Below, one piece after another: positions 1 through 64,000 of a DNA stretch of 64,000 bases. The DNA is from Rhodospirillales bacterium. Lineage in GTDB: Bacteria > Pseudomonadota > Alphaproteobacteria > Rhodospirillales > Casp-alpha2. The translations under genes and the position numbers were made by a program. Positions within the stretch are counted from its first letter, which is position 1. Every line of letters starts with the position of its first letter. A model generated the notes under the pieces. That model saw only the letters and a program-made list of their open reading frames with translations, was not told the DNA's origin and searched no databases. The stretch covers positions 248,001-312,000 of the forward strand of contig JAEPMA010000001.1 of assembly GCA_017644185.1 (NCBI GenBank). The letters run 5' to 3'.

Positions 1-975
1 CGGGAAGCAAAGCACGTTGTTGACCTGGTTCGGATAATCGGACCGCCCGGTCGCCATGATGACGTTGGGGTTCGCCATTTTCGCCGTGTCCGGGTCGATT
101 TCCGGGTTCGGATTGGCGAGCGCCAGGATAAACGGATGGTCGTCCATCTTCTTGACCATCTCGGGCGTGAGAATGCCCGCCGCCGACAACCCCAGGAAGA
201 CATCGGCGCCGTCGATCGCATCGTCCAGCGTGCGCAGATCGGTTTTCTGCGCATAGCCCCCCTTGCGTTCGTTCATCTCGTCTTCGCGGCCTTCGTAAAC
301 AAGGCCGATATGATCGACGAGCCAGATGTTCTCGCGTTTGACGCCCATCGAGCAAAGCAGATCGAGGCACGCGATCCCCGCCGCGCCGCCGCCCGTGGAA
401 ACCAGCTTGATGTCCTCGAATTCTTTGTTTTGCAGTCTAAGTCCGTTGAGGATTGCAGCCGCGCAGACGATGGCGGTGCCGTGCTGATCGTCATGGAACA
501 CCGGAATGTTCATCCGTTTGCGGAGTTCCTGTTCGACGATGAAGCACTCCGGTGCGCGGATGTCTTCCAGGTTGATGGCGCCGAATGTCGGCTCGAGAGG
601 GGCGATGACCTCGACCAACTTCATTGGATCGCGTTCATTCACTTCAATGTCGAAGCAGTCGATGTTGGCGAACTTCTTGAAGAGGACGGCCTTGCCTTCC
701 ATCACTGGTTTCGACGCTTCCGCGCCGATCGGGCCCAGGCCCAGCACGGCGGTGCCGTTGGTGATCACCGCCACCAGATTGGCGCGGTTGGTCAGCTGAT
801 AGGATTCCATCGGATCTTCGACGATCGCGGTGCACGCTGCGGCGACGCCCGGCGAGTAGGCGAGTGCCAGGTCGCGCTGCGTGGCCAGTGGTTTGGTCGG
901 TTGAATCTGCAGTTTCCCGGCAGGCGCCTGCCGGTGGTATTCGAGTGCCCGCTGATCGAGGGTCTTGTCGGACAT
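1..975 (-). CDS. maeB: NADP-dependent malic enzyme, N-terminal 325 residues (runs off window)
   Basis: Oxidative decarboxylation of malate to pyruvate in the cytosol. The frame is open from an ATG at 973-975 to the window edge. The N-terminus is typical of the bacterial MaeB type: [11 protein letters not shown] near residue 45, [20 protein letters not shown] near 75-95, the [10 protein letters not shown] segment and [10 protein letters not shown]. The last visible codons give [19 protein letters not shown], a family hallmark. A C-terminal phosphotransacetylase-like domain is usual in MaeB, but it would lie outside the window. The gene is divergent from the downstream phosphodiesterase gene. 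Confidence 0.93.
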
Positions 976-1089
976 TAGGTTGTCCCTCCCGGTGCGAAGT
1001 TGTTTAACACACATAGGTTGATCGGTTGCCGCGTCCGGGGCAACCTGAATTACAGGAATTTTGTGTTGAGGGGCGGGAGCCCGACTAAT

Positions 1090-1827
1090 ATGACACGTTC
1101 GAACCCGGACGTTCCGTTCGTTATCGGTCACCGCGGCGCCGCAGGATTAGCACCGGAGAACACCCTCGTCAGTCTGCGCCGCGCACGGCGGGAAGGGGCC
1201 ACGTGGGTTGAGTTCGACGTTAAGCTGAGCCGGGATGGCGTGGCGATTCTGTTCCATGACGACACGCTGCAAAGAACGTCGAGCGGGAATGGACCGGTCG
1301 GCGGGTTTGATTTCGACCGCATCCGGAAGCTGGAAGCAGGCGCCTGGTTCGGTGCCTCGTTCGCCGGCACCCGCATCCCGACATTTCCTGAGGCGATGCA
1401 AATGCTGGCGACAGAAGGGATCGGCGCGAATGTGGAAATCAAGCCGAATCCGGGGGATGCGCAAAAGACGGCGGAAATCACCTGCCGTCTTATTTCGGAG
1501 GCGTGGCCGGATAGTGTCCCGGGACCGGTGATCTCAAGCTTCGACGCCGAAGCAATGGCCGTGGCACGTGATATGCTGCCGGGGATTGAACGGGCGATGC
1601 TGTTCGGAAGGTTGCCCAACGACTGGAAGCGTTTGGTTGAAGAACTCGATTGCACGGCGGTGCATGCATCGAATCGTCACGTCAACGAAATGATGGTCCA
1701 AGAGATCAGAAGGGCCGGACTACCGCTTCGCATCTATACTGTAAACGACCCGGCACGCGCTGAAACGTTGCGTGGATGGGGCGTATCGTCGGTTTTCACG
1801 GACCGTCCCGACCTTATCAAGGATTGA
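1090..1827 (+). CDS. Glycerophosphodiester phosphodiesterase (GDPD family)
   Basis: Hydrolyses glycerophosphodiesters to glycerol-3-phosphate and an alcohol; 245 aa. The family fingerprint is clear: VIGHRGAAGLAPENT at the N-terminus supplies the catalytic His and the Glu-Asn, then EFDVKLSRDG and LFHDDTL give the metal-binding Glu/Asp and the second His, and NVEIKPN follows. I chose ATG 1090 over the longer frame from 1000 because the family begins close to the HRG motif and a GAGGGGCGGG tract precedes it. No signal peptide is visible, so a cytoplasmic enzyme is inferred. Confidence 0.9.
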   Translation: MTRSNPDVPFVIGHRGAAGLAPENTLVSLRRARREGATWVEFDVKLSRDGVAILFHDDTLQRTSSGNGPVGGFDFDRIRKLEAGAWFGASFAGTRIPTFPEAMQMLATEGIGANVEIKPNPGDAQKTAEITCRLISEAWPDSVPGPVISSFDAEAMAVARDMLPGIERAMLFGRLPNDWKRLVEELDCTAVHASNRHVNEMMVQEIRRAGLPLRIYTVNDPARAETLRGWGVSSVFTDRPDLIKD

Positions 1828-1877
1828 CCCTCACCATAGGACATTGCCAGCGGGCGGCGATTACGCGACGATGATCG

Positions 1878-3230
1878 GTGGGAGCGGACCTTGGATATTC
1901 AGGGTCCGGCGGGATCAAACGGCGGAACATTCTCTTGAACGGCATCTTCTTTGCCATTGTCGCCATAGCATTTGTCGTGGCTGCCTATCGGCAGGTGACT
2001 TTCACTGCACCTGATGGCGCTGACATCGACGCACCGATGGCGGCCCTTGGAAAGGCCATGATCGGCACCGCGGGTGATGCGGTTACGCTCGCGATCGGAC
2101 TGGTCGGCGTCATGTCACTGTTCCTGGGGTTGATGAAGGTGGCCGAGCGCGCCGGACTGTTGATGGTCGTGGCGCGCACGTTGCAGCCGTTGATGCTTAG
2201 ACTGTTCCCGGCGGTGCCCCCAGACCATCCGGCGATGGGCGCGATCATCATGAACCTGTCGGCGAATGTCCTCGGGCTCGGCAATGCGGCGACGCCGTTC
2301 GGCATCCGCGCCATGGAGCATCTCGACACGCTGAATGGCGAGAAGGGCAAGGCGACGGACGCCATGATCCTGTTCCTCGCCATCAACACGTCGAGCGTTA
2401 CGTTATTGCCGACCGGGGTGATCGCGCTTCGGGCGGCGGCCGGTTCCGCCGATCCCGCCGGGATCGTGCCAACCACACTTTTCGCCACCCTCGTTTCGAC
2501 CACCGTTGCCATCTTTAGTGCCAAGTTCTGCGCCAGGATGTTCGCGTCGAGCGCGCCGCCCACCGTCAGCGCCGGCGCCGTCGCGGTCGAACATGAAGGG
2601 GACGAGGATTTGCCGCCTCCACCGGCGCAAGGCTATCCGGTTTGGGTTTCCGGGCTGGTGCTTGGGACAGTGCTGGCGCTGGTGCCGTTGACCATTTTTT
2701 ACGGACGCGCATTCGCGCCGTGGATTATTCCCGGTTTGATGATCGGCTTTCTCGGACTTGGAGTCTGGAGGCGGGTCCCGGTTTACGAATGCTTCGTCGA
2801 CGGTGCCAAGGACGGCTTCAACGTCGCACTCAGGATTATTCCGTATCTCGTGGCGATCCTGGTCGCCGTCTCCATGTTCCGGAATTCCGGTGCATTGGAA
2901 TTGCTGATCACGCCGTTGGGGGCGGTGACGGAGCTGGTCGGATTGCCGGCCGACGCTTTGCCGATGGCGTTGCTGAGGCCGCTGTCGGGGTCCGGTGCCT
3001 ACGGTATTCTGGCATCGATCATCAACGACCCCGCTGTGGGGCCGGATAGCTACACAGGTTATCTCGTCTCGACGTTCCAGGGATCGACCGAGACGACGTT
3101 CTATGTCATCGCCGTTTATTTCGGCGCCGTACAAATCAGGCGTCTCCGATACGCTTTGATCCCTGCGCTCACCGCCGACTTTGCCGGAATCGCCGCCGCC
3201 GTCTTTATCGTCGCGATGCTGTACGGATGA
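1878..3230 (+). CDS. Fused SpmA/SpmB-like nucleoside-recognition (Gate) domain membrane protein
   Basis: A 450-aa polytopic membrane protein in which two Gate-type (nucleoside recognition) domains are joined. The first half has the SpmA signature (NLSANVLGLGNAATPFG near residue 130). The second half has the SpmB signature (GSGAYGILASIINDPAVG near 370, then GSTETTFYVIAVYFG). In Bacillus the halves are separate spore-maturation proteins. In non-sporulating Proteobacteria fused copies exist and their substrate is unknown. The start is uncertain: GTG 1878 gives the longest frame, and a TTG at about 1934 just before the first membrane helix is an alternative. It overlaps the next gene by 4 nt (ATGA), implying translational coupling. 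Confidence 0.85.
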   Translation: MGADLGYSGSGGIKRRNILLNGIFFAIVAIAFVVAAYRQVTFTAPDGADIDAPMAALGKAMIGTAGDAVTLAIGLVGVMSLFLGLMKVAERAGLLMVVARTLQPLMLRLFPAVPPDHPAMGAIIMNLSANVLGLGNAATPFGIRAMEHLDTLNGEKGKATDAMILFLAINTSSVTLLPTGVIALRAAAGSADPAGIVPTTLFATLVSTTVAIFSAKFCARMFASSAPPTVSAGAVAVEHEGDEDLPPPPAQGYPVWVSGLVLGTVLALVPLTIFYGRAFAPWIIPGLMIGFLGLGVWRRVPVYECFVDGAKDGFNVALRIIPYLVAILVAVSMFRNSGALELLITPLGAVTELVGLPADALPMALLRPLSGSGAYGILASIINDPAVGPDSYTGYLVSTFQGSTETTFYVIAVYFGAVQIRRLRYALIPALTADFAGIAAAVFIVAMLYG

Positions 3231-4174
3231 GAAAGAATCCCTTGGGTCATCCGGCCGACCCGACGCCGACCGTCGGGGGTGCGCGCGACACCGACGCGCC
3301 GGGAAAAGCGATCCTGCTGGCGCTTGCGGGTGGCGCCGTGCTGACGCTCAACGACGGCTTCGTTAAGACGCTGACCGCCGATCTTCCGGCGGGGCAGGTG
3401 TTGGCGCTGCGGGGCGTGTTCATCTACATGGTGGTGGCGATGTTTGCCATCCGTGCGGGGGGCATTCATACCGCCTGGCAAGTCAGAAGTTGGAAGGGGC
3501 AGGGTCTGCGCGCCTTCTGCGTTGTCGGCAGTTCATTCTGCTTCGTTACCGGTTTGATATATCTGCCGCTCGCCAATGCGATCGCGATTGCATTCGCGGG
3601 GCCGCTGTTCGTAACCATGTTGGCGCCGGTCATGCTATCCGAAGTCGTCGGCTGGCGACGTTGGGCTGCGGTGCTCGTCGGCTTCATGGGGGTGCTCGTC
3701 ATCGTGCAACCCGGTACGGGCGCGTTTCAGTGGTATGCGGTGTTTCCGTTGGTCGCCTCGTTCCTGGGTGGGATGCGTGACATCATCACCCGTAAAATGG
3801 CCGCGCACGAAACCACCGTTGCGGTGCTGTTCGTGACGACGACGGCTGTCGTCGGCGCCGGGTTCATGTCCTGGTTCTTTACAGACTGGGCACCCGTAGA
3901 ATGGCGACATCTGAAGTACCTGGCCGGCAGCGGCCTGCTCGTCGGACTGGCCCACTACCTGATCATTGAATCGTTCCGGCTTGGCGAAGCGGCTTTAGTC
4001 TCTCCGTTTAAGTACGCCAACGTGTTGTGGGCGGTGCTGTTTGGATATTTGTTGTTTGGTGAATTGCCGGGCGTGGCGACACTTATCGGTGCGGCGATCG
4101 TCATCTTGAGCGGCCTTTACATCCTGAACCGCGAGCGCATACGGACCCGACAAGCCCGTGCTGCGCGCGGCTGA
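3227..4174 (+). CDS. DMT superfamily (EamA) transporter
   Basis: A 315-aa inner-membrane protein with about ten hydrophobic segments arranged as two EamA repeats. The first repeat includes LTLNDGFVKTLTADLPAGQ and a PLANAIAIAFAGPLF segment; the second ends in ANVLWAVLFGYLLFGELPG, typical of drug/metabolite exporters. It is coupled to the SpmAB-like gene by an ATGA overlap, so the two probably act in one membrane process. The substrate cannot be told from sequence. Confidence 0.88.
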   Translation: MRKNPLGHPADPTPTVGGARDTDAPGKAILLALAGGAVLTLNDGFVKTLTADLPAGQVLALRGVFIYMVVAMFAIRAGGIHTAWQVRSWKGQGLRAFCVVGSSFCFVTGLIYLPLANAIAIAFAGPLFVTMLAPVMLSEVVGWRRWAAVLVGFMGVLVIVQPGTGAFQWYAVFPLVASFLGGMRDIITRKMAAHETTVAVLFVTTTAVVGAGFMSWFFTDWAPVEWRHLKYLAGSGLLVGLAHYLIIESFRLGEAALVSPFKYANVLWAVLFGYLLFGELPGVATLIGAAIVILSGLYILNRERIRTRQARAARG

Positions 4175-4180
4175 GGCGGG

Positions 4181-7100
4181 CTACTTGATCGAGATATCGA
4201 GCGGGTTGCAGTATGTGTCGCCGAATTGGGCGCGAAGTTCGATGCATGCATCCTCAGCCGCCTCGCGGCTCGGGAATGGGAGAGCGTAAAGGTCGACAAA
4301 GGACGCTTTTTCGTTGGTTGCCGGGGTCTCCGGGAACTCGGCGATGATGTCCTCGAAGACATCCGGCAGAGCGCTCCGGATTTCTTCCCAAGCTTTCCGG
4401 GCGTCGTCGACCGAGTTGAATGACGCGAGCAGGACACGGGCTTCGAGTTTGCCGCCAGCGGCTTCCCCGATAACGAAATCCTCGCCGTTCAGGACCGTCC
4501 CATCCTGCCCGATCTCGACGGTGCGCGGTGCGACATCCGGAAGTTCAAGGCGTGTGAGCTGTTCGGGATCGACCCTGAGGGTGTAGGTGCCCGGGCGGAT
4601 GAACTCGACGAGATAGAAGCCGTCATACTGGGATTGCACCTCGCGAACGATGTCCCCGTCCTTGTCGAGCAGTTGGATGATCACATCCTTGACCGGTTTC
4701 GACCACTGACCGTCGTTCTGATAGACGATGCCGTCGATTTCCCCGGTCGTGACGACGGCGAAGTCGACGTGTCCGGGCACACCCGGACGCAATGTCACTT
4801 CAACGCCATCGGGCGTGGCGGTCCAGTATGGGTCGATCAGGGTTGCCTGATCGATCTCGAAATTGACGGGTTCATATGTGTCCAGCGACGTGATGAAGGC
4901 ACGGCCCTCGTTGTTGGTTTTCTGTTTCAACCGGGTTCTGCCCGACTTGAATCCGACGTCCTTGAGAGGTTCGTCGACCCCTTCGGTGAACGTCCCGTCG
5001 CCGTCCAGGTCGCGGAACACCATGGCCGTCATGGTGCCGCGCTCGGCGGTTGCTTTGGAGGCGACACGTAAGCCCCCGTCGGCGGCATCCTTGCCCCAGG
5101 AATAGGTCAGCTTGAGCTTGGCGGAGTAGTCGCCGGCGTCGTCGTACTGCCCTTCGATACCGGCAGCGACGATGTCGAAGTCGGAGTTCAAGCCGGCGGT
5201 GTAGCTGGTGAGTTGCGTCCCGGTCAGTTCTTTTGTGATGCCGGCGCGGGCATTGAGCTTGGGAGTCACTTTCCAGTCGCCGGACAGTGCGACCGTGGAA
5301 ACCGCGAATTCTGGCAGGACGTTATAACCGATCTGCCCACGGGTGCGGACATCGCCGATCGAACCGCCAAGCTGGAAGGTGCCGCTGGCGGTTTCGGTGT
5401 CGGCGGTCTCCGCCGGATCGTTGAGGGTCAGATTGAGCGTGTTGGAAACCGACGCGCGCCCGACCGCCGTCGACAGCCTGTTCTGGAACGTCGTCGTCTT
5501 GTCGCCGGACACGGCGTTCTCATGGCTGACGTTGAAGGCATAAGGAATCTGCGGCAGGAAGTCCGACCGGATCGCGCCGTCGAGACGGAGTCGGGATTCC
5601 GACGTCAGGGGGTCGGTCTCGTTGTCGTACTCTTCGCTCAGGAAATCGTTCAGGATCGTGTGCTCGCCCAAAACACTGACACCGAAAAGCTGCGTCTGTC
5701 CCGAGACCGTGCCGGCCCAGCCCCCCGCCACATCCTTGGTGATATCGGTCCGCAGATAAACCGGGCCCAATGAAGTCACGACGTTGCTGCCGAGGTAGAC
5801 ATTGTGTCCGCCTTCGAACGGAATGCTGGCCAGATTGGCGCCGATGGAGAGGTTCTTGCTGACGCCGTACTTGTATTGTGCGGTGTAGCGTGACTTGCCC
5901 TGGAAGCCGTCTGTGTTGTCGTCATCATCATCGCCGGTGAGGGTGAGACGGTCTTGCTGGTTGAAGCTGACGCCGTAGGTGTGTCCGCCCGGCTTGATCT
6001 GGTCTGGACCGACCCGGATCTGCTGAACTTCCTCACGGACCTGCCCTTGCGGCCCGTAAAATATCAACTTCAGAACGTTGACGCCAAACAGTAGAGGGAC
6101 ATCCTCGAACAGGTAGCGGCCGTCGTCTTGAGACTGACGGAAATCTAGCAGCACTTCGTTCCGATAGAGTTCGACTTCCCAACCGAGTTGCAGGTCGCCT
6201 TGCAGTGTAATCCGGTCGAACTCGCGTTCGTCACCGATCGGCGCATTCGAGATGGTGAAGCCGCGACCAACTTTGGTGCGGGTCATGTGTGCGATCTGCG
6301 GCCCGTATACGTCGCCGACGGCGAACTTCGTTGCGTCGAGTTTCCCCAGCAGTCCGCCTTCAGCCCGCTGACGGCCGAGTTTGACGCGGGCCACGTTGAT
6401 CTGTTCGTCCTGGTTGCCGGAAATAAAGAAATCGGCGTTGAGCTTGGCGATATCTGCAGTCGCCAGGGTCGTGTAGCTGCGCGACAAGGTTGGTCCCTCG
6501 TCGCTGGAAGTCACGGTGAAGTCGAGTGTCGTGTCCGATACCGGCCAGGAAATCCACTGGTAAGGGACCTCGAGTTTCGGAAGCTGCTTACCGTCCCCGC
6601 CACGCCGTTGCGCGAAGATGCGCTGACGGCGCTGCTCTCGCTCGAGGCGGGTCTGGATCGGCAAAGCTTCCCTGGGTTCGATATTCAGAATCAGGTTCGG
6701 GATGTCATAATTGAAGTCGACCGGGAACCAGGTCGCGAGCGTGCGGACATCGACGTAGATATCGTCGGGAAGTTGTTCGACGAAAGCGGGATCGACGGGG
6801 CGGACCTCCCCGGCGATCACCACTTTGCCGGCGGCCAGATCGAGCGAGAACAATCGGCTTTCGCTCAGGAACCAGCCTTGTGCACGGCCGTTATCAGCGT
6901 CGACAGTGATGGGAAACTCCAACGCATCAACGACCTCAGTCAACGGCAGGATAAGACTCCCCTGCTTAGGATAGCCGAACACTGCGTCCCGCAGAATCAG
7001 CTTACCAAGCGTCATCTGCAGGATCAGCAGTTCTTCGTCGCTGCGCTTGGCAGCCTTGAAGGGGGGGTCGGCTTCGGGAACCTGGGCAATATATGAGGAC

Positions 7101-7279
7101 ACGTTCAGATCGGACGTGTACTTCACGGACTTGGCCAGGCTGGGAGCAGGTGCAAGGAGAACCGCCGCAATGAAGAACATTGCGGCCAGCACGACAGGTC
7201 CGGAGACCGTTCTATCCGGGTAGGTTTCGGATATGCGCAGGCGGTCCGGCAAATGCCGGGCGTCTGCGATCTCTGACAT
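4181..7279 (-). CDS. Usher-like outer membrane protein with SdrD/carboxypeptidase-like beta-sandwich domains and C-terminal SPOR-like domain
   Basis: Probable outer-membrane secretion and assembly pore for the DUF4402 subunits next door; 1032 aa from ATG 7279. A frame extension to 7444 exists but has no better start. A signal peptide lies at about residues 27-49 (hydrophobic stretch then PSLAKS). A periplasmic N-terminal region follows, then a long beta-strand-rich barrel-like region of about 400 residues. Around 780-935 sit two beta-sandwich modules, one with FRDLDGDGTFTEGVDEPL (SdrD B-like) and one with QYDGFYLVEFIRPGTYTLRV (carboxypeptidase-regulatory-like). The last 90 or so residues have the two-half SPOR pattern (ARVLLASFNSVDDARKAW and VDLYALPFPSREAAEDA). 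The usher role is inferred from architecture and from neighbours (chaperone, pilin-like genes). Confidence 0.75.
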   Translation of the reverse strand: MSEIADARHLPDRLRISETYPDRTVSGPVVLAAMFFIAAVLLAPAPSLAKSVKYTSDLNVSSYIAQVPEADPPFKAAKRSDEELLILQMTLGKLILRDAVFGYPKQGSLILPLTEVVDALEFPITVDADNGRAQGWFLSESRLFSLDLAAGKVVIAGEVRPVDPAFVEQLPDDIYVDVRTLATWFPVDFNYDIPNLILNIEPREALPIQTRLEREQRRQRIFAQRRGGDGKQLPKLEVPYQWISWPVSDTTLDFTVTSSDEGPTLSRSYTTLATADIAKLNADFFISGNQDEQINVARVKLGRQRAEGGLLGKLDATKFAVGDVYGPQIAHMTRTKVGRGFTISNAPIGDEREFDRITLQGDLQLGWEVELYRNEVLLDFRQSQDDGRYLFEDVPLLFGVNVLKLIFYGPQGQVREEVQQIRVGPDQIKPGGHTYGVSFNQQDRLTLTGDDDDDNTDGFQGKSRYTAQYKYGVSKNLSIGANLASIPFEGGHNVYLGSNVVTSLGPVYLRTDITKDVAGGWAGTVSGQTQLFGVSVLGEHTILNDFLSEEYDNETDPLTSESRLRLDGAIRSDFLPQIPYAFNVSHENAVSGDKTTTFQNRLSTAVGRASVSNTLNLTLNDPAETADTETASGTFQLGGSIGDVRTRGQIGYNVLPEFAVSTVALSGDWKVTPKLNARAGITKELTGTQLTSYTAGLNSDFDIVAAGIEGQYDDAGDYSAKLKLTYSWGKDAADGGLRVASKATAERGTMTAMVFRDLDGDGTFTEGVDEPLKDVGFKSGRTRLKQKTNNEGRAFITSLDTYEPVNFEIDQATLIDPYWTATPDGVEVTLRPGVPGHVDFAVVTTGEIDGIVYQNDGQWSKPVKDVIIQLLDKDGDIVREVQSQYDGFYLVEFIRPGTYTLRVDPEQLTRLELPDVAPRTVEIGQDGTVLNGEDFVIGEAAGGKLEARVLLASFNSVDDARKAWEEIRSALPDVFEDIIAEFPETPATNEKASFVDLYALPFPSREAAEDACIELRAQFGDTYCNPLDISIK

Positions 7280-7713
7280 GCGCCGCCGGCGCGGTGTCAC
7301 CACCACGCCGCAATGCGGCACGCGCTCTCTTTGCAACCCCAAACGAACTCCCATCATGTTCGTCGACTGGTGCACAACGTTCGCCATCCGCCGCCGCCGG
7401 GAGGTCGACACGGGCCCTCGAAAGGGCGCGTCTCCCGAACGCAAATATTTCCGTTGGACCGGAGAGACTTGCGCCGTCGGAGAATGACGCGATCAGATTG
7501 CCCCCGGTTTGGTTAAGGGCCGCTTAAGCGGTTTTGGGGTGTTTGTCAGGTTTCTGTAAGGTTCTGAAAAACATCAATTTTTTTGATTCTGTCATGTTGA
7601 TGTCAGCTATCGGCCGTAAACAGTCTCCCGATACGTGAGAGAACGCCAATTCACTCATTCTTTTGGATATTTATTTCCCCGGTCGTGCCGGGACTGAGCA
7701 AAGGAACTGCGAA
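7280..7713. promoter_or_regulatory. Divergent intergenic region between usher-like gene and first pilin-like gene
   Basis: 434 bases without a credible gene; the open frames across 7280-7444 look like GC-rich shadow. The half nearer the pilin gene is AT-rich and contains an inverted repeat, ACATCAA at 7571-7577 with TTGATGT at 7597-7603, around a run of T residues. This is the best place for the pilin promoter and an operator, but I cannot assign -35/-10 boxes with confidence. Confidence 0.45.
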
Positions 7714-8223
7714 ATGAAAACCAGAAACATCCTTATGGCAGCCGCGCTGGTTGCCGTTGTCGCCGCCCCGGCCTCGGTCAAAGCGGCCAGCGATTCCGCC
7801 ACGGCCTCGGCCACCATCGCCGCCGCCGTTACCGTCACCAAACAGTCCGACCTTGAGTTCGGCCTGATCTCGCCGACCGCTTCCCCGGGTACGGTGACGA
7901 TTTCCGATGCCGGTGCGCGTAGCGGCGATGCCAACGTTGAACTTCTCTCGGGTGCCACGCCGTCGCAGGCTTCGTTCCTTGTCAGCGGCGCCTCCAACCA
8001 GTCGATTTCCGTCACGATCCCGACGACCGCGACCTTGAACGGTAGTGGTGCGGCATCCGGTTTTTCGATGAGTGCGGATCTCAGCCAGGCGGAAGCCGGC
8101 ACGCAGACTCTCGACGGTTCCGGTAACTTCACGATTGACGTGGGTGCTGACCTCGCCGTTGGCGCCAGCCAGACCGCCGGCTCCTATTCGGGCAGCTTCA
8201 ACGTGACGGTTATTTACAACTGA
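7714..8223 (+). CDS. DUF4402 pilin-like secreted protein (subunit a)
   Basis: A 169-aa exported beta-rich protein. It starts at ATG 7714, with an AAGGAACTG ribosome site just upstream, and has a classic signal peptide (MKTRNILMAAALVAVVAA, cleavage expected near VKA-AS). The DUF4402 pattern is complete: DLEFGLISPT, then a TVTISDAGARSG strand, a VSGASNQSISVTIP core, and the end TAGSYSGSFNVTVIYN. DUF4402 proteins often sit beside chaperone-usher genes, so a fimbrial subunit role is inferred. A strong terminator follows 40 bases after the stop. Confidence 0.82.
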   Translation: MKTRNILMAAALVAVVAAPASVKAASDSATASATIAAAVTVTKQSDLEFGLISPTASPGTVTISDAGARSGDANVELLSGATPSQASFLVSGASNQSISVTIPTTATLNGSGAASGFSMSADLSQAEAGTQTLDGSGNFTIDVGADLAVGASQTAGSYSGSFNVTVIYN

Positions 8224-8265
8224 TCATGTGTTTGCCGGGTACGCCCGGGCGAACGAACGAGAAAG

Positions 8266-8298
8266 GCCGCCGGCGAAATTACGCGTCGGCGGCTTTTT
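8266..8298 (+). terminator. Rho-independent terminator after DUF4402 subunit a
   Basis: A 10-bp stem (8266-8275 with 8284-8293, one G-T wobble) closes an 8-base loop and is followed by five T residues. It would separate the highly expressible first subunit from the downstream genes. Confidence 0.85.
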
Positions 8299-8427
8299 GT
8301 TTAAGGGCGGCTGAACCTTGTTAACGCCTTGTTCGGCAATTGCATTTAGCGTTTGAGCAGGGTGTATTTTATTGGCCCTGTTACCGAATTCATGTATTCT
8401 CGACGTGAATGGAACGAAGGTGTTGTG

Positions 8428-9105
8428 GTGATCAAATCACCGGTCAGATTTTTTAAGTCAACGTGCGCGGCTGCTCTTTTCACGGGGGCCGTGATCTTTA
8501 CTGCGGGCAATCTTCAGGCCGGCGTGACCAAGGAAAGCGCCACGATTTCGGTAACCGTTCAGGCCCGGGCGAGTGTGGGGCTTGCCACGCCGCCGGCCGC
8601 AGCACCCACGACGACGACGTCCACATCGACATCGATTCCGACCGTACCGATCAGCACCACATCCAACGTCGGATATGGTTCTCCGGCGCCGGCGGCAGCA
8701 TCATCCACAACCGGATCAACGGGCACGGGTTCGGACAGCGGGACCTCGGTTACGCCCAGCCAGGCAGCGCGCGCCTTTGCGTCACGCGGCGCCGCGCCGG
8801 TCTCATTAGGGGGCGCGTCCGCCGTCGCGGTCGCCGGTGGACCGAACCAGACCTTCAACGTGATCCTGCCTGGGAATACCAGCTATTCCGATGGTGGCCG
8901 GGTCGTGAACCTCAGCAATTTCCAACACAGCGCCGGCACCACGCCCGCGCTTGGCAGTAACGGCTCCGGCACTTTCAGCGTCGGCGCTGCTGTCGGAGGC
9001 AACGACACCGGCAGCGGCGGCGAGCAGACAAACCCGCAAGCGGCTGTCTCATCAGCCTTTACGCAGCGCTCGCCAATTGTAAATATCGACGTGACCTACA
9101 ACTAA
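8428..9105 (+). CDS. DUF4402 pilin-like secreted protein with Thr/Ser/Ala-rich insert (subunit b)
   Basis: 225 aa from GTG 8428, chosen because a GAAGG ribosome site lies 7 bases upstream and a signal peptide follows directly (SPVRFFKSTCAAALFTGAVI). ATG 8392 is a possible longer start. After residue 50 comes a low-complexity Thr/Ser/Pro linker, then a DUF4402-like domain with GPNQTFNVILPGNTSYSDGG and the end SPIVNIDVTYN. It is larger and more divergent than the other subunits, so it might be a tip or adaptor subunit; that is inference. Confidence 0.72.
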   Translation: MIKSPVRFFKSTCAAALFTGAVIFTAGNLQAGVTKESATISVTVQARASVGLATPPAAAPTTTTSTSTSIPTVPISTTSNVGYGSPAPAAASSTTGSTGTGSDSGTSVTPSQAARAFASRGAAPVSLGGASAVAVAGGPNQTFNVILPGNTSYSDGGRVVNLSNFQHSAGTTPALGSNGSGTFSVGAAVGGNDTGSGGEQTNPQAAVSSAFTQRSPIVNIDVTYN

Positions 9106-9162
9106 GGCTTGCCGCGTCGCCGGACGCGTTCATCTATCATGATAAAAAGGGGGGCAGAGCCA

Positions 9163-10029
9163 ATGTTGCGAAATCGGGAAAACGTTCGTCCCAGGCTTCT
9201 GCAAGGCATGTTCACCGTGGCGCTGGCCGTGATGGCGGCATGTGCCTCTCAGCCGGTCAAGGCGCAGGGTGCGGGTGACCTGGTGGTTTCGCCGACGCGT
9301 GTCGTGCTCGAAGGGCGAACCCGCTCGGCTCAACTTGGGCTGGTCAACAAAGGGTCGACGACCGCGACCTACCGGATCACCGTGGTCAACATGTATATGG
9401 ACGAAAACGGCGCCATGAAAGAGGTCGCCAAGCCGGTCGACGGACAGCAGTTTGCCGACGACCTGTTCCGTTATTCTCCTCGGCAGGTGACTTTGGAGCC
9501 TGGTGCGTCGCAGGCGATCCGCCTGTTGCTGCGCAAACCCAAGGATCTGGCGGATGGTGAATACCGTTCTCATATGATGATGCGCGCCGTCCCCGATCTG
9601 TCGGGCCAAAGTGTCGAAAATACGGGGGCCGGTGCCGCCGTTAGGCTGATTCCCGTCTTCGGGATCGCGGTGCCGATCATCGTGCGCCACGGCAAGGTCG
9701 AGTATGCGATGTCGCTGAGTGATCTCGCTTTCGTCCCGGCGAGCGAGCAGGAACCTCTGCCCAAAGTACGCTTCAAGCTGAACCGTACCGGCAACCGGTC
9801 TTCCTATGGTGATTTGACGGCGACGTTGAGCGCGGGCGGCAAGGATTATGTCGTGTCGCAGATTTTCCGGCTCGCCGTTTACACGCCGAACGACAGCCGC
9901 ACGGTCGAGATGACGCTTCGGGTCCCCGACGGGGTCAAGCTGTCCGGCAATTCGCTCAAGGTCGAATATAAGGAAATCGCTGACGAGGGCGGTAAGCTGC
10001 TCGCCGAAGGCGCCACGGTTCTACCCTGA
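9163..10029 (+). CDS. Periplasmic fimbrial-type chaperone (PapD-like fold)
   Basis: 288 aa from ATG 9163, preceded by an AGGGGGGCAG ribosome site; two upstream in-frame ATG codons lack one. A signal peptide ends near VKAQGAG. The first Ig-like domain starts with LVVSPTRVVLEG, carrying the conserved Arg of PapD-type G1 strands, and continues through LGLVNKGSTTATYRITV, YSPRQVTLEPGASQAIRLL and a LADGEYRSHMM segment. A second beta domain follows. The role is to fold and cap the DUF4402 subunits in the periplasm for the usher-like pore. Confidence 0.85.
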   Translation: MLRNRENVRPRLLQGMFTVALAVMAACASQPVKAQGAGDLVVSPTRVVLEGRTRSAQLGLVNKGSTTATYRITVVNMYMDENGAMKEVAKPVDGQQFADDLFRYSPRQVTLEPGASQAIRLLLRKPKDLADGEYRSHMMMRAVPDLSGQSVENTGAGAAVRLIPVFGIAVPIIVRHGKVEYAMSLSDLAFVPASEQEPLPKVRFKLNRTGNRSSYGDLTATLSAGGKDYVVSQIFRLAVYTPNDSRTVEMTLRVPDGVKLSGNSLKVEYKEIADEGGKLLAEGATVLP

Positions 10030-10041
10030 CGCGGCCCGCGC

Positions 10042-10551
10042 CTACAGGTATTCCACGACGAACGTGAAGCTGTTGTTGGTGGTGTAACTGCCGGCTTGTT
10101 GGTTCGTGCCGATGGTCAGTGTCGCGCCGATGTTAATGATTTTCTGACCGTTATTGCCCAGATAAACCGGATTCGATACGTCCATCGTGAAATTGCTGAC
10201 CGTCATCGTTTGATTGGACGCGCTGCTTTTGATGGTGATCGACGACGGTAAAGACACGATCACGTAGGTTTTCTTATCCCCCACGATCTTGATGCGCGCC
10301 CGCTGGACATCCTTGCTGCTGAACAGGATAACAGGGCCGGACGCACTGACCGTATCGCCGTTCGGACTTAAAACGACCGTACCCGAACCATCGACGGACG
10401 CGGCGAACTCTCCGAAGTGCATTTCGCGCCTGACGTCGAGGCTGACCGCAGCCTGCGTTGTCGCCGGCGTCGGTATGAATGTCGACAACAGGGTCGCGGC
10501 AATGGTCACCGCAAGGCACGCGCGCTGACCCGGCACCAGTTCAGTACGCAT
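10042..10551 (-). CDS. DUF4402 pilin-like secreted protein (paralogue c)
   Basis: 169 aa from ATG 10551, which has an AGGAG ribosome site 10 bases upstream; the longer frame to 10629 has none. A signal peptide ends near the TPATTQA stretch. The mature part opens with REMHFGEFAASVDGSGTVV, then ARIKIVGDKKTYVIVSLPSS, and ends SFTFVVEYL. It shares this frame with the next two minus-strand genes, showing tandem duplication. It converges with the chaperone gene, leaving 12 bases between stops. Confidence 0.83.
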   Translation of the reverse strand: MRTELVPGQRACLAVTIAATLLSTFIPTPATTQAAVSLDVRREMHFGEFAASVDGSGTVVLSPNGDTVSASGPVILFSSKDVQRARIKIVGDKKTYVIVSLPSSITIKSSASNQTMTVSNFTMDVSNPVYLGNNGQKIINIGATLTIGTNQQAGSYTTNNSFTFVVEYL

Positions 10552-10747
10552 AGAATTTGAGCTCCTTTCAGAGGTTTCTGACATGTTTTTTTGGGGGGCG
10601 GGCAAGTTCGCGCCATTCGGGCAGGTCACACTTTTTACTCAGGAAGCGCCGTTGCCCCCGTCTTGGGACATGGGTTCGACGATCTGCATACGTGTGGTGG
10701 CGAAGATGTTGAATGGGGCGATGTAGGCGCCAGATTGCTCCAACCCG

Positions 10748-11254
10748 TTATAGGTATTCGACGAAATAGGTGAAACTATTCTCGTCATTATAGTTTCCGC
10801 TTTTCTGGTCGGTTCCGACATGCAACGTGGCGCCGATGTTTATGGTTTTCTTGCCGGAATTGTTAAGGCGCACGGGATTGGTGACGTCCATCGTGAAGTT
10901 GTTGATCGTCATATAGTTGCTGGACGTACCTCGTCGAATGGTGATGGATGACGGCAGGGTGACGATGACGTAGGCACGGGGTTCTCCAGTGATCCTGATG
11001 CGCGCGCGCCGAACAGTTCCGCCGAAACCGGTCAATTCGCCTGAAATGGTAACGGAGTCGCTATCAGGGCTGACGACTACAGTGCCGCCGCCATCAATCG
11101 ATGCCGCAATTTCACCGAATTTCATATCCCGAAGGGTTTCCAACGATATCGCGACCTGTGTCGTTGCAGGTGCAGGAATGATCAATAAGAGGGCAACGAC
11201 AAACCAGACCGGGCGTCGTACCCAATAGCGTCCAAAGTCGCATCGGCGTTTCAT
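10748..11254 (-). CDS. DUF4402 pilin-like secreted protein (paralogue d)
   Basis: 168 aa from ATG 11254, with an AAGGAAT ribosome site. After a signal peptide ending near APATTQV it has LRDMKFGEIAASIDGGGTVV, RRARIRITGEPRAYVIVTLP, MTINNFTMDVTNPVRLNNSG and the end NSFTYFVEYL. It is closest to paralogue e: the NNSGKKTINIGATL block is nearly shared. It is separated from its neighbours by 200-250 bases and so may have its own promoter. Confidence 0.83.
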   Translation of the reverse strand: MKRRCDFGRYWVRRPVWFVVALLLIIPAPATTQVAISLETLRDMKFGEIAASIDGGGTVVVSPDSDSVTISGELTGFGGTVRRARIRITGEPRAYVIVTLPSSITIRRGTSSNYMTINNFTMDVTNPVRLNNSGKKTINIGATLHVGTDQKSGNYNDENSFTYFVEYL

Positions 11255-11507
11255 CCAAATTTATTCCTTTCGCACACAGCGGTCGGGGTCCCGTGCCCCA
11301 TCCGTGATAGCTGTGCGCCGCGCGGATTACGGATACATCCGCGCTGCGTTTATTGTTCAGGTGTACAATGCGGCTACCGAAAGACAGCCGTATCTCCTAA
11401 AGCCGAACGGCTTCTGGAGGGTCGGTTGCGGGCTGGCAGCCGATTGGCGCTCACGCCCTGAAGAGCCAGGCCTCAAGCCGGAGTCCGACCGGCGAAGCCG
11501 AAATCAG

Positions 11508-12014
11508 TTAAAGATAGTTCACCACGTAGGTGAAACTGTTGTCGTCATTGTAGTTGCCCTGACGCTGATCGGTACCGATCGTCAGTGTCGCGCCGATGTT
11601 GATCGTCTTCTTGCCGGCGTTGTTCAACCGCACCGGATTGGTCTTGTCCATCGTGAAGTTGTTGACGGTCATGTAATGGCTCGACGTCCCTTTGCGGATG
11701 GTGATCGAGGACGGCAGCGTGACAATGACGTAGGCTTTCGGTTCGCCGATGATCTGAAACCGCGCGCGCCGAACCGTTCCGCCGAAGGGGGTGATCGCGC
11801 CCGACCAAGTCACGCTGTCGGCGGCTGCGTTGAGCACGACTGTCCCACCGCCGTCCACCGAGGCGGCGAATTCACCGAATTTCATGTCCCGTTTCGGCAC
11901 CAAAGTGATTGCAACCTGTGTCGTCGCCGGTGCCGGGGCAAAAAGGCAGAGAGCGACCGCCAGGCACAAGGTCTGGGCCAATGTCCGTCTGCCGCCAACC
12001 GGTAAAAGTCTCAT
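11508..12014 (-). CDS. DUF4402 pilin-like secreted protein (paralogue e)
   Basis: 168 aa from ATG 12014, with a CGGAG ribosome site about 11 bases upstream. A signal peptide (ALCLFAPAPATTQ) precedes KRDMKFGEFAASVDGGGTVV, the RRARFQIIGEPKAYVIVTLP core and the end SFTYVVNYL. It lies 106 bases downstream of the FNR-type regulator on the same strand. Read-through or shared control is possible, but no terminator or promoter could be assigned. Confidence 0.83.
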   Translation of the reverse strand: MRLLPVGGRRTLAQTLCLAVALCLFAPAPATTQVAITLVPKRDMKFGEFAASVDGGGTVVLNAAADSVTWSGAITPFGGTVRRARFQIIGEPKAYVIVTLPSSITIRKGTSSHYMTVNNFTMDKTNPVRLNNAGKKTINIGATLTIGTDQRQGNYNDDNSFTYVVNYL

Positions 12015-12120
12015 TCGAAAACAAACTCCGACGATCGTATCAACGATGCGCAAAATTATCACCCAAGCATGACATTAGCCTGACGATTGGTGACCGGAGA
12101 GAGGCGCCGCCGCTTGAAAA

Positions 12121-12870
12121 TCAGAAGCCGTCGGCGATATCGGTGAGGCCGTCTTCGTCGAGAATTTCGACACGGCGGTCCTTGTCGCCGCCGATCAATC
12201 CGTCCTTGCGCAGGCGGGAAAACGTTCGGCTGACGGTTTCCGTGGTCAGTCCGAGAAAATCGCCGATGTCGTCGCGGCTCATCGGGACGTCGACCGGATT
12301 GCCGGGCAGGCCGCGTTCCTCGGCGCGGCGCGACAACATCGTCAGGAAGGTGGCCACGCGCTCATGCGCCGTCTTGCGGCCGAGCAAAAGCAACTGCCCC
12401 TGCAGCTCCGCCAAGGCTTCCGACGCCATTTCGTGCAGTCGCTTGTCGAGGTTTGGGATCGAGGTGGACATTTTTTCGAGCTCGCGGCGGTCCATCCGGC
12501 AGAGTGTCGCAGTCGTCACCGCCTCGACGCTGCTGGTGTAGGCATCGGCCTTGGCCAGGCCCAAAAAATCACCGGGAAAGACAAAACCAACCACCTGCCG
12601 ACGGCCGTCGGGAAGCAGTTTGAAGCATTTCAGGCACCCCGCCGTTACCGAGAACACATGCGTTTCGGATTCTCCCTCGTCGACGAGGTGGTCCCCCGCT
12701 TCCAACGAGATGTGCTTCATGGCGCCGCCGAACTTGGCCAGTTCGGGTAGCGTCAGCGCCCCGCAAACGGCATGTTCGCGGACTTCGCACGCGGCGCATG
12801 GGTGCACGCCGGCGTCGGACTTAGGCAGAGCCGGTTTGAGCGTTGAACCTTTTTGCGGCGCACCCGACAT
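12121..12870 (-). CDS. FNR/AadR-type oxygen-sensing Crp-family regulator
   Basis: 249 aa. The cysteines expected to hold an oxygen-labile [4Fe-4S] cluster are present: C25, C28 and C36 in HPCAACEVREHAVCGAL, and C124 in TLCRMDRRE, which aligns with C122 of E. coli FNR. A cyclic-nucleotide-binding-like beta roll spans about 45-125, then a dimer helix, then a winged helix-turn-helix. Its recognition helix TTETVSRTFSRL keeps the E-x2-S-R pattern (E211, S214, R215) that reads TTGAT half-sites. A matching TTGAT-N4-GTCAA box stands at 13914-13927. Confidence 0.9.
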   Translation of the reverse strand: MSGAPQKGSTLKPALPKSDAGVHPCAACEVREHAVCGALTLPELAKFGGAMKHISLEAGDHLVDEGESETHVFSVTAGCLKCFKLLPDGRRQVVGFVFPGDFLGLAKADAYTSSVEAVTTATLCRMDRRELEKMSTSIPNLDKRLHEMASEALAELQGQLLLLGRKTAHERVATFLTMLSRRAEERGLPGNPVDVPMSRDDIGDFLGLTTETVSRTFSRLRKDGLIGGDKDRRVEILDEDGLTDIADGF

Positions 12871-12959
12871 GCGAGTATTCCGTTTTGTTTCGAACTACTT
12901 GTGCAGTGTAGATAATCCCGCCGGAATTTTCCAGAAAAGGAATGGGTTTTTTTAAACGC

Positions 12960-13832
12960 TCAATGAGACAGCAGCAGGGGCACGTCCATCGCCGAAAGCA
13001 CATATCGGGTCACGCCGCCGAACATATACTCGATGGCCGCGCCGGCCCCGTAGGCGCCCATCACGAGAAGGGCGTGTCCATTGGTGCGGGCAGTTTCCAG
13101 AAGCGTCTCGCCGACCTGGCCGTGCGGTGCCGGGATTTTTCGCGTCGTCGCGGCGATGTCGTGTAACGCCAGGTATTTGCGGATATCTTCCGGGTCCACG
13201 TTTGACTTCTCGTCCTCCATCACATGCACGATTTCAACGGATTTGGCACTTTGCAGCAAAGGCAGCGCATTGCGGATGCTTTGCGCCGCTTCCCGCGACC
13301 CGTCCCATGCGATGGTTACATTGCCACCGATGACCGGCCTAGGATAACGGCATGTGATCAGCAGAGGGCGCGCGGTTTCCAGCATCGCGGCTTCCAGGGC
13401 AGCACTTTCCAGGCCGCCGCTGTCATCGTCGGGCATACCAATAACGACAAGATCGAAAAGCCGTCCGCGCGCCGCGATCTCGCGGTTCTCGTGGCCGGTC
13501 ACGATCAGTTTGGCGACCGAGAAATGATGTGCAGCGACGACTTCGCCGGGTTGTATCACCGGTAATGCCGTATCGAGGACCGTTTCACGGTAGAGATCGT
13601 CAAAATTGTCGCGTCGGCGGGCGTTGTTCCGCCTTATGTCGTCGATCAAGTCCCCGACAAGAGATGACGGAGCATCTTCGATGACCGGCAGCAACGCATG
13701 GGTCTCGGGCGGTAACACCTGCATGAGGGCCGTCGCGGCATCATATCGGCGGCCGAGTTCAAGGGCCGTGTTCAGCACATTTCTAGACTCCGGACCGCCG
13801 TCTACGACGGCCAGAATCGACCTGAAATCCAT
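12960..13832 (-). CDS. Tandem-domain universal stress protein (UspA family)
   Basis: 290 aa from ATG 13832 (MDFRSILAVVDGG is the normal start of the fold). Two Usp domains lie in tandem, at about 1-145 and 150-290. The second retains the nucleotide-binding signature GAYGAGAAIEYMFGGVTRYVL and the ending DVPLLLSH; the first lacks it. Such proteins aid survival under low oxygen or energy stress in the cytoplasm. An FNR box 82-95 bases upstream of the start codon suggests anaerobic induction by the adjacent regulator. Confidence 0.88.
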   Translation of the reverse strand: MDFRSILAVVDGGPESRNVLNTALELGRRYDAATALMQVLPPETHALLPVIEDAPSSLVGDLIDDIRRNNARRRDNFDDLYRETVLDTALPVIQPGEVVAAHHFSVAKLIVTGHENREIAARGRLFDLVVIGMPDDDSGGLESAALEAAMLETARPLLITCRYPRPVIGGNVTIAWDGSREAAQSIRNALPLLQSAKSVEIVHVMEDEKSNVDPEDIRKYLALHDIAATTRKIPAPHGQVGETLLETARTNGHALLVMGAYGAGAAIEYMFGGVTRYVLSAMDVPLLLSH

Positions 13833-13913
13833 TGTCTGCCTCCCGTTGCGGCATCCGATGAAAATGGCGCCGCAAGTTCGGGAGGAGTTTTGGCCGCGCA
13901 ATCGCGCTCGGCA

Positions 13914-13927
13914 TTGATTTAGGTCAA
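13914..13927 (-). promoter_or_regulatory. FNR box (TTGAT-N4-GTCAA) upstream of universal stress gene
   Basis: TTGATTTAGGTCAA matches the FNR consensus TTGAT-N4-ATCAA at 9 of 10 positions. It is centred about 88 bases upstream of the Usp start codon, which would put a class II transcription start near 13879. It also lies in the short gap after the stop of the outer-membrane barrel gene. Confidence 0.75.
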
Positions 13928-13937
13928 CTGGAGGGGG

Positions 13938-14969
13938 TTAAAACTGAAAACGAAGTCCGGCCCGGAATTCGTGGGCAAACAGGTCGTCGTACTTGGTTGC
14001 GGTCGTTGATCCACCGCCCGAAAAACTGCCGTCCTGTTCTGGCTGGCCAAGATTGATGAAGCGGTACCCGACATCGGCGGTAATGAAATCCGTGATCTTC
14101 GACGAAACACCGGCCATCGCGGCGTAGGTCAGGTTATAGACCTGCGTGCCACGCTCACTCGTGCCGGCGCTGTTTTGCATGGTGTCGGTGTCGAGCATCG
14201 AAATCCCGACGCCACCCCCAACGTATGGGGTGAAGGTGTCGTTGCCGAGCCATTCGTGTGCTTGCGTGATGTCGTAATATAGATTGGCCATCGCGCTGAT
14301 GCTTTCCACTTCCCCCGACAGCGTGTTGCCGCCACCATCGGTGCCGTCGATCGACATCGGCGAGCGGTACGTCAACGACCCTTCAACACGGATCTGATCC
14401 TCGACACGGGTGCCGATTCCGATCCCGAGCAATCCGGTATCCTGGATCGTGCTTGAACGATGCGTCCCGTTGGTGCCGGTCCCGTCCGGGTCGGATGTCA
14501 TCGCATACCCGCCGTCGATCCTGAGATACGGCTGGAAAAGCGGTTCCTTGGTTGGGCTGTCGGCCATCTTTGTCGGCTCATTGGCTGGCGCGGCGGCTGG
14601 TTGCTCGGGCGCTGGCGCCGCTTCCTGGGCCGCGGCCGCGGGCGCGGCGCTCTTGTCCTCACTCGCTGCCGGTTCACTTTTGGTTTCGGCCGCGGGAACG
14701 GGTTGGGGGTCAGGTTTCTCGACGGTTTTCGGGGCTTCCTGTTTCAGCGGATCGCGCGACTTGGCGCTCGGCTTCGCAGGGATCATCTTGGTGCCGCTGT
14801 CGCGTAATTCTTTGTCTGTCGCAACATCACTCGTGTCGGCACCGGCAACTTCGATGTGATACGTGAAGGTGAAATCGTCGCGGATGCGGTCCGCCGCATT
14901 GGTTGCGCCGGAAGTGCAAAGGCACGCCGTTCCCAGTGCCAGCGTGGCCAAAGGCCCAGTTTTTGTCAT
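13938..14969 (-). CDS. Outer membrane beta-barrel protein with Pro/Ala-rich periplasmic linker
   Basis: 343 aa from ATG 14969, with a GGGGTATCT ribosome site. A signal peptide (LATLALGTACLCTSGATNAA) is followed by a short beta segment, then an Ala/Pro/Lys/Glu-rich linker at about 60-135. An eight-strand-like porin or opacity-type barrel begins at LFQPYLRIDGGYAM and contains TPYVGGGVGISMLDTD and VGYRFINLGQPEQ. The last residue is Phe within AHEFRAGLRFQF, the Bam recognition pattern. The function is unknown beyond a surface barrel; the linker could interact with peptidoglycan. Confidence 0.8.
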   Translation of the reverse strand: MTKTGPLATLALGTACLCTSGATNAADRIRDDFTFTYHIEVAGADTSDVATDKELRDSGTKMIPAKPSAKSRDPLKQEAPKTVEKPDPQPVPAAETKSEPAASEDKSAAPAAAAQEAAPAPEQPAAAPANEPTKMADSPTKEPLFQPYLRIDGGYAMTSDPDGTGTNGTHRSSTIQDTGLLGIGIGTRVEDQIRVEGSLTYRSPMSIDGTDGGGNTLSGEVESISAMANLYYDITQAHEWLGNDTFTPYVGGGVGISMLDTDTMQNSAGTSERGTQVYNLTYAAMAGVSSKITDFITADVGYRFINLGQPEQDGSFSGGGSTTATKYDDLFAHEFRAGLRFQF

Positions 14970-15128
14970 AGATACCCCGTTGTCCCAGTCTCGGGGCCCG
15001 CGAAGACGGGCGTCCCAGGTCTTTAGAATCGCCTGCAGACGTAAAAACGTGGTTAACGCGCGGGGTGTGCCGTGGATTTTTTGTCAGCGGAATCAAAGAG
15101 ATTCCGGCAAGTGAAAAGGAAAACGCGG

Positions 15129-16262
15129 TTAATTCGCGGGGGCCTGGGCTTTGTCCTTCGTGAACATCTCGGGCATCGCCTGTTTGAAGGCGTCACGCGC
15201 CTTGATGGCTTTCGGGTAGCCCTCTTCTGCAGCGCGGTTGATCCAGTCGAAGGCGGTCTTAAGATCCTGGGCGACCCCTTTTCCCTCATAATAAAGGAAC
15301 CCCAAGTTGTACTGCGCCTGGGTATGGCCCGCGCTTGCGGCACGTTCGAACCACTTGGCGGCGTTGGCGAAGTCCTGTCCACCAGTCTGGCCAGTGTAGT
15401 TCATGATACCCAGATTGTACTGTGCGCCGACATGGCCCGCTTCGGCTGCTTTGAGGAAATGCTGGGCCGCCTTGCCGAAATTCTGTTCGACTCCGTCACC
15501 GTTATAGAAACGTAGTCCCTGCTGATAGTCGGCTTCGCCCGGCCGTGCTTCTTCTACGACCGGCGGCGGTGGGGGCGCGTCGGCGGCTGGCACGTCTGTG
15601 CCCGGGGGCAGCGCCGCCTGCTCGGTTTGCGGCGCGGACAACGGTTGTTCGCTGACGTTCTCAACCGGCTGTGCGTCGGGCGCACCTTCCTGTGCGACCT
15701 GGCCGTATCCAAGTGCGGACTTCACTTCCTCGACCGGGGGCGCGGGTGAGGTGGTCAGCGGCTCCGCGGTACCAGGGGGCTGGGTCATGGCCGGTTCCGT
15801 GTTCTCGGTCATAGCGGTGGCCGGCACCTGGCTTTCCGGCATGGGCGCCACTGCATTGTCGGGCGTCGGCTTGGCGGCTGGCGCTTCCGCTGCAGCTGAT
15901 TCCGTATGTGTGGGTACGGGTTCTACTTCGGTTTCCGGAGCCGACCGGCGCTCTTCAGAACTGGCGGGCGCGCGTCTGATGTCTTCCGGTGGCGGCGGAA
16001 TGCGCATGACCACGCGAGGTGTCCGGTCGGTCGGGGAGAAATTGAGAACCTCGTGAATGGAGGTGCGAACCCAGTAAATGAAACTCTCCGATTTCGAAGA
16101 GACGGTATCGTAGACACCGTGCTTGATTCCGAGCAGCGTTTCCGCCGCCCCGCCGGTCGTGTTTTCGATGGTTTCGTCGTCGATGACCAGAACGGCAACG
16201 AACGTCAGGGCGCAAAGTCCCAGAATACTCAGGATCAAGTACTTGGCGATTTTCTCGATCAC
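15129..16262 (-). CDS. Membrane-anchored Sel1-repeat (SLR/TPR-like) protein
   Basis: 377 aa from a GTG at 16260-16262. One N-terminal membrane helix (YLILSILGLCALTFVAVLVI) is followed by a long Pro/Ala/Glu-rich disordered stretch at about 85-260. Then come three clear Sel1 repeats (YQQGLRFYNGDGVEQNFGKA, AQYNLGIMNYTGQTGGQ, AQYNLGFLYYEGKGVAQD) and part of a fourth. Sel1 proteins are scaffolds in envelope or signalling complexes. The topology suggests the repeats face the periplasm. It follows, in the same direction, the barrel gene's promoter side, but co-transcription is not evident. Confidence 0.85.
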   Translation of the reverse strand: MIEKIAKYLILSILGLCALTFVAVLVIDDETIENTTGGAAETLLGIKHGVYDTVSSKSESFIYWVRTSIHEVLNFSPTDRTPRVVMRIPPPPEDIRRAPASSEERRSAPETEVEPVPTHTESAAAEAPAAKPTPDNAVAPMPESQVPATAMTENTEPAMTQPPGTAEPLTTSPAPPVEEVKSALGYGQVAQEGAPDAQPVENVSEQPLSAPQTEQAALPPGTDVPAADAPPPPPVVEEARPGEADYQQGLRFYNGDGVEQNFGKAAQHFLKAAEAGHVGAQYNLGIMNYTGQTGGQDFANAAKWFERAASAGHTQAQYNLGFLYYEGKGVAQDLKTAFDWINRAAEEGYPKAIKARDAFKQAMPEMFTKDKAQAPAN

Positions 16263-16437
16263 GTTGTTTCCGTTCGATAAAAGTGCGAATCGATAGATTA
16301 GCGTAGCCGCCTTTGTCCGTAGATTCCATAGTCACTGTGGATCGTCGGCGAGGGGGTCCTTGTATATGCGTAAGCAATGCGCTAGGCCACTCGGAGCGTT
16401 CGTGTAAAATTGGCACCTTCCGATACAGGAGATCCCC

Positions 16438-16737
16438 ATGCCCGATCAGATCCGCGCCTCGCATATCCTGGTGTCGACAGACACCCGCAGCAAAGAAGAC
16501 GCGAAAGCGGAAATAGAAGCGCTGCACAAGAAAATCTCGGCAGGCGCCGATTTCGCCGATGCCGCACGCGAGGTTTCAGATTGTCCCTCGGGCAGCGGTG
16601 GCGGTGATCTCGGGCATTTCGGCCGCGGCATGATGGTGCCTGAATTCGAGCAGGCGGCGTTCGATCTGGAAGTCGGCGGTCTCAGCGATATCGTCGAAAC
16701 CGACTTCGGCTATCACCTGATCCTCAGGACCGAATAA
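16438..16737 (+). CDS. Single-domain parvulin peptidyl-prolyl cis-trans isomerase
   Basis: 99 aa, essentially only a PpiC/parvulin domain. IRASHILVSTDTRSKEDA opens it, SDCPSGSGGGDLGHFGRGMM is the central family block, and it ends in IVETDFGYHLILRTE. There is no signal peptide, so it is a cytoplasmic proline isomerase of the E. coli PpiC kind. An AGGAGATCCCC ribosome site precedes the ATG. It converges with the DUF1491 gene, leaving three bases between stops. Confidence 0.93.
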   Translation: MPDQIRASHILVSTDTRSKEDAKAEIEALHKKISAGADFADAAREVSDCPSGSGGGDLGHFGRGMMVPEFEQAAFDLEVGGLSDIVETDFGYHLILRTE

Positions 16738-16740
16738 TCA

Positions 16741-17082
16741 TCACAGGATGATGGGGGCATCCGGCTCGTATTGACCGTGCCGGTCCTCGATCTCCAGTAT
16801 CCAAATATCCGGATCCGATTTTATCCGGCGTTGAATGTATGCTTCGACGTCGGGGTCGGGCATCGGTTCCGCGCCGCCCGATTGCAGCCAGGCGGCGTTC
16901 CCGGACGCATCCCGGGACTGCGACAGCAGGACAGAAAAGCCGTCGAGACGGTCGAGGCGGATGAGAATCGAACCCGCATCCGGGTCGCCACGGCGCCGCA
17001 CCACGGCCGGCAATGCCATCTGCGAGCACCTCCTGATTTGCGCCGAAACCCAGATCGACGCTTTAACGCGCGGTTCTTCCAC
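16741..17082 (-). CDS. DUF1491 family protein
   Basis: 113 aa from GTG 17082, chosen because it gives the usual N-terminus (EEPRVKASIWVSAQIRRC) and has a GGGA site six bases upstream. The frame extends to 17499 without a stop, but that part overlaps the kinase gene and is shadow. The DUF1491 pattern is clear: VVRRRGDPDAGSILIRLDRL and the acidic end WILEIEDRHGQYEPD. The family is small, cytoplasmic, largely alphaproteobacterial and of unknown function. Confidence 0.82.
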   Translation of the reverse strand: MEEPRVKASIWVSAQIRRCSQMALPAVVRRRGDPDAGSILIRLDRLDGFSVLLSQSRDASGNAAWLQSGGAEPMPDPDVEAYIQRRIKSDPDIWILEIEDRHGQYEPDAPIIL

Positions 17083-17128
17083 GATTTTTCCCACTACTAA
17101 AGATGGTATGCGACGGCGTCTGCTACGT

Positions 17129-17157
17129 GTGACACGCGTGCCGAAAAGCACTATAAT
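17129..17157 (+). promoter_or_regulatory. Sigma-70-type promoter for the PAS histidine kinase gene
   Basis: GTGACA (17129-17134) and a perfect TATAAT (17152-17157) are separated by 17 bases. The transcription start would be near 17164, leaving an 18-base leader to GTG 17182 or 54 bases to TTG 17218. Confidence 0.65.
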
Positions 17158-17181
17158 TGTCTCCATCGGTCGGCTCAATCG

Positions 17182-19488
17182 GTGCCCTTTCAACGTGCAC
17201 GAGTGGAGTTGAGACACTTGGCTCTTGAGGACGACAAGCGAACCCGGAAACTGCGTAGCGAGGCGGAGGACATCCTCCGCTTTCGGGACTATGCCGATGC
17301 GGATGCAGATTGGTTCTGGGAACTCGATCCGAATTTCCGTTTCGCGATCGTGTCTATGCGCCACGAAGGACGTTCGTCGGTCGACGAATTCGATCTGTTG
17401 GGTAAGACCCCGTGGGAGTTCGCCGACGCGGATCCGGACCGAGACCATGAATGGGCGGCGTTCGTAGACAAGCTGCAGCGCCGCGAACCTTTCCGGCACT
17501 TTAGAATTTCACTCCGTCATGGCGGGGGCGGGTACGTCTACTGGCGGCTGAGCGGCAAGCCGGTCCTCGGTCATGATGGGCGGTTTTTGGGATATCGCGG
17601 GGTTGCCACCGATGAAACCGTCGAGGCGATCCGCCGTCAGCATCAGGAAGTGTTGTCCGCCGACTATCAAGTGGCGTTGGAAACGATCTCTGAAGGTGTC
17701 GCCTATTTCGACGAGAGAAACCGGCTGTCTTTCACCAACCCGGCGTTCCGAAGCCTGGTCCCGGTGCCGACGACAATGTTTCAGGTGGGGACCGGGTTCG
17801 CCGATCTGATGAACAGCATCGCACCGCTGATATCCGATGATCGGCGCCGCGCATCACAGCTGCGCCGGACGCCCGGGCGCGGCCTGATCGATTGGCAGTT
17901 CGGCGACGGGCGTTGCCTGACCGGCGAGATACGGCCGTTGCCGTCGGGCCGGCATATCGTGGTGGTGCATGAAGCGATGGGGGCCGCCGAGCGGAAACAG
18001 GAACGCGAAGGTCTTTATTATGACGAGTTGGCGATGTCGGAGCAGCCATTCTGGGTGCATGTCGACGGGCGTATCGTTTTCATAAATCAGGCGGCCGCCG
18101 ACATTTTCGACGGCGAGATCGACACCATCTTGGGCCGTCAGGTTTGGGACCTGATCGAGCCGACCGAGCGTGAGCGGCTCGTACAGTTTGATCAGGATCG
18201 CCGGGCCGGGATCGAGGCGCCGGATTCGTATCTCACCACCGGTCTGCGCGAAGACGGTGAACCCGTGAACTTGGAGTTCCATGTGCATGTCGGTGAATGG
18301 GAGGGACGGCGCGCCGTGCAGGTGTTCGTGCAGGATAGGACCGCCGAGCAACAGGCACGAGACGCACTGGTGGAAAGCGAGCAGAAATACCGGAATCTGA
18401 TCAATGGTTCGATTCAGGGGATGTTCGTCCACCGCGACTGGCGCATTCTGTACGCGAACGATACCGCTGCCGAGATCTTCGGCTACAGCGTCGACGACTT
18501 CGTCGGCCGCAACGTGATGGATCTGGTGGCACCCGACGAGCGTGCCGTGATGGCGGATATCCGCCGCCGCCGTCTGGCCGGTGACGATGATGTTCCCGAA
18601 CGCTATGAGTTTTCGGGCTTGTGCGCAGATGGGTCCAAGGTGGCCGTCGAGATTTTCTCCAGGCTTGTCGAATGGGATGGCGGCATGGCGATCCAGGCGA
18701 CGTTGATGGATATAACCGGACGAAAGGCGACAGAGCGTAACTTGCTGCGTGCCAAGGAGGCCGCTGAGCACGCCAACCGGACCAAGACCGAATTCCTTGG
18801 CAATATGTCGCACGAACTGCGAACACCCTTGAACGCGATTATCGGCTTTTCGCAGTTGATCCGCGACAAGATCATGGGGGATATCAATCCGAACTATGTG
18901 GATTACGCGGGCTCGATCCATGCGTCTGGACTGCATCTGTTGGATGTCGTGAACGACCTGCTAGATGTCGCCTCTATCGAAAGCGGCAATCTCACGCTGA
19001 ACGAGGATGACGTCGAGATCGCCGACATCATCCGTTCCTGCGAGCGGATGTTGAGAGCGCGGGCGCAGAAGGCGGAACTGCTGATTTCGGTCGATGTTGA
19101 GGCGGGGCCGTTTCAACTCCGAGGTGACGCCCGTCGGTTGAAACAGATTCTGATCAACCTGATCAACAATTCGATCAAGTTCAGCCGATCCGGCGGTCAT
19201 ATCGTCGTAAAGGCATTTCTCAATCCGGATGGGGCGCCGGTGCTTTCGGTCAAAGATTCCGGTATCGGTATTTCCCCCGAAGATCAGAAAGTGATCTTCG
19301 ACGCTTTTACGCGCGTCGACTCGTCGTTCGTCACGGAACGTGAGGGGACGGGCCTGGGCTTGCCGCTCGTCAATGCGTTGACAGAATTGCATGGCGGGCG
19401 GGTCGAACTCGAAAGTGCGGTCGGGGTCGGGACGAAAATCTCTGTCATATTGCCCCAAGAACGCCTGATCCGAGCCGGGGTTGATTGA
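17182..19488 (+). CDS. Multi-PAS soluble sensor histidine kinase
   Basis: 768 aa with no membrane segment, so a cytoplasmic sensor. Four PAS-like domains lie at about 40-150, 160-265, 283-390 and 398-515. Only the latter two match the PAS fold well (VHVDGRIVFINQAAADIF; VHRDWRILYANDTAAEIFGY). The dimerisation helix carries the phospho-accepting His544 in GNMSHELRTPLNAIIGFSQL. The ATPase domain has ILINLINNSIKFS (N box), DSGIGIS (G1) and GTGLGLPLV (G2), all intact. GTG 17182 is the longest start; TTG 17218 has a better ribosome site (GGAG 9 bases before). No response regulator is adjacent, so the partner is unknown. Confidence 0.9.
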   Translation: MPFQRARVELRHLALEDDKRTRKLRSEAEDILRFRDYADADADWFWELDPNFRFAIVSMRHEGRSSVDEFDLLGKTPWEFADADPDRDHEWAAFVDKLQRREPFRHFRISLRHGGGGYVYWRLSGKPVLGHDGRFLGYRGVATDETVEAIRRQHQEVLSADYQVALETISEGVAYFDERNRLSFTNPAFRSLVPVPTTMFQVGTGFADLMNSIAPLISDDRRRASQLRRTPGRGLIDWQFGDGRCLTGEIRPLPSGRHIVVVHEAMGAAERKQEREGLYYDELAMSEQPFWVHVDGRIVFINQAAADIFDGEIDTILGRQVWDLIEPTERERLVQFDQDRRAGIEAPDSYLTTGLREDGEPVNLEFHVHVGEWEGRRAVQVFVQDRTAEQQARDALVESEQKYRNLINGSIQGMFVHRDWRILYANDTAAEIFGYSVDDFVGRNVMDLVAPDERAVMADIRRRRLAGDDDVPERYEFSGLCADGSKVAVEIFSRLVEWDGGMAIQATLMDITGRKATERNLLRAKEAAEHANRTKTEFLGNMSHELRTPLNAIIGFSQLIRDKIMGDINPNYVDYAGSIHASGLHLLDVVNDLLDVASIESGNLTLNEDDVEIADIIRSCERMLRARAQKAELLISVDVEAGPFQLRGDARRLKQILINLINNSIKFSRSGGHIVVKAFLNPDGAPVLSVKDSGIGISPEDQKVIFDAFTRVDSSFVTEREGTGLGLPLVNALTELHGGRVELESAVGVGTKISVILPQERLIRAGVD

Positions 19489-19613
19489 TTTTTACTTCTC
19501 CAACCATCTGATTCATAACAATTTTCATAAAATTTTTTATCCATGTGACCGGTGTCACTGTTTATCGCCCGGCCCGCCACTATGGTTAATGCAGATATTC
19601 ACTTCTTCTCCTT

Positions 19614-19644
19614 CACCGGGCCGACGGGCCCGGTGATTTTTTTT
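19614..19644 (+). terminator. Rho-independent terminator downstream of the histidine kinase
   Basis: A perfect 9-bp stem (CACCGGGCC at 19614-19622 with GGCCCGGTG at 19627-19635) closes a 4-base loop and is followed by A and eight T residues. It is oriented for the plus strand only and lies 125 bases after the kinase stop codon. Confidence 0.9.
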
Positions 19645-19648
19645 GCTA

Positions 19649-20800
19649 TTACCCGATTAAGGCGCCGTTCTTGATCAGGCGGCGGCCAGAAGGCCGGTTT
19701 ACGACCGCTTCGGCGGCGTTCTCGGCCTCGATCAGCACAATGTCGGCCCGCTGGCCCGGAAACGGGCCGTGATCTTCTAGATCCATAACCTCACCCCCAC
19801 CATACGTGCAGATATCCAGAACCATCTCGATCTCGTCGTCCCGGCGGAAGTTGGACCGGTATGCCAGCAGCATCGCGCGTTCCAGCATGTCGGCATTACC
19901 GAAAGGCGTCCAAACGTCGCGCACCCCGTCCGAACCCGACGCCACGCGGATTTCTCGCTCGCGCATCGCCTGGACGGGGGGAAAGGCCTTGTACCCGGGT
20001 GCTGTCGTGATGATTGCGACATCGAGTGTGGCGATCCTGTCGAGGATGCTCTGCATGCGCGCTTCCGAAACCATCCCGATGCAGAACGCATGGCTGAGCG
20101 TGACGCAGCCCTGCATCGCGTAGGCTTCCACCGCATCCAGAATCAAGTCGAGTGTATCCGCGCCGGCGTCTCCCTCTTCATGATGGTGAATGTCGATCCC
20201 GGCGCCGGTCCGCTCGGCGAGGTCGAAGATCGTCCGGACATGTGCGTCGGCATCGCCGTCGATCGCTTGTGGATCGATCCCGCCGACCAGGTCGACGCCC
20301 ATCTCGATAGCCGCGTGCATCAGATCAGATGTCCCTGGGCGGGAAACCAGTCCGGTCTGCGGAAAGGCAACGAGTTGTATGTCGACGACGTCCGCGTACG
20401 CGGATTTCACCCTGAGGAGGCTCTCCACGTTCGCAAGACCGATGTCCGGATCGATATCGACATGGCTTCTGATGGCGGCCGTACCGTTTTTGATCGCCTG
20501 GTCAATGAGCCTCGCCGCTTGAATCTCAACATCGGCGCCGAGCTCCTGGCGGGCGGCACGTTCGTTGGCGATTTTCTCGTCCAGCCTCTTACCCGCCGAA
20601 TGCGCCCGCCACGGCAGCCCCCATAGTGTTTTGTCGAGATGCATATGCGCGTCGACGAATGCGGGCAGGGCGATCGCCCCCAAACCGTCGACGACGGTGG
20701 CGTTCGCTCCCGGGGCGTCGACGACGATCCCATCCCGGATATGGATGTCCGTTGCGGTCCCGTTAAATGGGCGCACATTGGTAACTGTCAAATCGGGCAT
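19649..20800 (-). CDS. Amidohydrolase, cytosine-deaminase-like
   Basis: 383 aa, starting at ATG 20800 behind an AGGAGG site. It is a metal-dependent TIM-barrel hydrolase. The first metal site is DAHMHLDK; later ligands are IRSHVDID, GIDIHHHEEGD, TLSHAFCIG and the ASGSDGVRDVW aspartate. The set resembles cytosine deaminase and related N-ring deaminases. The true substrate is uncertain because residues that fix a pyrimidine cannot be judged from sequence alone. It is a stand-alone gene, divergent from terB. Confidence 0.82.
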   Translation of the reverse strand: MPDLTVTNVRPFNGTATDIHIRDGIVVDAPGANATVVDGLGAIALPAFVDAHMHLDKTLWGLPWRAHSAGKRLDEKIANERAARQELGADVEIQAARLIDQAIKNGTAAIRSHVDIDPDIGLANVESLLRVKSAYADVVDIQLVAFPQTGLVSRPGTSDLMHAAIEMGVDLVGGIDPQAIDGDADAHVRTIFDLAERTGAGIDIHHHEEGDAGADTLDLILDAVEAYAMQGCVTLSHAFCIGMVSEARMQSILDRIATLDVAIITTAPGYKAFPPVQAMREREIRVASGSDGVRDVWTPFGNADMLERAMLLAYRSNFRRDDEIEMVLDICTYGGGEVMDLEDHGPFPGQRADIVLIEAENAAEAVVNRPSGRRLIKNGALIG

Positions 20801-20929
20801 GCTGTCCGAACCTCCTGTTTAAAGTGGCGGTGGGTCGGTATTTGCCTGACCGGGTCCCGCAAGGTACACCTCTGGATAATCTTTTTTCGAGCGTGATAGT
20901 ATGCCCCGTTCTAATCAAAAGGTTTAGCA

Positions 20930-21394
20930 GTGACGACGATTCTCGAGCGCTTCACGGATCACACGCGACGTATTTTTGCACGCCACCGCGGGCGGCAGTT
21001 CCTCGAAGGTGCAATGGCGGCATCGGCATTGGTGGCGCTTGCGGACGGCGATGCGTCTCTTGAGGAGGGCGCCGAGGTCGGCCGCCTGATGCGCGTGCTG
21101 GATATTCTGCGCGACCATAATCCGGGCGAGGGAGTAGAGACGTATCTTCGTTACATCGACAAGCTTCGGAAGACTCCGTCCGCCGTGGACGAGGTGCGTG
21201 GGCAGGTCAAGGCGTCCGCCGCAGATGATCAGGAAGCGGCGGCACTGCTGATCGTGATCTGTCACGCAGTCAGCGAGGCGGATGGGGTTGTTCGGGAAAG
21301 CGAGACCGAGGAAATCGCGCGTCTCGCCCAACTCCTCGCCATTAAATCGAAGGATGCGGTCGCCATGATCGCGCCTCAACAAACAGACGCATAA
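20930..21394 (+). CDS. TerB-like (tellurite resistance family) protein
   Basis: 154 aa from GTG 20930, preceded by AAAAGG. An all-helical TerB-like domain: the first half has LEGAMAASALVALADGDASLEEG and the second VICHAVSEADGVVRESETEEI. Each half has the acidic DG-type turn typical of the family, thought to bind divalent metal. Only this single ter gene is present, so a general metal-linked or membrane-stress role is more likely than tellurite resistance. It is followed at 23 bases by the CoA transferase gene. Confidence 0.8.
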   Translation: MTTILERFTDHTRRIFARHRGRQFLEGAMAASALVALADGDASLEEGAEVGRLMRVLDILRDHNPGEGVETYLRYIDKLRKTPSAVDEVRGQVKASAADDQEAAALLIVICHAVSEADGVVRESETEEIARLAQLLAIKSKDAVAMIAPQQTDA

Positions 21395-21417
21395 TCATCT
21401 TAGGGAGAAACAGAACA

Positions 21418-22605
21418 ATGAGCGATTACGCAGGACCCTTATCGCGCTTCACGGTGCTTGATCTGACGCGGGTCCGTTCGGGGCCGACCGCCGTCCGCCA
21501 GTTTGCCGATTGGGGCGCGAATGTTATCAAGATCGAGGCACCCGAAGCCGTCGACACGGCGAAAGGCATGGGCGGCGCGCGCAGTGGGCCGGATTTCCAG
21601 AGCATTCACCGCAACAAGCGCTCCCTGACGCTCAATCTCAAAGAGCCGGAAGCGCTCGCGATCTTTCTGAAGATGGTCGAGACCGCCGACGTGGTGGTTG
21701 AGAACTTCCGTCCCGATGTTAAGGACCGCCTGGGAATTTCCTACGAAGACCTGAAAAAGGTGAACAAGGGAATCGTGCTTCTTTCGATTTCCGGGTTCGG
21801 GCAGGATGGGCCTTATCAAAAGCGTCCGGGGTTCGATCAGATCGCCCAGGGGATGGGCGGGCTGATGTCGATTACCGGTCTGCCTGGTCAGGGGCCGGTG
21901 CGCGCCGGCATTCCGATCGCCGATTTGACGGCGGGGATGTATGGGGCGATGGGCGTGATGATCGCCCTCCTGGAGCGCGAAGCCTCGGGTGAGGGGCAAT
22001 GGGTCCAGACGTCGCTGTTGCAGGCGATGGTCGCGATGCTGGACTTCCAGGCGGCGCGTTATCTGATCAAGGGCGAAGTTGCCGGCCAGGCGGGCAACAA
22101 CCACCCGACGTCGATCCCGACGGGGGTCTTCAAGACATCGGATGGTTATATCAATATCGCCGCCGCGGGCGACCAGATGTGGGACCGGATTTGCGCTCTG
22201 TTCGGTGATGACGAGATCACCAACAACCCGGACTTCGCGACCGGAGAACTTCGCTCGAAGAACCGCGATGCCGTTAATGCAGCCTTGGAAAAGCATACGG
22301 TCACGTATACCTCTGACGGTCTCATCGAGGCGCTGATCGAGGCCAGCGTGCCATGCGGGCCGATCAATACCATCGACAAGATTTTCGACGACCCGCAGGT
22401 TAATCACCTGAATCTGCGTCACCCTGTCGAGAGCAAGACGCACGGCAAGATGGATCTGCTGGCGCAGGCTGTGATGCTGTCCAGGTTCGATCCCAAGTAC
22501 GGGATGGCGACGCCCGAGCGGGGTGAGCACACCGACGATATTCTCAAGGAATACGGCTACTCGGATGAGCAGATCGCCGAATTCCGCGATAAGGTCGTCG
22601 TTTGA
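21418..22605 (+). CDS. CaiB/BaiF family (class III) CoA transferase
   Basis: 395 aa; moves CoA between carboxylic acids. Asp169 in PIADLTAGMYGAM sits at the exact position of the catalytic Asp of formyl-CoA transferase. Other landmarks are VLDLTRVRSGP near residue 13, VKDRLGISYEDL, SISGFGQDGPYQKRPGFD and SIPTGVFKTSDGY. ATG 21418 follows an AGGGAG site. The thioesterase downstream (13 bases) probably acts on the same acyl-CoA pool. Donor and acceptor acids are not deducible. Confidence 0.9.
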   Translation: MSDYAGPLSRFTVLDLTRVRSGPTAVRQFADWGANVIKIEAPEAVDTAKGMGGARSGPDFQSIHRNKRSLTLNLKEPEALAIFLKMVETADVVVENFRPDVKDRLGISYEDLKKVNKGIVLLSISGFGQDGPYQKRPGFDQIAQGMGGLMSITGLPGQGPVRAGIPIADLTAGMYGAMGVMIALLEREASGEGQWVQTSLLQAMVAMLDFQAARYLIKGEVAGQAGNNHPTSIPTGVFKTSDGYINIAAAGDQMWDRICALFGDDEITNNPDFATGELRSKNRDAVNAALEKHTVTYTSDGLIEALIEASVPCGPINTIDKIFDDPQVNHLNLRHPVESKTHGKMDLLAQAVMLSRFDPKYGMATPERGEHTDDILKEYGYSDEQIAEFRDKVVV

Positions 22606-22618
22606 GGCCGGTAGGAAC

Positions 22619-23053
22619 ATGACTGAGCAAAGCTTCGACCTTACCCGGCGTGAGACCTTCGACAGTTTCACGCCGGTTACGATCCGGTTTTCGGATCAAG
22701 ACAGTATGGGTCACGTCAACAATGTCTCCATCGCCGCATATGTCGAGGTCGGACGGACCATGATCGTGCAGGGGCTTCTTGACCGGTTCGATCATCCGGG
22801 ACTGGATTTCATCCTGGCCCGCGTCGTCATTGATTATAAACGCGAACTTCACTACCCCGGTACGGTCGAAGTCGGGGGGCGGCTGATCCGGATGGGCTCG
22901 AAATCGCTGACGTCGGGATACGGTATATTCTTGGGTAATGAATGCGTCGCGACGTCGGAAAGCGTGAATGTCTTTTATGACATGAACACGCGCAGTTCCG
23001 TCGTTCCACCCCAAGACGTGCAGGATGCCGTGCGGGAACTGATCGCCGGTTAG
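22619..23053 (+). CDS. Acyl-CoA thioesterase (4HBT hot-dog fold)
   Basis: 144 aa from ATG 22619 (AGGA site). The hot-dog signature RFSDQDSMGHVNNVSIAAYVE carries the catalytic Asp of 4-hydroxybenzoyl-CoA thioesterase-like enzymes at the D of SDQD. FILARVVIDYKRELHYPGTV and the SKSLTSGYGIF strand complete the fold. It lies 13 bases after the CoA transferase stop and is likely co-transcribed, hydrolysing a product or an off-pathway CoA ester. Confidence 0.88.
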   Translation: MTEQSFDLTRRETFDSFTPVTIRFSDQDSMGHVNNVSIAAYVEVGRTMIVQGLLDRFDHPGLDFILARVVIDYKRELHYPGTVEVGGRLIRMGSKSLTSGYGIFLGNECVATSESVNVFYDMNTRSSVVPPQDVQDAVRELIAG

Positions 23054-23164
23054 CGAATTCCCGGGCTTGTCCTTGCATAACCGGAGAACCTTAAGGCGAC
23101 GGTCCTTTGTTTTGGCGACCATCGCGGGTAATCTCGGTTTCGAAGCACGGCAAGCGGTGGGTGC

Positions 23165-24772
23165 ATGGCGACGACGATTGAGAACCTCAATCTGGAAGAG
23201 GGCAAGAGCGAGGCGCTCCGCGCCGTCCTTGCCGGCATTTCCGAATCGACGGCATCTGACGGCGGCCCACGCTACTCGGAAAAAGTCTGCCGGGAACTCG
23301 CGCGTATTGTGGTTTGCCGCGCGTACGCCAAACCTATTTTGGAACTTTCGCACCTGATCATCGCCGCCGGTGGCCGTGACGGGCGATACGAGAACATCTT
23401 CTGGGGTGTCGAGCGGGCAAGTGCCGGTGAGTTCCGCCGCGCGTTCATGGCACTACAGAATGCCGGGTCCGGTGTCCTCGTGTCCGAAGGGGGCGTGCGC
23501 CACGACGACGGTGGTGACGGGTTCCAGATATCCTACAACCGGATGCCGTTACTGGCGGCGTTGCTGGAATTCATGATCATGACGGTCGGCTATGCCGAAA
23601 TCGACGCCATGACAGGCGCATTGCGGCGGGGAGGTGCGTCCGGGGACGCGGTTCTCGATGCCGCACGTGCCCTGCAGCGAGGCCTCTATGCGTATCTTAA
23701 AGATCACCTTCCCCCCGTGCAGCGGCAGCGCCGGGAGCATCATTTCTTGAGTTATGTCGATGCGCATGCCGGCAATCGAACCGGTGCGGACGCGATCAAT
23801 GATGGGGTCGTGCTGGCGTACTGGCGAGCGTTCGCCGATACGGATGATGTGGATGCGAAGACGTTCCGTGTGGTTTACGACACGGCCCGGCGTCTGATCG
23901 GTGCGCTCGATGCTGCGGCGGATCGCCTGTCTGGGGCGCATGCCCGCCCAATTGGCACCGACGTTGAGGCGGGCGAGGTCGACCCTGCCGATATGGAGGC
24001 GGTGATCGCGGCCTTGGACGCCGACACGGGGCCGCTGGAGCAGCTTCTGGAAACCTGTGGGGAGCATGTGAAGTTCGTCAACGTGGGGGAGGCGGAAATA
24101 CTCTTCGAACTGCCCCTCGGTGATGCGGCGGCTCGCCGAATTCCCGTTTCCGTGTTGAGGAACGCGGTATTCGGAGCCGTGCAACTTCAATTGACCACCG
24201 CATTACGCCGGGGGCGGGTGCCCGACCTGGAGATGCGAGATACCGGTAGCGGTTATTATTTGGCAAAGCTGGATGAATACGCGGATGTGATCGGGGTGAC
24301 GGAAAAACTGGCGTTAGCCGCCATCTGGCCGCTTTTCGAGGCGGGACGCCCGGAAGCCGTCGATCTCGCGCTCGCACTTGCCCCCGATATCGATTGGGGG
24401 CAACTGGCGCGCGGCATGGAGGAAGAAGGTGGGAATGTCGTATCGCTTGGACGTGTGGAGGCTTTGCGCCAGTTCTTCCAGGTCGTGCCCGACGCGCGTG
24501 GCGACGAGATCGCGGCACTGCTTGCGGAGTCGCGGCGTGCGTGGCGTGGGGTGAATCGTGCCGGTTTCCGAGAAGAAGATGAGAGCCTCGATGTGATGGC
24601 GGAAGCCATTCCGGATGTGCTTCGCCTGATCGCCGCGGTACGGCGAACCCTGGACCGAGACCTGCGGCCCCACGACTGGCCGTCTTATGAAGCATCGGAC
24701 GCCCGGGACTTTGCGGAGATGTTTGGGAAATTGTATGAACTGGACAGGAAGGGGGGGACGGATGCCCGCTGA
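23165..24772 (+). CDS. Unknown 535-aa protein, first gene of a three-gene operon with a Lon-like membrane protein
   Basis: I do not recognise this protein. It has no signal peptide or membrane helix and is mostly alpha-helical by eye, with an acidic middle (DVEAGEVDPADMEAVIAALDAD) and an N-terminal block of about 250 residues containing PLLAALLEFMIMTVGYAEID. A second block from about 305 has FVNVGEAEILFELPLGD and ends in long helices. ATG 23165 is the only sensible start. It overlaps the next gene by 11 bases. A soluble partner or regulator of the membrane-bound third product is inferred only from operon structure. Confidence 0.7.
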   Translation: MATTIENLNLEEGKSEALRAVLAGISESTASDGGPRYSEKVCRELARIVVCRAYAKPILELSHLIIAAGGRDGRYENIFWGVERASAGEFRRAFMALQNAGSGVLVSEGGVRHDDGGDGFQISYNRMPLLAALLEFMIMTVGYAEIDAMTGALRRGGASGDAVLDAARALQRGLYAYLKDHLPPVQRQRREHHFLSYVDAHAGNRTGADAINDGVVLAYWRAFADTDDVDAKTFRVVYDTARRLIGALDAAADRLSGAHARPIGTDVEAGEVDPADMEAVIAALDADTGPLEQLLETCGEHVKFVNVGEAEILFELPLGDAAARRIPVSVLRNAVFGAVQLQLTTALRRGRVPDLEMRDTGSGYYLAKLDEYADVIGVTEKLALAAIWPLFEAGRPEAVDLALALAPDIDWGQLARGMEEEGGNVVSLGRVEALRQFFQVVPDARGDEIAALLAESRRAWRGVNRAGFREEDESLDVMAEAIPDVLRLIAAVRRTLDRDLRPHDWPSYEASDARDFAEMFGKLYELDRKGGTDAR

Positions 24773-25289
24773 CGATCCGGTCAGTGACCTGGCGCTCGCT
24801 GCGCTCGATGCCGACGCCCAGGCACGGGAACTGATGACCCCCGTAACTGCGGCGCGGATTGCGTTTTCCGATCTCTACCGATATGCGACCGATCCGGCTT
24901 TCGAGTTGTCCCCGTCTGCGCAAGCGCTGCTGGAGAGCGATCCAAACGCTGCCGCAGATCTGGAGCGTCTGCTCGCCGCACGGCCGTTCACTTACATGCC
25001 GAGGCAGGCCGCCGCCGCGACATCGGGCCCGGTCCGGCGTGAGACCGATGCGGCCATTCTGACGCTCACGCCCTCACGTGCTGCGCCGGATCAGACGTAT
25101 CTCGTGATCGAACTTGTCGATCCCGGCGCTCCCCCACCCGCCCAACTGTTCGCACGTTCGGCTGATGGTGGATGGACACGAATTCCCCTGGCCAAGTTCG
25201 ACAGTGCGCGCGTCCAGGTCTTACTGGAGACGAACGGTGAAACCGTCGCCGTGCTTTCCGATCCGGAGACGGAGGTTTATCTCCTGTGA
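24762..25289 (+). CDS. Unknown 175-aa protein, second gene of the operon
   Basis: I do not recognise this protein. ATG 24762 is preceded by a GAAGGGGGGGA ribosome site and lies inside the end of the first gene. The N-terminal 80 residues look helical (SDLALAALDADAQARELM). The C-terminal 90 look like a compact beta domain (AAILTLTPSRAAPDQTYLVI, then VQVLLETNGETVAVLSDPET). There are no cysteines and no export signal. The stop codon overlaps the GTG start of the third gene, so stoichiometric expression is likely. Confidence 0.7.
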   Translation: MPADDPVSDLALAALDADAQARELMTPVTAARIAFSDLYRYATDPAFELSPSAQALLESDPNAAADLERLLAARPFTYMPRQAAAATSGPVRRETDAAILTLTPSRAAPDQTYLVIELVDPGAPPPAQLFARSADGGWTRIPLAKFDSARVQVLLETNGETVAVLSDPETEVYLL

Positions 25290-26548
25290 GCGGGGCCGCC
25301 GTTTACATCCTGACGACCGAAGGCCCGGTCGCGATCCAGCGGATCAGCGAGGAGGATCCCTCCATCAACTCCGTGATTTGTCTGGATGGGCTGGCGCAAA
25401 TCCTGCCCATAAGCTCTGCTTACGACGCCTTCGTGCGACGACCCGTCGGCGTGATCGAGCGGATGACCGGGCATGGGTCGTACCGTTTGGACGTGGCGTC
25501 ACGTATCGATGAAGGACGTTCTTGGCAGCTCGCCGCTTACGTCGCGCACGCAGCCAGACTGCAGGCCGGTGGTGGCGACATCGACGTTTATACGACAGGC
25601 GAAGTGGACAGTGATCTTGACGTCCGCCCGGTCGAGCGGGTCGATCTTAAGGTGGATGCGCTGGCTCGCTATCTGTCTGAACAAGAGGCTCAGCCACGAA
25701 AAGCGGTTGTTCTGCTTCCGGAGGGGACGGAACCCGTGCCCGATCAGGTTGGGGGTGTGCCCGTGATCAGGGTCAGAAATGCCGCCGACGCCCTCGCGGC
25801 ATCCGGGATCGCGGCGCCGAAGCCAATGCCGGAAGCAAGTGCGCCCCCGACAGGTACGAAGCCCAGGCGGCATATATCGCCACTCGCCGTGTTGCTCGGT
25901 TCGATCGTAATCGCTGCGGCGTTGTTCTGGATCGGGAGTGATTTCGCGCGTTGGTCCGCACTCACCGAGCAGGGCCGGATCCTTGAACTCGAGCAGGATA
26001 TGACGCGCTCGGAGGATGACGTCTTGGGTGATTGGCGAGCTGAAATGTACCGGAAGTGGCTGACCACGAAACGACCGGAGGAAGATCCCGTGAGTATTGA
26101 AGGCGCGCTTTATCTGGCTGCCGATAGGGAGGCTTGTGCCGTTCCCCCGGCCGTTGAGCGCGTGCCGATGACGCCGATTTACGAGGGTAGCGGGGCTGTC
26201 TGTAAGATCGAAGTGAGGGCTGTCGGAGACATGTCCCGGTATGTGATGATTGGCCGGCTTGCGTACTGGCCGGGCGGACTGGGTTCAGCGGAACGGCCGG
26301 CCCGGGTGATGCGTGGCAGCAAGGAGCCGTCGGGCCGGACATGGGCCTTGGATTTCGATCAATTACCGGTACCGGGGGCGGCGCTCAGGCTGATCGTGAT
26401 CACCGGCCCCGTCGACATAAATGGATCGCAGCCTTGGTACCAGGACCTGTTGTCGACACCTACAGAAGCTGCTGTTTACGAAGCCGCGCGCGCCCGCCTG
26501 GAGCGGCTTGGGTTCCGGGTCAGCGCTATCGACTGGCATCGCGAGTGA
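25286..26548 (+). CDS. Membrane protein with N-terminal Lon-protease-like (S16) fold carrying a Ser/Lys dyad
   Basis: 420 aa from GTG 25286, overlapping the preceding TGA. Residues 1-180 resemble the Lon proteolytic fold without an ATPase domain. Residues 75-82 (DEGRSWQL) align with the Lon DGPSAG serine loop. VYTTGEVDSD (102-110) aligns with its ATGEVD strand. PVERVDLKVDAL (115-126) aligns with the catalytic-Lys helix, and VVLLPEG and GVPVIRVRNAADAL match the closing strands. S79 to K122 is 43 residues, equal to S679 to K722 in E. coli Lon. One membrane helix spans about 200-217. The C-terminal 200 residues should be periplasmic, with two cysteines (C284, C306) that could form a disulfide. 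Activity is not proven; the loop is GRS rather than GPS. Confidence 0.72.
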   Translation: MSGAAVYILTTEGPVAIQRISEEDPSINSVICLDGLAQILPISSAYDAFVRRPVGVIERMTGHGSYRLDVASRIDEGRSWQLAAYVAHAARLQAGGGDIDVYTTGEVDSDLDVRPVERVDLKVDALARYLSEQEAQPRKAVVLLPEGTEPVPDQVGGVPVIRVRNAADALAASGIAAPKPMPEASAPPTGTKPRRHISPLAVLLGSIVIAAALFWIGSDFARWSALTEQGRILELEQDMTRSEDDVLGDWRAEMYRKWLTTKRPEEDPVSIEGALYLAADREACAVPPAVERVPMTPIYEGSGAVCKIEVRAVGDMSRYVMIGRLAYWPGGLGSAERPARVMRGSKEPSGRTWALDFDQLPVPGAALRLIVITGPVDINGSQPWYQDLLSTPTEAAVYEAARARLERLGFRVSAIDWHRE

Positions 26549-26573
26549 TCTGAGTTCCCTTCCATCCCGTAGA
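26546..26573 (+). promoter_or_regulatory. Candidate RpoE-type promoter before the SDR gene (TGATCT-N16-CGTAGA)
   Basis: TGATCT (26546-26551) and CGTAGA (26568-26573) have the same 16-base spacing as the two sites at 30777-30850 in the RpoE-ChrR locus. Transcription would begin near ATG 26580, so either the message is leaderless or translation starts at ATG 26628. Confidence 0.4.
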
Positions 26574-26579
26574 GCGGGT

Positions 26580-27374
26580 ATGTCAGATATCCAACACGAT
26601 CCCCAAGAATGGGACGCCCTCCCGCGAATGGCTTGGATTACCGGTGCCGGGAAGGGGATCGGCCGTGCACTTGCGGAACGATTGGCGGGCCTTGGCTGGA
26701 CCGTTTACGCATCGGCCCGGACGCTGAATGATCTGAATGACCTCGCGGCTGCAACGGATGAATTATCGGGCGAGGTGAGGCCGCTACCCCTCGACATTAA
26801 TGATCGCGATGCCTGCGCCCGTGCCGTTGCGCATATTTCGAACGATGGCCAGCCGTTGGGGCTCGTCGTATTAAATGCCGGTACACACACCCCTACGCCG
26901 GCCGGCGAATTCGATGCCGAGGTTGTCGGCGGGTTGATCTCCACAAATCTGACGGGCACCGTCAACTGTTTGGCGCCAGCGATGAAGATGTTGATGCAAC
27001 AGGGTCGTGGCCATATCGCGGTCGTCGCCTCGCTTGCGGGGTACAGGGGGCTGCCGCGCGCGGCGGCATACAGCGCGTCGAAAGCGGGACTGATCGCGAT
27101 GGCGGAGGCACTCTACCCCGAGCTTTATCGGTCGGGCGTCGGTATCAGCGTGATCAATCCGGGGTTCGTGAAGACGCCGCTCACCGACAAGAACACTTTC
27201 GAGATGCCCTGCCTGATCGAGGTCGACGAGGCTGTTGATGCGATCATAAAAGGTTTGGCGCGCCAGAAATTCGAGATCGCCTTCCCTACGCGCTTCGTCA
27301 TGATCATGCGGCTTTTAAGGGCGCTGCCGTACGCCCTTTACTTCAAGCTAACGGGCAAAATTCTCAACCGGTAA
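26580..27374 (+). CDS. Short-chain dehydrogenase/reductase
   Basis: 264 aa from ATG 26580 (249 aa if ATG 26628 is used, which would begin MAWITGAGKGIG like many family members). A Rossmann fold with the TGAGKGIG cofactor motif, the VLNAGT loop, and the active site VVASLAG serine with YSASK (Tyr-x3-Lys). The C-terminus has a hydrophobic helix (FVMIMRLLRALPYALYFKL) suggesting membrane association or a lipid-like substrate. It converges on the cyclopropane fatty acid synthase operon; similar SDR genes accompany that operon in other genomes, and a candidate RpoE-type promoter precedes it. Confidence 0.9.
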   Translation: MSDIQHDPQEWDALPRMAWITGAGKGIGRALAERLAGLGWTVYASARTLNDLNDLAAATDELSGEVRPLPLDINDRDACARAVAHISNDGQPLGLVVLNAGTHTPTPAGEFDAEVVGGLISTNLTGTVNCLAPAMKMLMQQGRGHIAVVASLAGYRGLPRAAAYSASKAGLIAMAEALYPELYRSGVGISVINPGFVKTPLTDKNTFEMPCLIEVDEAVDAIIKGLARQKFEIAFPTRFVMIMRLLRALPYALYFKLTGKILNR

Positions 27375-27377
27375 CGC

Positions 27378-28607
27378 TCAGGCCTTTTGTAGGACGAACT
27401 GCCCCACGTCGATGGCGCCGGTACGGAAGCCGGCACGGCAATACGCCAGGTAATATTCCCACAGCCGCCGGAAACGCTCATCGAACCCGATGGCGCTGAT
27501 CTGCGGCCACGCGTCGACAAAGCGGTCCTGCCACTCAGCCAACGTCTTGGCATAGCTCTGGCCGAAGAAAAACGCGTCTTTGAGATCGAGCCCAGCGCTC
27601 GCCGCATGGTCGCGGAACGCGTCGACCGACGGCAGCATGCCACCCGGAAAGACGTACCGCTGGATAAAGTCGGTTTTGCGGCGGTAGTTGTCGAACCGTT
27701 TCTCGTCAATGGTGATGACCTGTAATGCGGCGCGGCCGTGGTCCGCGAGACGCTCGCGGACTTTGCCGAAAAACCGGGGCCAGTTGTTCTCGCCGACCGC
27801 TTCGAACATCTCGATCGAGGCGACGGCGTCATAGGTGCCGCTGACGTCCCGGTAATCCTCGATCCGGATATCGACCTGTCCGGCCAGTCCTTTGCGGGCG
27901 ATCTGTTCGCGCGCGTAGTCGTGCTGCTCGTCAGAGAGTGTGATGCCGGTGACGCGGCAACCGTGTTTCTCCGCGAGGTAGGCGGAGAACCCACCCCAAC
28001 CGCAGCCGATCTCCAGCACATGCTTGCCTGGTTTGGCGTCAATCATCCCGGCCATGCGTTCGTATTTTCGAAGCTGTGCGCTTTCCAACGGATCGTTAGG
28101 GCAGTCGTAGATACCGGACGAATACGTCATCGTCGGATCCAGCCACTCCCTGTAGAACGTGTTGCCGAGGTCGTAGTGTGCCTGGATGTTGCGGCGGGAC
28201 CCCTTATGGGTGTTGGCGCGTAAAAGATGATAGACCCGGTCGGCTAGACGTCGCAGCAACGTGCCCTCGGCCTTGAATTCGACCGCCTCGTCGTTTCTCG
28301 CGATCAGTTCGAGAAGTGACGCGATGTCGGACGACGTCCAGTCGCCGTGGATATATCCTTCGGCGAAGCCGATGTCTCCACCCGTCACGATCCTTCTCAC
28401 GGTCCGCCACGAATGGATGTGGATGTCCGCATTCGGGCCGTGATCGGGGCCGGATACGGTGCGCTGTTCACCGTCAGGCAACGTCAGTGTAAGTGTCCCA
28501 ACGCGCATCCCGGCGAGCAGCTTGAACAACCATTTCCCGGCAAGTTGTCCAATCGGGCCGGATGTCTGGCGGGGGGCGGTGCAGGCCCGTGTCATTTGAG
28601 AATTCAT
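27378..28607 (-). CDS. cfa: Cyclopropane-fatty-acyl-phospholipid synthase family methyltransferase
   Basis: 409 aa; transfers a methylene from S-adenosylmethionine to unsaturated fatty acyl chains of phospholipids. The N-terminal lipid-binding part (about 25-130) precedes AHYDLGNTFYREWLDPTMTY. The SAM-binding motif VLEIGCGWGGFSAYLAE is at 197-213, followed by DYRDVSGTYDAVASIEMFEA and FIQRYVFPGGMLPS. It is the last gene of a three-gene operon with a 1-base gap to DUF1365. Its promoter region carries an RpoE-like site. In Rhodobacter sphaeroides a cfaA gene belongs to the RpoE singlet-oxygen regulon, which fits. Confidence 0.93.
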   Translation of the reverse strand: MNSQMTRACTAPRQTSGPIGQLAGKWLFKLLAGMRVGTLTLTLPDGEQRTVSGPDHGPNADIHIHSWRTVRRIVTGGDIGFAEGYIHGDWTSSDIASLLELIARNDEAVEFKAEGTLLRRLADRVYHLLRANTHKGSRRNIQAHYDLGNTFYREWLDPTMTYSSGIYDCPNDPLESAQLRKYERMAGMIDAKPGKHVLEIGCGWGGFSAYLAEKHGCRVTGITLSDEQHDYAREQIARKGLAGQVDIRIEDYRDVSGTYDAVASIEMFEAVGENNWPRFFGKVRERLADHGRAALQVITIDEKRFDNYRRKTDFIQRYVFPGGMLPSVDAFRDHAASAGLDLKDAFFFGQSYAKTLAEWQDRFVDAWPQISAIGFDERFRRLWEYYLAYCRAGFRTGAIDVGQFVLQKA

Positions 28608-28608
28608 C

Positions 28609-29400
28609 CTAGTCCCCTTGTCCCTCGAGCCGAGGTCCTACGATGCTGACCTCGCCACGTGACTGAGGCGTGTGCGAAAAGTATGGCACGCCTTTCCGCC
28701 AGAGGCGAAATGCCTCGTAATGAATGCCGGCGATGACTTTGAGGGTCATCAGTGGGTGGCGCACGATCGCCGCGAAAAGGTTGCCGGTCGTCAGCGCCTG
28801 GTGCGTGCCGGTGAAACTCGCGTTCAGGATCGGCCCGTCATCATCGCTCTGACGGATCATGACGCCGATGTCTTCTCCCGGCGGCACGATGGCAAAGTCG
28901 TATCGGCAGTCCATAGGTGTAAACGGCGACACGTACATCGCCTTGTCGCAGGTCTGGCGGATCGGCGCGCCGGTATCGGATACCGGGACCACGTAAGTGT
29001 GCCGCTCCCCAAATGTATTGTTGACCTGATAAAGAATGACGCGCGTGCGCCCGTTGGTGTCCTCGCAGAAATAGACTGTCAGCGGATTGAAGACGTAGCC
29101 GAGGATACGTGGGTAGCAAAGCACGCGCACTTTCAGAAAGAGCGGATTGAACCCGGCGTCGAGCAACCTGTCGTCAACCCAGCGGCGCAGATTGCCGCTA
29201 CCGTCTCCGTGATCCTGCTCCAAGAACGAGAGGATGCCGAAGCGGTTGATTGTGAGGACCGATTGCTGACGGTCGATATCTTCCAGCCGGTCGAGGTCGA
29301 GCAGCAGCGAAAAAACCCGATAGCTCAGCAGATGAGCCTTTGGTTTCAACCGCCGATGCAGGACCTGCCCGGTGTATATGGCGCCGGCGTCGCTGTTCAT
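28609..29400 (-). CDS. DUF1365 family protein
   Basis: 263 aa of unknown biochemical function, but a constant partner of Cfa-type methyltransferases and FAD amine-oxidase-like proteins. Typical blocks are present: YTGQVLHRRLKPKAHLLSYR near the start, LCYPRILGYVFNPLTVYFCE, VNNTFGERHTYVVPV, KAMYVSPFTPMDCRY and LKVIAGIHYEAFRLW. It overlaps the upstream FAD gene by 4 nt (ATGA). A role in modifying membrane fatty acids under oxidative stress is the usual inference. Confidence 0.92.
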   Translation of the reverse strand: MNSDAGAIYTGQVLHRRLKPKAHLLSYRVFSLLLDLDRLEDIDRQQSVLTINRFGILSFLEQDHGDGSGNLRRWVDDRLLDAGFNPLFLKVRVLCYPRILGYVFNPLTVYFCEDTNGRTRVILYQVNNTFGERHTYVVPVSDTGAPIRQTCDKAMYVSPFTPMDCRYDFAIVPPGEDIGVMIRQSDDDGPILNASFTGTHQALTTGNLFAAIVRHPLMTLKVIAGIHYEAFRLWRKGVPYFSHTPQSRGEVSIVGPRLEGQGD

Positions 29401-30731
29401 GCTGCGGCTTCCTTGGCGTCGGGCCGGGTATGAATGCGTCCGGACTCATTTTCCACCTGCCACGGGCGCCGCACGCCACCGGCGTCTTCGGCGGCCCACA
29501 ATCCTGCCTGAAGACCGTCTTCATGGAAGCCCGCGCCGAAGTAACTCCCGCAATACCACGTGTTGCGATGTCCCTGCAGCCGCCAGAGCTGTTGCTGGGC
29601 ATGGTCGGTATTCGTGTCGAATAACGGATGTTCGTACTGGAATGCCCTCAGGATTTTTTCCTGCGCTGGGGGCATGGCGGGGTTGAGGGTAACGAAAAGG
29701 TCGTCGGCATTCCCCAGGTTCTGGAGATTGTTCATCCAGTAGGTGACACAAACGGAATGGCTTTCCCCGTCCGCATTCGGCCTGGCGAGATAATTCCAGC
29801 TCGACCATGCGCGCCGGCGCGCCGGCATCAGATTTGTGTCGGTGTGTAACACGGCCAGGTTCTTCTGATACTTAAAGGGCGAAAGCAGTTCGCGTTCGCG
29901 CTCGTCGGCGTCCGAAAGCATCGACAGGGTTTGATCAGCGTGCGCGGCCATAACGACGCCGTCGAAACGCTCTTCGTTTCCGCTGCCGTCAATCACCGAA
30001 ACGCCGTCCGTAAATCGCTTGATGGCGCGCACGCCGCCGAAGCGTGTCGGGATGCCGTCGGCGATCTTTTCGACGTACGCGCGGCTGCCCCCAGTGACGG
30101 TGCGCCAGGTCGGTCGGCCGACATACTTGAACAGGCCATGATTGACGAAGAACCGGACGAACGCTGCGGCAGGGTAGTCACGCATGCCCTCAACCGTCCC
30201 GGACCAGATCGCAGCGGCCATGGGGAGTAAATGATCGCGCTGGAACCCGGCCGAATATCCGTCCCGGTCGAGCAGCGTGCCCAGGGTCATATCATTCAGC
30301 TCGCCCGTCGCAAGCAGGGCAGGCGTGGTCGAATAGAAGCGGTGCAGATCCATCAGCATCCGCCAGAAGCGCGGACGAACGAGATTCCCCGGCTGGCTGA
30401 ACACGCCGGCGAGGGTGCCGCCCGAGTATTCGAAGCCGCCGTCGTCGGCGGAGACCGCAAACGACATGTCGGAAGCGTGGGTCCCGACATCCAGATGATC
30501 CAACAGCGCCGTCAAATTCGGGTACGTCCAGTCGTTGAAGACGATGAACCCGGTGTCGACGTCGATATCACCCTGCCGTCCGGGGACGGTCACCGTGTTG
30601 GCGTGGCCGCCGAGCCGGTCTTCGCGCTCGTACAGCACCACGTCATGCTTCTTCGAAAGTAACCAGGCCGCAGAGAGCCCGGAAACCCCGGCGCCGATCA
30701 CGGCAAAACGTTTAGAGGAACCGTCCGTCAT
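29397..30731 (-). CDS. FAD-dependent amine-oxidase-like protein of the Cfa/DUF1365 cluster
   Basis: 444 aa from ATG 30731, which has a GAAGGG site and gives the compact FAD N-terminus RFAVIGAGVSGLSAAWLLS. EREDRLGGHANTVTV and DTGFIVFNDWTYPNL follow, as in the NAD(P)-binding amine-oxidase-like family; the C-terminal GSYFGAGFHEDGLQAG motif closes the FAD site. It is the first gene of the operon with DUF1365 and cfa, divergent from rpoE. The TGATCC-N16-CGTAAA site at 30777-30804 would give a leader of about 40 bases. The substrate is unknown; membrane lipid oxidation or desaturation is plausible. Confidence 0.9.
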   Translation of the reverse strand: MTDGSSKRFAVIGAGVSGLSAAWLLSKKHDVVLYEREDRLGGHANTVTVPGRQGDIDVDTGFIVFNDWTYPNLTALLDHLDVGTHASDMSFAVSADDGGFEYSGGTLAGVFSQPGNLVRPRFWRMLMDLHRFYSTTPALLATGELNDMTLGTLLDRDGYSAGFQRDHLLPMAAAIWSGTVEGMRDYPAAAFVRFFVNHGLFKYVGRPTWRTVTGGSRAYVEKIADGIPTRFGGVRAIKRFTDGVSVIDGSGNEERFDGVVMAAHADQTLSMLSDADERERELLSPFKYQKNLAVLHTDTNLMPARRRAWSSWNYLARPNADGESHSVCVTYWMNNLQNLGNADDLFVTLNPAMPPAQEKILRAFQYEHPLFDTNTDHAQQQLWRLQGHRNTWYCGSYFGAGFHEDGLQAGLWAAEDAGGVRRPWQVENESGRIHTRPDAKEAAA

Positions 30732-30776
30732 TCGATGAAGCCCTTCGGTCGTCGCGTTGGATGTTATTCTGATTGA

Positions 30777-30804
30777 TTTACGCAATCCACGCCCCTGCGG
30801 ATCA
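30777..30804 (-). promoter_or_regulatory. Candidate RpoE (ECF11) promoter for the FAD-DUF1365-cfa operon
   Basis: On the minus strand TGATCC (30804-30799), 16 bases, then CGTAAA (30782-30777). The same layout occurs on the plus strand 18 bases away facing rpoE, so the two operons appear to share one sigma factor. Confidence 0.7.
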
Positions 30805-30822
30805 CATTTCGAATAAGGGAAA

Positions 30823-30850
30823 TGATCCGTTGCCGGGGATGCCCCGTACT
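30823..30850 (+). promoter_or_regulatory. Candidate autoregulated RpoE (ECF11) promoter for rpoE-chrR
   Basis: TGATCC (30823-30828), 16 bases, CGTACT (30845-30850). It matches the divergent site in both boxes and spacing. It predicts a leader of about 109 bases before the GTG of rpoE, consistent with the autoregulation usual in sigma/anti-sigma pairs. Confidence 0.68.
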
Positions 30851-30965
30851 ACCTACTATGAGCTATGGCATCGATACCGCGACAGCATGGTCTTCGCAGA
30901 ATTTACCGGTGTCCGTCGCGCCCGATGTGCGATCATTGCGGTCTCACAGAAGGGGCAGGTGGGCG

Positions 30966-31541
30966 GTGACCGACATTCCGAAAACGGCTGAAACGGCGGA
31001 AGACGCGACCGTTCTGATGTCCCGTATCGCCGGGCACCAGGACCGGCAGGCGTTCGAGGTCCTGTTCGCCCATTTTGCGCCGCGCGTGAAAGCTTACATG
31101 TTGAAACTCGGCACGGCGGATGCACTTGCTGACGAGTTGGCGCAAGAGACGCTTCTGATGGTCTGGCGAAAGGCCGAACAGTTCGACCGCGCCAAGGCAT
31201 CGCCGTCGACATGGATTTTTACCATCGCACGTAATCTAAGGATCGATGCCTTTCGTAAGATATCCCGACCGGAACTGGATCCCAACGATCCGGCCCTGGT
31301 CCCGGACCCGGAAGAGGCACAGGACGACCGCATGAACCGCCTGCAGCGGGCGCGTGCGGTTCGCGAAGCGATGAAGACGCTGAACGACGAGCAGGCGGAA
31401 GCCGTGAGGCTTTCGTTTTTCGAAGATCTCTCGCACAGCGCGATCGCCGAGCGTCTGGATCTGCCACTCGGGACGGTGAAATCGAGATTGAGACTGGCGT
31501 TCGCGCGTATCCGCGACGCGATCGGAGAAGACTTGAAATGA
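30966..31541 (+). CDS. rpoE: ECF sigma factor of the RpoE-ChrR (ECF11) type
   Basis: 191 aa from GTG 30966, behind a GGGGCAGGTGGG tract. Region 2 includes FEVLFAHFAPRVKAYMLKLG and ELAQETLLMVWRKAEQFD with TWIFTIARNLRIDAFRK. Region 4 has LNDEQAEAVRLSFFEDLSHS and LDLPLGTVKSRLRLAFARIR. Pairing by ATGA overlap with a ChrR-type anti-sigma factor identifies the subfamily. In Rhodobacter sphaeroides this pair controls the response to singlet oxygen, including membrane-lipid modification genes like those encoded divergently here. Confidence 0.93.
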   Translation: MTDIPKTAETAEDATVLMSRIAGHQDRQAFEVLFAHFAPRVKAYMLKLGTADALADELAQETLLMVWRKAEQFDRAKASPSTWIFTIARNLRIDAFRKISRPELDPNDPALVPDPEEAQDDRMNRLQRARAVREAMKTLNDEQAEAVRLSFFEDLSHSAIAERLDLPLGTVKSRLRLAFARIRDAIGEDLK

Positions 31542-32209
31542 CTGTTCAACATCACATTCCCGACGAGACACTGCTTTCGTATGCAGCGGGGGACCTTGAT
31601 GACGCGACTTCTTTGGTGGTCGCGGTGCATCTTGCGTTGTGCCCGGCGTGCCGTGAGGCAATCGACGTTGCGTCCGATATCGGCGGCATGATGTTGGAAG
31701 ACCTCGCACCCGTGGCGATGTCGGGCGATGCGCTGGCGCATGTTTTAGCTCGTACCGAAACTGCCGCGGCGGGCGAGCGGCCAGTGCCCATGACGACGTC
31801 GCAGTCTTCGTCGCCGGCCGCGTCTTTTGTATTCCCTGAACCGCTCAGAAGCCGGATTGGCGGCGATTTGGATAATGTCAAATGGCGGCGTATCGGACCG
31901 GGCGTGCAACAGTTCGTCCTGCCGTGCGCCGATGGCGCCTCGCAGGCGCGGCTTTTGAAAATTGCGGGCGGTCAGGGTGTGCCCGAGCACGGTCACACCG
32001 GAGAGGAATTCACGCTGGTCCTTGCCGGCGGCTTTTCCGACGGCAGTCTGGCGTTTGCCCGTGGGGACGTGGAATGGGCGGACCCGGACGTCGTGCACCG
32101 CCCGGTCGCCGACGACGGGGACGGGTGTGTGTGTCTCGCGGTGACGTCCGGACCGCTCCAATTCTTCGACATTATCGGAAAAATCGCACAGCGCGTGATC
32201 GGGATTTAA
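31538..32209 (+). CDS. chrR: ChrR-type zinc anti-sigma factor with C-terminal cupin domain
   Basis: 223 aa. The N-terminal anti-sigma domain keeps the zinc ligands H6, H31, C35 and C38, the same positions known for Rhodobacter sphaeroides ChrR. The C-terminal cupin has H151, H153, E157 and H187 in HGHTGEEF and DVVHRP, the same spacing as the second zinc site of that protein (offset by ten residues). It should hold RpoE inactive until singlet oxygen or organic peroxide triggers release. All sensing ligands are intact, so a functional switch is expected. Confidence 0.94.
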   Translation: MTVQHHIPDETLLSYAAGDLDDATSLVVAVHLALCPACREAIDVASDIGGMMLEDLAPVAMSGDALAHVLARTETAAAGERPVPMTTSQSSSPAASFVFPEPLRSRIGGDLDNVKWRRIGPGVQQFVLPCADGASQARLLKIAGGQGVPEHGHTGEEFTLVLAGGFSDGSLAFARGDVEWADPDVVHRPVADDGDGCVCLAVTSGPLQFFDIIGKIAQRVIGI

Positions 32210-32332
32210 CGTCTTGCACGTCCCGGACGTGAGGGAACCGCCTGATGATTTTTTGCGAGCATTTCAGGCTATGTTTCTGTAGCATTGTCAGTGCAATTGG
32301 TACGCCGTTAGGTCGAAATCAGGGCCAAGGCA

Positions 32333-32815
32333 TTGATTAAAGGGAAGAATTCATATTGTGCGGTTGTCGCGGCGCTCGCGGTTTCTCTCTGCGGGTGTGA
32401 AAGCGCAAAGGTCGCTTCGTTGCCTGCGCACTATTCTGACGCGAATGGATTGTCGCAACAACTCCACCTCCAGTACGGTGAGTTGGCGTTGCGGAAAGAG
32501 GCTGAGGGAAATGTATCGGCGGCGGTGCATTTCAACGATAAAGCGAAGCGCGCGGCGGCAGGAGAATGGGTGAGCCCAGACCGTGCACACGATGCCAGTG
32601 CCGTGTCGGATTATGAGCGGGTGCGGAAAGCCGTCGGCGATGACACCTTGTCGCCCGCCGTGCGCGCGCGCGCTCAGGTGATGTTTGATTGCTGGCTCGA
32701 CGAGAAAACGGAAGACGTCGACCCTGGTGATATTCGGGCGTGTCGCCAGGAGCTGGACCGGGCAATGGCTGTTCTCGTTGGCGAAAAGGCAAGTGCCGGG
32801 GCGGGTGCGGGTTGA
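32333..32815 (+). CDS. Lipoprotein resembling the N-terminal region of alphaproteobacterial OmpA-family proteins, without the OmpA domain
   Basis: 160 aa from TTG 32333. A signal sequence (YCAVVAALAVSL) ends at a lipobox-like LCGC, so the Cys near residue 22 is probably lipidated. The body resembles the N-terminal domain that precedes OmpA-like peptidoglycan domains in Rhodospirillales: LHLQYGELALRKEAEGNVSA, a KAKRAAAGEWVSPD turn, and VRARAQVMFDCWLDEKTEDV followed by CRQELDRAM. The OmpA domain itself is absent; the frame ends naturally in a Gly/Ala tail and overlaps the next gene. The sensor gene being translationally coupled suggests a joint role. Confidence 0.72.
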   Translation: MIKGKNSYCAVVAALAVSLCGCESAKVASLPAHYSDANGLSQQLHLQYGELALRKEAEGNVSAAVHFNDKAKRAAAGEWVSPDRAHDASAVSDYERVRKAVGDDTLSPAVRARAQVMFDCWLDEKTEDVDPGDIRACRQELDRAMAVLVGEKASAGAGAG

Positions 32816-33984
32816 CCCTCAAGCTTCTCATCGTCGACGACAATCCGGCCGATCGTGCGATCGTTCGGCGTATGTTGTCGGCATCCGATCTCGATGCCGA
32901 ATATCATGAAGTTTCATGCGTCAGCGAATTTCTCGCGTTGCCGTTACCGGAATTCGATTGCGCCCTTATAGATGTCAGGATGCCGGACAAGGACGGCATT
33001 GAAGGTTTGACGGAAGCATGCCGCGGGACCTCTTATCCGCCGTGTCCTGTAATCGTGATGTCGGGGCAGGGTGACGAACACACGGCGGCACGCGCATTCA
33101 AGGCGGGGGCGAACGATTATTTGATCAAGGATACGCTGACACCGAATGGGCTCAGGCGCACCCTGATCAACGCTATCGATAAATGGCACGCCGAAGACGC
33201 CATGCGGAATGACTGGGAAACGCAACAGCAAGCCCTCAGGAATGCGGAGCGCGCAAGCGTCGCGAAAACCCGCTTTATCTCAAGTCTTTCACACCAGTTG
33301 CGCGTGCCCCTGACCGCAATCATGGGGTTTGCTGAACTGATCGAAAGCAAGGGGCTCGGAAACGACAAAGATGCTTGGGAGAAGTATACCGAGTACGCTG
33401 CCGATATCGGGCAGAGTGCCCGGGACGTGTTGACCCTCGTCAGCAGCGTCATGGAATTGACGCGCATCGAGATCGAAGACGGTCCGATGATGGCGACGAG
33501 TTTCGATCCGAAGGTGACTCTTTGGGAGGTGATCGATACGTTTTCCGACGAGGTCATCAAAGCGCGCCTGGACCTCAAGGTCGATGATCAAAAAGCGCCG
33601 AAAACCATCTTCACCGACGGCCGCGCTGTTCAGGCGATCATGACCAATCTGCTGTCGCGTGCCATCAAGGCCACGCCGGCGGGCCGATATGTAAGGGTGC
33701 AACTCAGTAAAGTCGACGAAGAACGGTGTCTGTTCTCCGTATCCGACACGGGTATCGGCATGAACCCGGAAGACCTCAGCCGTCTTATTCGTCCGTTCGA
33801 ACGCCATCGTGCGCAGGCGATTTCCGACGAAACGGGGATCGGCATCGGATTACCCCTGGTCAATTCGCTGGTGCGCGTTTTGGGTGGAGAACTGAACTTC
33901 GACACGGCGCCCGGTGTCGGTACCACAGCGACCGTGGTATTGCCCAATCACACCCGGGAGCGGCAGGCGCCGCAGAAGATCTAG
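32812..33984 (+). CDS. Receiver-histidine kinase fusion with degenerate kinase boxes
   Basis: 390 aa from TTG 32812, overlapping the preceding TGA. Residues 1-125 form a receiver domain with D9, D10, the phospho-acceptor D54 (CALIDVRMPDKDG), S84 and K106. A coiled linker leads to a HisKA-like helix with H161 in SLSHQLRVPLTAIMGFAEL and an ATPase domain with DTGIG (312-316) and GIGIGLPLV (342-350). Two expected residues differ: Gln162 replaces the Glu after the phospho-His, and Arg283 replaces the Mg-binding Asn of the N box (MTNLLSRAIKATP). It may be a weak kinase, phosphatase or pseudokinase. It lacks PAS or membrane segments. Confidence 0.85.
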   Translation: MTLKLLIVDDNPADRAIVRRMLSASDLDAEYHEVSCVSEFLALPLPEFDCALIDVRMPDKDGIEGLTEACRGTSYPPCPVIVMSGQGDEHTAARAFKAGANDYLIKDTLTPNGLRRTLINAIDKWHAEDAMRNDWETQQQALRNAERASVAKTRFISSLSHQLRVPLTAIMGFAELIESKGLGNDKDAWEKYTEYAADIGQSARDVLTLVSSVMELTRIEIEDGPMMATSFDPKVTLWEVIDTFSDEVIKARLDLKVDDQKAPKTIFTDGRAVQAIMTNLLSRAIKATPAGRYVRVQLSKVDEERCLFSVSDTGIGMNPEDLSRLIRPFERHRAQAISDETGIGIGLPLVNSLVRVLGGELNFDTAPGVGTTATVVLPNHTRERQAPQKI

Positions 33985-35237
33985 GTGTTTCCGAAGCGTT
34001 TCAAAGAATAGGCGGAGACGTCGATGTTCGGCGTTTCGCCGACGGCAAGCATCGCGGCGATGCGGCCCGTCATCGGCGCGCCCGTCAAACCGGTGTGACC
34101 GTGGCCGAATGCGGCGATGATACCCGGCAGGCCCGGCACTTCGCCGATCGCCGGCAGGGTGTCCGGAAACGAGGGGCGCTGTCCCATCCAGACTTCGCGT
34201 GCTTCGGTGTTCAGGTTCGGCAAAAGCCGTTTGGCGGGGCCGGCGAGGACATGAGCGCGGCGGTAATCGGGGGGATGATCGAGCCCTGCGAATTCGGCCG
34301 TGCCGGCACAGCGGATACCGCTCGCCATACTTGAAGCGACGAATTTTGAATCCGTCACCATGATCGAATTGTTGAGCGTCACGCCCGGGTCGGTGAAGAC
34401 GATGTGATAACCGCGTTCGGCCTCAAGGGGGACCTTCAAACCATGTGACTTCAAAAGCTTCGCCGACCATGGGCCGGCGGCAAGCACGGCCTTGTCGGCG
34501 ATCTTCGTACCTTGGTCGGTCTGCAGTTCCACGCCGCCTTCGACGGGTTTCAATGCCATCACGCGGGCTTGCAGCAGTTTGCCGCCCTGCTTTTCGAATT
34601 TCTCCGCCAGCGCCTTACCGATGGCGCCCGGATCATAGGCCCGGCCCTGACCTTTGATGAGCACCGCCGCCTTGTAGTCGGTCGAGATATCGGGTTCGAC
34701 GTCGGCGAGCGACTTGGCGTCGATCTGCTCGAGCGGTACGCCGCGCTCGCGGCGCAGCCGCCATTCGAGATTTTCAAGATTGAGCTTCGCCGGATCGCGA
34801 TAAACGAAGACGTACATGGAATCGCGGACGAGATCCTCGTGCCCGGTGCCCGCCAGGTGCTGTCGGTAAATATCGACGGTCGGCCGGTGCAACTGCAGAA
34901 GTGCGTCGGAGATCGCGGGAATACGATCTTCCCGGCCGGCGGCGAAGAACTTGAGCATCCAAGGCAGGAATGTCGGCAGGTAGGACCAGCGCAATGACAC
35001 CGGCCCTTCCGGGTCGAGCAGCCATTTGGGGACGTTCTTCCATAACCCGGGCATCGATTGGGGGACGCATGACCAGGTCGAAATGACCCCCGCATTCCCA
35101 TAGGACGCCTGTTCCGCAGGCGGGCTGGGATCGATCAGGGTGACTTGCTTGCCGCGTTCCTGCAGTGAGAGCGCCGTGCATATCCCGACGATACCTGCGC
35201 CGACCACGGCATGACCGAGCCGTTCATCTTCCGACAT
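33981..35237 (-). CDS. DadA-like FAD-dependent D-amino-acid dehydrogenase
   Basis: 418 aa. FAD motif AVVGAGIVGICTALSLQERG near the start, the DPSPPAEQASYGNAG segment, RAYDPGAIGKALAEKFEKQG in the middle, AERGYHIVFTDPGVTL, and the closing GIIAAFGHGHTGLTGAPMTG, all as in DadA and relatives. It probably oxidises D-amino acids to 2-oxo acids and passes electrons to the respiratory chain. It is the third gene of a minus-strand operon, 12 bases after the TRAP permease, which suggests it acts on the imported substrate. Its stop codon overlaps the convergent kinase stop within CTAG. Confidence 0.88.
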   Translation of the reverse strand: MSEDERLGHAVVGAGIVGICTALSLQERGKQVTLIDPSPPAEQASYGNAGVISTWSCVPQSMPGLWKNVPKWLLDPEGPVSLRWSYLPTFLPWMLKFFAAGREDRIPAISDALLQLHRPTVDIYRQHLAGTGHEDLVRDSMYVFVYRDPAKLNLENLEWRLRRERGVPLEQIDAKSLADVEPDISTDYKAAVLIKGQGRAYDPGAIGKALAEKFEKQGGKLLQARVMALKPVEGGVELQTDQGTKIADKAVLAAGPWSAKLLKSHGLKVPLEAERGYHIVFTDPGVTLNNSIMVTDSKFVASSMASGIRCAGTAEFAGLDHPPDYRRAHVLAGPAKRLLPNLNTEAREVWMGQRPSFPDTLPAIGEVPGLPGIIAAFGHGHTGLTGAPMTGRIAAMLAVGETPNIDVSAYSLKRFGNT

Positions 35238-35249
35238 GGGCGTTGTTCC

Positions 35250-37349
35250 CTAGGTGGTGACGTCGCTGGTCTGCCCCGATTGCTCGGAACGCCAGCCCAG
35301 GAATTGCTGTACCGCGACCGGCGTGAAGAAGGCAAGCGCCCACAGATCGCTCTCGATCCCCGGTGCGATCAGGAACAGACCCGCCAGCGCCGAAAGGGTG
35401 CGGAAAAGCCCGGGCAGCGGTGCGACGAAATAAGCCGACACACACATCGCCATCAGCACGACGCCGATCCCACATGTCAGTGTCGTCGTCAGAAACGCAC
35501 TCCATGTGAAGTAATCGGGCAGTACGATCAACATCGCTGGAGAGTAGACGAACACCATCGGAACGATCAGTTTCCCGATCCCGAGCGTAAACGCGGAAAC
35601 GCCGGTTCGAAATGGGTTGGCGTTGGCGATCCCGGCCGCAGCGTATGCGGACGCACAGACGGGAGGTGTGATCTCGGATATGACGCCGTAATACAGAACG
35701 AACAGGTGCGATGCGAGCGGGGGCACGCCCAGGTTGCCCAGCGCCGGCTGGGCAACCGTCGCCAGCATGATGTAAAGCGCCGTCGTCGGCAGGCCTGCAC
35801 CCATCAGGATGCAGGTGATGGCGATCAGAACCAGCGACACGAACAGCGTGATGCCTTTGACCTGGAAGTCCGAGAAAGGAATCATCCCCAGGATCGGGTG
35901 CAGGCCTTCGGCGATGGTTTGCGCTGAGTTGGTGACCATGAAGCCGAGACGGAAGCCGAGGCCCGTCGAATTGACGACGCCGACGACGATGCCGATCGCG
36001 GCGCAAACAGCGCCGACGGCTAGGGCGTATTTCACCCCGAGTGCGCAACCTTCGAGGACGTCGCGGATCGTGATCCGATGCATCGGGTTCAGGAACCCGA
36101 TGGCAAGCGCGGAGGTGATCCCCCAGAACGCCGCCATGTTCGGTGAAAAACCGCTGAACAGGACGTAAATCAGCACGCCGAGTGGTACTGCTGTCGGCCA
36201 GCCCTTCTTCAGAACGGCGAGCACCTTGGGAATTTCTTCCGACGGCATGCCCTTGAGCCCGAGACGCTTGGCCTGGAAGTGGACGATGCACAACACGCCG
36301 ATGTAGTGCATGGCGGCCGGTGCGATGGCGGCGATGACGATGGTGGTGTAGGGAACTTCCAGAAATTCCGCCATCACGAACGCGGCGGCGCCCATGATCG
36401 GCGGGGTGATCTGCCCGCCGGCGCTGGCCGCGGCTTCGACGCCGCCCGCTAGGTGACCGGGGTAGCCCATGCGTTTCATGTTCGGGATCGTCAGCGAACC
36501 CGTCGATACCGTGTTGGCGATCGAGGAGCCGGAGATCGTGCCGAAGAACGCCGAGGACACGACGCTTACCTTCGCAAGGCCGCCCGTATAGCGACCGGCG
36601 ATGACGGTTGCGATGTCGACGAAGAACTGACCCAGGCCCATACGCTGTGCCAGCACGCCGAACAGGACGAAGTGGAAGACGACGGTGGAGACGATCCACA
36701 AAGTGACGCCGTAGATCCCCTCCGCCGGGAAATACATGTTGTTGATGTACTGGGCCCAGCTGATGCCCGGGTGCTTCAGGACCTGGATCGGGATGTACTG
36801 ACCGAAGACCGCATAGCCGGTGAAGATCAGGATGATGATCGGCACGATGATGCCGAGCGACCGGCGCACGGCTTCGAGCAGGACGATGATCAGAAGCGTC
36901 CCGAACACGATGTCGATGTTCATCGGGTTGCCCTGGCGCAGAACCTGGTCGGGCATTGTCAGGTGATAACCGAAAAGATTGATGTCGATGGCGTACCAAG
37001 TCACGCCGATATAGAGAGAACTGGCGACGCCGATGACGATGAATATCCAATCCCACAGCGGCACGTTCGAATATCGCCACCAGGTGTTGGGCTGCAGGTT
37101 CTGCGACAGGCCGTCTTTGATCATCGGAAATCCGATGAACACGAGCAGAATAACGCCCGACATGTGGAAGCCCATATGCCAGTAATCGATGGGGGTGCCG
37201 AATCCGGCGGTCCAGTAATGGTAGGCCGCGAAAACGATCGAAAAGAAAAAAGAAAACTTGAGAAGGATCGGGCCGAGCGCCCGTGTGTTCAGGCCAGAGT
37301 CGTACTTGCGCTCCAGCTCCTCGGCTTTCTTGATATCGTACTCGGCCAT
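35250..37349 (-). CDS. Fused TRAP transporter permease (4TM/12TM), TAXI type
   Basis: 699 aa from ATG 37349 (GGTGGGG site). An N-terminal cytosolic stretch precedes four or more helices that replace DctQ (FFFSIVFAAYHYWTAGFG onwards). A DctM-like large domain follows with ISGSSIANTVSTGSLTIPNM, GGVEAAASAGGQITPPIMG and GLPTTALYIMLATVAQPAL, the conserved loop motifs of TAXI-TRAP permeases. A Na+- or H+-driven importer in the inner membrane, fed by the TAXI protein encoded upstream. Confidence 0.92.
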   Translation of the reverse strand: MAEYDIKKAEELERKYDSGLNTRALGPILLKFSFFFSIVFAAYHYWTAGFGTPIDYWHMGFHMSGVILLVFIGFPMIKDGLSQNLQPNTWWRYSNVPLWDWIFIVIGVASSLYIGVTWYAIDINLFGYHLTMPDQVLRQGNPMNIDIVFGTLLIIVLLEAVRRSLGIIVPIIILIFTGYAVFGQYIPIQVLKHPGISWAQYINNMYFPAEGIYGVTLWIVSTVVFHFVLFGVLAQRMGLGQFFVDIATVIAGRYTGGLAKVSVVSSAFFGTISGSSIANTVSTGSLTIPNMKRMGYPGHLAGGVEAAASAGGQITPPIMGAAAFVMAEFLEVPYTTIVIAAIAPAAMHYIGVLCIVHFQAKRLGLKGMPSEEIPKVLAVLKKGWPTAVPLGVLIYVLFSGFSPNMAAFWGITSALAIGFLNPMHRITIRDVLEGCALGVKYALAVGAVCAAIGIVVGVVNSTGLGFRLGFMVTNSAQTIAEGLHPILGMIPFSDFQVKGITLFVSLVLIAITCILMGAGLPTTALYIMLATVAQPALGNLGVPPLASHLFVLYYGVISEITPPVCASAYAAAGIANANPFRTGVSAFTLGIGKLIVPMVFVYSPAMLIVLPDYFTWSAFLTTTLTCGIGVVLMAMCVSAYFVAPLPGLFRTLSALAGLFLIAPGIESDLWALAFFTPVAVQQFLGWRSEQSGQTSDVTT

Positions 37350-37422
37350 GACGACCCCACCCGCTGTCTGAAAATGGCTAAAGTGGCGGGTGCGTGCCCC
37401 GCCTGGAAGTCTCAAAGGAAAT

Positions 37423-37452
37423 CGGCGGGACGTGCTTTTGCGCGTCCCGCCG
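37423..37452 (-). other. Intergenic stem-loop between TAXI binding-protein gene and permease gene
   Basis: A perfect 10-bp stem (CGGCGGGACG with CGTCCCGCCG) lies 15 bases past the binding-protein stop, with no T tract. It can act as a partial terminator or 3' RNA stabiliser, giving more binding protein than permease. An equivalent hairpin follows the other TRAP binding-protein gene at 55941-55971. Confidence 0.65.
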
Positions 37453-37466
37453 GTTCGTGAGGGCTA

Positions 37467-38462
37467 TTATTTAATCGCCCCGACTTCCTTGTAGTACTTC
37501 TCGGCACCCGGGTGATACGGGATCAGGACACCCTTGGTCGCATTCTCGAGCGTGATGACCTTGCCCTTGGCGTGGCCCTTGTCGAGCAGCTTGCGGGTGT
37601 TCTTGTTCCACAGCGCCTTGGTGATCTGGTAGATCAGGTCGTCCGGCTGGTCCTTGCCGGTGATCAGCTGACCGCTGACGGCGACCGTCGGGACGTCATA
37701 CGAAATGCTTTCGTACGTACCGGCCGGGATCATCGATTCGATGTAGTAAGGGATGATCTTGTTGACCTCTTTCTGGTCTTCAGCGGAGAACTTGTAGAGT
37801 TCGAAGCCTTTGGTCGAACCGAGCTGGATCAGTGCCGCAAATGGGGTGCCGCCGGCATAGAAGAATGCATCGAGCTGACCGTCCGCCAGACGCTGCGTGC
37901 TCTGACCGAGACCAAGTTCGTGCTCTTCGGCTTTGATGCCCCACTTTTTGAGGATCATGCGGACCGAAACCTGCGTACCGGAACCGGCAGCGGCAACGCC
38001 GACTTTCTTACCGTTGAGGTCGTTGAGGCTGGAGAGCGTCACGCCTTTCGGGGTCACCAGGTGCATGTCTTCCGGATACAGGTTGGCGACCATGCGGATG
38101 TTCTTCTTCGGGTTACCTTCGAACTTGCCTTCGCCGTTGTAGCCCTGCGCAACGCTCTGCGCACCGGCGAGACCGGCGTCGAGCTGACCCGCGTCGATGG
38201 CGTTGACGTTAGCGACGGAGGCGTTGGTCGACACCGCGATGGCGACGAGGCCTTCGACGCCGCAGCTGCCACCCTTGTCGCACGGGCGCGAACCCGGCGG
38301 GTTGGAGATGGCGTTGGCGATCAGGCCACCGATCGGATAGTACGTGCCGCCGGCGCCACCGGTGCCGATCCGCCAGAACTTCATTTCCTGGGCCTGGGCG
38401 GCACTGCCCAGTGCGATGGTGGCGACCGCGAGCGCGGCCGTCAGTGTTTTAAAGTGTTTCAT
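37467..38462 (-). CDS. TAXI-family TRAP transporter solute-binding protein
   Basis: 331 aa from ATG 38462; an upstream ATG at 38471 is too close to the AGGGAG ribosome site. A signal peptide ends in AALAVATIALGSAAQAQ. The TAXI pattern is complete: WRIGTGGAGGTYYPIGG, STNASVANVNAIDAGQLDAG, LNGKKVGVAAAGSGTQVSVR, ADGQLDAFFYAGGTPFAAL, and the C-terminal VLIPYHPGAEKYYKEVG. The conserved Thr-x-Ala-x-Ile-like region supports the subfamily. The ligand is unknown; glutamate-like acids are known for some TAXI proteins, and neighbouring oxidases suggest an amino acid derivative. Confidence 0.92.
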   Translation of the reverse strand: MKHFKTLTAALAVATIALGSAAQAQEMKFWRIGTGGAGGTYYPIGGLIANAISNPPGSRPCDKGGSCGVEGLVAIAVSTNASVANVNAIDAGQLDAGLAGAQSVAQGYNGEGKFEGNPKKNIRMVANLYPEDMHLVTPKGVTLSSLNDLNGKKVGVAAAGSGTQVSVRMILKKWGIKAEEHELGLGQSTQRLADGQLDAFFYAGGTPFAALIQLGSTKGFELYKFSAEDQKEVNKIIPYYIESMIPAGTYESISYDVPTVAVSGQLITGKDQPDDLIYQITKALWNKNTRKLLDKGHAKGKVITLENATKGVLIPYHPGAEKYYKEVGAIK

Positions 38463-38786
38463 GTGCGTCATAACTCCCTGTGTGTTGGTCCGCATAATTT
38501 TTTGACACCGCGCGGCTGTCAGGCATGACAGGTGCGGTCGATTTTAGCGCACTGTTGGAAATGCTTGTTTTTGCTCGCTTTCTAACCCCCTGCGCTATCG
38601 TTCGACACGCGCTGTCCCGTCACATGCGGGAATGCGCAATGTCTAGCTTAAGACTCTCAAAGGGTCGGTCTATGTTGTCAAATTCATTTTAGCTGAGAGG
38701 TTATGCAGCTATGTTATACCCTACGCTGAATTCTATGTGCACCGCAGCATTCGGCCTGCCGGGCAATATGAAAGGAAATCGTCTAG
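38463..38786. promoter_or_regulatory. Divergent control region between TAXI-TRAP operon and LysR regulator
   Basis: 324 bases with no gene. The half near the regulator is AT-rich and contains a dyad, TAGCTG at 38690-38695 and CAGCTA at 38706-38711 with 10 bases between (a T-N11-A type LysR site). A partly similar CTAGCTTAAG lies about 45 bases further toward the transporter. Both are well placed for control of either direction. Confidence 0.55.
38690..38711. promoter_or_regulatory. Candidate LysR operator (TAGCTG-N10-CAGCTA)
   Basis: A perfect 6-bp dyad with a 10-base spacer, 76 bases upstream of the LysR start codon, in the region shared with the TAXI-TRAP operon. LysR regulators usually bind such T-N11-A dyads near position -65 of a target. 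Confidence 0.5.
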
Positions 38787-39704
38787 ATGGCGCTCAACCT
38801 GAAACAGATCGAGGCGTTTCGCGCCGTCATGGTGACGGGAACGATGGTGAAGGCGGCGGACGCCCTTTACATCTCCCAACCCGCCGTCAGCCGTCTGATC
38901 GCAGATCTGGAACGGGATCTCGGTTACCTGCTTTTCAATCGGACGCGGGGTCGGTTGCAACCGACAGAGGAGGGAAATGCTCTTTATGCCGAGGTGCAGC
39001 GCTCTTTCGTCGGCCTCGCTCAGGTCGAGACGGCGGCGCGCGCCCTGGCCCGGGATTCGTCCGGCATGCTCAGGATCGTGGCGATGCCGTCGTTGACCGG
39101 TGAGCCTTTGACCCGCGCCGTCGCCGCGTATGCCCGCGAAAATCCGGAAGTCTCGTTCGAAATCGAGGTTCGACCTCGCCGCCACGTTGTTGAGAGCATC
39201 GCCAATCAGCAGTTCGACATCGGCGTCACCACGTTGCCCGTCGAAACCCCAAGCATCGACGTCCGGCAGTTGAGTGAGGGCAACTCCCTATGCGTGCTGC
39301 CCAGGGACCACCCCCTGGCGAAAAAGAAAGTCATCCACGCCCACGATCTGGAGGGCGAGACGTTCGTATCCTTCTCGACGGACACGCTCTTCCGGATAAG
39401 GGTCGACCGGGTCTTCGACGATCTGGGCATCAAACGTCGGATGAAGTTCGAAACCCGCACCGCCGAAGTCGCGTGCAATCTGGTCGCCGAGGGCGCGGGC
39501 GTTGCCATCGTCGGGACCTGGGACGTGCCGGCTTCGAAGCGGCCGGAGTTGGTGATGCGTGATTTTGAACCGGCGTTGCCACTCCGGATCGGGGCGTTGG
39601 TGCCGGCACACCGCCCGTCGTCCAGGCGTGTCGAAATGTTCGTCGACGCGCTTGCGGCATCCTATTCGGCCGATCCCGGGGCGGAAACGCGCCGCGCCTC
39701 GTAA
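38787..39704 (+). CDS. LysR-family transcriptional regulator
   Basis: 305 aa with AGGA ten bases before ATG. The N-terminal helix-turn-helix is LKQIEAFRAVMVTGTMVKAA with ALYISQPAVSRLIADLERDL and LFNRTRGRLQPTEEG. The rest is a two-lobe effector-binding domain (LRIVAMPSLTGEPLTRAV; VACNLVAEGAGVAIVG). It lies between the TAXI-TRAP/DadA operon (divergent) and the three-subunit dehydrogenase genes (same direction, 116 bases on), so it probably controls both in response to the transported compound. Confidence 0.93.
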   Translation: MALNLKQIEAFRAVMVTGTMVKAADALYISQPAVSRLIADLERDLGYLLFNRTRGRLQPTEEGNALYAEVQRSFVGLAQVETAARALARDSSGMLRIVAMPSLTGEPLTRAVAAYARENPEVSFEIEVRPRRHVVESIANQQFDIGVTTLPVETPSIDVRQLSEGNSLCVLPRDHPLAKKKVIHAHDLEGETFVSFSTDTLFRIRVDRVFDDLGIKRRMKFETRTAEVACNLVAEGAGVAIVGTWDVPASKRPELVMRDFEPALPLRIGALVPAHRPSSRRVEMFVDALAASYSADPGAETRRAS

Positions 39705-39820
39705 ACGTGATCAGATCGCACCATATAATATTTCCGAATAGTCTTGGTCGATTTTCTGATTTGACTTATCGGACATCCGGACGGCTTTCTTTTAGTTGCG
39801 AAGGGGAGGAATAGCGCAAG

Positions 39821-40960
39821 ATGCCGGACCAGACGGCACCCGGGAATTTCGACGTCGCCGTGATCGGTGGGGGCATGATCGGCCCGGCCCTGTCATTGGG
39901 GCTTCTCGAACGAAATTTGAAGGTCTGCATCCTTGACGAGGGTGACGACGTGCTGCGTGTCGCGCGCGGTAATTTCGGTCTGGTCTGGTTTCAGGGCAAG
40001 GGCTTCGGGATGCCCCGCTATGTCGAATGGACGCGGCGGTCGGCGACCCTTTACCCCGAGTTCGCGGCGGAACTCAAAGAGCATACCGGTGTCGATGTCG
40101 GGCACGCGAACCCTGGTGGGTTAGAGCTTTTATTGGGTGAGGAAGAACTCGCCCACCGCCAGCGCTATATCGGTCAGATCTATCAGCAGGGCGGCGGTAA
40201 GGAGTACGAGGTTGAGTTCCTCGACCGCAAACAGGTCGAGGAGATGTTGCCCGGTGTCGGGCTGGGTGAGGACGTCGTCGGCGCCTCCTACAGCCCCATC
40301 GACGGGCATGTGAACCCGCTGTTCCTGTTGCGCGCCATGCATACGCGCTTTCAGCAAGCGGGCGGCACTTACCTGCCGCATCATCGGGTATCGGAAGTCA
40401 GAAAGAACGGCGGTGCATACGATGTCGTTACCGAGAAAGGCATCGTGAGTGCCGCCAAGGTGGTGATCGCGGCCGGGCACGGACTTCGTGAACTCGGGCC
40501 CCCTTTAGGGTTGGATATTCCGATCCGTCCGCAACGTGGGCATATTCTGGTCACGGAACGCACCAAACAAATTCTTCCGATGCCGATCAGTTCATTCCGT
40601 CAAACCGTCGAAGGCTCGATCATGTTGGGGGTTTCGGCGGAAGAAGCCGGTTATGACGACACGATCAACACCGGGACAGTGGCAAAGATCGCCGAGCGCG
40701 CGGCCAGGACGATACCGGCACTCCGGCATTTGAACATCGTCCGGACGTGGGCGGCGCTCCGCGTGCTGACACCCGACAAATGCCCGGTCTATGCGGAATC
40801 CGAAACCCATCCGGGTATCTACGCGGTGGCGTCGCACAGTGGTGTGACGCTGGCCGCGGTCAATGCAAAGGTAGCGTCGGGCTGGATCGCCGGTGATCCG
40901 GCGCCTGAACAGTTCGACGCCTTTGGGGTGGAGAGGTTCGATGCTCAGAAGACGGCATAA
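39821..40960 (+). CDS. DadA-like FAD subunit (beta) of an opine/hydroxyproline-type dehydrogenase
   Basis: 379 aa with a GGGGAGGA site before ATG. FAD motif DVAVIGGGMIGPALSLGLLE, then RVARGNFGLVWFQGKGFGMP, SYSPIDGHVNPLFLLRAMHT, the RPQRGHILVTERT block and the closing VASHSGVTLAAVNAKVASG, as in glycine oxidase and DadA relatives. It is followed, with overlaps, by a small [2Fe-2S] protein and a larger FAD/[Fe-S] subunit. This gene order is that of opine oxidases, HcnABC and D-hydroxyproline dehydrogenases. Here it would be the substrate-oxidising beta subunit. Confidence 0.85.
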   Translation: MPDQTAPGNFDVAVIGGGMIGPALSLGLLERNLKVCILDEGDDVLRVARGNFGLVWFQGKGFGMPRYVEWTRRSATLYPEFAAELKEHTGVDVGHANPGGLELLLGEEELAHRQRYIGQIYQQGGGKEYEVEFLDRKQVEEMLPGVGLGEDVVGASYSPIDGHVNPLFLLRAMHTRFQQAGGTYLPHHRVSEVRKNGGAYDVVTEKGIVSAAKVVIAAGHGLRELGPPLGLDIPIRPQRGHILVTERTKQILPMPISSFRQTVEGSIMLGVSAEEAGYDDTINTGTVAKIAERAARTIPALRHLNIVRTWAALRVLTPDKCPVYAESETHPGIYAVASHSGVTLAAVNAKVASGWIAGDPAPEQFDAFGVERFDAQKTA

Positions 40961-41240
40961 CGACGGTAAGGTCGTAAAGATCACCATCGACGGCGAGGCG
41001 GTCGACGCCCGCGCCGGAGAAAGTGTCGCCGCTGCGGTGCTTGCGCACGCATCTGGTGCAACGCGGACGACGCCGGTGTCGGGGGCGCCGCGCGCATCTT
41101 ATTGCATGATGGGCGTCTGCTTTGAATGCCTGATGGAGATTGATGGGGAACCCAACCGTCAGGGCTGCATGGTGCGCGTCGAAGAGGGGATGTCCGTCAG
41201 ACGCCAGCAGGGTGCGCGCGATATGGAGCGCGCGTCTTGA
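40941..41240 (+). CDS. Small [2Fe-2S] subunit (gamma) of the dehydrogenase
   Basis: 99 aa from ATG 40941 (GGAGAGG site), 20 bases inside the end of the beta-subunit gene. Plant-ferredoxin-like fold with four cysteines at C55, C60, C63 and C76 (SYCMMGVCFECLMEIDGE and QGCMV) that should hold one [2Fe-2S] cluster. Like HcnA or the small opine oxidase subunit, it would carry electrons between the two flavoproteins. The stop overlaps the next start by 4 nt. Confidence 0.88.
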   Translation: MLRRRHNDGKVVKITIDGEAVDARAGESVAAAVLAHASGATRTTPVSGAPRASYCMMGVCFECLMEIDGEPNRQGCMVRVEEGMSVRRQQGARDMERAS

Positions 41241-42673
41241 GCGCGCCCGCCTACGATATCGCCATCATCGGTGCGGGCCCGGCCGGCATGGCGGCGGCGC
41301 ACGAGGCGGTCAACGTCGGGCTGAAGGTCGTCATTATCGATGAGCAGGCTGCGCCGGGTGGTCAGATTTACCGCGATGTCGAACGGGTCGCGATGGAACG
41401 CCGCCACGATCTGGACGTTTTGGGCGCGGACTATAAATACGGCTATGGCCTGGTTGACGGGCTTCAGGCATCGAGCGTGACGCATCTTGCCGGGCATACC
41501 GTCTGGCAGATCGAACGTAACGGGACCGTCTGGTGTTCGGATGGTAAAATTGCGAAGCAAGTCGATGCCAAGCGTGTGCTACTGGCGACGGGTGCGATGG
41601 AACGTCCCGTCCCCGTGCCGGGCTGGACATTGCCCGGGGTGATGACGGCGGGCGCCGCTCAGATCCTGATGAAGAGTGCCGGGATGATCCCGGACGGTCC
41701 GATTGCGATCTGCGGCAGCGGTCCGTTGCTTTTATTGATCGCCGATCAGCTTGTTCGCGCCGGCGCGAAAATCGCCGTGGTTGCGGAGACAACCTCGTTC
41801 ACCGACTACCTGCGTGCGGCCCCTCACCTTTTACGCGCGCTTAAGGGGGCGGATTACCTTCGTAAAGGGATTGCCATGCGGCGCCGGTTGAAGACGTCGG
41901 GGGTTCGGATCGTCTCCGGTATTTCGGATCTCCGTATTACCGGAAGCGACAAGGCGGAGGGCGTCTCTTACAGGGTGGGGGGAAGCGTCAAGTCATTCGC
42001 CGCCGAAACCGTCCTGCTGCATCAGGGGGTCGTGCCGAACACCCAAGCGACCCGGCAACTCCGGCTCGAGCACATCTGGCACGAACAGCAGCACTACTGG
42101 TATCCGAAGACGGGGCAAAACGGATCGACGGAGGCCGAGGCGATCTATATCGCCGGTGACGGTGCCGGTATCAACGGTGCGCGCGCCGCCGAAGCGGCGG
42201 GCCGGCTGACGGCTTTGGAGATCGCGTGCTCGCTGGGCAAGATCAGCCGGGCTGATTTCGATCTGAAGTCACCGCCGTGGTTTTCGGAACTGGATCACCA
42301 TCAATCGGTGAGGCCGTTGCTCGATGCGATGTTCCCGCCGCCGAAAGAGATTCTAAATCCCCCCGATGACGCAACGCTGGTGTGCCGCTGTGAAGAGATC
42401 ACTGCCGGCGACGTCCGCAAGGCGGCCAAGCTCGGCGCGCCGGGACCCAATCAACTGAAGGCTTTTTTGCGTGCCGGCATGGGGCCGTGCCAGGGCCGTA
42501 TGTGTGGTTTGACGGTGACGGAAGTGCTGGCGGCGGCACATGGAAAATCCCCGGCTGACATCGGTGCTTACCGCATCCGCCCGCCGTTGAAGCCGCTCTC
42601 TCTTGCCGAATTGGCCGATATGGAAACCGGCGACGGCGACGTTACTTTAGCGTCCCCGTCATCCGGTCCTTGA
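41237..42673 (+). CDS. FAD/NAD(P)-dependent large subunit (alpha) with C-terminal BFD-like [2Fe-2S] domain
   Basis: 478 aa. FAD motif DIAIIGAGPAGMAAAHEAVN, DEQAAPGGQIYRD, LLATGAMERPVPVPGWTLPG with TAGAAQILMKSAG, a second dinucleotide motif IAICGSGPLLLLIADQLVRA, and IYIAGDGAGINGARAAEAAG. The BFD-like domain has C383, C385, C418 and C423 (VCRCEEI and GPCQGRMC). This is the alpha subunit of opine oxidase/HcnB/hydroxyproline dehydrogenase-type heterotrimers; it likely passes electrons onward to quinone. The 3' end overlaps the convergent oxidoreductase gene by 32 bases. Confidence 0.88.
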   Translation: MSAPAYDIAIIGAGPAGMAAAHEAVNVGLKVVIIDEQAAPGGQIYRDVERVAMERRHDLDVLGADYKYGYGLVDGLQASSVTHLAGHTVWQIERNGTVWCSDGKIAKQVDAKRVLLATGAMERPVPVPGWTLPGVMTAGAAQILMKSAGMIPDGPIAICGSGPLLLLIADQLVRAGAKIAVVAETTSFTDYLRAAPHLLRALKGADYLRKGIAMRRRLKTSGVRIVSGISDLRITGSDKAEGVSYRVGGSVKSFAAETVLLHQGVVPNTQATRQLRLEHIWHEQQHYWYPKTGQNGSTEAEAIYIAGDGAGINGARAAEAAGRLTALEIACSLGKISRADFDLKSPPWFSELDHHQSVRPLLDAMFPPPKEILNPPDDATLVCRCEEITAGDVRKAAKLGAPGPNQLKAFLRAGMGPCQGRMCGLTVTEVLAAAHGKSPADIGAYRIRPPLKPLSLAELADMETGDGDVTLASPSSGP

Positions 42674-43925
42674 GCTTGTACCAGTTCATCATCACCGGCA
42701 GGAACCAGGGCGTGCCGTTGTAGAATGGGATCGCGCGGAACGGCACTTTGTCGAATGCCGACGCACCTTCTTCCTGGCCCATGACGACCATCGCCGCTTT
42801 TTGCCCCATCCAGCGCGCCCAGACCACGCCCGAACCGCAAAATCCGGTCGCGTAGACGACGCCGTCATGGATCGTGAGTTTCGGCAGTTCGTCCATCGGG
42901 AAGGCGACAAAACCGAACCAGTGGTGCGAGAGCTCGGTTTCGGACAGATCGGGGAAAATTTCCAACAATCCACCCCGCAGGCGTTCGCGCGCCTTGGCGG
43001 CGTCGTTGTCGTAGCGGCGGCCCCCCAAAAGGATGCGTGTCCCGTCCGGTGACGGACGGTAATAATGACCAAGCTGACGCGTCTCGCCGTGCATCTGCTT
43101 CTTCGGCATCAAAGTCGCCATCAAATTCGGGCTCAAAGGTTCCGTCGCGATCATTTCCGAAATCACCGGCACCAGGCGGCGGCGGAGCCATGGGAGGCCT
43201 TTATCGGTGTAGCCGTTGGTACAGACGATGACATGGTTGGCCTTGATCTTGCCCTTGGGGGTGGTGACCGTGAAGGTGCCGCCGACGCGCTCGATATTGG
43301 TCACGCCGACGCCGCTGAAGATCTTCGCCCCGGAAGCTTCGGCAACGCGGCGCAGTTCGCGATGCAGTTTACCCGGATGCAGTCCGCCCATGTCCGAGCG
43401 CACGGCGCCGCCGTGATAGAGGTCGGAGCCGATCTCGTCGTGTTGATCGGCGCGTTCAATGATCTTGACCTCGATGCCCAGGTGGCGATGCATCATATCC
43501 GCTTCGCGTTTCATGCTTTCGAGGATTTCCGGGCGCATCGCGCCGGTGAACCGGCCGGTCAGTTGAAAGTCGCAGTCGAGCTTTTCCGATTCGATGAAGC
43601 TGAATAAATCCTCGCGTGCGGTCATGCCTTCTTCATAGAACGCCTTGGCATGTTCCATGCCGAACTTGTTGACCAGCTTCGAAAACGAATGACGGATATT
43701 CCCACTGGTCAGGCCGCCGTTGCGGCTCGACGCCCCATCGCCCGGGCGGTCGCGTTCGAGTACGATCACGTCGCGGCCGGCACGGCTCAACGGAATGGCA
43801 GCGCCCATGCCTGCATACCCACCGCCTACGACGACGATGTCGGCGGTCTCGGGGGGTGTGCCTTCATCGGCAGGTCGGGGTTCGGCTTCTTCCCACCAGT
43901 AGGGGCGGTCCTTGACGGTACTCAT
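42642..43925 (-). CDS. FAD-binding oxidoreductase, PuuB-like (gamma-glutamylputrescine oxidase family)
   Basis: 427 aa. The N-terminal YWWEEAEP motif before the FAD fold, then DIVVVGGGYAGMGAAIPLSR, DGASSRNGGLTSGNI, a LHPGKLHRELRRVAEASGAK segment, HVIVCTNGYTDKGLPWLRRR and the closing GVVYATGFCGSGVVWARWMG. These match PuuB-like and related DAO-family amine oxidases. It probably oxidises a secondary or primary amine. Although on the opposite strand, it completes an island of four amino-acid oxidoreductases around the TAXI transporter. Confidence 0.87.
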   Translation of the reverse strand: MSTVKDRPYWWEEAEPRPADEGTPPETADIVVVGGGYAGMGAAIPLSRAGRDVIVLERDRPGDGASSRNGGLTSGNIRHSFSKLVNKFGMEHAKAFYEEGMTAREDLFSFIESEKLDCDFQLTGRFTGAMRPEILESMKREADMMHRHLGIEVKIIERADQHDEIGSDLYHGGAVRSDMGGLHPGKLHRELRRVAEASGAKIFSGVGVTNIERVGGTFTVTTPKGKIKANHVIVCTNGYTDKGLPWLRRRLVPVISEMIATEPLSPNLMATLMPKKQMHGETRQLGHYYRPSPDGTRILLGGRRYDNDAAKARERLRGGLLEIFPDLSETELSHHWFGFVAFPMDELPKLTIHDGVVYATGFCGSGVVWARWMGQKAAMVVMGQEEGASAFDKVPFRAIPFYNGTPWFLPVMMNWYKLKDRMTGTLK

Positions 43926-44015
43926 TGGGCTGATCTCTTTGAATGTGGAATGACGTGTTCGTTAAAGTTAGACACGACGGGACCGTGTTGCCAATCCCGG
44001 GAGACGTCTGGACAC

Positions 44016-44043
44016 AAAAAAAGCGCGCCGTTGGCGCGCTTTT
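44016..44043 (-). terminator. Rho-independent terminator downstream of the cold shock gene
   Basis: A 9-bp stem (44021-44029 with 44033-44041) and a 3-base loop, with seven T residues after it on the minus strand and four T on the plus side. It lies about 50 bases after the cold shock stop and isolates that gene from the PuuB-like gene. Confidence 0.88.
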
Positions 44044-44091
44044 CCGTTCGGCGTGACGCCGCCGGCGAGGCCGGCGGCGGTGTCCGATCAA

Positions 44092-44301
44092 TCAGTCTTC
44101 GACCGTCAGGTTCTCGGCGGACGACTTGCCGTTCTTGCCGGCTTGCAGTTCGTACGACACCTTCTGACCTTCACGAAGGCCACTCAGGCCGGCGCGTTCG
44201 ACGGCCGAGATGTGAACGAAGGCATCCTTGCCGCCATCCGACGGTTCGATGAAGCCGTAACCCTTGGTCGGGTTGAACCATTTAACAGTACCAGTAGCCA
44301 T
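44092..44301 (-). CDS. cspA: Cold shock protein, CspA family
   Basis: 69 aa, a single cold-shock domain that binds single-stranded RNA and DNA. MATGTVKWFNPTKGYGFIEP contains RNP1 (KGYGFI) and DAFVHISAVE contains RNP2. It is a monocistronic gene with a long intergenic upstream region (208 bases) typical of regulated leaders, and a clean terminator downstream. It is unrelated to the catabolic genes on either side. Confidence 0.96.
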   Translation of the reverse strand: MATGTVKWFNPTKGYGFIEPSDGGKDAFVHISAVERAGLSGLREGQKVSYELQAGKNGKSSAENLTVED

Positions 44302-44509
44302 GTCTCATTACCTCTAACAGTTGGCATTGACGGTGGGCCGCACCGTGCGGGACCGTCCTGTAACGCTCACATTGTCAGGGTATCTCGTAGCTTACCGGCG
44401 AACCGGGGTCTCATAGACTCTAAACAAATGTAATACGCGGGCGGACTATGAGGCCAAAACGTTCTCAAAGTCAATTAGATCGCGATATTGTGAGAAAAAT
44501 GGGTGACCG

Positions 44510-45907
44510 CTACTTTCCCGCGAGGTGGGCGGTCAGTTTCGCGAAATCGGTCACTGAATCGAGGTTCATCAGGGCTTCGAACGAGGCGTCCGCGTCGGCT
44601 TTCGAGATCACTTTCGACGCGCAGTCGGCATATTTTGCGTAAAGTTCGTCCCGGCTCATGGCGTTGTCGCCGCTGCGGCCGACCATGTTGTCGATGCGCT
44701 TGGTGCGGGTCGAACCGTCACTCAGTTTCACCGAAACTTCCGCGTCCCAGGTGCCGCCCTCCGGCGCGCCCGGTTCCCCGAACGGCACAACGGTGACTTT
44801 TTCCAAAAGCCGGACGATCTCGGGTTGGAGGAAGGCATCGTCTTCGAAATCCTTCAGGCGAACGGCCCCATCCAAAAGTGCGCGGGCAACGGCATACTGT
44901 TGAGAGAACTTGGCCTGCAGGACGCTTCTCGGGAACGCTGTGTTGGTGTGGCGGAACCGTCTTTGATGCACATGGATGGTGATGGTGTCGGTGTTGTCTG
45001 CGGTGACGCCGTCATCGGCGCGCAAGGCGAGCATTGCCGCGATAGCGTGGTGCGTCGAGCCGCAACACGGGAATTGCTTGATGCCGATGCTCGGCAACTC
45101 GATGGTCAGCGGCAATGTCCACGCGGACAGAAGCGGGGTCGCGTCGAAGGTGCCTTCGCCGTTGAAGACGTTGAAGAAGCCCTGATGATGCTCCATCGCC
45201 TGCGGGTTGGCTTCGAAGCCGCGCTGCGCCATGAGAGTTGCCATCAGGCCCGAACGGCCCGAATGCCCGACATGAAGCGGTTTGGTCATGGTGCCGAAGT
45301 TGGCCTTGATGCCGGCCGCGAGGGAAGCGGCGATCGCCAGCGCACGGGTCGTCTGCGTTGGATTCAGTTTAAGGGCGTAGGCCGCCGATGCGACGGTGCC
45401 GAAAATCCCCAACGTCGCCGTCGGATGCCAGCCCTTGTCGTAATGATGCGGGTGTAATGCCATCGCGAACCTGTGTTCGACCTCGAAGCCGACCACGTAG
45501 GCGTCGATCAGCTCTCGGCCGGTCAGGCCGTGTTCCTCGGCGAGCGCGAACAATACCGGGACCAGGGGAACCGATTGATGCCCTCCCAAGACGTCGGAGA
45601 AATCGTCGAAGTCGAGCGCGTGGGACGCGATCCCATTGACGAGTGTGGCGTCGAGCGCGCTGGTTTTCTGTTTCGCGCCGAGGATGGAACAGGGACCGGG
45701 CGCATCGGCGACGCCCGGTGTCGACAGCAGGATTTGCGTACAGGGTTCAGGGAGTCCTGCGAGGGTAACGCCGATGGTATCCGCGATGCCTGCCTTTGCG
45801 ACCTCGATGGCTTTCGGGGAGATGGCGGCTGGATCGAACCCTGTAATCCGTTCGGAAAGTGCGGCCAGAACGTTGGTGGCCTCGGTCGTGTTCAGTCCGT
45901 CCATCAT
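44510..45907 (-). CDS. MmgE/PrpD family protein
   Basis: 465 aa. The family covers 2-methylcitrate dehydratase, cis-aconitate decarboxylase and iminodisuccinate epimerase. Landmarks: VAKAGIADTIGVTLAG near 35, NGIASHALDFDDFSDVLGGH near 90, GWHPTATLGIFGTVASAAYA, FGTMTKPLHVGHSGRSG and KQFPCCGSTHHAIAAML. It follows the TcuA-like dehydrogenase by 18 bases in the same operon. Because TcuA makes cis-aconitate from tricarballylate, a cis-aconitate-acting PrpD homologue would be a logical next step; this is inference. Confidence 0.9.
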   Translation of the reverse strand: MMDGLNTTEATNVLAALSERITGFDPAAISPKAIEVAKAGIADTIGVTLAGLPEPCTQILLSTPGVADAPGPCSILGAKQKTSALDATLVNGIASHALDFDDFSDVLGGHQSVPLVPVLFALAEEHGLTGRELIDAYVVGFEVEHRFAMALHPHHYDKGWHPTATLGIFGTVASAAYALKLNPTQTTRALAIAASLAAGIKANFGTMTKPLHVGHSGRSGLMATLMAQRGFEANPQAMEHHQGFFNVFNGEGTFDATPLLSAWTLPLTIELPSIGIKQFPCCGSTHHAIAAMLALRADDGVTADNTDTITIHVHQRRFRHTNTAFPRSVLQAKFSQQYAVARALLDGAVRLKDFEDDAFLQPEIVRLLEKVTVVPFGEPGAPEGGTWDAEVSVKLSDGSTRTKRIDNMVGRSGDNAMSRDELYAKYADCASKVISKADADASFEALMNLDSVTDFAKLTAHLAGK

Positions 45908-45925
45908 GATGTTCCCCCTGTCCGG

Positions 45926-47428
45926 TCAGGCGACGGCTTTGGCGCGCCCGGCATACGTGGCGGCGCTTTCGCCCGCCAGCTTGCCGAACACCGCGCCGGC
46001 CATCAAGCCGCTGCCGCCCGGATAATTTTCGTAAAACAATCCGCCGACCAACTCGCCTGCGGCATAGAGGCCCGGGATCGATTGATCGGTGGTGTCCTGG
46101 ACTTCGCCGTCGTTGTTGATCTTGAGGCCCCCGAACGTGAAGGTGACGCCTGTCGTGGTCACGAAGGCCTCGAACGGCGGTTCGCTGATCGGGAGTGCCC
46201 AGTTGGTCTTGTTGACCGCAAGCCCCTTGGTGCTGACGCCGTCCAGAACCGAAGGATTGAAGTCACCAGGTTGGCAGGCGGCGTTGAAATCGTCGACCGT
46301 CTTGGTGAGGACGTCCGGATCGATTTCGAGATGGGCCGCCAGTTCAGCCATGCTACCGGCGGTGTATTTCGTGACCTGTTTGATCCGGTATTCGTCGCGC
46401 AGCAGCGGGATCGTCTTCTGGTCGAAAATCTGGATGGCGGTGCGGAACGGCTGCTTCATGATCTCGCGGCCGAACTTGACGTAGGTATGATTGCGCAGGT
46501 CTTCCCCTTCGTCGACGAAGCGTTCGCCCTTGAGGTTGACCATGATTCCCCATGGATAGGAGTGCTTCTGGAAGTTATCCAGCACTTCGTAATCACCGTA
46601 AGGAGGCGCGGAAATATCCCAACCGACGGAATGGCAGCCCGACCAGTTGCCGAACGGGCGGGCGCCGATTTCGATCGCCATGCGGATGCCATCGCCCATA
46701 TTGTGACGCGTGCCGCGCACACGGGCTAAATCCCAGCCCGCGCCAAGATACTGCGCGCGCATGGCAGGGTTCGATTCGAACCCGCCGCACGCCAGCACGA
46801 CCGCATCGCAGTCGATATCTTCGTATCCGTGCTGGGTTCGGACACTGAGTCCGGTAATGCAGCGGTTGTCGTCCTGATAAAGCTCGGTCGCGCCGCAGGA
46901 ATAACGGATTTCGCAGCCCATCTTGAGGGCGTGGGCGAGTTCCATCTCGACCAGGCCGGCGCCACCGCCGACGGCCTCGATGTTTACACCGCCGTAGAAA
47001 TGATGCTTGCCATCGACAAGAAAAGACTGGCGCCCGAACATCGGAATAAAACGAACCCCGTGTTCGCGCAGCCAGACCATAGTCGGGCGCGAGCCGTCGA
47101 TAAGGAGCCGCGCCATTTCTTCATCCGCCTGATGATGGGTAACCTTCATCAGTGCGTCGTAGAACACGCCTCTGTCGTGTACCGGAAGCACGATCTGTTC
47201 GCGCTCCGCATCCGATAGATCGGTGAGTACGTCTGACGCCGCATCGTCGATACCGCTATGACAAAAGCGGAAGCCACCGGCGGTGAAATATGAGTTCCCG
47301 CCTTTTTCTTCTTCTGCCGCTTTTTCGAGGATGAGGACTGATGCCCCGTTTTCCCTCGCCGCCATTGCCGCACAAAGCGCGGCGTTACCGGCGCCGACGA
47401 CGACGACGTCGTACTTCTTATTACTCAT
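45926..47428 (-). CDS. TcuA-like FAD-dependent tricarballylate dehydrogenase family protein
   Basis: 500 aa. FAD motif YDVVVVGAGNAALCAAMAAR, EKAAEEEKGGNSYFTAGGFR, then GGGAGLVEMELAHALKMGCE, ACGGFESNPAMRAQYLG, and the closing GLYAAGELVGGLFYENYPGG. These follow the fumarate reductase-like fold of TcuA, which oxidises tricarballylate to cis-aconitate. The TcuB electron-transfer and TcuC transporter genes usual for that pathway are absent here. An AGGGAA site precedes ATG 47428. A divergent LysR gene is 117 bases away. Confidence 0.87.
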   Translation of the reverse strand: MSNKKYDVVVVGAGNAALCAAMAARENGASVLILEKAAEEEKGGNSYFTAGGFRFCHSGIDDAASDVLTDLSDAEREQIVLPVHDRGVFYDALMKVTHHQADEEMARLLIDGSRPTMVWLREHGVRFIPMFGRQSFLVDGKHHFYGGVNIEAVGGGAGLVEMELAHALKMGCEIRYSCGATELYQDDNRCITGLSVRTQHGYEDIDCDAVVLACGGFESNPAMRAQYLGAGWDLARVRGTRHNMGDGIRMAIEIGARPFGNWSGCHSVGWDISAPPYGDYEVLDNFQKHSYPWGIMVNLKGERFVDEGEDLRNHTYVKFGREIMKQPFRTAIQIFDQKTIPLLRDEYRIKQVTKYTAGSMAELAAHLEIDPDVLTKTVDDFNAACQPGDFNPSVLDGVSTKGLAVNKTNWALPISEPPFEAFVTTTGVTFTFGGLKINNDGEVQDTTDQSIPGLYAAGELVGGLFYENYPGGSGLMAGAVFGKLAGESAATYAGRAKAVA

Positions 47429-47545
47429 CAGATGTTTCCCTAAGTAAACTCGGGCGTTTTTTGTGTTCTTATGCAGGAATTCTGCGCCGTCTTGATTGTG
47501 AAGTAAAATTCAAATATCTTCATATTTATTAAGGATAGCTTATAA

Positions 47546-48460
47546 ATGAATATTCCGTACGGCATTCGTGACATCGAGGTTTTCATCCGGGTCATCGACG
47601 CCGGCAGCTTCAAAGAAGCCGCCGCGCACCTCAACGTCACGCAATCCGCGTTGACGCAGCGGCTGCAAAAGCTTGAGGACGCGGTCGGTGCGAAACTGAT
47701 CGACCGCACCACACGGTCCATCGCCCTTACCGCCGTGGGGCGCGCGTTTCTTCCGTCCGCCCGGCGGATGCTGAACCAGTTCGAACAAGCTTATAACGAC
47801 ATCCGCGACGTGATTGACGTTGCGGGCGGGCGGGTCACGATTTCCAGTCTCATTTCCGTCGCGACGTATGTGCTACCAGACGTGATCGGCCGTTTTGCCG
47901 TAGCCCACCCAAGTGTCGGCGTTCGGGTTATCGACGTTTCCGAACAAGAGATCATGTCCTACGTGCGACGTGGCGAGGCGGAACTCGCCATCGATATGCG
48001 GACCGACGACATCGAGGAGGGGTTGGTCGCAACGCCTTTGATGGAGGATGGGTTCGTGCTCGCGTGCCGCGACGACCATCCACACGCCGTCGGCGGCCCC
48101 GTCGATTCCGCCGAACTGAGCGGCATGCCATTGATGATCCTGGGGGCGCGGAGCGGGACCAGCCGCGTGCTGCAGGCACATTTGACCAATCGTGCGACGT
48201 CGGCGAAGTGGTTGTACGAAGTGCAGCACCTGTCGACCATGGTCGGTTTCCTGGAGGCGGGGATGGGTGTCGGCATTATCCCGCGCATGGTGATGCGTGG
48301 TGTCGCATCGCGCCGGCTGGTATCGCGTCCGCTGCACGGTCCCGGTTTGTCCCGCACGCTTGAGCTGGTTGAGCGAAGGGGAGCGACACTCTCGCCCGCC
48401 GCCGATGAGCTCAAGCAGATGATCCTTAGCGAATTCACGGACCTGGCGAAGTCGGCCTAG
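47546..48460 (+). CDS. LysR-family transcriptional regulator
   Basis: 304 aa. The helix-turn-helix is FIRVIDAGSFKEAAAHLNVT with SALTQRLQKLEDAVGAKLID and TTRSIALTAVGRAFLP; the effector domain has ISSLISVATYVLPDVIGRFA and LEAGMGVGIIPRMVM. Divergent placement upstream of the TcuA-like/PrpD-like operon makes it the probable regulator of that pair, sensing a tricarboxylic-acid-like inducer. The stop codon overlaps the convergent AtuA-C stop within CTAG. Confidence 0.93.
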   Translation: MNIPYGIRDIEVFIRVIDAGSFKEAAAHLNVTQSALTQRLQKLEDAVGAKLIDRTTRSIALTAVGRAFLPSARRMLNQFEQAYNDIRDVIDVAGGRVTISSLISVATYVLPDVIGRFAVAHPSVGVRVIDVSEQEIMSYVRRGEAELAIDMRTDDIEEGLVATPLMEDGFVLACRDDHPHAVGGPVDSAELSGMPLMILGARSGTSRVLQAHLTNRATSAKWLYEVQHLSTMVGFLEAGMGVGIIPRMVMRGVASRRLVSRPLHGPGLSRTLELVERRGATLSPAADELKQMILSEFTDLAKSA

Positions 48461-48822
48461 AGGTACCTCGACCCGGCGGGGATGCAGGATTTCGGCACCG
48501 TCACTTCGATCTCGCCCAACAACATAAATGACAGCGTCTTGCCGTGCAGGTCCTGGGACAGCGAGCTGTTGACCCCGCCTTCAAGCGCGTTGTCGATGAC
48601 GAAGTTCATGGCGGGCAGGTTTGGAAGCTCGTATCTGGTGACGTCGGTCGCACCCTTATGGCGGAATAGATCCAGGACAAGCTCAGGGGTGACTTGTTCC
48701 AACAGATAGGGAAACGTGTCGGGGAGATAAGGGACCAGCGAGATGTTGGAGCGGTTTCCCTTGTCGCCGGTGCGGCCGTGCGCGACGGCGTGAAGGGGGA
48801 GCGTGATCATATCGTCGCTCAT
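48457..48822 (-). CDS. AtuA C-terminal-like domain protein (stand-alone)
   Basis: 121 aa from ATG 48822, overlapping the larger AtuA gene stop by 4 nt. It has LHAVAHGRTGDKGNRSNISL near the start and ELPNLPAMNFVIDNALEGG in the middle, matching the C-terminal ferredoxin-fold-like extension found fused in some AtuA proteins. Here it is a separate gene, so the two products should form a complex. The exact reaction is unknown. It is the last gene of the minus-strand catabolic arm. Confidence 0.8.
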   Translation of the reverse strand: MSDDMITLPLHAVAHGRTGDKGNRSNISLVPYLPDTFPYLLEQVTPELVLDLFRHKGATDVTRYELPNLPAMNFVIDNALEGGVNSSLSQDLHGKTLSFMLLGEIEVTVPKSCIPAGSRYL

Positions 48823-50186
48823 GGGTTCACCTTTTGGGCGCGGGCCTGCGCCTCGACCGGACCGCGCGGCACCAGCACCGAGGCCGTGTTGACCTGGCCG
48901 GTGATGTTGCAGCGGTAGCCGCCACCCCCGGCGGGGCCTGAACAAAATAGACTAAGGACTTCGTCGTTCACGTACTGGGCCGTCTCTTTATCGAGGGTGC
49001 GGATCGCGGCGCGGAGCCTGTATTCGCCGTCCATCGGCATGTTTTTCTGACGCTCCCGATCCGATGCGTCGTTGTCGTAGACCGCGCCGGTGCCGACGAT
49101 CTCGATCCGGACCGGCTCCGTGACACCATGCTTCGAAACGCGCGCACGCACCACATCGGCGGCGAGGCGCGCGCGGGCGAGGGCGTTGGGGCCGGCATAG
49201 ATCATTTCGGATTCCGCAAGCCATCCACCGTCGGCGGAAACCGTGACCTTCAATGTCTCCGGTGGGGGCGAGCCCTTGGCACCGGTGACGCGGATACGGT
49301 CCTTGCCGTCTTCGGTTAACGTCACGTTGGTGATATCCAGCTGCACGTCGGGTGTCAGGTAAGCGGACGGATCGTGCACTTCGTACAACATCTGTTCGAT
49401 GACCGTGGCGCGGGTGACCATGCCGCCGGTGTCGTCGGCTTTGGTGATGGTGAGCGTCCCGTCCGCCTCGATCTCGCCGATCGGAAACCCGAGTTCGTCC
49501 ATGCCCGGTACATCTTTAAAGCCAGGATCGCAGAAGTAACCCCCTGTGACCTGCCCGCCGCATTCCAGCAAATGCCCGGCGAGCGTTCCCTGCGCCAAAA
49601 GGTCCCAGTCTTCGGGCCCCCAGCCGTACTCATGGATTAGTGGACCGAGCACCAGCGCCGCGTCGGTCGTCCGGCCGACCAGCACCACATCGACGTCGAG
49701 CTTGAGGGCTTCCGCGACCGGACGCGCACCAAGATAGGCGTTGGCGGCGACGATCTCCTTGCCGTCGATGCTGACTCCTTCGATGGTGGGCAGGCTGGCG
49801 ACGTCTTCCGCGCCCATGAAAGCCAACAAATCGTCTCCCAAAACGACGGCGATGCGCAAGCCTTCGACCCCCAGCTCTTTCGCGAGTTCGTGGGTCCTCT
49901 TGGCACCGCCCATCGGATTGGCATTCCCGAGATTGGCGACGATAGTGACCCCCGCGTCTTTGGCGTCTTTAAGGACGTTCCTCAGATAAGGTTCGAGATA
50001 CGGCGAATAGCCCAGTTCCGGATTTCGCATCTTGATCCGCTGGGCAATCGCCAACGTGCGTTCGCCCATGACTTCGAAGATCAGGTACGTCGGGCCGTCT
50101 TTCTTTTTCAGGGTTTCGACGACGGGGATGCCGGCGTCCAGCCTGTCGCCCGCGAAGCCTGCGCCGCTGCCGATATAGACGGTCAC
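48819..50186 (-). CDS. AtuA family (DUF1446) acyclic terpene utilisation-like protein
   Basis: 455 aa from GTG 50186 (VTVYIGSGAGFAGDRLDAG is the family start), one base after the preceding stop codon. Other blocks: FEVMGERTLAIAQRIKMRN, NLGNANPMGGAKRTHELAKE, VVLGDDLLAFM, LVGRTTDAALVLGPLIHEYG and LLECGGQVTGGYFCDPG. AtuA belongs to acyclic terpene (citronellol/geraniol) clusters in Pseudomonas, but relatives occur in many acyl or acid catabolic operons lacking the other atu genes, as here. A CoA-related role is possible, not shown. Confidence 0.86.
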   Translation of the reverse strand: MTVYIGSGAGFAGDRLDAGIPVVETLKKKDGPTYLIFEVMGERTLAIAQRIKMRNPELGYSPYLEPYLRNVLKDAKDAGVTIVANLGNANPMGGAKRTHELAKELGVEGLRIAVVLGDDLLAFMGAEDVASLPTIEGVSIDGKEIVAANAYLGARPVAEALKLDVDVVLVGRTTDAALVLGPLIHEYGWGPEDWDLLAQGTLAGHLLECGGQVTGGYFCDPGFKDVPGMDELGFPIGEIEADGTLTITKADDTGGMVTRATVIEQMLYEVHDPSAYLTPDVQLDITNVTLTEDGKDRIRVTGAKGSPPPETLKVTVSADGGWLAESEMIYAGPNALARARLAADVVRARVSKHGVTEPVRIEIVGTGAVYDNDASDRERQKNMPMDGEYRLRAAIRTLDKETAQYVNDEVLSLFCSGPAGGGGYRCNITGQVNTASVLVPRGPVEAQARAQKVNP

Positions 50187-50187
50187 G

Positions 50188-50949
50188 TCACGCGTCCCGA
50201 ATGTCGTCGGCGACGGCCTTCGCGCCCGCAAGCATGAACGCATGCTCGGACGCGACGAAATACATGGAGACACCGAGTGCCTTAAGATCCGGCACCCACG
50301 ACGTGTTCGGTGCGAAGGTGACCATGCATTTGCCGTGTTTCTTCGCCGCTTCGCCGACGCGTTTGATGGCGTCGCGCACCTTCGGTGCGGCGGGGTCGGT
50401 GAGGCCGTAACAGACCGCGAGATCGGCGGGGCCGACGAACAACGCGTCGATCCCCTCGACCGCAGCGATGTCGTCGATGGCGTCGATCGCTTCCGGTTCT
50501 TCGATCTGCGCCAGGATCACGGTTTCGTCTTCGCTTTGTTTCAGAATGTCGGGCATCTTGCGGGTTGCGTATCCGGCCCATCGTGTCGAGCCGGCGAACC
50601 CCCGGCCCCCGTGGCCGAAGCGAGCGGCGCGGGCGACCTCTTCAGCTTTTTCAACGGTGTTGACGTGCGGCACGACGAGGCCGGTCGCCCCGGAGTCCAG
50701 CATCGTCAGGATCTGCGCCGGGGAGCCGTCGGGGATGCGGACCAGCGCGGGAAAATTCAACGCCCGCGCCATGCCGAGGCAGGCGTCGGCGGTGCCCCGG
50801 TCGAAGGGGGCATGCTCGGCGTCGAGGGCGACGAAGTCCATGCCCGACATGGCGAGAATCTCGATCAGCTGGAAGGACGGGGTCTTGAGGAACGTTCCCG
50901 ACAACATGTCGCCCCTGAGCATCCGGGATTTGAGCGTCGTGTCAGTCAT
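50188..50949 (-). CDS. HpcH/HpaI family class II aldolase
   Basis: 253 aa from ATG 50949, behind a strong GGAGGAACC site. TIM-barrel blocks: GTFLKTPSFQLIEILAMSG, DFVALDAEHAPFDRG with the base-bearing H, ARALNFPALVRIPDG, ATGLVVPHVNTVEKAEEVAR, GRGFAGSTRWAGYA, then ILAQIEEPEAIDAIDDIAAV and DALFVGPADLAVCYG supplying the metal-binding Glu and Asp. It cleaves 4-hydroxy-2-oxo acids to pyruvate and an aldehyde. In this operon it could finish breakdown of the product of the IlvD-type dehydratase. Confidence 0.92.
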   Translation of the reverse strand: MTDTTLKSRMLRGDMLSGTFLKTPSFQLIEILAMSGMDFVALDAEHAPFDRGTADACLGMARALNFPALVRIPDGSPAQILTMLDSGATGLVVPHVNTVEKAEEVARAARFGHGGRGFAGSTRWAGYATRKMPDILKQSEDETVILAQIEEPEAIDAIDDIAAVEGIDALFVGPADLAVCYGLTDPAAPKVRDAIKRVGEAAKKHGKCMVTFAPNTSWVPDLKALGVSMYFVASEHAFMLAGAKAVADDIRDA

Positions 50950-50969
50950 ATCGGTTCCTCCGTTGATGT

Positions 50970-52079
50970 TTATCGTTTGGTCGCCGTCTCGATCATGACG
51001 TTTCGGTCGAGCCCCAGTTTTTCGCCCGCATCGAGGATGCTGTTCCATGCGCCGGCGGCGATATCGAAGCCGTTGGCGTGGCGCTCGGCGCGGGCCTTTC
51101 TCTCCGGATCGCCCGGTATCATGACGGGCTGTTCGGGGTCGCGCGGCCGGGCCGAACGGACATAGTCGATATAATCCTTAACGGATGCTGCGAAACCATG
51201 CCCGTCATCGAGCAGTTCGGGTTTCAGGAAGACCGAAAACATCCCGTTGTGCGTTTTCTTGCCGGGACCGGTCGCACCCGATCCCGTCAATGCGCCCGCC
51301 AGCAGTTCGCACGCCAACGCAAGTCCGGACCCCTTATGATCCCCAAACGTGGTGAGTGCGCCGGCACCGGCGCGCGGGTCTGCCTCCTTGCCCGGAGTCT
51401 GTTCGCCGTAAAGCGCGATCGGGTCCGTGGTCGATTTTCCGTCTCCGTCAATCAGCGCGCCGTCGGGGACCGGCTTGCCGCCCCTGAGCGCCACCATGAC
51501 CTTGCCTTCCGCGACTTTCGACGTGGCGAAGTCGAGAATGAAGTCGTCGCCCGACGGATTGACGACCCCAATCGTGACGGGCGCGGTCGAGACGCGGCGG
51601 TCTGCGGCCCCGAAAGGCGCCACCAGCATACTCTGTGCGACATTGACGAAGCTGACCGAGACGAGGCCCGCGTCGCAGGCGCGCTCCGCCCAGAAACCGA
51701 TGCGTCCGAGGTGCCCGGCATTTCTGAGTGCCATCACCGAGACGCCGTTTTCCCTGGCTTTCTGAATCCCGATATCGACGGCTTCGCGGCCGACGACCTG
51801 GCCGAAGCCGCGGTTGCCGTCGATCAGTGCGAAGTTTCCCCCCTCCGCGATCACGCTGGCCGACTGGCCGAAGGCAAGGTTGCCGGTTTCTTCCCACATC
51901 AGGTATCGCGGGATACGGACAACGCCATGACTGTCGTGGCCGGAAAGATTGGAATTCACGAGGTTGGCGCTGATCGCAACGGCTTCGCCATCGGCGGCAC
52001 CTGCTTGTTCGAAAATATTGGCGCCGAGGGCGGTCATGCCGCTGGCGGTGACGCGGGTGGGTTGGTCGGTGGTCATCAT
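50970..52079 (-). CDS. Ldh (malate/L-lactate dehydrogenase type 2) family oxidoreductase
   Basis: 369 aa; NAD(P)-dependent oxidation of 2-hydroxy acids or reduction of oxo acids (family with ureidoglycolate and 2,3-diketogulonate reductases). Family blocks: NLVNSNLSGHDSHGVVRIPR with the catalytic His, DGNRGFGQVVGREAVDIGI, ALRNAGHLGRIGFWAERAC, FVNVAQSMLVAPFGAADRRV with STAPVTIGV, and GDHKGSGLALACELLAGALTG. Two ATG codons in tandem start it; the first overlaps the upstream TGA as ATGA. Confidence 0.92.
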   Translation of the reverse strand: MMTTDQPTRVTASGMTALGANIFEQAGAADGEAVAISANLVNSNLSGHDSHGVVRIPRYLMWEETGNLAFGQSASVIAEGGNFALIDGNRGFGQVVGREAVDIGIQKARENGVSVMALRNAGHLGRIGFWAERACDAGLVSVSFVNVAQSMLVAPFGAADRRVSTAPVTIGVVNPSGDDFILDFATSKVAEGKVMVALRGGKPVPDGALIDGDGKSTTDPIALYGEQTPGKEADPRAGAGALTTFGDHKGSGLALACELLAGALTGSGATGPGKKTHNGMFSVFLKPELLDDGHGFAASVKDYIDYVRSARPRDPEQPVMIPGDPERKARAERHANGFDIAAGAWNSILDAGEKLGLDRNVMIETATKR

Positions 52080-53050
52080 CGTGAGCCGAGAGAGGAGAGG
52101 TTAAAGACCATGTCATCTTTCAATCGGCCGTCGAAACAATCAAGAATGTTCTCGGCGGCCATGCGCGCCATGGCGATGGAGGACGAAACCGACGCGGCGC
52201 CGTTGTGCGGGGTCACGATGACGTCGTCCCGTTTCAGGATCGGATGATCCGGTTCGGGCGGCTCACGGTCGAGGACATCGATCCCCGCCGCGAACACCTT
52301 GCCGCTGTCGAGGGCGGCGATCATCGCGTCATCGTCGACGATCCCCCCACGCGCACAGTTGACCAGGATCACGCCGTCTTTCATTGCGGCGAACTCATTC
52401 TCGGACACAAGGTGCCGTGTCTCTTTGTCGAGGGGGACATGCAGCGTCACGAAATCGGCGTCGGGTAAAGCGTCACGAAAATCGGTGATGAGTTTGATGC
52501 CCATGTCTTCGGCCAGTTCATGGTCGGGGGCGATATCGGCGGCGATAACGTCCATGCCGAATGCCTTGCAGAGCGGTGCGACCAACCGTCCGATGCGCCC
52601 GAAGCCGACGATCAGGACCGTCGCTCCCATCAGGTCGCGGAGTCTGAAATCGTTCCGGTTCTTCCAGTTGCCTTTTTTGGCCATGGCGTCCTGGGCCGGT
52701 AACTCACGCGCGGTGGCGAGCATCAGCGATAGCGTGTGCTCGGCGACGGAGCGGGAGTTCGCACCCGACGCGATAGCGACCGGAATGCCCCGCCCGGATA
52801 AATAATCGACATCGATCAGGTCGCAGCCGACACCATGACGGGACACGATCTCTAGATCGTTGGCGTGGCTCAGCACGTCCGCCGTCAGGTGTGCGGAACG
52901 GACCGCGATGGCGTGCACGCCCGGCATGTTCTCGATCAGGGTTTCGGGGCTGATATCGCCCTTCAGGTCGATGAGTTCGATATCGTCCCGCGCGCCGAGT
53001 ATGTCGAAGGCGCACGCGTGCATGGTCTCGGTGACGAGGACGCGTTTCAT
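52076..53050 (-). CDS. D-2-hydroxyacid dehydrogenase (SerA-like)
   Basis: 324 aa. NAD-binding core with VLIVGFGRIGRLVAPLCKAF. Catalytic residues are conserved: Arg in VNCARGGIVDDDAM, Glu in DVLDREPPEPDHPI and His in VTPHNGAASVSSS. The substrate domain opens with KRVLVTETMHACAFDILGAR. It acts on D-2-hydroxy acids, so with the Ldh gene the operon can oxidise or racemise both hands of a 2-hydroxy acid via a common 2-oxo acid. No ACT regulatory domain is present, so it is not a standard 3-phosphoglycerate dehydrogenase. Confidence 0.92.
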   Translation of the reverse strand: MKRVLVTETMHACAFDILGARDDIELIDLKGDISPETLIENMPGVHAIAVRSAHLTADVLSHANDLEIVSRHGVGCDLIDVDYLSGRGIPVAIASGANSRSVAEHTLSLMLATARELPAQDAMAKKGNWKNRNDFRLRDLMGATVLIVGFGRIGRLVAPLCKAFGMDVIAADIAPDHELAEDMGIKLITDFRDALPDADFVTLHVPLDKETRHLVSENEFAAMKDGVILVNCARGGIVDDDAMIAALDSGKVFAAGIDVLDREPPEPDHPILKRDDVIVTPHNGAASVSSSIAMARMAAENILDCFDGRLKDDMVFNLSSLGSR

Positions 53051-53070
53051 GTTGTCTCCCCAGGTTGTTT

Positions 53071-53979
53071 TTATTCGGCGGCGGGTTTCGAGCCGAAGTA
53101 CTTGTTTTTGACGAGTGTCTGGCTCTCGTAGATCGAGCCTTTCTTGAGCGGTTCAGGGTAGGGCAGGCGGATCGGCGTGACGACGACGCGCGGTTCGTTG
53201 GTGGGTTCGCCCGCGATCATGGTCTTTTTGAACTGGTCCCATGACCCGATACGGTCCATCCCGCGGATATCCCACGCATCGGCGGCGGCGACTTGGAACA
53301 GCAGCAGCCTGCGGTCCTTGCCGGACGTGTTCTGGCCCGAGCCGTGCATCATCCGGACATGGTGGAAACTGCACGATCCGGCCTTGCCGGTGATTTTTTC
53401 GGCGGTCGAGAAATCGATCCCGGACGATTCCGGATCGATGGCGCCGACGAAGTGACCGTCCTGATGGTGATCATAGGTCGGCCCGGTGTGTGAGCCAGGG
53501 ATGCACAGAAGTGGTCCGTTGTCGTCGGTCATGTCGTCGAGCATCACACCCACCGCCAGCACGTCGTCATTGGTGTGTGGGTAGAACGCCCAGTCCTGAT
53601 GCCATTCCACGGGCGAGCCGTATTCGGCCGATTTCAAATTGATCTTGGAGCCGTGCATCCGCAGGTTCGGCCCGATTAACGCCGTCAGGGCGGCGACCAG
53701 TTTCGGACGTTTGGCCATTTCGTTGAACACCGGGTGGTTCAGAAACGGCTCCTTGATGCGCCGGACGCGCGGGCGCTCGGGCGTGTGGGTCGGCTCCAGG
53801 TCGATGACGTTGGTGTGCTCCGTGAGGTCGCGCGCCTCGGCGATCAGGCCGTTCAGCGCATCATCCATTTGTTTGAGGTCGTCGGCGGAGAAAATATCCT
53901 CGACGACGATAAACCCTTTTTCGCGGTACTCGGCCAACTGTGCGTCGGAGACGACCGAAGCGGGATTAAGCGTATCCAT
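53071..53979 (-). CDS. Phytanoyl-CoA dioxygenase (PhyH) family protein
   Basis: 302 aa; a non-haem Fe(II)/2-oxoglutarate oxygenase. The facial triad is recognisable: His and Asp in SPVEWHQDWAFYPHTNDD and the distal His in HHVRMMHGSGQNTSG; the 2-oxoglutarate-binding Arg follows in KDRRLLLFQ. It begins YREKGFIVVEDIFSADDLKQ like other PhyH proteins. As the first enzyme gene after gntR it may hydroxylate the imported substrate, opening the route to dehydrogenation and cleavage. Confidence 0.92.
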   Translation of the reverse strand: MDTLNPASVVSDAQLAEYREKGFIVVEDIFSADDLKQMDDALNGLIAEARDLTEHTNVIDLEPTHTPERPRVRRIKEPFLNHPVFNEMAKRPKLVAALTALIGPNLRMHGSKINLKSAEYGSPVEWHQDWAFYPHTNDDVLAVGVMLDDMTDDNGPLLCIPGSHTGPTYDHHQDGHFVGAIDPESSGIDFSTAEKITGKAGSCSFHHVRMMHGSGQNTSGKDRRLLLFQVAAADAWDIRGMDRIGSWDQFKKTMIAGEPTNEPRVVVTPIRLPYPEPLKKGSIYESQTLVKNKYFGSKPAAE

Positions 53980-54029
53980 TTTTGTTGTTTCCTTCCCTAA
54001 GGATTATTTTGTGGATGCTGCGCCCGGGG

Positions 54030-54749
54030 TCAAGCAAGCTTCCCGAAGTATTCCGGAAAATGAGAGCGAATATCTTCCGTCGCCGACACCGTCCCTTTCA
54101 GGTGTTCGCGCACAGACACTTCCGCCTGCGCCGCATTCCTCGCTGCGATGGCGTCGACGATATCGGTGTGGTCCTTGATGATGGCGCTGGTCTTGCCCTT
54201 GCTGGGCAGGTGCAGTCGGCGAAGCCGGTCGAGGTGCGCGCGCCTGGCGTCGATCAGCGGCCACAGACCACCAACGCCCGCCATCTGATACATGCGCTCG
54301 TGAAACGCGTTGTCGTGGCGGGTGAAGGCGGCGTAATCGCCCAGACCGTCAGCCGCTTTCTGGTGTGCGATGATGTCGCGAAGTTCGGCGATCTGCGCGT
54401 CGGTGATCTCGGCGGCGAGAATATGGGCGATCTCGACCTCGACGCTGCGCCGCAGGAAATGCGCTTCGCGCGCGCTTTGCACGTCGATGTAGGAAACTTC
54501 GGTGCGGGACTGCGGGAAAATATCGACGAGCCCTTCTTCTTCCAGAAGGATCAAAGCTTCGCGGACCGGGGTCTGGCTGATGCCGTAGCGATCGGCGATT
54601 TCCTTTTTCGAGATCACGGTGCCGGGCGGCAATGACATGCCGACAATAAGGTCGCGAAGGTCCGCATATACCTGTTGGACAGCGGTCATACGGCCACCAC
54701 GCCCGGCGTGGCCGGGCAACGAACTTATCGCGGAATTTTCATCAGGCAT
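54030..54749 (-). CDS. GntR-family regulator with FCD domain
   Basis: 239 aa from ATG 54749 (a GTG at 54773 gives a longer frame). Winged helix: VYADLRDLIVGMSLPPGTVI, KKEIADRYGISQTPVREAL and the LLEEEGLVDIFPQSRTEVS wing. The FCD effector domain has a metal site in FTRHDNAFHERMY plus LIDARRAHLDRLRRLH and DHTDIVDAIAARNAAQAE with a further His. It heads the minus-strand catabolic arm and is divergent from the TRAP genes. A 14-bp palindrome between the two arms is a likely operator. Confidence 0.92.
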   Translation of the reverse strand: MPDENSAISSLPGHAGRGGRMTAVQQVYADLRDLIVGMSLPPGTVISKKEIADRYGISQTPVREALILLEEEGLVDIFPQSRTEVSYIDVQSAREAHFLRRSVEVEIAHILAAEITDAQIAELRDIIAHQKAADGLGDYAAFTRHDNAFHERMYQMAGVGGLWPLIDARRAHLDRLRRLHLPSKGKTSAIIKDHTDIVDAIAARNAAQAEVSVREHLKGTVSATEDIRSHFPEYFGKLA

Positions 54750-54807
54750 GGTCCGGAAAACACTGCTCGCCACTGGAAAAGGTCACTCATGTGTGACGCG
54801 AATGGCC

Positions 54808-54834
54808 TTGACTCGTCAACTAATATATTAGTAT
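54808..54834. promoter_or_regulatory. Divergent promoter/operator with 14-bp perfect palindrome between gntR and dctP
   Basis: ACTAATATATTAGT at 54819-54832 is a perfect palindrome. It directly follows TTGACTCGTCAA (54808-54819), itself a dyad and containing a TTGACT -35-like hexamer. The palindrome would overlap the promoter toward dctP (start 54892) and lies 59 bases before the gntR start, as expected for FCD-type repressors. Confidence 0.65.
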
Positions 54835-54891
54835 TTCAGTGATTGGCGTGTCAATCGCGCCCAAGCAAATCGTCGAATTGGGAGATTCCAT

Positions 54892-55929
54892 ATGTTGAAG
54901 AAATCGTTGCTGGTCCTATCATTCGGGGCCCTTGTGCTGGCCGCAAGCGCCGACGGCGCCGCCGCCAAAACCTTGAAACTGCAAACCAGTCAGAACTCGG
55001 GCGACTTCACGTTCAAGTATCTGAGCGAAGTTTGGGCGCCGAAGATCAAAACCATGTCGGATGGCAAGCTCGAACTGCAGCTGATGCCGACCAAGTCGGT
55101 CGTGCCGCATCGTGAAACCATCGACGCGGTTGCCAACGGTATTCTCGACGGCGACCTGAACGCCGTAGCGTATTTCGCTGGCCGCGATCCCGTGTTCGCC
55201 ATGATGGGCGACCTGATCGCCGGTTATGACAACCCGGACCAGGTGCAGATGTTCTGCGAAAACGGCGGTGGTAAGGAAGTCCTCCAAGCCGCTTACGACA
55301 AGCTTTTAAAGGGGCAGGTCCACGTCGTCGGCTGCGGTCCTTACACCCGTGAAGCGCTGGTCGCGAAAACCCCGATCCGCAGTGTCGACGATCTGAAGGG
55401 GATCAAGATTCGCTCTCCCGAAGGTCTGGCAGCCGAAGTGTTCAAGCGCGCCGGCGCAAGCCCGGTCGCCATTCCGTTCTCGGAAGTCTACACCTCGCTT
55501 GAGAAAGGCATCGTCGACGCCGCTGACGCCAGCGCCTACGTGAACAACGCCGCCACCGGTATGCACAAGATCGCCCACTACCCGATTTATCCGGGCATCC
55601 ACAGCCAGGCGGTTCTGCAGTTCATCGTCAACAAGGACGTTTGGGATAAGCTGAGCCAGGGCGAACGCGACATGCTCCACACCTGGTACCTCGCCGCTTA
55701 CACCGACCTTCGCCGTCACGCCGACATGGAAGACCGGATCATGGTCGCCGACGATAAGGCCGGCAAAGGCACCATCAAGGAAGTCGTCGACTGGCCGCAG
55801 GCCGAACGCGACAAGTTCCGTGAAATCGCCCGCACCGCTTGGGAAGATTTCGCCAAGAAATCGGAACTCGCTCAGATGGCCTATGACGCGCATGTCAAAT
55901 TCATGCGTGCCTACGGTCTGCTGAAGTAA
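54892..55929 (+). CDS. dctP: DctP-type TRAP transporter solute-binding protein
   Basis: 345 aa with a signal peptide (LLVLSFGALVLAASADGAAA). The DctP fold shows HRETIDAVANGILDGDLNAV, DDLKGIKIRSPEGLAAEVFK with the carboxylate-binding Arg, GASPVAIPFSEVYTSLEKGI and DASAYVNNAATGMHKIAHY. DctP proteins bind organic acids. Sugar acids or hydroxylated acids are likely given the downstream dehydratase and aldolase genes. Strongly biased codon choice toward C-ending codons suggests high expression. Confidence 0.94.
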   Translation: MLKKSLLVLSFGALVLAASADGAAAKTLKLQTSQNSGDFTFKYLSEVWAPKIKTMSDGKLELQLMPTKSVVPHRETIDAVANGILDGDLNAVAYFAGRDPVFAMMGDLIAGYDNPDQVQMFCENGGGKEVLQAAYDKLLKGQVHVVGCGPYTREALVAKTPIRSVDDLKGIKIRSPEGLAAEVFKRAGASPVAIPFSEVYTSLEKGIVDAADASAYVNNAATGMHKIAHYPIYPGIHSQAVLQFIVNKDVWDKLSQGERDMLHTWYLAAYTDLRRHADMEDRIMVADDKAGKGTIKEVVDWPQAERDKFREIARTAWEDFAKKSELAQMAYDAHVKFMRAYGLLK

Positions 55930-55940
55930 GCAAGGCTTTA

Positions 55941-55971
55941 CCGGCGGCGCCGCGTTTAACGGCGCCGCCGG
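55941..55971 (+). other. Intergenic stem-loop after dctP
   Basis: A perfect 12-bp stem (CCGGCGGCGCCG with CGGCGCCGCCGG) and a 7-base loop, 11 bases after the dctP stop, followed only by ATTTCTAT. It is likely an mRNA-stabilising or partly terminating hairpin raising binding-protein output over permease. Confidence 0.75.
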
Positions 55972-56073
55972 ATTTCTATCGTGTACAGTTTTATTCGTTA
56001 GGCACTTTTGCGGGCGCTTGGTGAATCCGCGTACTTATAAAAAGCGGACACCGGCCGTCTCAGGGAGGAATTG

Positions 56074-58155
56074 ATGCAGTCGAACCCGCCGAGCCAACCG
56101 CCTGGACAGATACCCACCCAGGTCGATGAACTGCCGGATGATCCGTCACACCCGGCGCCGGGTTTGGCCAAATACAACATCATTGATCACCTGAGTCATT
56201 TTTCGGGCCTGGCGGTCGCCCAGTTCTATATTCTCTGCGCCGCCGTCACCTTGTACGAGGTGATCGCGCGTTACGTCTTCCATGCACCGACGCAGTGGGC
56301 GTTCGAAGTGGCGATGACGCTGTGCGCCTGCGCGTGGATGATTTCGGCCGGCTTCGTGACCCTCAAGAACCGGCATATCGGAATCACCGTTTTCTACATC
56401 ATGGCCAAGAAGCCGACCCAGTGGTGGCTCGACTTCATCGCCATGTCGGTGGGCGTCGTCGCGCTGTTCCTGTTGGTTGCCGACGGTCTTCACCATTCGT
56501 TACAAGCGATTGACGGGATTGAGCGCGCGGGCAGTGCCTTCAACTCGCCCCAACCGATGATCCTCAAGACCGTGCTCGTTGTCGGCGCGTTGATGTATCT
56601 CGTGCAGTTGCTGGTCAATCTGTACAGGCACTTCGACAGCAAGCTCGGCAAGTACGCCGTGATTGCGGTTTCTATCTTTATCGCGAGCCGTGTCTTGGCC
56701 ACGGTCTTCGTCAACTATCTAGGTGAGGACGGGCTGTGGGGTGTGGTCGACGCGGCCCTGCTGTCGACGGCCGACTTTTTCGATCCGAGGGAGTTTGTCG
56801 ACGCCCGGAGTATCGGGATCGGCACCTTCAGCCTGATCATCGTCGGCTGCCTTTTGATCCTGATGATGACGGGCATGCCGCTCGGTGTCGTGACGTTGAT
56901 CGTTTCGGTCGTCTGCGCCGTTCTGTTTTTCGGGCCCAAGGGCCTCTATCTCGTGTCGACCAACGCCTTCGGCCTTCTTGAGAAATATCCGCTGGTTGCT
57001 GTGCCCCTGTTCGTGCTGATGGCGTCAATCCTGGAGCGCGCCGGTATCGCCGAAGACCTGTTCGACGCGATGTCGATCTTTGCTGGTAACCTGCGTGGCG
57101 GTGTCGCCGTTCAGACCGTCGCCGTCGCGGTCGTGCTGGCGGCGATGTCGGGGGTGATGGGCGGTGAGATCGTGATGCTCGGTCTTGTCGCTTTGCCGCA
57201 GATGTTAAGATTGGGTTATGACCGCAAGATCACCATCGGGGTGATCTGCGCATCGGGTGCGCTGGCGACCCTGATCCCACCGTCGATCATCATGATCGTG
57301 TACGGTCTGTCAGCGGACGTCGGGATCGGCGACCTGTTCCTGGCGGGCGCGGTGCCGGGTCTGATGCTGGCGGCGTTCTATGCGATCTATGTGTTGATAC
57401 GCTGCCACTTCAACCACGATCTTGCGCCGACGGCGGCCGAAGTCGCCAAGATGACGGGCGGGGACTCGCAGCTTTCCAAGCATCGCAAGACGGCTGTTAT
57501 TCTGTGTGTCGGTCTCGTCGGCGCGGTCATGGGGTCGATCTACGCGGGGATCGCGTCGGTCACCGAGGCGGCAGGCGTCGGCGTGTTCGGCGCCATCGTC
57601 GTCGCGCTGGTGCGCAACAAGTTCAACTGGCGTCTTCTGCAGACGGCGCTGGCCGGGACCATGTCCACGGTCGGCACCATCATCTGGCTGATCTTGGGTG
57701 CCGTCAGCTTCGTCGGTATCTACAACCTGATCGGTGGCGGCGATTTCATGCGCAGCCTGTTCTCCGATCTTGGTTTGCCGGCGTTGGGCGTGATCTTCGT
57801 GATGATGGGTATCCTCGTCATCCTCGGGACGTTCATGGAATGGATCGCCATCGTCTTCATCACGGTGCCGGTGTTCGCGCCCGTGGTGGTCGAAATGGCC
57901 CCTGAACTGGGTCTGGATCCGTCATGGGCGGCGGTCTGGTTCGGAATCCTGTTCGTGATGAACATCCAGATCTATTTCCTGTCGCCCCCATTCGGTCCGG
58001 CGTGTTTCTGGCTCAAGTCAGTGGCGCCCGCGGACATCACCCTGCAGGAAATCTTCGCGGCCGTTCTGCCGTTCATCGCCATTCAGATCGTCGGCCTGAT
58101 GATCGTCATGTTCTTCCCGGACGTGGCGCTGTTCCTGCCGAAACTGCTGAGTTGA
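56074..58155 (+). CDS. Fused TRAP transporter permease DctQ-DctM
   Basis: 693 aa from ATG 56074, preceded by GGGAGGAA. The first 220 residues hold the small DctQ module (YEVIARYVFHAPTQWAFEVA is its hallmark). From about 245 the DctM module follows with MTGMPLGVVTLIVSVVCAVL, AMSGVMGGEIVMLGLVALPQ, GVICASGALATLIPPSIIMI and SVTEAAGVGVFGAIVVALVR. Some large permeases carry this fusion naturally. Works with DctP to import an organic acid using the sodium or proton gradient. Confidence 0.94.
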   Translation: MQSNPPSQPPGQIPTQVDELPDDPSHPAPGLAKYNIIDHLSHFSGLAVAQFYILCAAVTLYEVIARYVFHAPTQWAFEVAMTLCACAWMISAGFVTLKNRHIGITVFYIMAKKPTQWWLDFIAMSVGVVALFLLVADGLHHSLQAIDGIERAGSAFNSPQPMILKTVLVVGALMYLVQLLVNLYRHFDSKLGKYAVIAVSIFIASRVLATVFVNYLGEDGLWGVVDAALLSTADFFDPREFVDARSIGIGTFSLIIVGCLLILMMTGMPLGVVTLIVSVVCAVLFFGPKGLYLVSTNAFGLLEKYPLVAVPLFVLMASILERAGIAEDLFDAMSIFAGNLRGGVAVQTVAVAVVLAAMSGVMGGEIVMLGLVALPQMLRLGYDRKITIGVICASGALATLIPPSIIMIVYGLSADVGIGDLFLAGAVPGLMLAAFYAIYVLIRCHFNHDLAPTAAEVAKMTGGDSQLSKHRKTAVILCVGLVGAVMGSIYAGIASVTEAAGVGVFGAIVVALVRNKFNWRLLQTALAGTMSTVGTIIWLILGAVSFVGIYNLIGGGDFMRSLFSDLGLPALGVIFVMMGILVILGTFMEWIAIVFITVPVFAPVVVEMAPELGLDPSWAAVWFGILFVMNIQIYFLSPPFGPACFWLKSVAPADITLQEIFAAVLPFIAIQIVGLMIVMFFPDVALFLPKLLS

Positions 58156-58172
58156 GTTAGGGAGTACGTACA

Positions 58173-58295
58173 ATGTTGGATCCAAACGATCGCGAGGGCG
58201 ACCTCTCCTACGGCAGCTGGCCCTGGATCGCCGGTTTTATCGGTGGCGCGCTGCTGATCTGGCTGATGTTCCATCTGGCGACAGGATTCTCCTGA
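58173..58295 (+). CDS. 40-residue single-pass membrane peptide in the TRAP operon
   Basis: ATG 58173 with an AGGGAG site 9 bases upstream, 17 bases after the permease stop. It encodes 40 residues: a charged start (MLDPNDREGDLSYG), then one membrane helix (WPWIAGFIGGALLIWLMFHL) and ATGFS. The good ribosome site, the position between permease and dehydratase genes and the clean topology favour a real small protein, perhaps a permease accessory. There is no recognised family. Confidence 0.62.
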   Translation: MLDPNDREGDLSYGSWPWIAGFIGGALLIWLMFHLATGFS

Positions 58296-58323
58296 CCGCC
58301 GTTCTGCTTAGGGACGCAAGTGA

Positions 58324-60063
58324 ATGACTAAAAAGAAAAAGACGTACGACGAATTACGCTCCGCCCGCTGGTACGCGCCCGACGACTTACGGTCGTTCGG
58401 GCACCGTTCCCGAACGTTGCAGATGGGCTACGACCCGAGCGACTGGGTCGGGAAACCATCGATCGCAATCATCAACACATGGTCCGATATCAATCCCTGC
58501 CATGCGCACTTCAAACAGCGCGTCGATGACGTGAAACGGGGCATCCTGCAGGCGGGCGGCTTCCCGCTTGAACTGCCTGCGCTGTCGCTGTCCGAAAACT
58601 ACGTCAAGCCGACGACGATGCTCTATCGCAACATGCTGGCGATGGATGTCGAAGAATTGCTGCGCTGCCATCCGGTCGACGGCGCGGTCCTGATGGGGGG
58701 ATGCGACAAGACCACGCCGGGCCTCGTTTTAGGGGCGGTCAGCGCCGGTCTGCCGATGATCTTCCTGCCCGCCGGGCCGATGCTGCGTGGGAACTACAAG
58801 GGCCAACCGTTAGGGAGTGGATCGGACGGCTGGAAGTATTGGGACGAACGGCGTGCGGGTAATCTGACGGCTGAAGAGTGGGGCGACGTCGAAGCGGGTA
58901 TCGCCAGATCGTACGGGCACTGCATGACGATGGGGACGGCATCGACCATGACCGCGATCGCCGAAGCGATGGGATTGACTCTGCCGGGGGCAAGTTCGAT
59001 CCCCGCCGCCGACGCAAATCACATCCGCATGGCGGCCGCTTGTGGGCGCCGTATCGTCGAGATGGTGTGGGAGGACCTGACCCCCGACCAGATCATCGAT
59101 AGGAAGGCTGTCGACAACGCGGTTACCGTCGCCATGTCGATGGGCTGTTCGACTAACGCCGTCGTGCATCTGATCGCGATGGCGAGGCGCGCGGGCGTGC
59201 CCCTGACCCTCGACGATCTCGACGCCACCTCCCGCCACGTGCCGGTGATCGCCAATGTGCGGCCCAGTGGATCGACCTATCTGATGGAGGATTTCTTCTA
59301 CGCGGGTGGCCTCAGGGGGCTGATGTCGCGCCTTACCGAGAAACTCAATCTCGATGCGATGACGGTTTCCGGCCAGACGCTGGGTGAGACGTTGGAAGGC
59401 GCCGAGGTTCACAACGACGACGTCATCCGTCCCATGGATAACCCGATCTATGCGCATGGGTCTTTGGCGTTGCTGCGCGGCAATCTGGCGCCCAACGGCT
59501 GCGTCATCAAACCGTCGGCATGCGATCCGCGCTTCGATCATCATGAAGGTCCGGCGCTTGTGTTCGACAGCTACCCCGAAATGAAGGCTGCGGTCGACGA
59601 CGAAAATCTCGACGTCACCAAAGACCACGTACTGGTGCTCAGGAACGCCGGGCCGCAGGGTGGGCCGGGCATGCCCGAATGGGGCATGCTGCCGATCCCG
59701 AAAAAACTCTTGAAAGAGGGCGTCCGCGACATGTTGCGAATTTCAGACGCGCGGATGAGCGGCACCAGCTACGGCGCCTGCATCCTGCACGTTTCGCCGG
59801 AAAGCCACGTCGGCGGGCCGCTGGCGCTTTTGAAAACCGGTGACATCGTCAAGATCGATATCCCGAACCGCACCATCGATATGCTGGTGAGCGACGAGGA
59901 ACTCGACGCGCGGCGCAAGACCTGGACAGCCCCCGCACCCAAGTTCGAACGTGGTTACGGCTGGATGTTCGCCAAGCACATCAAACAAGCCGACGAGGGC
60001 TGCGATTTCGACTATCTGGAAACGTCGTTCGGCGGGCCGACGCCCGAGCCGGACATTTTCTGA
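58324..60063 (+). CDS. IlvD/Edd family sugar-acid dehydratase (L-arabinonate dehydratase-like)
   Basis: 579 aa. It removes water from a 2,3-dihydroxy acid to give a 2-oxo-3-deoxy acid. [2Fe-2S] cysteines lie at C59 (DINPCHAHF), C127 (MGGCDKTTPG) and C200 (GHCMTMGT), the positions known in L-arabinonate dehydratase. The active-site serine motif SDARMSGTSYG is at 474-484. These features point to the sugar-acid branch rather than IlvD of branched-chain amino acid synthesis. Product cleavage could be done by the RraA-type or HpaI aldolases of the same island. The true sugar acid is unknown. Confidence 0.93.
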   Translation: MTKKKKTYDELRSARWYAPDDLRSFGHRSRTLQMGYDPSDWVGKPSIAIINTWSDINPCHAHFKQRVDDVKRGILQAGGFPLELPALSLSENYVKPTTMLYRNMLAMDVEELLRCHPVDGAVLMGGCDKTTPGLVLGAVSAGLPMIFLPAGPMLRGNYKGQPLGSGSDGWKYWDERRAGNLTAEEWGDVEAGIARSYGHCMTMGTASTMTAIAEAMGLTLPGASSIPAADANHIRMAAACGRRIVEMVWEDLTPDQIIDRKAVDNAVTVAMSMGCSTNAVVHLIAMARRAGVPLTLDDLDATSRHVPVIANVRPSGSTYLMEDFFYAGGLRGLMSRLTEKLNLDAMTVSGQTLGETLEGAEVHNDDVIRPMDNPIYAHGSLALLRGNLAPNGCVIKPSACDPRFDHHEGPALVFDSYPEMKAAVDDENLDVTKDHVLVLRNAGPQGGPGMPEWGMLPIPKKLLKEGVRDMLRISDARMSGTSYGACILHVSPESHVGGPLALLKTGDIVKIDIPNRTIDMLVSDEELDARRKTWTAPAPKFERGYGWMFAKHIKQADEGCDFDYLETSFGGPTPEPDIF

Positions 60064-60080
60064 ACCTAACGGAGATGATC

Positions 60081-60806
60081 ATGAGCACGAATGCGCTCAG
60101 CGCGGCGACGCGCGAAAAACTGATGCGGGTTTCGACGGCGACCTTATGCACGGCGTTGTTCAAGGTCGGCCTCAAGAACCAGTTCATTCAGGACGTTCAT
60201 CCGCTCGGCTACAAGGGCGAGAACATGGTCGGGCAGGCCTACACCATGCGCTATATTCCGGCGCGTGAAGACCTGAATCCGATTTCGGTCTTTCAGGATC
60301 CGAACCACCCGCAGCGTGTGGGCGTCGAAGAGTGTCCCGAAGGGTACGTGATGGTGATCGACAGCCGAAAGGACCCGCGCGCGGCGTCTGCGGGCTCGAT
60401 CCTGGTCACGCGCATGATGAAGCGCGGCTGCGCCGGTGTCGTCACAGACGGCGGGTTCCGTGACGCGCCGGAAATCGCGCAGTTGGAAATCCCCACCTAT
60501 CACAACCGTCCCTCCGCGCCGACCAACCTGACGCGCCACCAGGCTATCGAATTGAACGGGCCGATCGGATGCGGTGACGTCGCGGTGTTTCCGGGTGACG
60601 TGATCGTCGGCGATGGGGAAGGGGTTGTCGTGATCCCAATTCACATGGCTGACGACATCGCCAAGGAAGCGCACGAAATGACCGCGTTCGAGGACTTCGT
60701 GACCGAGAGGGTGACGGCTGGCGATACCATCATTGGCCTCTATCCGCCGACCAAGGAAGAAAACAAGGCCGCGTTCGAGGCCTGGCGCAAAAAGAACGGC
60801 CGCTAA
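60081..60806 (+). CDS. RraA-like/4-hydroxy-4-methyl-2-oxoglutarate aldolase family protein (first copy)
   Basis: 241 aa from ATG 60081, with GGAG at an ideal distance; ATG 60075 lacks it. Blocks: VSTATLCTALFKVGLKNQFI, GQAYTMRYIPAREDLNP, MVIDSRKDPRAASAGSILVT, then VTDGGFRDAPEIAQLEIPTY with the Arg-Asp pair used by metal-dependent members, and CGDVAVFPGDVIVGDGEGVV. Members are class II pyruvate aldolases or oxaloacetate decarboxylases; E. coli RraA itself regulates RNase E. Operon context favours an aldolase. Confidence 0.88.
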   Translation: MSTNALSAATREKLMRVSTATLCTALFKVGLKNQFIQDVHPLGYKGENMVGQAYTMRYIPAREDLNPISVFQDPNHPQRVGVEECPEGYVMVIDSRKDPRAASAGSILVTRMMKRGCAGVVTDGGFRDAPEIAQLEIPTYHNRPSAPTNLTRHQAIELNGPIGCGDVAVFPGDVIVGDGEGVVVIPIHMADDIAKEAHEMTAFEDFVTERVTAGDTIIGLYPPTKEENKAAFEAWRKKNGR

Positions 60807-60831
60807 TCAAAAGAAACAAGAGGGAAGACAT

Positions 60832-61533
60832 ATGACCGACATCACCGCCGACGACCTGAAGACCCTGACCCAGTGGGATACCCCGACGATCTGTAACGCG
60901 CTCGAGGAAATCATGCCCGAACGCCGTGGGCACGGCTATACGACCGAGCAGCTGGTGCCGCTCGACCCGGACCTGCCTGCGATCTGCGGTTTCGCGCGGA
61001 CGGCGATGATCCGCGCCGCCGAACCCTCGTCCGACACCATCGCCGAGGCGGCAGCTAAACGCCTTCCTTATTATGAATATGTCGGCCAGCAGCCACACCC
61101 CAGCGTCGTGGTCATTCAGGATATCGACCCGCGCCCCGGTCACGGAGCGTTCTGGGGCGAAGTGCACACCCACGTCCACAAGGGACTGGGCGCGGCCGGC
61201 GCGGTTACCAACGGCTCGATCCGCGACATCCCCGACAGCGTCCGCGGTTTCAATCTGTTGGGGGGTAAGATCGGCCCGAGCCATGCCTATGTGCACGTCG
61301 TCGATTTCGATTGCCAGGTCACGGTCTATGGTCTGACGGTTTCGACCAACGACATCGTCCACGCCGACCGCCACGGTGCGGTGATGATCCCTGTTGAGGC
61401 GGTGAAGAAAATTCCCGAAGTCGTCGCCCTGCAACAACGCAAAGAGGCGAAAATTCTGGACGCCGCCAAAAGCCCGGATTTCAATTTCGAGAAGCTCAAG
61501 GCAGCGATCGGCGCGGCTAAGGAAATCCACTGA
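60832..61533 (+). CDS. RraA-like/4-hydroxy-4-methyl-2-oxoglutarate aldolase family protein (second copy)
   Basis: 233 aa from ATG 60832 (GAGGGAAG site), 25 bases after the first copy. TLTQWDTPTICNALEEIMPE opens it; VTNGSIRDIPDSVRGFN retains the Arg-Asp pair; NDIVHADRHGAVMIPVEAVK closes the metal site, replacing the GDGEGVV of copy one. HxH-rich residues (GEVHTHVHKG) are not in the first copy. The two are diverged paralogues, so either they act at different steps or form a hetero-oligomer. Confidence 0.86.
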   Translation: MTDITADDLKTLTQWDTPTICNALEEIMPERRGHGYTTEQLVPLDPDLPAICGFARTAMIRAAEPSSDTIAEAAAKRLPYYEYVGQQPHPSVVVIQDIDPRPGHGAFWGEVHTHVHKGLGAAGAVTNGSIRDIPDSVRGFNLLGGKIGPSHAYVHVVDFDCQVTVYGLTVSTNDIVHADRHGAVMIPVEAVKKIPEVVALQQRKEAKILDAAKSPDFNFEKLKAAIGAAKEIH

Positions 61534-61539
61534 TACGAG

Positions 61540-62871
61540 CTAGGCCGCCGGCAACCTCAGGATAAACGTCGACCCTTCGTCGGGGCGGGACTCGACGCGG
61601 ATGTTGCCGCCGTAACTCTCGAGGATGCGCTGGCATTCCGATAGCCCGAGGCCGTACCCCGGCACCGGGGTCGTGTCGTCGGCGCGGCGGAAGCGTTGGA
61701 AAATATTCGCCTGATCGGTTTTGGGGATCCCGACACCGTTGTCCGCGACGGCAATGTCGACCCAGCCGTTAGCGTGCGTCGATGAAATGTGAATAAAAAG
61801 CGTTCGTTCGTCGGCCCTATACTTGATCGCGTTGTCGAGGATGTTTTGGAAGACGCGTGTCAGGTGGAACGCGTTGGCGAAAACGTGGTGGGTGTCGTTT
61901 ATATCAATATCCGCCCCGGCGGCATTGATCTTCGGCTTCAACGGCTGCATCGCATCTTCGATGCAGGCCCGTGTATCGACGGGCACCGGCGTCGGCACCC
62001 CGTGTCCGGCGCGGGACTCCTCCAGAAGATGATGGATGAAGCGGTTCATCCTGGAGGCCGCCTCCCCTGCCGTGGCGATGAACTCGGCCCGGTGATGGTG
62101 AGACTCTTCGGGCAGATGCTTGAGCGCGTCCAGATATCCGATGACAGCATTGAGCGGTGTGTTGAGATCATGCGCCACCGCACCCGTGAAGCGATTGAGT
62201 TTCTCGTTCGCCGCGCGGAGCCGGTATTCGGCGACGCTGTAGGATGTCCAGACGAAGGCGAGGCTCCAGCCGATCGAAACGGCGATGGCGAAAAAAACGT
62301 ATATGAGATCGAGTGAGACCGCCTCCAGCGTCGTCGGGCGCGGTATTTCGGCGTATACGCGAACCGCGGCACGAACGATGCTGGCGAGCGCGAACGCACC
62401 GAACATGGCGCCCAGGACGCGGCAGCCGATCTTGAGGTCCGGCCGTTTTTCCCGGAACAGATCCCACGTCGCGATGGCGCAGATGACGGTGTAAGCCACC
62501 GAATTCAACGCCATCGCCCCCGCGAATTTGTCGGCGACGAAGAAGAAATAAGCATCGCCCAAGACGCACACGGTGATGACCGCGGCCTCGACGGCGAGTA
62601 ATGGTCGATGTCCTTGAAGCCGCCGCATCGAGCGCGCCGCCAGGATCACGCCGATCACGAACCCCTGAATCCCGATGTACGCCGGTACAAGGTTGGCGGT
62701 CGATGTGCCGACGGCGGTAAGCAGCGCGCCGACACTGCTGATCGCCATCGCGAGCGCCATTTCCAGCAGGCCGTCCGCATTGAGGCGCATGCGCCAGAAG
62801 GTCAGCAGCACCACCGCCATGACCACCTGAACCACGCAAAGAGAAAGAAGGACCGACCCGATATAAAACAT
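61540..62871 (-). CDS. Membrane sensor histidine kinase
   Basis: 443 aa from ATG 62871 (a longer frame reaches 62937). Seven or so N-terminal membrane helices (about 5-210) form an integral-membrane sensor module I cannot name. HisKA follows with His234 in GAVAHDLNTPLNAVIGYLDA, and the ATPase domain has FQNILDNAIKYRADE (N box), VADNGVGIPK (G1), FQRFRRADD (F box) and GYGLGLSECQRI (G2). All catalytic residues are intact. No response regulator gene is within view; it is convergent with the catabolic operon, so a sensory link is unproven. Confidence 0.9.
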   Translation of the reverse strand: MFYIGSVLLSLCVVQVVMAVVLLTFWRMRLNADGLLEMALAMAISSVGALLTAVGTSTANLVPAYIGIQGFVIGVILAARSMRRLQGHRPLLAVEAAVITVCVLGDAYFFFVADKFAGAMALNSVAYTVICAIATWDLFREKRPDLKIGCRVLGAMFGAFALASIVRAAVRVYAEIPRPTTLEAVSLDLIYVFFAIAVSIGWSLAFVWTSYSVAEYRLRAANEKLNRFTGAVAHDLNTPLNAVIGYLDALKHLPEESHHHRAEFIATAGEAASRMNRFIHHLLEESRAGHGVPTPVPVDTRACIEDAMQPLKPKINAAGADIDINDTHHVFANAFHLTRVFQNILDNAIKYRADERTLFIHISSTHANGWVDIAVADNGVGIPKTDQANIFQRFRRADDTTPVPGYGLGLSECQRILESYGGNIRVESRPDEGSTFILRLPAA

Positions 62872-62997
62872 AATTCTGATTTTTCCGATGCCCGGAGCGG
62901 ACAAGGCAAGATATCTTGCAAGTGCCGCCCGACGCACGTTTTTTTACCTGAAATCGCGATGTCGTTCTGTCAAAATAACGACGGTTAGGAGGCGGCA

Positions 62998-63831
62998 ATG
63001 GGCAAGGCACTCAGCGATATCGAAATCAGACAATTCCGCGACGAGGGGTTTCTCTCGCCGGTGACGTTTCTCGACGAATCAGAAGCGGGCGATTACCTGA
63101 AACGCCTCGAAGCGTTCGAGGCCGCGCACCCCGATCTTGCCGGGAAACTCGATTTCAAGGCCAACCTTCTGCTCGACTGGATCGACGGTCTGGCGCGGCG
63201 CGAATACATCCTCGACATCATCGAGGATCTGGTGGGCCCGGATATCCTCAACTGGAACGCGACCTTTCGCTTCAAGAAACCCGACGGCCGCGCCCACGCC
63301 GCATGGCATCAGGACAGCATGTATATCAAGCTCAAACCGTTTCTGGTGATTGCCTGGCTCGCGGTGTCGGCGGCCTCATCCAGACATGGCTGCCTGAAAG
63401 TTATACCGGGATCGCACAGGTGGAAGCTGCTTGAGCATGCCGAGGGGGATGATGGCGACAGCATCCTCTCGCGCGCGCAGTATATAACGGAGAATTTCGA
63501 CGACTCGACGGCCGTCGAGGCCGAGTTGAAACCGGGCCAGGCATGCCTGTTCAATCACCGTATCATTCACGCGTCGGGGCCGAACGTTTCGGGCGAGCGG
63601 CGTGTTGGTCTGTTGATCGACTACCTGCCGACGAGCGCCGAAAAGGAGGGACCGCGCGACAGTGCCATGCTGGTACGTGGCAAGGACACGTTCGGACATT
63701 TCGATCTGGAAGAGCCGCCGGTGGGTGAAGCCACAGCACAGAACATTGCGCAACAGCGCCGTGCGCTGGAGATGATCACCTCCACGATGTACGAAGGGTC
63801 GAGTTTCACGCCCAAGGGCTTGGCGTCCTGA
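62998..63831 (+). CDS. Phytanoyl-CoA dioxygenase (PhyH) family protein, second copy
   Basis: 277 aa behind an AGGAGG site. Iron triad: His/Asp in HAAWHQDSMYIKLKPF and the distal His in FNHRIIHASGPNVSG, with the 2-oxoglutarate Arg in ERRVGLLIDYLP. RQFRDEGFLSPVTFLDESEA is the usual opening. It differs from the first PhyH protein (no WAFYPH block), so it probably has another substrate. It is divergent from the histidine kinase and may belong to the next transcription unit. Confidence 0.92.
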   Translation: MGKALSDIEIRQFRDEGFLSPVTFLDESEAGDYLKRLEAFEAAHPDLAGKLDFKANLLLDWIDGLARREYILDIIEDLVGPDILNWNATFRFKKPDGRAHAAWHQDSMYIKLKPFLVIAWLAVSAASSRHGCLKVIPGSHRWKLLEHAEGDDGDSILSRAQYITENFDDSTAVEAELKPGQACLFNHRIIHASGPNVSGERRVGLLIDYLPTSAEKEGPRDSAMLVRGKDTFGHFDLEEPPVGEATAQNIAQQRRALEMITSTMYEGSSFTPKGLAS

Positions 63832-63926
63832 TCCGGGAAAACCCCGAAGCCGTGGATTTGCATGCCTGCGCGTGCCATATGGCGATTCCTGTTAACAGCC
63901 CAACGTGAATTGAGCGGATATGCGCG

Positions 63927-64000
63927 GTGACGGAATTCGAACTTTCCCGCATGATCCTGGCGCTGTTATCTCTGCATGATATGTCGCTGATGCGCGATTT
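63927..64000 (+). CDS. Possible start of a further gene (cut by window edge)
   Basis: A GTG at 63927 opens a frame of 24 codons to the window edge (TEFELSRMILALLSLHD and on). The ribosome site is weak and no family is recognisable, so this is tentative. Confidence 0.25.
   Translation, partial: MTEFELSRMILALLSLHDMSLMRD

Follow-up and report, generated by a model that had tools for sequence, protein, structure and literature searches.

Lon is the textbook ATP-driven protease, and a Lon-type domain that comes with no ATPase and is attached to a membrane helix raises the question of what such a domain does in the cell. A protein of this kind, called LON here, is encoded in the 64,000-nucleotide stretch of Rhodospirillales DNA that we analysed (the window). 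An earlier note made from this sequence had proposed an ATPase-free Lon-like domain fused to a membrane helix and a periplasmic domain, acting either as a membrane-tethered peptidase or as a pseudo-protease scaffold. The open reading frame and its Lon-like motifs were confirmed on the sequence at the positions given there. The note missed the two partner genes that precede LON (A and B), the larger envelope gene cluster present in relatives, and the precedents for ATPase-free Lon proteins, CalpL and YlbL. We favour, with moderate confidence, the reading that A, B and LON make up a regulated, ATP-independent and site-specific membrane protease, in which a periplasmic cue would switch the Lon domain and cause it to cut A or B. 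The features discussed below are collected in Table 1.

Table 1. Features of the A-B-LON locus, with positions counted from the first letter of the window
Feature	Position	Strand	Remarks
Gene A	23165..24772	+	535 aa; first in module; no clear membrane segment (hydropathy)
Gene B	24762..25289	+	About 175 aa; start codon ATG at 24762, preceded by purine-rich sequence; 11-base overlap with A
LON	25286..26548	+	GTG start, 420 aa, intact ORF; third gene of A-B-LON; 4-base overlap (GTGA) with B
Lon/S16-fold protease domain	25286..25786	+	Residues 1-167 as modelled
Ser79, predicted nucleophile in G-x-S-W-Q	25520..25522	+	Codon TCT; 50/50 homologues; aligns with CalpL residue 152
Lys122, predicted general base	25649..25651	+	Codon AAG; 50/50 homologues; aligns with the LonA catalytic Lys and CalpL residue 193
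Single transmembrane helix, residues 200-218	25883..25939	+	Hydropathy 2.31; Arg/Lys bias
C-terminal domain (Cys284, Cys306), probably periplasmic	25940..26545	+	Cys pair in relatives; C-terminal alignment
Envelope cluster members (in relatives)			SLT transglycosylase-family protein; TPR-like lipoprotein F05; secreted helical proteins F06 and F07; MotA/TolQ/ZorA-like membrane protein F08

A Lon-type fold without an ATPase

The N-terminal domain of LON is assigned to the S16 fold on the strength of a predicted structure and of its Ser/Lys dyad. An AlphaFold2 model of residues 1-167, built from an alignment of 15 relatives, had a mean pLDDT of 91.5 and a pTM of 0.89. When this model was compared with the PDB using Foldseek, it matched the protease domains of LonA, the Lon domain of RadA and the Lon protein of M. 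jannaschii, with E values between 1.4e-06 and 5.3e-06. VIA-align gave Z scores of 13.7 for RadA, 12.9 for M. jannaschii Lon, 12.5 for E. coli Lon, 11.8 for MtaLonC and 11.7 for CalpL, the last over 119 residues with an rmsd of 2.5 and 20% identity. The Lon-like domain claimed in the earlier note is thereby upheld, the predicted fold being that of S16 (Z 11.7-13.7) and not an unrelated one.

A profile-profile comparison of LON with LonA gave an E value of 1.8e-06 and a probability of 89.8, with Lys122 opposite the catalytic Lys. The only match of the LON family profile among PDB sequences was CalpL, at an E value of 0.26 that is weak when taken alone; in this alignment, CalpL residues 152 and 193 stand opposite Ser79 and Lys122. 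The Pfam model Lon_C, against which a profile search had been suggested as a check on the Lon assignment, matched neither LON nor any of the 15 relatives up to an E value of 1. LON lies outside the sequence range of the Lon_C model, which serves for recognition and does not stand for a biological property. No family of Pfam, NCBIfam, PADLOC or PHROGs matched the LON protein above cut-off, leaving it unnamed in all four.

LON shares its fold, its dyad and the spacing of the dyad with the S16 proteases LonA, LonB and MtaLonC. LonA and LonB, however, carry an AAA+ ATPase and LON does not: the Pfam search revealed no AAA+ domain in the 420-residue open reading frame, as the earlier note had also held, and the modelled Lon domain begins at residue 1. 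The solved MtaLonC chains, at about 600 residues, are longer than LON. A Lon-like protease that lacks ATP-powered unfolding has been described (PMC3391209). In our searches of the literature, which covered open-licence papers, we found no description of a protein with the layout of LON. We treat LON as a new family and do not assign it to those of CalpL or YlbL.

Conservation of the predicted catalytic dyad

The motifs that define the putative active site are GRSWQ, which starts at residue 77 of LON, TGEVD, which starts at 104, and ERVDLK, which ends at Lys122. Ser79 and Lys122 are 43 residues apart. LonA proteins from related genomes have exactly this distance between the catalytic Ser (in DGPSAG) and the second Lys of KEK, which confirms the Lon-like spacing that had been pointed out before. 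The stretch from TGE to the Lys is likewise 19 residues long in LON and in these LonA proteins, and aligns without a gap.

A scan of genome contigs with the single LON sequence retrieved two close relatives only. Conservation was counted over 50 homologues that share 18-86% pairwise identity (median 38%). Two loci were left out of the counts: L118, in which the gene is split into two fragments, and L120 (genome G683), which probably encodes an ordinary Lon-family protein (TGSLDQHGNVLPIGGIKQK). Ser79, Trp80, Gly105 and Lys122 are each present in all 50 homologues. Together with Thr10 and Gly77 they make up the six columns, out of 154 counted, that are conserved at 98% or more, so that the dyad residues, predicted beforehand from one sequence, are two of six near-invariant positions. 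Taken with the predicted fold and the profile match to LonA, this makes the resemblance to Lon more than a coincidence. Loss of the dyad among orthologues, which the earlier note had named as a possible objection, was not seen.

This conservation bears on whether the domain cuts at all. RadA and ComM carry Lon domains that are DNA-related and are not known to be peptidases, and the Lon-like domains of RadA/Sms and ComM are among the structural matches of LON (Z 12.0-13.7), so that the fold might serve for binding in LON as well. In LON, however, both dyad residues are invariant, sit in the expected motifs and keep the Lon spacing, and a scaffold need not retain both. Mainly because Ser79 and Lys122 are conserved at a median identity of 38%, we consider it much more likely that LON is an active Ser/Lys peptidase than that it is a pseudo-protease, and regard the scaffold, which had been offered earlier as an alternative, as very improbable. 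Still, peptidase activity of LON should not be taken for granted, since purified YlbL, a membrane Lon-PDZ protein of Bacillus that is likewise ATPase-free and has a Ser/Lys dyad (S234, K279), was inactive in vitro (PMC6051672).

Membrane topology and the C-terminal half

The membrane helix, which would anchor LON in the inner membrane, and the C-terminal domain are present as had been described. In 40 of 49 relatives, Arg and Lys are more frequent ahead of the helix than behind it. At least two Cys residues follow the helix in 47 of the 49, exactly two in 39, and they occur in similar contexts among the relatives (GxxC...LCGLE). The basic residues ahead of the helix and the conserved Cys pair behind it strongly suggest a cytoplasmic Lon domain and a periplasmic, disulfide-stabilised C-terminal half, and lend support to the periplasmic placement made in the earlier note. 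That this half is also sensory is what we infer.

A sequence-level search of the C-terminal half against Pfam gave no match to SAVED or CARF domains, and no PDZ domain was matched in LON. In some relatives the tail contains a DUF4384 domain. LON resembles YlbL in having an ATPase-free Lon domain with a Ser/Lys dyad that is tethered by one transmembrane segment. The arrangement differs, however: in YlbL the helix is N-terminal, a PDZ domain is present and the protease domain is likely extracellular, whereas the Lon domain of LON is N-terminal and predicted to be cytoplasmic.

A conserved module of three genes

LON is the last of three genes whose order, A-B-LON, recurs with short overlaps in the scanned loci across Pseudomonadota. 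In the window the overlaps are of 11 bases (A/B) and 4 bases (B/LON), and in other loci, too, the neighbouring ends mostly overlap. B lies beside LON in 47 of 52 scanned loci and A upstream of B in 46 of 52, the loci without A or B being contig ends or divergent copies. Among 199 genomes of the order that were searched for B, 30 contain it, and all 30 also contain LON. Since order and overlaps are kept and every genome with B also has LON, the pattern implies that A-B-LON is a functional unit, and the products probably form a complex. Between species of the genus, pN/pS ranged from 0.24 to 0.33 for A and from 0.24 to 0.42 over all three genes, with synonymous sites near saturation; by this measure selection on each of the three is purifying.

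Of 248 genomes of the order, 32 had a LON-type match, as did 14 of 289 in a sample of the class and 13 of 299 in a sample of the phylum. Four genomes (G052, G138, G532 and G544) hold two such matches each, with clearly different scores in the last three, which suggests paralogous modules whose inputs or substrates differ. That the module stems from a mobile element or a virus was considered and dropped, as searches of plasmids, phages and viral contigs gave no match. No promoter-like site or coding-strand terminator was found around the module.

Neither A nor B matched a family above cut-off in Pfam, NCBIfam, PADLOC or PHROGs, and profile searches of the PDB with each of them gave matches at chance level only. 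The AlphaFold2 model of B (pLDDT 90.7) consists of N-terminal helices and a C-terminal beta-sandwich. Its resemblance to MATH domains (best VIA Z 6.2) or to a CBM56 (Foldseek E 5.5e-03) was too weak for an assignment, and a match to NA-iREase3 (E 0.08-0.11), obtained with one member only, was judged to be due to chance.

Two soluble-looking proteins strictly coupled to an ATPase-free protease could also be adaptors or chaperones that deliver substrates to it, as such a protease may need adaptors. LON would then be a constitutive quality-control or processing protease of the membrane with no dedicated switch, which would degrade cytoplasmic proteins that are misfolded or close to the membrane and for which the intact Lon fold and dyad would also be suitable. 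General degradation, however, is less natural without an unfoldase, and the conserved domain with the Cys pair, lying beyond the membrane, suggests that an input arrives from that side. The module is also patchy in the order, as counted above, and differs in this from the housekeeping Lon_C family, which is nearly universal. We therefore consider this explanation unlikely, and return to the regulated, site-specific protease.

CalpL as a precedent and a proposed mechanism

The closest solved relative of LON is CalpL, the SAVED-Lon protease of a type III CRISPR system of Sulfurihydrogenibium (PDB 7qda and 8b0r). CalpL has an ATPase-free N-terminal Lon domain that is activated by a C-terminal sensor and cuts the partner protein CalpT (PMC11417357; PMC9704534). 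LON, too, has an N-terminal Lon domain with no ATPase and a further domain C-terminal to it; the two can be aligned at the motif G-x-S-(Y/W)-Q-L, at TGEV and at the catalytic Lys, and both proteins belong to three-component sets. The C-terminal parts differ, in that CalpL senses cyclic tetra-adenylate by its SAVED domain and LON carries a transmembrane helix and a domain with a Cys pair. The partners differ as well: those of CalpL are an anti-sigma and a sigma factor, whereas neither A nor B could be recognised as a sigma or anti-sigma factor, a toxin or an output of another kind. For this reason the parallel covers the protease only.

With CalpL in mind, one may propose how LON would work. 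According to this model, the periplasmic domain would sense either the envelope's state or a partner bound to it, and the signal would be passed on as a change in how LON is assembled across the membrane, which in turn would switch on the cytoplasmic Lon domain. The activated domain would then cleave A or B to a limited extent, or free one from the other, and so release a cytoplasmic output. The scheme follows CalpL by analogy, with a C-terminal sensor, a motor-less N-terminal Lon domain and cleavage of a partner as its putative elements.

The results suggest that LON is an uncharacterised signalling protease spread over several classes of Pseudomonadota. A motor-less family that is sited in the membrane and genetically tied to two partners would extend, outside CRISPR, the idea from CalpL that a Lon domain can be a switchable signalling protease. 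If true, the model would provide a first testable function for three unannotated gene families and the adjoining envelope cluster, and would define a route of signalling from periplasm to cytoplasm that is distinct from DegS/RseP and from two-component systems.

Envelope genes beside the module

In over half of the loci, a cell-envelope gene cluster surrounds the module; whether proteins of the cluster are secreted was judged by eye from their sequences. Near the module, the transglycosylase-family gene was present in 31 of the scanned loci, F05 in 29, F06 and F07 in 28 each and F08 in 25. PF01464 was confirmed on one transglycosylase-family protein of the cluster, and F08 resembles ZorA/MotA weakly (E 4e-4).

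Such company would fit a component of an envelope machine, in which LON anchors and matures a trans-envelope complex of a lytic transglycosylase, a TPR-like lipoprotein, a MotA/TolQ-like membrane protein and secreted helical proteins, proteolysis being a checkpoint of assembly. However, F06 and F08, the two cluster genes for which we searched, are absent from the genome of the window and from a complete congener, both of which have A-B-LON, and in another congener they are far from LON, so that the module can exist without the machine. Because these genes are absent from, or distant in, genomes with the module, A-B-LON is regarded as a separable unit, and we hold it quite improbable that LON is in essence a part of the machine.

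For the regulated protease that we prefer, the signal in species with the larger cluster may come from the envelope proteins encoded next to it; in the genome of the window it would come from elsewhere, since the two marker genes of the cluster are absent there. A wider and more tentative proposal is that the module represents a Pseudomonadota-wide form of signalling, a non-CRISPR counterpart of Calp in which a motor-less Lon protease would relay a periplasmic state to the cytoplasm by cutting a dedicated partner, and which in many species might be the cytoplasmic arm of an energised envelope machine. We see this as possible, at somewhat less than even chances.

The gene neighbourhood offers some further observations. 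A representative envelope cluster is found at L029:4690-16649, with equivalents in L026, L031, L093, L098, L108 and L114; clusters of this type also include a Pro-rich protein and lipoproteins, and most members match no Pfam family. The genes that follow LON in more distant genomes encode a secreted trypsin/V8-like protease and an OmpA-like protein (named by eye) and take the place of the usual cluster; they were seen at L119:5003-6998 and L104:10673-12831, and also close to the module in L125 and L126. A caspase (Peptidase_C14) with an SH3 domain is encoded near the module at L029:1985-3805, and a caspase motif occurs in the fetched stretch of seven loci. In the window, a match to the F16 cluster at 15129-16262 had made a caspase a candidate, but this gene, which lies some 7 kb upstream of the module and is read from the minus strand, encodes a Sel1-repeat protein with no caspase domain. 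A large multi-PAS histidine kinase is encoded at 17182-19488 on the plus strand.
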